Source: Candidatus Stahliibacteriota bacterium
GTDB taxonomy: Bacteria > Hydrothermota > Tepidihabitantia > SM23-42
Assembly (NCBI GenBank): GCA_030670605.1
Contig: DAOVBK010000012.1
Location: 1 to 13,619 of the forward strand
DNA: 13,619 nucleotides
Direction: 5' to 3'
In this document: in pieces, positions 1 to 13,619 of the stretch
Numbering within the stretch: the first letter of the stretch is position 1
Layout of the letters: the number at the start of each line of letters is the position of its first letter
Notes under the pieces: generated by a model
The model's database searches: none
What the model saw: only the letters and a program-made list of their open reading frames with translations
What the model was told of the DNA's origin: nothing
Translations under genes and position numbers: made by a program

Positions 1-20
1 TGGCAGAGTTTACTCTACAG

Positions 21-148
21 GATTCTATTAGTCTAATAGTCCCATAGTTCTAGTGTCTTATCGTCCGACTATGAGGCTATGCGACAATCAGACCATCTAA
101 CCAATCATGAATCGGACGATCCGACCATCCGACAATGAGACTCATATG
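21..148. repeat. Degenerate 8-bp periodic array
   Basis: Cut in steps of eight from base 21, the sequence keeps a phase for about 16 units that drift gradually, for example tagtctaa at 29, tagtccca at 37, ctatgagg at 69, ctatgcga at 77, cgatccga at 117 and ccatccga at 125. The rough later consensus is CNATCNGA. The units are too diverged for a simple microsatellite but too regular for random sequence by eye. No function is known to me. The same style of periodicity recurs in other intergenic regions of this window. Statistical support would need an autocorrelation test. Confidence 0.6.
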
Positions 149-164
149 AATCCAGTCGAGCACG

Positions 165-190
165 CTCGCCTGTCCCGAGTAGGCGAGGGG
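165..190. repeat. Small hairpin, copy of a dispersed repeat word
   Basis: CTCGCCT (165-171) and AGGCGAG (181-187) form a 7-bp stem around a 9-nt loop. The stretch beginning GCCTGTCCCGAGT (168-180) matches, in 12 of 13 positions, the reverse complement of the word at 11146-11169. The two are therefore likely copies of one dispersed intergenic repeat. There is no T-run after the stem, so it is not a standard terminator. Confidence 0.45.
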
Positions 191-196
191 ACCACT

Positions 197-309
197 GATG
201 GCATATGGCTAATGGCTAGTAGCCAATGGCAGAAAACAGACTGTTGTTGGTTGGATGGTTCAATGGTTAACCATATAACTATGCAGCTATCGAACTATGC
301 AACGACTCT
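197..309. repeat. Further 7- and 8-bp periodic arrays upstream of folD
   Basis: From 197 to 231 the units are seven bases long (gatggca, tatggct, aatggct, agtagcc, aatggca). From 251 to 306 they are eight bases long (ttggatgg, ttcaatgg, then units ending in ctat at 275-282, 283-290 and 291-298). The GGTT/ATGG words here complement the CCAT/AACC words at 93-132, so parts of the two blocks are inverted relative to each other. No gene is supported in 1-439. Confidence 0.55.
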
Positions 310-368
310 GTGTGTCTCTACAACACGTCCCCTTGATAACGATGTCCTGGCGCACTACCTACCCCGTG

Positions 369-396
369 TTGACACGAACTTCATTCTGAATATCAT
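369..396 (+). promoter_or_regulatory. Sigma-70-type promoter of folD-mtnA
   Basis: A perfect -35 hexamer TTGACA (369-374) is followed after 16 bp by TATCAT (391-396), five of six matches to TATAAT. Transcription would start near 403, giving a leader of about 37 nt before the folD start at 440. This is pattern recognition only. The promoter lies just downstream of the periodic arrays rather than in them. Confidence 0.6.
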
Positions 397-439
397 TGAG
401 AATGAAAAAGTGTAGGACCAACATCAGTGAGGAGGTTAC

Positions 440-1327
440 ATGGCAAAAATCCTGAGTGGCAGGGAATGCGCAGCAACCATGCGCGAAGAAATCAGAGTAC
501 AGGTTGAGGAGCTCAAAAACAAACACAACCTCACGCCAGGACTTGCAGTAGTGCTTGTTGGAGATGATCCTGCCTCAGTATCGTATGTGAAAGGCAAAGA
601 AAAAGCATGCGAAAAAGCAGGGATAATGTCACGTGAATACAAATTCGATGCCGACTATAAAGAAGACGCACTGCTGAAACTCATCGATGAATTGAATCAC
701 GATAACAAAATCCATGGCATACTCGTGCAGCTGCCTTTGCCGAAACACTTCAATGAAGAAAAGGTGCTTTTCGCAATTGATCCAGAAAAGGATGTTGATG
801 GATTTCATCCAGTGAACTTAGGCAAAATGATGATCGGTGAACCGCGTTTCTTACCAGCAACACCGCATGGGATTCAGCAACTGCTCATTCGCAATGACAT
901 CGAAATCGCAGGCAAACATGTTGTCATTGTCGGCAGGAGCAATATCGTGGGTAAACCACTGGCAATGATCCTTGTACAGAAAAAACCTGGTGCAAATGCA
1001 ACGGTCTCAATGTGCCACACAGGAACCAAGAACATGCCAGACATGACAAGACAGGCCGATATTCTCGTTGTTGCAGCGGGTAGACCACACACCGTCAAGG
1101 CATCTATGGTAAAAGATGGTGTAGTGGTCGTCGATGTCGGTGTCAACCGGATTGAAGATAAAACAAAGAAAAAAGGTTTCCGGCTCATCGGCGATGTTGA
1201 ATTTGACGAGGTGAGTGCAAAGGCGAGCGCAATAACACCGGTACCGGGCGGTGTCGGGCCGATGACGATAACCATGCTTTTACACAATACACTTCAGGCT
1301 GCCAAAAATCATGCAGGCATCCCGTAA
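440..1327 (+). CDS. folD: Bifunctional methylenetetrahydrofolate dehydrogenase / methenyl-THF cyclohydrolase
   Basis: This cytoplasmic enzyme of folate one-carbon metabolism oxidises 5,10-methylene-THF to methenyl-THF with NAD(P)+ and hydrolyses it to 10-formyl-THF, supplying purine and formyl-Met synthesis. At 295 aa it has the usual FolD length. Family marks are VGDDPASVSYVKGKEKAC (40-57), where K53 aligns with the catalytic lysine of the YxxxK motif, GILVQLPLP (93-101), KDVDGFHPVNLGK (117-129), the dinucleotide-binding GRSNIVGKP (165-173) and PGGVGPMT (269-276). The common PCTP motif is PATP here (139-142), a substitution of the Cys. The start is well fixed: AGGAGG (430-435) stands 4 nt before the ATG. 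The stop codon lies inside mtnA, so the two genes are probably cotranscribed and translationally coupled. Confidence 0.96.
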   Translation: MAKILSGRECAATMREEIRVQVEELKNKHNLTPGLAVVLVGDDPASVSYVKGKEKACEKAGIMSREYKFDADYKEDALLKLIDELNHDNKIHGILVQLPLPKHFNEEKVLFAIDPEKDVDGFHPVNLGKMMIGEPRFLPATPHGIQQLLIRNDIEIAGKHVVIVGRSNIVGKPLAMILVQKKPGANATVSMCHTGTKNMPDMTRQADILVVAAGRPHTVKASMVKDGVVVVDVGVNRIEDKTKKKGFRLIGDVEFDEVSAKASAITPVPGGVGPMTITMLLHNTLQAAKNHAGIP

Positions 1328-2336
1328 CTCACTTTCCTTCAAGACGATCGAATTCAAGAAAAGCAAAAATGAAATTACCATACTTGATCAAACAAAACTA
1401 CCGGAGCAGGAAGTTTATGTTTCTCTGAAAACTGTAGAAGAAGTATATAATGCGATCAAAACCATGCAGGTGCGCGGTGCACCGCTTATCGGTGTGACCG
1501 CAGCATATGGTCTCGTGTTAGCAGCAAACAACAAAGAAAATGTCGAGAAGGCCACCAGCTATTTACAGTCTGTTCGTCCCACTGCGGTGAATCTAAGTTG
1601 GGCAATCAAACGAATGATGACGCGGGCTACACAATCAACTGATCTCTACAATGACCTCTTGAATGAAGCGGATACCATCAGACAGAATGACGTGTTCTCG
1701 TGCGAGAAGATGGGAGAACACGGGTCAGCGCTCGTAAAAAATAATGCTCACATCATGGTTCACTGCAATGCTGGTGCGCTTGCCACAAGCGGCATCGGTA
1801 CTGCACTCGGTGTTCTGTACGCAGCAAAAGCTCGAGGCACACAATGTGTTGTCTACTCCTGCGAGACGAGACCACTACTCCAAGGCGCGCGTCTCACCAC
1901 CTGGGAACTCACCAAGAATGGCATTGAAACATATGTGATATGCGACAATATGGCAGCAACGTACATGCCAAACATGGACCTCGTGCTTGTCGGTGCTGAC
2001 CGCATCGCGACAAATGGCGATACGGCAAACAAGATCGGGACGTGCGGACTCGCAATCATCGCGCAGTACTATGCAGTACCATTCTACGTTGTTGCACCCA
2101 TTTCAACATTTGACTTCACGCGTGTGTCTGGCGAAGACATCCCGATTGAGACCCGTTGTGAGGATGAGATACGGCGATTCAATACGAAGAATATCGTTGC
2201 AAAACAAGCAAAAGTATGCAATCCTGCATTCGATGTAACACCTGCTGACCTCATCACCGGCATTGTGACAGAAAAAGGAATACTGCGCCCGCCGTTTAAT
2301 GCAGCCATTGAACGCCTTGTGCGTAATGACAAATGA
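1311..2336 (+). CDS. mtnA: S-methyl-5-thioribose-1-phosphate isomerase
   Basis: MtnA converts methylthioribose-1-phosphate to methylthioribulose-1-phosphate in the methionine salvage pathway (or its DHAP-shunt variants). The 341-aa length and motifs fit the family: ILDQTKLP (24-31), VRGAPLIGVTAAYG (54-67), HCNAGALAT (151-159) with the catalytic Cys at 152, CETRPLLQGARLT (184-196) and LVGADRI (226-232) with the catalytic Asp at 230. Related isomerases (ribose-1,5-bisphosphate isomerase, eIF2B-like proteins) are less likely because the bacterial MtnA motifs are complete. The ATG overlaps the end of folD by 17 bp and has no clear Shine-Dalgarno sequence, which suggests coupled translation. No other methionine salvage gene is nearby. 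The last codons and the stop (2334-2336) lie inside the start of a 7-bp periodic array. Confidence 0.93.
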   Translation: MQASRNSLSFKTIEFKKSKNEITILDQTKLPEQEVYVSLKTVEEVYNAIKTMQVRGAPLIGVTAAYGLVLAANNKENVEKATSYLQSVRPTAVNLSWAIKRMMTRATQSTDLYNDLLNEADTIRQNDVFSCEKMGEHGSALVKNNAHIMVHCNAGALATSGIGTALGVLYAAKARGTQCVVYSCETRPLLQGARLTTWELTKNGIETYVICDNMAATYMPNMDLVLVGADRIATNGDTANKIGTCGLAIIAQYYAVPFYVVAPISTFDFTRVSGEDIPIETRCEDEIRRFNTKNIVAKQAKVCNPAFDVTPADLITGIVTEKGILRPPFNAAIERLVRNDK

Positions 2337-2500
2337 CCAATGACGAATAACCAACAAACAAAGGACATCAGGATACCAGATGACCAGGATGAAGAATATC
2401 AGGAAACCAGGCTATCAGGAAAAACCTTGCCCAGTCAGTTCCGGGGCTCTGTCTGATACTCTGATGTTCTGTCTACCCGATAACCTGATATGCTGATACC
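2326..2500. repeat. Periodic array with inverted arms between mtnA and the barrel gene
   Basis: From 2326 the sequence runs in 7-bp units (atgacaa, atgacca, atgacga, ataacca). It then turns to 8-bp units of ATCAGG/ACCAGG type (2396-2403, 2404-2411, 2412-2419). After a spacer it continues as six in-phase 8-bp units of CTGATA type (2453-2500: for example ctgatact, ctgatgtt, ctgatatg, ctgatacc). The last block is the reverse complement in word content of the ATCAGG block, so the region is a loose large palindrome. It holds the stop codon of mtnA and the start codon of the next gene. No promoter was recognised in it. Confidence 0.65.
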
Positions 2501-3752
2501 CTTACTCTTTCTCCTCGCCTACGACTCCCTCCCTCCTCTTCCTGACCTCTCTCAGGTCATGTTTCCAGAACCACCTTTATGGATACGGGAACAGGAAAAT
2601 CATGTCATGTTCAATGGCTTTGCAGGGGATTTCTACGGCGGATCAGGTGATGTGGACATCCAGAATTTTCATTTTGATGCGCAGTATGCACGCACGGTTG
2701 ACTGGGATTCAACAGAATCAGGAAGCGCCGCACTTTCGTATGCACTTCCATTGTCACACCTGATGCTGCATCCGCAGTTGACGGGTCACTACGTACACCG
2801 TGATCAAGAGTATGCGCGTCTTACACCACAACTCGCATTATCATCAACACTACCATGGGCAATACTCCTCGCCGATATGCGTGCTGATTTCTGGCTGATC
2901 GATGACGTATCGTCCCGAGAGGGACTGTTCAATGCGGAGATGATATTCGATAAAGTGAACTACCTACCTCATGTTGATTTTACGCTTCTCGCCACTGAGA
3001 AACGATATAGACCAGCACTTGCTGCCAAAATCCATGTTCGCCACTTCCATCTTGCTCTCGGTTCACCGCTCGATGAGGATTTCTTTTCGCCGGAGTTGAC
3101 AATACAATACCGGGAACCGAAAATTCGAATCGAGACAATGTTCAGGTCCGGTGTTGTTTACCGATCTTTGAGCGCGTATTATGACCCAACCACGCCTGTT
3201 CGCTATACCGTACCAGTCCCTGACGAAAGCCTTACGCTTGGTGCACATATGACCGCAACGCTTGACCTATACGACCACCTGATCTCTTTCTCCAGCTCAT
3301 ATGAGAACTGGAATGCCCACCTCGTACCTGCGGACAATTTTGTGCTGCGGCACATGAGAGATGTTCAAAAGGTACGCCTGTATGCTATGTTCAAGAATAC
3401 CTTTTCAACAAAACGTGTAGAACTGCAGAATAGATTCCATATATGTTACACGTGGGCAGACTCGATAATCCCGCTCTTGGGAACGTACACAATACGTGAT
3501 ACATTCGACTGTGCCATCCGGCCTGTTCAATTCTCTTACGAATTCCAGTATGTGAGTGAACAAACCGGTGTAACAGGACAAAAACTCCCAGCAGTATTGC
3601 TTCTCAATTCACAAATCGGTGTCCGGTATGCATTCACCACATTTTTCGTTTCAGTCCATAACCTTACCGATGAAAAAAAACAGATGTACGATGGCTACTA
3701 CCTTGCTGGCCGTCAGTATGCAGGAGGCATTGAACTACACTTCGTTTTTTAG
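2490..3752 (+). CDS. Putative outer-membrane beta-barrel protein, TonB-receptor-like C-terminus
   Basis: This 420-aa protein is rich in aromatic and alternating polar/hydrophobic stretches typical of transmembrane beta-strands. Its end (residues about 392-420) reads NLTDEKKQMYDGYYLAGRQY and then GGIELHFVF, the usual last strands of TonB-dependent receptors with a terminal Phe for Bam recognition. There is no visible plug domain or TonB box, so it is either a barrel-only relative or a fast-evolving receptor. The N-terminus MLIPLLFLLAYDS is a short hydrophobic segment without a positive charge, a weak signal peptide. The ATG at 2490 is preceded at 2481 by an in-frame stop, so no upstream ATG is possible. 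No Shine-Dalgarno is visible, and the start codon lies inside the 8-bp array. Substrate unknown. It converges on the IMPase gene with 5 bp between stops and no evident terminator hairpin. Confidence 0.75.
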   Translation: MLIPLLFLLAYDSLPPLPDLSQVMFPEPPLWIREQENHVMFNGFAGDFYGGSGDVDIQNFHFDAQYARTVDWDSTESGSAALSYALPLSHLMLHPQLTGHYVHRDQEYARLTPQLALSSTLPWAILLADMRADFWLIDDVSSREGLFNAEMIFDKVNYLPHVDFTLLATEKRYRPALAAKIHVRHFHLALGSPLDEDFFSPELTIQYREPKIRIETMFRSGVVYRSLSAYYDPTTPVRYTVPVPDESLTLGAHMTATLDLYDHLISFSSSYENWNAHLVPADNFVLRHMRDVQKVRLYAMFKNTFSTKRVELQNRFHICYTWADSIIPLLGTYTIRDTFDCAIRPVQFSYEFQYVSEQTGVTGQKLPAVLLLNSQIGVRYAFTTFFVSVHNLTDEKKQMYDGYYLAGRQYAGGIELHFVF

Positions 3753-3757
3753 TACAA

Positions 3758-4570
3758 CTACCTGTCTTTTCCCCTTTTTTTGCTAAGAACCTTTAACATC
3801 TGTCCGTGAATATGCCCATTTGTCCCAAGCACTTCATCACCGTAGATGTCAAATGGTTTGTTTTGAAAATCAGTAACCGCTCCGCCTGATTCTCTCAGAA
3901 TCAATGACCCGGCGGCTTGATCCCATGGCGAGAGCTTAATCTCCCAGTACCCATCAAACCGTCCACATGCTGTATAACACAGATCGAGTGCCGCAGAACC
4001 AAGACGCCGCACTGCCTGTGCACGGACTGCGAAGTTACTAAAGTGATCCAGGTTATTTTCTCTACTTTTCCTAATATCGTAGGGAAATCCAGTCACAAGC
4101 AGCGCCGTATCGAGATTCTTCACGCTTGAAACATGAATCCTCCGCTTATTACAGAATGCTCCGTCTCCTTTCAGAACATAGAACATCTCTTTGCGCGTCG
4201 GGTCATACACAACACCGAGAACAATGTCCCCATCCTGTTCAAGGGCGATTGACAGTGTCCAGATTGGTAAACCATGTGCAAAATTGGTTGTTCCATCCAA
4301 AGGATCTACTATCCATTTGTAGACAGTGGCAGTCTTCCGGCTGACATTTTCTTCACTGAGGATCCCGTGCGTCGGGTACCGCCTCACGAGTGCGCTAACG
4401 ATCATATCCTGTGACGTACGGTCAAACTGAGTAACGAGGTCAATCGCACCTTTGTATGAAATACGTTTTTTCTTATGCGCACTTCTGCATATAACATCAC
4501 CAACACGGCGGGTCAGACTGATCGTATGCATCAGGATATCTTTGAGCTCTCGCTTACGCACCTTGTGCAT
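3758..4570 (-). CDS. Inositol monophosphatase family protein
   Basis: This 270-aa Mg2+-dependent sugar-phosphate phosphatase of the IMPase/SuhB family is last in the signalling operon. Metal-site motifs are complete: LSEE (71-74), WIVDPLDGTTNF (86-97, with D89 and D92) and PWDQAAG (215-221, with D217). RRLGSAALDLCYTACGRFDGY (from 188) matches the region before the last motif in SuhB-type enzymes. The exact substrate (myo-inositol-1-phosphate, fructose-1,6-bisphosphate, histidinol phosphate or another) cannot be read from sequence. The ATG follows the cheB stop after 3 nt, and its Shine-Dalgarno (TGGAGGA) is made of the last cheB codons, so translation is coupled. A role in signalling is not implied by the family; it may simply ride in the operon. 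Confidence 0.9.
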   Translation of the reverse strand: MHKVRKRELKDILMHTISLTRRVGDVICRSAHKKKRISYKGAIDLVTQFDRTSQDMIVSALVRRYPTHGILSEENVSRKTATVYKWIVDPLDGTTNFAHGLPIWTLSIALEQDGDIVLGVVYDPTRKEMFYVLKGDGAFCNKRRIHVSSVKNLDTALLVTGFPYDIRKSRENNLDHFSNFAVRAQAVRRLGSAALDLCYTACGRFDGYWEIKLSPWDQAAGSLILRESGGAVTDFQNKPFDIYGDEVLGTNGHIHGQMLKVLSKKRGKDR

Positions 4571-4573
4571 GGA

Positions 4574-5590
4574 TTATCCTCCAGTCAACGAAACGAGTGT
4601 ATCTGGTATCTCGACCAAAGGCAAAACATGATCAACCACACCGGTATTTATTGCTGCCTGTGGCATTCCTGCAATCACTGCATCTGCGGGGTCCTGTGCA
4701 ACAACCATACCCTTAGCCTTCTTGATTCTCGTAATACCGCGTGATGCGTCGCGCCCCATGCCGGTTAGTACAACGGCAACTGCTTTTTCGTGGTACGCGG
4801 ATGCCATCGAATCGAAGAGGATGTCTGCTGATGGCTTCACACCGTGCACGGGTGGTTCATCAGTGACAATAACCCGTGAGCCTGTTGCATCAATACGCGT
4901 ATGAAAACCACCAGGCGCAATGAGTACCTCACCATCGAAAATTGTATCCTGATCCTTTGCTTCCTTTACAACCATGCTTGAGCGTTCATTGAGATGCTGA
5001 GCAAGGCTCGCGGTAAAATACGGAGGCATGTGCTGGACAACCAGTATTCGCATACCACACTGTGCCGGGAGCGATGGTATGATGTAGTTTAGCGCACGCA
5101 CGCCACCGGTCGAAGCGGCAATACCAACGTACAGGTTGCGGTAGTGCGCCGGTGCCCGCACGATCTTCTTTTCTCTCTGTGCAGGCAATCTCGCCTGTAC
5201 AGCAACACGTAGTTTTTCAAGAAGCTCGTCACGGTAATGAACGAGATCGAGTGAAATCGGTCCCTTTGGTTTCGTAAAGAAATCCACGGCACCCATTTCG
5301 AGTGAACGCATCGTTAATGCAGCACCTTCCTTTGTGTGCGCCGAGACCATCACGACCGGTATCGGCTGTGTCTTCATGATTTTCTCGAGGAGGACAAGCC
5401 CGTTCTCTTTTGGTAATTCATAATCGAGTGTAACAATGTCGGGCTTTAATTTGTTGAACTTAGCCCACCCCTCGACAACATCACGGGCAAAGCCGCAAAC
5501 TGCAAAGTGCCGAGATGATCCGATGATATCATCGAGCACACGCTGCATGAGGATTGAATCCTCAACAATGAGCACTTTTTTCTTCATCAT
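4574..5590 (-). CDS. cheB: Chemotaxis response regulator protein-glutamate methylesterase CheB
   Basis: CheB removes methyl groups from, and deamidates, chemoreceptor glutamates/glutamines as the feedback arm of adaptation, activated by CheA-dependent phosphorylation. The 338-aa protein has the standard layout. An N-terminal receiver (about 1-120) carries acidic E10/D11, phosphoacceptor D56, S83 and K107. A linker follows, then the methylesterase domain (about 150-335) with the triad Ser160 (AASTGG), His187 (VQHMP) and Asp281 (LTGMGRD). Motif SADILFDSM (254-262) is also typical. All key residues are present, so it should be active. It starts 13 nt after cheD with tandem ATGs and no visible Shine-Dalgarno, which suggests reinitiation from cheD. 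The partner kinase CheA must be encoded elsewhere. Confidence 0.95.
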   Translation of the reverse strand: MMKKKVLIVEDSILMQRVLDDIIGSSRHFAVCGFARDVVEGWAKFNKLKPDIVTLDYELPKENGLVLLEKIMKTQPIPVVMVSAHTKEGAALTMRSLEMGAVDFFTKPKGPISLDLVHYRDELLEKLRVAVQARLPAQREKKIVRAPAHYRNLYVGIAASTGGVRALNYIIPSLPAQCGMRILVVQHMPPYFTASLAQHLNERSSMVVKEAKDQDTIFDGEVLIAPGGFHTRIDATGSRVIVTDEPPVHGVKPSADILFDSMASAYHEKAVAVVLTGMGRDASRGITRIKKAKGMVVAQDPADAVIAGMPQAAINTGVVDHVLPLVEIPDTLVSLTGG

Positions 5591-5603
5591 ATCGAATTAC
5601 GTA

Positions 5604-6071
5604 TTACAGTATTTTCTCACCGTGTCGAAAGGACGTTACTCTAACTTCGCCGCTCTGTATATCGAAAAAAATCGACCTGCCCCAGTTCCCAAACACATCT
5701 TCTGTGACAATTGGTATATTGAAGTTCTCAAGCACCTTCCGTGCCTGGACGACATTCCTGTACCCTATTGCATGTCGTTCAAATTCCTCAAACATCTTTG
5801 AACCACCAATGACCTTTGCTGTTATGTGTTCTGTCCGTGCACCCATGGTAACCATTCTTTCAACCACGGTAGTTATTGCACCACGCGGCGTTTTAAGGCT
5901 ACCAGTATCATCATCTGGAAGCAGGCAGTGCGCGAGTCCGCCAATGTGTTTCTCCATATCATGAAGCACGACAACGACACACGAACCAACACCATACGCA
6001 GCAAGTACATCATCACCACCCTCCACCTTAATCTCGCCAATCGCGACGCGCTTCTCCTTCATGTCGTTCAC
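5604..6071 (-). CDS. cheD: Chemoreceptor glutamine deamidase CheD
   Basis: CheD deamidates receptor glutamines and in some bacteria binds the phosphatase CheC. The 155-aa sequence has GVGSCVVVVLHD (27-38) with nucleophile Cys31 and GGLAHCLLP (44-52) with His48. The 17-residue spacing is the same as Cys27-His44 in Thermotoga CheD. GGSKMF and a C-terminal EDVFGNWGRSIFFD replace the usual GGAxMF and DVGGxxGR. The position of the third catalytic residue (Thr21 in Thermotoga) appears to be Ala25. I take the GTG at 6071 as start: it overlaps the cheR stop as GTGA and has AGGAAAG about 7 nt upstream. An ATG three codons in (6062) is the alternative. CheC is not in the window. Confidence 0.92.
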   Translation of the reverse strand: MNDMKEKRVAIGEIKVEGGDDVLAAYGVGSCVVVVLHDMEKHIGGLAHCLLPDDDTGSLKTPRGAITTVVERMVTMGARTEHITAKVIGGSKMFEEFERHAIGYRNVVQARKVLENFNIPIVTEDVFGNWGRSIFFDIQSGEVRVTSFRHGEKIL

Positions 6072-6856
6072 TCGTTCACTTTCCTGTAGATGTGCTCGGC
6101 GCGACTGACGGCTTCAAACAATTTCACCTCAGGAATACCAATGAGGAGCTCAACTTTGCCGATAATGAGATAACCAGACGTTTTCAGCTGTTTGTAGAAG
6201 TTTCTGATGACTGCCGACTGTGCACGACGGTTCAGGTAGATGAGCACATTACGGCACATTATGAGATCGCACAACCCGAATGACGCCTTTTCTAATAAAT
6301 CGATGTGTAAAAAGTGAACTCGCGCACGAATGTCATCATTGATTCGATAACCTTCTTTTGTTTTCGTAAAGTATTTTTGTACTACTCTGTCCGGCGTGTA
6401 CTGAAAAGATGAAGCAGAATACATACCCTTTTGTGCCTGGTTAACCGTACCCTGATCAATGTCCGTACCATAAATGGTTACTCGATTGAGCAGTGAGCAT
6501 TCTGCCGCTGAAATTGCCAGGGAGTATGGCTCTTCACCATTTGCACAACCAGCACTCCATAAAACAAGCGATTCATTTTTCTTCCTGAACTCGACAAACT
6601 GATGCTGCTGCAAAAATGCAAATGTCTCTGGGTTCCTGAAGAAAAAAGAAAGGTTGATCGTCAAAATGTCCAATAACCGATCGACTTCTTGTGGATCGCG
6701 TTTGAGATGTTCCAAGTATGCAGAGAAATCCGCTAACCCGAGTGCACGCATACGTACACGGAGACGTCGCTTGAGCGGTTTTTCTTTGTATGATTGACAT
6801 TTGAAAGCAGTTTTTGCTTCTATGTGGTGAATGAGATTGTAGAAACTATTCTCCAC
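6068..6856 (-). CDS. cheR: Chemoreceptor glutamate methyltransferase CheR
   Basis: This SAM-dependent methyltransferase adds methyl esters to chemoreceptor glutamates and opposes CheB. The 262-aa protein has an N-terminal helical domain (about 1-75) ending in LTINLSFFFRNPETF (65-79, with the conserved Arg74), the SAM-binding WSAGCANGEEPYS (100-112), YGTDID (129-134, acidic residue for SAM ribose) and a DLIMCRNVLIYL-type post-motif near 196-207. The usual LGHSE near the C-terminus reads IGKVELL. The start is a GTG inside the last codons of the DUF4388-TPR gene (11-bp overlap), and the stop overlaps the cheD start. Together with cheD and cheB this is a complete adaptation set, normally expected to be near cheA/cheW and a receptor, none of which is present here. 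Confidence 0.95.
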   Translation of the reverse strand: MENSFYNLIHHIEAKTAFKCQSYKEKPLKRRLRVRMRALGLADFSAYLEHLKRDPQEVDRLLDILTINLSFFFRNPETFAFLQQHQFVEFRKKNESLVLWSAGCANGEEPYSLAISAAECSLLNRVTIYGTDIDQGTVNQAQKGMYSASSFQYTPDRVVQKYFTKTKEGYRINDDIRARVHFLHIDLLEKASFGLCDLIMCRNVLIYLNRRAQSAVIRNFYKQLKTSGYLIIGKVELLIGIPEVKLFEAVSRAEHIYRKVNE

Positions 6857-8435
6857 CCGATCTTCGTAGTACGTCTATGTTTTGTGTAATAGTTTCTTCT
6901 GAAGGATTTAGTGCTTTCGCTTTGTTCCAAAGATCGAGCGCCCTCTCAGAATTTCCCTGGCGTAGATAGATAGTACCAAGATTGAGAAATATTTGCCAAT
7001 CACGTCTATCTTCAGGGATTTTCTCATATAATTCTTTTGCTGCCCCGAGAATCTCTGCCTCGTAGTAGAAATCAGCGAGATTCCGTGCTATGATTTCATC
7101 ACGGGGGTTTGCGTCAACGGCCTGCCGGTACAGCTTTTCTGCTTCCTCGGGCTTACCAAGTGCTTGATACAACACCGCCAGATTGTTCTTGAAGAGCGTG
7201 AAGCGAGGGAATCTATCAATGGCACATGACAGTACTTCTGCGGCATGCTCAACATCATCCTGTTGCACATAGATGTATGGCAGATATATGTACGGCGTCA
7301 TTGCTTCTGGTGATGCCTTGACTATCTCCTCAAACATCTTGGCAGCTTCAGCAAGCGCACCCTTTTCATTGTATACCTTCCCGAGGTTACATCGCACCTT
7401 TATGCTGTCAGGCACAAGATTTTGTGCAGCATGCAAATGCTCAATTGCTTCATCAAATGATTTGAGCTTCATGCACACGTATCCCAGGTTCACGAGTATT
7501 GATGCACGTTTTTCGTATTGCACTGACTTCCGTAGATATTCACGAGCAGCTTCATAGTCGCGGCGAACCACGGCAATGAGTCCCAAGTAGAATAATGCTT
7601 CCGCATCCTCGGCTTTGATCGCAAGCGCCTTGTTATACTCGCGCTCTGCTTCATCGTACATTTCTGTTTTGTAGAACGCAAATCCAAGATTCTTGTACTC
7701 GAAGATGTCGCCGGTTGGTTGCTTCACTTCAGCCGGTCTTTCAGGTTTCTCCAGTAACCCCGCGGACAAAAGCCCGTAAATCGCCCTGTTGGTAACAAAA
7801 AAATCGTACGCAGAAAGTTTGAGAACATCATCGATATTTCGTGAACCATCAATGAGATCAAAAACTTTCTTCTCCTCCTCGGTCAATGAAACATCTCCGA
7901 CCTCACCTTTCCTGACAAGAATAGTCTCAAACGGAGGAACCTTATCCTCGATTTTTTTCCATTCATCAATCCTGCGCGCTCCTTCGAGGAGCAGTTCCTG
8001 CGCTGAGAGTTGTACCGTATATTCTTCTTTTGACGGCAAGAGGTCCGCTTCGAAATTGAAAAACCCGCTATCCCATGTAAGCATAGTGAAAATAACCTGC
8101 TCAATCTGATTCTTGAGTTCTTTTTCGAGTGTTTCCCGGTCAAGTGCACCCATCTCAATGAGAATCTCACCAATTCTCTTCTTCTTTTCGGACTTCTGTT
8201 TGAGCAGCGCCTGCTCGAGCGCTGATTGGTCAACAATCTTTTTCTGAATCAGAACGTCACCAAGCCGCTGTTCTTTGTTGATGATAGTCGCATACACTAT
8301 TTTGCCTTCTTTGATGAAAACGTTGCCGAAGTTCTGCGCATCAGTAACGGACAGACAACCAGACTTACCAGAATACGCAAGAAGCTGAATGACATCAGCA
8401 AGCGCTGCTTCTGTTAACGATCCTTTTATCGCCAT
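6846..8435 (-). CDS. DUF4388 (PatA-like) / MshEN-like / TPR protein
   Basis: This 529-aa probably cytoplasmic scaffold has four parts. Residues 1-55 match the start of the DUF4388/PatA N-terminal domain (KGSLTEAALADVIQLLAYSG, then a G-K-I-V-Y-A turn). Residues 57-110 hold two copies of an R-[LI]-G-[DE]-[VI]-L-I helical repeat (57-80 and 87-110) like the N-terminal domain of GspE/MshE ATPases. The DUF4388 fold resumes to about 170, then a winged-helix-like segment runs about 184-230 (LTEEEKKVFDLIDG on). Eight TPR units fill about 244-525. The product has no enzyme motif. A role in protein-protein signalling is inferred from the domains and from position directly upstream of, and overlapping, cheR. 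The ATG at 8435 has a GAGG Shine-Dalgarno 5 nt upstream. No convincing promoter was found in the preceding 211-bp array. Confidence 0.85.
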   Translation of the reverse strand: MAIKGSLTEAALADVIQLLAYSGKSGCLSVTDAQNFGNVFIKEGKIVYATIINKEQRLGDVLIQKKIVDQSALEQALLKQKSEKKKRIGEILIEMGALDRETLEKELKNQIEQVIFTMLTWDSGFFNFEADLLPSKEEYTVQLSAQELLLEGARRIDEWKKIEDKVPPFETILVRKGEVGDVSLTEEEKKVFDLIDGSRNIDDVLKLSAYDFFVTNRAIYGLLSAGLLEKPERPAEVKQPTGDIFEYKNLGFAFYKTEMYDEAEREYNKALAIKAEDAEALFYLGLIAVVRRDYEAAREYLRKSVQYEKRASILVNLGYVCMKLKSFDEAIEHLHAAQNLVPDSIKVRCNLGKVYNEKGALAEAAKMFEEIVKASPEAMTPYIYLPYIYVQQDDVEHAAEVLSCAIDRFPRFTLFKNNLAVLYQALGKPEEAEKLYRQAVDANPRDEIIARNLADFYYEAEILGAAKELYEKIPEDRRDWQIFLNLGTIYLRQGNSERALDLWNKAKALNPSEETITQNIDVLRRSGGE

Positions 8436-8453
8436 CTTAACCTCAAAGGACGT

Positions 8454-8645
8454 ATTCGTGACTCGTGTATCGTATTCGTAGTACGGGATACAGGATACGT
8501 GATACAGAATACAGGATATTCCACGTTTGCCCTATGCCATTTCCCTTCTGACATCACTTTGCCACTCTTCGACTCTGTGACTCTTTGACTTTTGGACTCG
8601 TTCATCATGGTACGAATACGAACGACGATGTACGATTACGTAGCG
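8454..8645. repeat. Three-part 7/8-bp periodic array inside the signalling operon
   Basis: From 8454 to 8521 units are seven bases (attcgtg, actcgtg, tatcgta, ttcgtag, then gatacag, gatacgt, gatacag, aatacag). From 8556 to 8600 units are eight bases and strikingly in phase (actttgcc, actcttcg, actctgtg, actctttg, acttttgg, actcg). From 8609 to 8645 the words tacgaa and tacgatta return in the complementary orientation of the first block. The region separates the DnaA-like gene from the DUF4388-TPR gene. I see no promoter or terminator in it with confidence. Confidence 0.65.
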
Positions 8646-8646
8646 A

Positions 8647-10611
8647 TCAATAATTCTCCTCAATCATCTCTCCTGGAATTTCCCGGGACAGGAACCGGTG
8701 CATATCAATTTTCTCTTTCTGCGGCTCGGGTTCTCGCTTCGTCTCGGTCACCTGCTCTGGTTGTTCTGTTGTTTCCGCTTTCTCTTTCTCTGTTTCGATT
8801 GATTCCTCACCGGGCAATCCGAGCGCGATAACCTCATCTCTGTGCTCCTTCACATCATCTGCAACGGGTTCTTTTTCCTCTTGTTGCTCCTCACCAGGGA
8901 GGCCCAGAGAAACAAGGTCACCCTCCTGCACACGCGTCGCAGACTCCTTGTCAGGTATCGTGAAGGTAATCTCTTCTTCCTTTTCTTCCTCGGTTGATCC
9001 TAAGAACGTATCAATGTCATAGAATGAAGAAAACAAGGGCAGTCCCCTATTGATAATACGCTCTGCCTGCGACGCAGGAACTCTCGATTGGATGTATCGC
9101 TTCGCCATCTCAGCGGTCGGCGGTTTCAATTCAGTCTCAATACCGCACTCAAAAACACTCTTCTCATCGTCAGACATCGACACATCCGTCGGGAACGTCT
9201 TAGAACTGTAGAACACCGGCTTTCCTGACCGAACGTCCTGCAAAACAGTGTCAAATATCTTCTTCCTCAGTTCTCGAGCAACACAAAACATGTTATGGAA
9301 ATTGTCGAGCAGCAAAACATCATATTGTCCCGCATCAGCGAGTTTAACGATGTCATCCACATCCGCAAGATTGAGAAACACTACCGACGTCCCGCGCGAT
9401 GAGAATTCGCTCTCAACTGCTTCTAAGAACCGTGTTTTCCCCGTGCCTTGCTTTCCGTATATGATGAACGGATTGTATTTCTGACCGAGGTTCGGCAGAA
9501 CGTGTTGCTCATAGATGTCAAACACATTCTTGTTACTCTCACCAATGATATACGTCTTGAAGGACTTATCTACTTCTTCAACCACCCCGTGCTTTATCAC
9601 CGCAATGAGTTCTTCTATTTCTTCCACTCGGTCTGGGGAGAACAACATTGATTCGATTTTCATCGCCTCCTCGGGATACCGACGGGTATCAAGGGCTCCA
9701 AATTCCCGCTGGAGCGCGATCAGTCTTTCCACCTTTTTGATGAAATCATCGTATTCATGCTTCAACAGTTCAACATCACCGTCAAGCAATGACCGTAGTG
9801 ATGACGTATCAAAACCTTTCATCTCCCAAACATATATTTTCTCTCTGTATTCCTCATGTACATCAACTTTTGCAGAAAGATCTTGTAGAACCTCACTCGC
9901 ATTCTTCTTCAATTCCTCAAGCAATGATGAAACAGGACTGTATATCCCCTTTGGATAGAACTCCTTGAGAATCATACGGACGCTATCGATGTCAAGCGTT
10001 ACACTAGCAAGGGACGAGTATGCAACGAGACGGTTAATCATTCCCTCGATCGCACGGATCGAAGCAGTTGAAATCTGCGCCAGTTCAAGCGCTATTTCAT
10101 CAGGTAGGATGATACCCGCTTCACCAGATTTCTTCTTGATCATCTCAACAAGCGCCATTTCCTTTGGTGGTACAATGTCGCATACAAGTCCGCCTTCGAG
10201 TCGCGACAAGAGACGTGGGTCTATGTTTTGCAGCTGACGAGGAGCAACATTTCCTGAAAAACAAATCTGTTTGTTATTAGCAAGCAGTGTGTCAATAATA
10301 CCGAGTATCGACTCATGATACTGATGTGCTATCGTATGGAGGTCATCAACGAAAAGCGCCGTGTCGACAACTTTTGTTTCATCAAGATATTTCTCAAATT
10401 CCTTCGTTGAAAAAAAACGTGCCGGATGCTTTTCTTTGATTGCTTGGCTAAGCGCCCACAACAGATGTGTCTTACCCAATCCTGTGCCGCTATGAATATA
10501 TAGTGGGTTAAAAAGTTCGCCAGGCAATTCTACAATTTTTTGTGCGGCAAGGTACGCTACTTTATTACCTTCATACATGTAGAAATTCTCGAAACTCAGT
10601 TCACGCTTCAT
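8647..10611 (-). CDS. Tandem DnaA-like AAA+ ATPase without DNA-binding domain
   Basis: This 654-aa protein has two AAA+ modules related to DnaA domain III. Module 1 (about 5-215) is complete: SFENF (6-10), FNPLYIHSGTGLGKTHLL (34-51, Walker A), LFVDDLH (86-92, Walker B), SRLEGGLVCDI (136-146, box VII Arg137) and sensor II SIRAIEGMINRL (184-195). A helical linker (about 225-345) has a W...KGFD...L...L pattern. Module 2 (about 350-535) restarts with SFKTYIIGESN, YNPFIIYGKQGTGKTRFL (379-396) and LLLDNFH (433-439). It has Asn437 for the second Walker B acid and SVFECGIETELKPP (485-498), where the box VII Arg is Val486. A Glu/Lys-rich tail (541-654) repeats LGLPGEE (569-575, 597-603). There is no DnaA domain IV, so it is not the replication initiator; Hda- or scaffold-like regulation is inferred. 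It starts 3 nt after the Roadblock gene stop. Confidence 0.85.
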   Translation of the reverse strand: MKRELSFENFYMYEGNKVAYLAAQKIVELPGELFNPLYIHSGTGLGKTHLLWALSQAIKEKHPARFFSTKEFEKYLDETKVVDTALFVDDLHTIAHQYHESILGIIDTLLANNKQICFSGNVAPRQLQNIDPRLLSRLEGGLVCDIVPPKEMALVEMIKKKSGEAGIILPDEIALELAQISTASIRAIEGMINRLVAYSSLASVTLDIDSVRMILKEFYPKGIYSPVSSLLEELKKNASEVLQDLSAKVDVHEEYREKIYVWEMKGFDTSSLRSLLDGDVELLKHEYDDFIKKVERLIALQREFGALDTRRYPEEAMKIESMLFSPDRVEEIEELIAVIKHGVVEEVDKSFKTYIIGESNKNVFDIYEQHVLPNLGQKYNPFIIYGKQGTGKTRFLEAVESEFSSRGTSVVFLNLADVDDIVKLADAGQYDVLLLDNFHNMFCVARELRKKIFDTVLQDVRSGKPVFYSSKTFPTDVSMSDDEKSVFECGIETELKPPTAEMAKRYIQSRVPASQAERIINRGLPLFSSFYDIDTFLGSTEEEKEEEITFTIPDKESATRVQEGDLVSLGLPGEEQQEEKEPVADDVKEHRDEVIALGLPGEESIETEKEKAETTEQPEQVTETKREPEPQKEKIDMHRFLSREIPGEMIEENY

Positions 10612-10614
10612 AAT

Positions 10615-11016
10615 CTAGCCACGCAGTATTTTCTCTGCCTGTACAGAAAATTCTTGACCAGCGACTTTCACAACACCGGGGAGTGTTCTGTCGTCGAACA
10701 ACGAAACGAGGAGGAACTGTTTGCTGACGCCAATATAATGTATGCTGAAATTCCTACCTTCCTGGAGAAATTGATAGAACGTATGCTCGCCCACTATGCT
10801 CGCGAGCTCCATCGTGGAATTGAACACACCGCACGCCAGTGCAGAGATCGCAACGACATCAAACGAGTAGACAAAACCTCTTTGGATAAGAACTTGTCCT
10901 GTGACAGTGACAAAAATCGACCATACAGTATGGGTTTGCGTGCAAAATTCACTCAAAAGGTGCTCAAGTCTATTGACTTTTTCTTTAGAGACACTTATTG
11001 TCTTCGTGCCATCCAT
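10615..11016 (-). CDS. Roadblock/LC7 domain protein (MglB-like)
   Basis: This 133-aa protein has the Roadblock/LC7 pattern: a helix (about 11-27), strand SIFVTVTGQVLIQRG (33-47), helix DVVAISALACGVFNSTMELA (53-72), then FSIHYIGVSKQFLLVSLFDD as the closing strands. Bacterial Roadblock proteins such as MglB form dimers that act on Ras-like GTPases (MglA) or on receptors and scaffolds. No MglA-type GTPase is in the window, so its partner may be the adjacent ATPase or lie elsewhere. It is the first gene behind a strong promoter. Its ATG is 9 nt after the -10 box, so the mRNA should have a leader of only about 3 nt and no Shine-Dalgarno. It ends 3 nt before the DnaA-like gene, so the pair is an operon core. 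Confidence 0.8.
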   Translation of the reverse strand: MDGTKTISVSKEKVNRLEHLLSEFCTQTHTVWSIFVTVTGQVLIQRGFVYSFDVVAISALACGVFNSTMELASIVGEHTFYQFLQEGRNFSIHYIGVSKQFLLVSLFDDRTLPGVVKVAGQEFSVQAEKILRG

Positions 11017-11025
11017 AGTTTAGTG

Positions 11026-11054
11026 ATTATAATCGATGTTTCCTATAAAGTCAA
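11026..11054 (-). promoter_or_regulatory. Consensus-like sigma-70 promoter of the signalling operon
   Basis: On the minus strand TTGACT (11054-11049) is followed after exactly 17 bp by a perfect TATAAT (11031-11026), inside the palindrome gattataatc (11025-11034). The Roadblock ATG is at 11016, leaving nine bases between -10 and start codon. The predicted +1 is then about 3 nt before the ATG. This is one base short of a perfect sigma-70 promoter. Confidence 0.75.
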
Positions 11055-11125
11055 TACCTAATCCGCCAAAATCGTGGTTATTTTCGTGATTCGTAGGTCG
11101 TACTACTGGTACACGGAGGACGCAG

Positions 11126-11180
11126 AAATCGGGGTCAGGTCTCAACCCTTCGACACACTCAGGACAGGCATTTGACATTT
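11126..11180. repeat. Composite repeat: transposase-associated-type word with a second repeat nested inside
   Basis: The flanks aaatcggggtcaggtctcaa (11126-11145) and atttgacattt (11170-11180) resemble, from memory, a repeat found next to REP-associated tyrosine transposases (GGGGTCAGGTCT ... TTTGACATTT). Between them is cccttcgacacactcaggac followed by aggc (11146-11169), a member of another common bacterial intergenic repeat family, whose reverse complement partly matches 168-190. No transposase gene is in the window. The identity is recollection, not a database match. Confidence 0.4.
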
Positions 11181-11382
11181 CTCTACTTCTCGACTCGCTC
11201 TCTCAATCCCTCGAGACAGGTACGCTTGCTCGAAGAGTAATGCCGTACTCGTGAATCGTAGGTCGTATTCGTGAAAACGCAGATCGCAGGAGGCAAAACG
11301 CGAATTCACGCAAATCAACTAATATTGTTCGAGTGAGCACCATGTGCGAATCGAGAACCAATACTAAGGAACTTCTCGACTC

Positions 11383-11405
11383 ATCCGCCATACAGCGTGG
11401 CGGAT
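11383..11405. repeat. 8-bp stem hairpin
   Basis: ATCCGCCA (11383-11390) and TGGCGGAT (11398-11405) are perfect inverted copies around a 7-nt loop. There is no following T-run on either strand, so it is not a typical intrinsic terminator, though it lies 72 bp downstream of the RecJ-like stop codon and could still mark that transcript's 3' end. It may equally be one more dispersed palindromic repeat. Confidence 0.45.
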
Positions 11406-11476
11406 TCGCTCGAAGAATAATCTCGTATTGGGGATTCGATAACAAAAGGTTCGGCCCAGCAGATAGAAAACCGCCG

Positions 11477-12973
11477 CTATCCCTTCTCTATGATACGAAG
11501 GTCATTATCTACAGTATACCTTCGCTCACCATCAGTGAGCAACGGTGGCGGGTTGCCTTCGCCAAACGGAACGAGTATCTGCAACATACGGATATCTGTT
11601 CTGGTCAATTGTGCTTCTGGCTGACTGGATACACCGTGCGGGTCTATTAGTTCATCGCTCCGTGTTGCGACATATTCTACAACACGCTGCACCACACGAT
11701 CAAGATTTTCCTGGACCATGGTGCATCCTGCTGCCCGGGGGTGACCGCCAAAATCAAGAAAAAACGCACGAAAACTGTGGAGCATGTTGTATAAATGAAT
11801 GCTATTACTCCTGAACTCACCAAAGCACTTGCCATCCTTGATGCCGATTACTGCAGATGTCCGGTGGTAACGATCTCGAAGACGCGCGGCAATCGACCCA
11901 AGATAATGCTGCTTGGAGAATGGAATAACCGAAATCACTATCTCCGGATAAACCTTGGCAGCGGCAATTGCATCTTCAAAGTGCAGTGCGACTTCACGCC
12001 TTCGTTCTTTTGTGGTTACGGTGAGGCGTGCAATCGTATCGGCAATGAACTGCTCGTCTTTGCGCATCAGTAGTTGCACACCAAGGTTTGGGTCATCGTA
12101 TGCAGCGGAAGCAATAATCGGGATAATGGCACTACTCACATTGCCGAACGAGAATTCTCGTTCGTGGCGAAAATGTTTTACCCAACCGTCATTTGTTCTA
12201 TTGAACACACGCAACCCCTCAATGCAGAATGTACGGTTCTCGCCGCGTAGCGCAACCCTGTCAGAGATGGTCCCGACCATGACAAGCGGGAAGAATTCTT
12301 TCTTGAGATTGTAGAACTCCTCCGCGGTCAGCTTGAAGACGTTCTGGTACAATGATTGGGCAAGTTTGAAACTGACACCAACACCAGCTAATTCCCGGAA
12401 TGGATAAAGTGAATCCGGTCGTTTCGGGTCAACAGCAGGTACCGGAAAATCTGCTTCGATTGTTTCGTGATGGTCACAAACGACAAAATTGAGCCCAACA
12501 TCCTTCACAATACGAAAATTATCGTCACTGCTGATGCCAAAGTCAACGGTGATAACGTGCTTCACCCCTTTCTGTTTATACTCCTGTAGGACTTCCCCAT
12601 TCATGATGTAACCGTCTTTTTCACGGATGATGGGGTACACAAAAACTGACTGCTTATCTGTCCGGTAGAGATCGCTCAGGGTTTTGTACATGATGACTGC
12701 GGACGTGTAACCATCAGTGTCATCATGTGTGTATATCAATATCGGTTCTTTCTTGTGCAGCGCCTCTGCAATCGTTTGTGTCGCAACCTGTATATCAGGA
12801 AGCAATTGCGGGTCGTGCAGCTGACCGACGCCAGGGAAAAGATATGCTTTTGCATCCTCGTATTGTGGATACCGGTGCGCGACGATCTGGGCGATCTCAT
12901 GTGGTACAGAAAAATCAGATGCATACTTCTGTACGAGGAGTGCGCTGCTATTTCTATTGTGCGTCTGTTCCAT
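11477..12973 (-). CDS. DHH-family single-strand exonuclease, RecJ-like
   Basis: RecJ is a Mn2+-dependent 5'-3' ssDNA exonuclease acting in recombination and mismatch/base excision repair. Counting from the ATG at 12973 (498 aa), the DHH domain shows HDDTDG (83-88), TVDFG (142-146, D144), CDHHE (166-170) and GTISDR (234-239, D238). The DHHA1 part carries LGSIAARLRDRY and GGHPRAAG (409-416). The end has PFGEGNPPP (469-477), which opens the RecJ OB-fold, but the protein stops about 21 residues later, shorter than usual RecJ (about 560-580 aa). The start is uncertain: ATG at 12973 overlaps the upstream gene by 20 bp; ATG at 13000 and TTG at 13015 are in-frame alternatives. Conserved-looking sequence begins at SALLVQKYASDFSVP. 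A RecJ-like nuclease of different cellular role cannot be excluded. Confidence 0.85.
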   Translation of the reverse strand: MEQTHNRNSSALLVQKYASDFSVPHEIAQIVAHRYPQYEDAKAYLFPGVGQLHDPQLLPDIQVATQTIAEALHKKEPILIYTHDDTDGYTSAVIMYKTLSDLYRTDKQSVFVYPIIREKDGYIMNGEVLQEYKQKGVKHVITVDFGISSDDNFRIVKDVGLNFVVCDHHETIEADFPVPAVDPKRPDSLYPFRELAGVGVSFKLAQSLYQNVFKLTAEEFYNLKKEFFPLVMVGTISDRVALRGENRTFCIEGLRVFNRTNDGWVKHFRHEREFSFGNVSSAIIPIIASAAYDDPNLGVQLLMRKDEQFIADTIARLTVTTKERRREVALHFEDAIAAAKVYPEIVISVIPFSKQHYLGSIAARLRDRYHRTSAVIGIKDGKCFGEFRSNSIHLYNMLHSFRAFFLDFGGHPRAAGCTMVQENLDRVVQRVVEYVATRSDELIDPHGVSSQPEAQLTRTDIRMLQILVPFGEGNPPPLLTDGERRYTVDNDLRIIEKG

Positions 12974-13394
12974 TCTTCTTGGCAGTCTCACGTGTTCCAT
13001 CCTGTCGGTTCGCAATGTGCTGCTTAACGTGTTCGACTATTTCGATTCGTTCACGAGGCACAAGCACAAAGACACCACGGAATTGGTTGAGGAACGTCTT
13101 GCGACTGAATGGACTAAGCAATATGCCATTCTTTCCCTCATAAACCATGCGAAACTCGTTGAGCATCCGACCTTGCGAACCAAAAAACTTTGTTACAATG
13201 ATCTCGGTGTCAGTAATCTCATAGTGCGTAGGAAAATAGTATGAATGCAGCGAAACAAAAAGTATGATAAATCCGATGACCGCAAACACAATGCCGAAAA
13301 AAATAGATACATAGGTGAGAAACGCGAAAATGAAAATGAGACTCACTATTGTTTTTGCCATATTTTCTCGTGCAGGATGAACTGACCACTTCAT
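12954..13394 (-). CDS. Two-TM membrane protein with PH-like domain
   Basis: From the ATG at 13394 the product has 146 aa: KWSVHPARE at the N-terminus, two adjacent hydrophobic segments (about 13-33 and 34-50), then YYFPTHYEITDTEIIVTKFF, where the FPTxYExT turn resembles the start of bacterial PH-like (YdbT/YdbS-like) domains. NGILLSPFSRKTFLNQFRGV follows. The C-terminus is polar. Function is unknown; proteins of this kind are common small membrane proteins next to unrelated genes. An in-frame TTG at 13433 would add 13 residues, but that stretch consists of AT-rich repeat-like words, so the ATG is preferred (TTGGAG lies about 11 nt upstream, a loose Shine-Dalgarno). It overlaps the RecJ-like gene, suggesting cotranscription. 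Confidence 0.65.
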   Translation of the reverse strand: MKWSVHPARENMAKTIVSLIFIFAFLTYVSIFFGIVFAVIGFIILFVSLHSYYFPTHYEITDTEIIVTKFFGSQGRMLNEFRMVYEGKNGILLSPFSRKTFLNQFRGVFVLVPRERIEIVEHVKQHIANRQDGTRETAKKNGTDAQ

Positions 13395-13420
13395 ATTATC
13401 AATAAGCTCCAAATAGCGAG

Positions 13421-13512
13421 CACCAAATTCCAAACAATATTGAAATTACAATTTCGAAGCCAAATCCTGCTGATTTGAATACTTTGGTCATTGGTAATTG
13501 TTTGGAACTTGA
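13421..13512. repeat. AT-rich word repeat with inverted arms
   Basis: aaattccaaacaata (13425-13439) pairs as an inverted repeat with aattgtttggaactt (13496-13510), 13 of 15 positions. Between them are related words (tttgaata, ctttggtc, attggtaa at 13474-13497) in an 8-bp rhythm and a perfect hyphenated palindrome gaaatt-ac-aatttc (13442-13455). These CCAAAT/TTTGG words resemble, from memory, intergenic words common in several uncultivated bacterial phyla. The block runs into the 3' end of the gene on the right. Confidence 0.5.
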
Positions 13513-13619
13513 GATTTGCTCCTTGGGATTTCAACAAAGGGAACACGCGTTCCAAAATGTATCCCAATCACATAATCTTCTTCCGATACCTTAACTAAAA
13601 GCAAAACAGTGTGGGCCCG
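13488..13619 (-). CDS. 3' end of an unrecognised gene, cut by the window edge
   Basis: One minus-strand frame stays open from the window edge to a TGA at 13490-13488, giving 43 residues, while the other two minus frames stop within about 10 codons of the edge. The residues SEEDYVIGIHFGTRVPFVEI look like real protein. The last ones, RSKSQVPNNYQ, are encoded by the AT-rich repeat words, so the native C-terminus may have been replaced or extended by the repeat. No family is recognised. The orientation matches the downstream PH-like and RecJ-like genes. Confidence 0.5.
   Translation of the reverse strand, partial: RAHTVLLLVKVSEEDYVIGIHFGTRVPFVEIPRSKSQVPNNYQ

Follow-up and report, generated by a model that had tools for sequence, protein, structure and literature searches.

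Hda, a relative of the replication initiator DnaA, consists of one module and carries an N-terminal clamp-binding motif, and to our knowledge every known DnaA relative without domain IV has a single module. Among the literature matches listed, we found no description of tandem DnaA-type proteins. In Myxococcus, according to part of the text of PMC7668184, the TPR protein SgmX is bound by MglA-GTP and activates type IV pili, and a section of PMC4316618 places PATAN genes near some MglA genes. The term DnaA is absent from the main text of PMC4316618 and of PMC11580455, a term search of PMC2577667 gave no match, and among the matches listed in the literature at large (titles and beginnings of abstracts, with few subscription papers covered) none connects any DnaA-like protein with MglA, MglB, DUF4388 or operons of chemosensory genes. 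Here we describe a tandem DnaA-type ATPase, encoded in a 13,619-nucleotide stretch of DNA from a WOR-3 genome (hereafter the window), which probably serves signalling rather than replication because it has no DNA-binding part and is surrounded by genes of the motility-steering kind. It is probably a signalling switch or scaffold, and we favour, with moderate confidence, the reading that it acts within an MglA/MglB-chemosensory system that steers type IV pili, as a switch or scaffold dependent on ATP. A DnaA-type tandem ATPase that regularly belongs to an MglA-chemosensory operon did not turn up among the literature matches listed and is apparently new; the component parts are of known kinds.

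The ATPase gene (8647..10611, stop codon included, minus strand, as are all of its parts given below) is an open reading frame with an ATG start that encodes 654 residues and was supported by homologue search and structure modelling. The initial annotation had proposed two DnaA domain III-like modules in this one chain, which was borne out by Pfam searches on each module and by the structure model. Module 1 (residues 1-220; 9952..10611) is matched best by Bac_DnaA (Pfam) over residues 2-145 and by TIGR00362 (NCBIfam) over residues 2-219, and when the full chain is searched, Bac_DnaA ranks first in Pfam through module 1 (135.2 bits). Exactly where they had been predicted lie Walker A GTGLGKT (residues 42-48, with K47; 10468..10488), the Walker B acids D89 and D90 (10342..10347; also placed by alignment), the box VII arginine Arg137 (10201..10203) and the sensor II arginine Arg186 (10054..10056), the two arginines being supported by relatives as well; together these make up the DnaA ATPase motif set. 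Module 2 (residues 346-547; 8971..9576), a degenerate DnaA domain III by Pfam and by fold, opens with GESN (residues 357-360) and has Walker A GKQGTGKT (residues 386-393, with K392; 9433..9456). It carries Asn at the second Walker B acid (D436 N437; 9301..9306; DN in 19/19 rows of one alignment) and, as aligned, Val486 at the position of the box VII (finger) arginine (9154..9156), and in all four features the earlier description was exact. When excised (residues 346-551), module 2 matched Bac_DnaA with 48.1 bits (E 1.9e-12, cut-off 23) over profile positions 5-161 of 162, against 22.5 bits for the runner-up family; another P-loop family was considered for this segment and rejected, DnaA being the best match in Pfam and among PDB folds. 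Modelled alone (19 rows), module 2 again had DnaA domain III as its closest PDB fold. The full-length model, built from a 114-row alignment, contains two AAA+ modules, a helical linker (residues ∼250-340) and a disordered tail from residue 548, with a pLDDT of 79-98 per ten-residue block in module 1 and a pTM of 0.46, at which the placing of the domains relative to each other is not confident. The double module is retained in 16 aligned relatives at 36-59% identity, so the two-module layout is not due to chance, and comparison of module 1 with module 2 within the WOR-3 clade gave E 4.5e-20.

The linker (residues 221-345; 9577..9951), helical from about residue 250 in the model, lies outside the Pfam families (best E 0.24 when residues 225-345 were scanned). 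Its motif YREKIYVWEMKGF (residues 255-267; 9811..9849) includes W262 and G266, each kept in 51/52 of the WOR-3 proteins whose motifs we compared (four proteins from the latest-found genomes were left out). A linker-region search from P0115, a distant tandem relative, returned five proteins, P0115 itself included. A TetR-family PDB match at residues 239-300, obtained in a whole-protein search (E 0.0016), was taken as chance. The tail (residues 548-654; 8650..8970) is predicted to be disordered (pLDDT <50 for residues 548-552 and 554-654), carries two copies of LGLPGEE (residues 569-575, 8887..8907; residues 597-603, 8803..8823), both found by degenerate pattern search, and ends in a peptide that is conserved in alignments by eye (residues 639-654; 8650..8697). 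A degenerate DNA pattern for [LF]G[LF]PGE[DE], run on 27 genomes together with a backward control, gave 22 matches, 19 within the ATPase gene and three outside (one each in G010, G030 and G031), and the control gave one. In the genome of the window (G000; 1.75 Mb, 294 contigs, 79% complete) the pattern has two sites, both in the ATPase tail, so the motif is not common to other proteins of this genome. Domain IV had been called absent from the outset, and this stands: the best TIGR00362 stretch ends at profile position 339 of 437 (207.7 bits, cut-off 343.9), the full-length model contains no helix-turn-helix, and a domain IV in the tail, almost all of which has a pLDDT <50, was rejected. At the other end, the TIGR00362 match starts at residue 2, corresponding to profile position 105, and the N-terminal domain I is absent.

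The genes around the ATPase, again on the minus strand, point to motility control. An MglB-like roadblock protein of 133 residues (10615..11016) is encoded just upstream, its stop lying 3 bases before the ATPase ATG; it matches the profile NF052242 at E 5.3e-9, below the cut-off, and the roadblock family profile matches MglB in PDB (E 5.7e-22). Downstream lie genes for a 529-residue protein with DUF4388 (PATAN) and TPR (6846..8435; Pfam DUF4388 E 3.4e-35) and, by Pfam, for CheR (6068..6856), CheD (5604..6071) and CheB (4574..5590), giving the order MglB-like, ATPase, DUF4388-TPR, CheR, CheD, CheB, inositol-phosphatase-family gene. Six-frame inspection of 11017-11476, between the MglB-like and DHH genes, revealed neither MglA nor a remnant of it; unlike at the window locus, MglA sits in the cluster in ten same-family relatives, and the MglA of G000 is a paralogue (63% identity) on a separate contig, C89.

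Several further features of the window were recorded. Residues 57-110 of the DUF4388-TPR protein match NF053729, an MshE-related cyclic-di-GMP-binding domain (43.4 bits, cut-off 38), Pfam gives DUF4388 alone for its N-terminal 180 residues, and a c-di-GMP input through this protein is possible judging from the profile match. A promoter-like TTGACT-17-TATAAT (11/12) occupies 11026-11054 on the minus strand, just 5' of the MglB-like start; between 8300 and 11600 there are 9 such sites, with 4.9 expected. A DHH/DHHA1 (RecJ-like) protein (11477-13015) and a 159-residue protein with no Pfam match above cut-off (12954-13433) are found 5' of the cluster in several near relatives too, and the gene for a 420-residue protein with no Pfam match at E 1 (2490-3752) adjoins, in near relatives, genes that we call MtnA-like and FolD-like. 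tRNA and Rfam scans of the window gave no matches.

Akin to the window, relatives keep the ATPase in a fixed setting, which we compared at 53 loci, one from each of 52 genomes and, from G005, a second, masked copy. The DUF4388-TPR gene lies directly downstream of the ATPase in 50 of them, the three exceptions being two contig ends and the masked G005 copy, and Che genes follow downstream in 40/53. MglB is adjacent upstream in 30/53 loci; in 26/53, MglA is one of the first three recognised genes on the upstream side, no more than 600 bases off. One or both are upstream in 47/53 (both in 9), and neither in the remaining six, in two of which the contig stops 5 and 826 bases away. MglA is beside the ATPase in four further genomes beyond this set, too. 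The common order in distant families is MglA, ATPase, DUF4388-TPR, CheR, CheD, CheB and a second DUF4388-TPR-like protein, with PilT preceding MglA and, in some, a biotin carboxylase (by eye) between the two. MglA of locus L031 matches MglA in PDB at E 4.9e-68. Another AAA protein, with AAA_22 as its best Pfam match in L129 (11891-12703), is encoded after the second DUF4388-type gene there and at like positions in L130, L132, L133 and L119, all from distant families, and G028:C2:208597-211535 contains four consecutive MglA-like copies, of which one is broken by an internal stop. Homologue search and neighbour mapping have yielded two-module relatives with MglA/MglB, DUF4388-TPR and Che neighbours, and the suggestion in the initial annotation that the protein works in signalling rather than replication is well supported by these neighbours and by the presence of a separate DnaA in the genome.

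The tandem ATPase gene was found in 56/147 WOR-3 genomes, in 13 families: 39 from homologue search, and 13 and then 4 from fetched regions; some of the other 91 genomes may carry divergent copies. The homologue search had hit 41 genomes, from which G052 and G132 were dropped as ordinary DnaA by length and context. The 13 came from 18 fetched regions, the others being one repeat of G076 and four without the gene (G087, G082, G077 and G085); as these 13 genomes had been picked for MglA close to CheB, only the presence of the ATPase between MglA and CheB is informative in them. Seven more regions contained ATPase genes in four, from four additional genomes. A scan for related loci returned 25, of which 20 are near relatives labelled Candidatus Stahlbacteria, candidate division WOR-3 or, in one case, TA06, and five are DnaA-like loci of Lachnospiraceae and Dehalococcoidia. 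MglA (E 1e-20) occurs in 55/56 genomes with the ATPase versus 41/91 without (Fisher p 9e-13), and CheB in 44/56 versus 9/91 (p 1e-17), both tests ignoring ancestry and counting related, incomplete genomes. The sole ATPase genome without an MglA match, G017, is 76% complete. The chemosensory set of G000 comprises matches to CheR, CheB, CheD, MCP and CheW, and the genome also carries a PilT homologue.

The chemosensory array is not essential to this association, as seven genomes of genus g6 keep the ATPase, MglB and DUF4388-TPR and have no CheB, nor MCP or CheW in the four searched. Module 1 of these proteins lacks the box VII and sensor II arginines in 7/7, and module 2 is missing in two of the seven. 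This pattern, confined to one genus, would be consistent with the ATPase cycle taking part in chemosensory signalling but is opposed (i) by G004 (79% complete; no CheB, MCP or CheW match) and G009 (89% complete; no CheB or MCP match and one partial CheW), which keep the module 1 finger and sensor II arginines, and (ii) by G027 and family f16, in which CheB is present and module 1 has no finger arginine. Chemosensory control also enters a tentative reading, possible in our view but short of probable, by which the DnaA-type AAA+ protein would be an ATP-driven assembly factor of the Ras-like MglA/MglB polarity switch, building and breaking polar clusters as DnaA does at oriC, with the live and dead modules setting the direction of assembly.

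How the two modules vary among the 52 WOR-3 proteins bears on whether ATP matters at all. The Walker A pattern is intact in module 1 of 45/52 and in module 2 of 36 of the 44 proteins that have one; two of the seven module 1 misses deviate solely at the first pattern residue, and module 2 has lost the motif in four g2 proteins (Lys to Arg) and in four of family f21. At least one Walker A is intact in every one of the 52 and none lacks both, from which nucleotide binding is probably important. The pair itself is not required, since 8/52 have no module 2. The active/inactive switch within one chain, as originally proposed, holds insofar as one module is often degenerate, but which one varies by lineage: in family f11 (five proteins) module 1 is without Walker A and module 2 retains it, and in family f16 module 1 has EN or DN versus DD in module 2. 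Similarly, the degeneracy noted at N437 and V486 is correct for the window protein, but on the sequences compared these residues are lineage features. N437 occurs in 24/25 two-module proteins of families f1-f3 (the exception, G010, has DD) and the finger arginine in 0/44 WOR-3 module 2 sequences, as aligned, whereas module 2 of the distant tandem relatives P0115, P0116, P0117, P0120, P0173 and P0202 has both DD and the finger arginine in 6/6. The module 1 finger arginine is missing in 3/6 of these relatives. The DD and finger arginine of the distant relatives, together with the lineage-specific losses, indicate that the ancestor probably had two working modules, different parts of which were lost in different lineages; a module tree of 46 rows (2 of 13 DnaA rows were dropped because the pattern missed the domain start), in which the module 2 branches are long, leaves the order of duplication unsettled. 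The linker motif outlasts the ATPase motifs and the modules are decayed or gone in several lineages, as would suit a mainly passive scaffold that uses its linker and tail to hold MglA/MglB and the DUF4388-TPR protein, with the ATPase modules as structural leftovers; the retention of at least one Walker A throughout speaks against this, and we consider it unlikely.

A separate DnaA, a 448-residue open frame with domain III and, by eye, a domain IV signature, is encoded on contig C270 of G000, making the tandem ATPase a paralogue; in the module tree the 11 DnaA rows from WOR-3 genomes group apart as a clade (support 100/97). The tandem ATPase scores 114.4 bits against TIGR03420 (Hda), whose cut-off is 194.8. 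That Hda is among the closest folds after DnaA in PDB structure comparison, and that none of the DnaA ATPase motifs checked is missing from module 1 of the window protein, would be expected if the protein regulated replication in the manner of Hda or by titrating DnaA, with module 1 contacting DnaA through AAA+ surfaces and coupling polarity to the replication cycle. We regard such a regulator as improbable, however, for the genes recognised around it belong to motility and chemosensory systems, the ATPase features of module 1 have decayed in other families, and few residues precede the AAA+ domain, where no Hda-type clamp motif was seen by eye.

Kinship with DnaA has nevertheless left an annotation trap, now exposed, in that a tandem protein can pass the DnaA equivalog cut-off. 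P0117, which like the other distant tandem relatives is 22-27% identical to the window protein, scores 481.4 bits against the NCBI cut-off of 343.9, in two stretches, the best of which stops at profile position 342 of 437; tandem genes can thus be named dnaA automatically, and proteins of the P0117 type are likely misnamed in this way. Many of the 120 P0117 homologues listed are annotated along the lines of 'chromosomal replication initiator protein DnaA'. Five carry an organism label, in each case Gemmatimonadota; one of these is called ATP-binding protein and the other four DnaA or DnaA/Hda. Tandem forms are already present in sequence databases under DnaA-like names. Two plasmid searches for tandem relatives matched 54 and 34 records, none with one place covering 80% of the query, and the matches listed (best 8 of 54 and best 6 of 34) were annotated as dnaA or as nothing.

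By coordinates, a PilT homologue is encoded no further than 3 kb from the ATPase in 20/56 genomes (G061, G062, G063, G064, G065, G066, G067, G069, G075, G076 and G121-G130), that of locus L118 matching TIGR01420 with 481 bits (cut-off 319). This proximity and weak DnaC/IstB matches would be compatible with a chaperone of the helicase-loader or IstB-like kind, loading not DnaB but another ring ATPase, perhaps PilT or PilB, but the DnaA matches are clearly stronger than those to DnaC/IstB and no loader-type N-terminal domain appears among the best 25 of 26 Pfam families, making a loader very improbable. Finally, the idea that the tandem form is a paralogue in decay, retained in the operon by chance, as the degenerate module 2 of the window protein and its loss from eight of the 52 relatives might hint, was already unlikely and is scarcely credible in view of the open frames, the motifs conserved in 13 families and the fixed gene order.

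We therefore return to the ATP-dependent switch or scaffold of an MglA/MglB-chemosensory system, for which the following steps can be envisaged. A DnaA domain III module would have been duplicated in tandem around a new helical linker, and the tandem module, parted from DNA binding, would have been recruited into an MglA/MglB-type polarity module through which the chemosensory array would be connected with type IV pili. The module with the complete motif set (module 1 here) would bind ATP, its finger and sensor II arginines would allow state switching or assembly, and the degenerate module may serve as an unchanging partner or a regulator. Docking would take place mainly at the linker (W262, KGF), and the tail motifs and C-terminal peptide may bind a partner, most likely the neighbouring DUF4388-TPR protein. 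The ATP state would set the hold on MglB/MglA and on the TPR effector, and with it the place or time of pilus activity. Gene order and co-occurrence support the pathway, and we infer the biochemical step, including ATP-driven assembly, the partners and the effect on pili. By analogy with Myxococcus MglA-SgmX, the DUF4388-TPR protein is the likely effector, and the ATPase would be an extra switch or scaffold placed between the chemosensory input and MglA/MglB. If true, this reading would put the DnaA ATPase core to use outside DNA and add a new core part to MglA-type motility control in an uncultured phylum (56/147 genomes searched), and it supplies named partners in MglA, MglB and the DUF4388-TPR protein.

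Compared with DnaA, the tandem ATPase shares fold and family in both modules, and Walker A and B, box VII and sensor II in module 1, but it has two modules per chain, a new linker and tail, and no domain IV. It resembles Hda in having DnaA domain III without domain IV, and differs from it in being a module pair in a motility-type operon. P0117 and its relatives come nearer, with two DnaA modules, a similar linker of the form W..(E/K)G(Y/F) and kinship in the C-terminal peptide, and are set apart by a module 2 that keeps DD and the finger arginine in all six (two of them labelled Gemmatimonadota). At the level of the operon, the likeness is to the MglA/MglB-SgmX-FrzS and Frz systems of Myxococcus, which likewise combine MglA, MglB, a TPR protein, Che proteins and the pilus machinery; SgmX, as portrayed in part of its published description, consists of TPRs only, whereas the WOR-3 protein has PATAN plus TPR.
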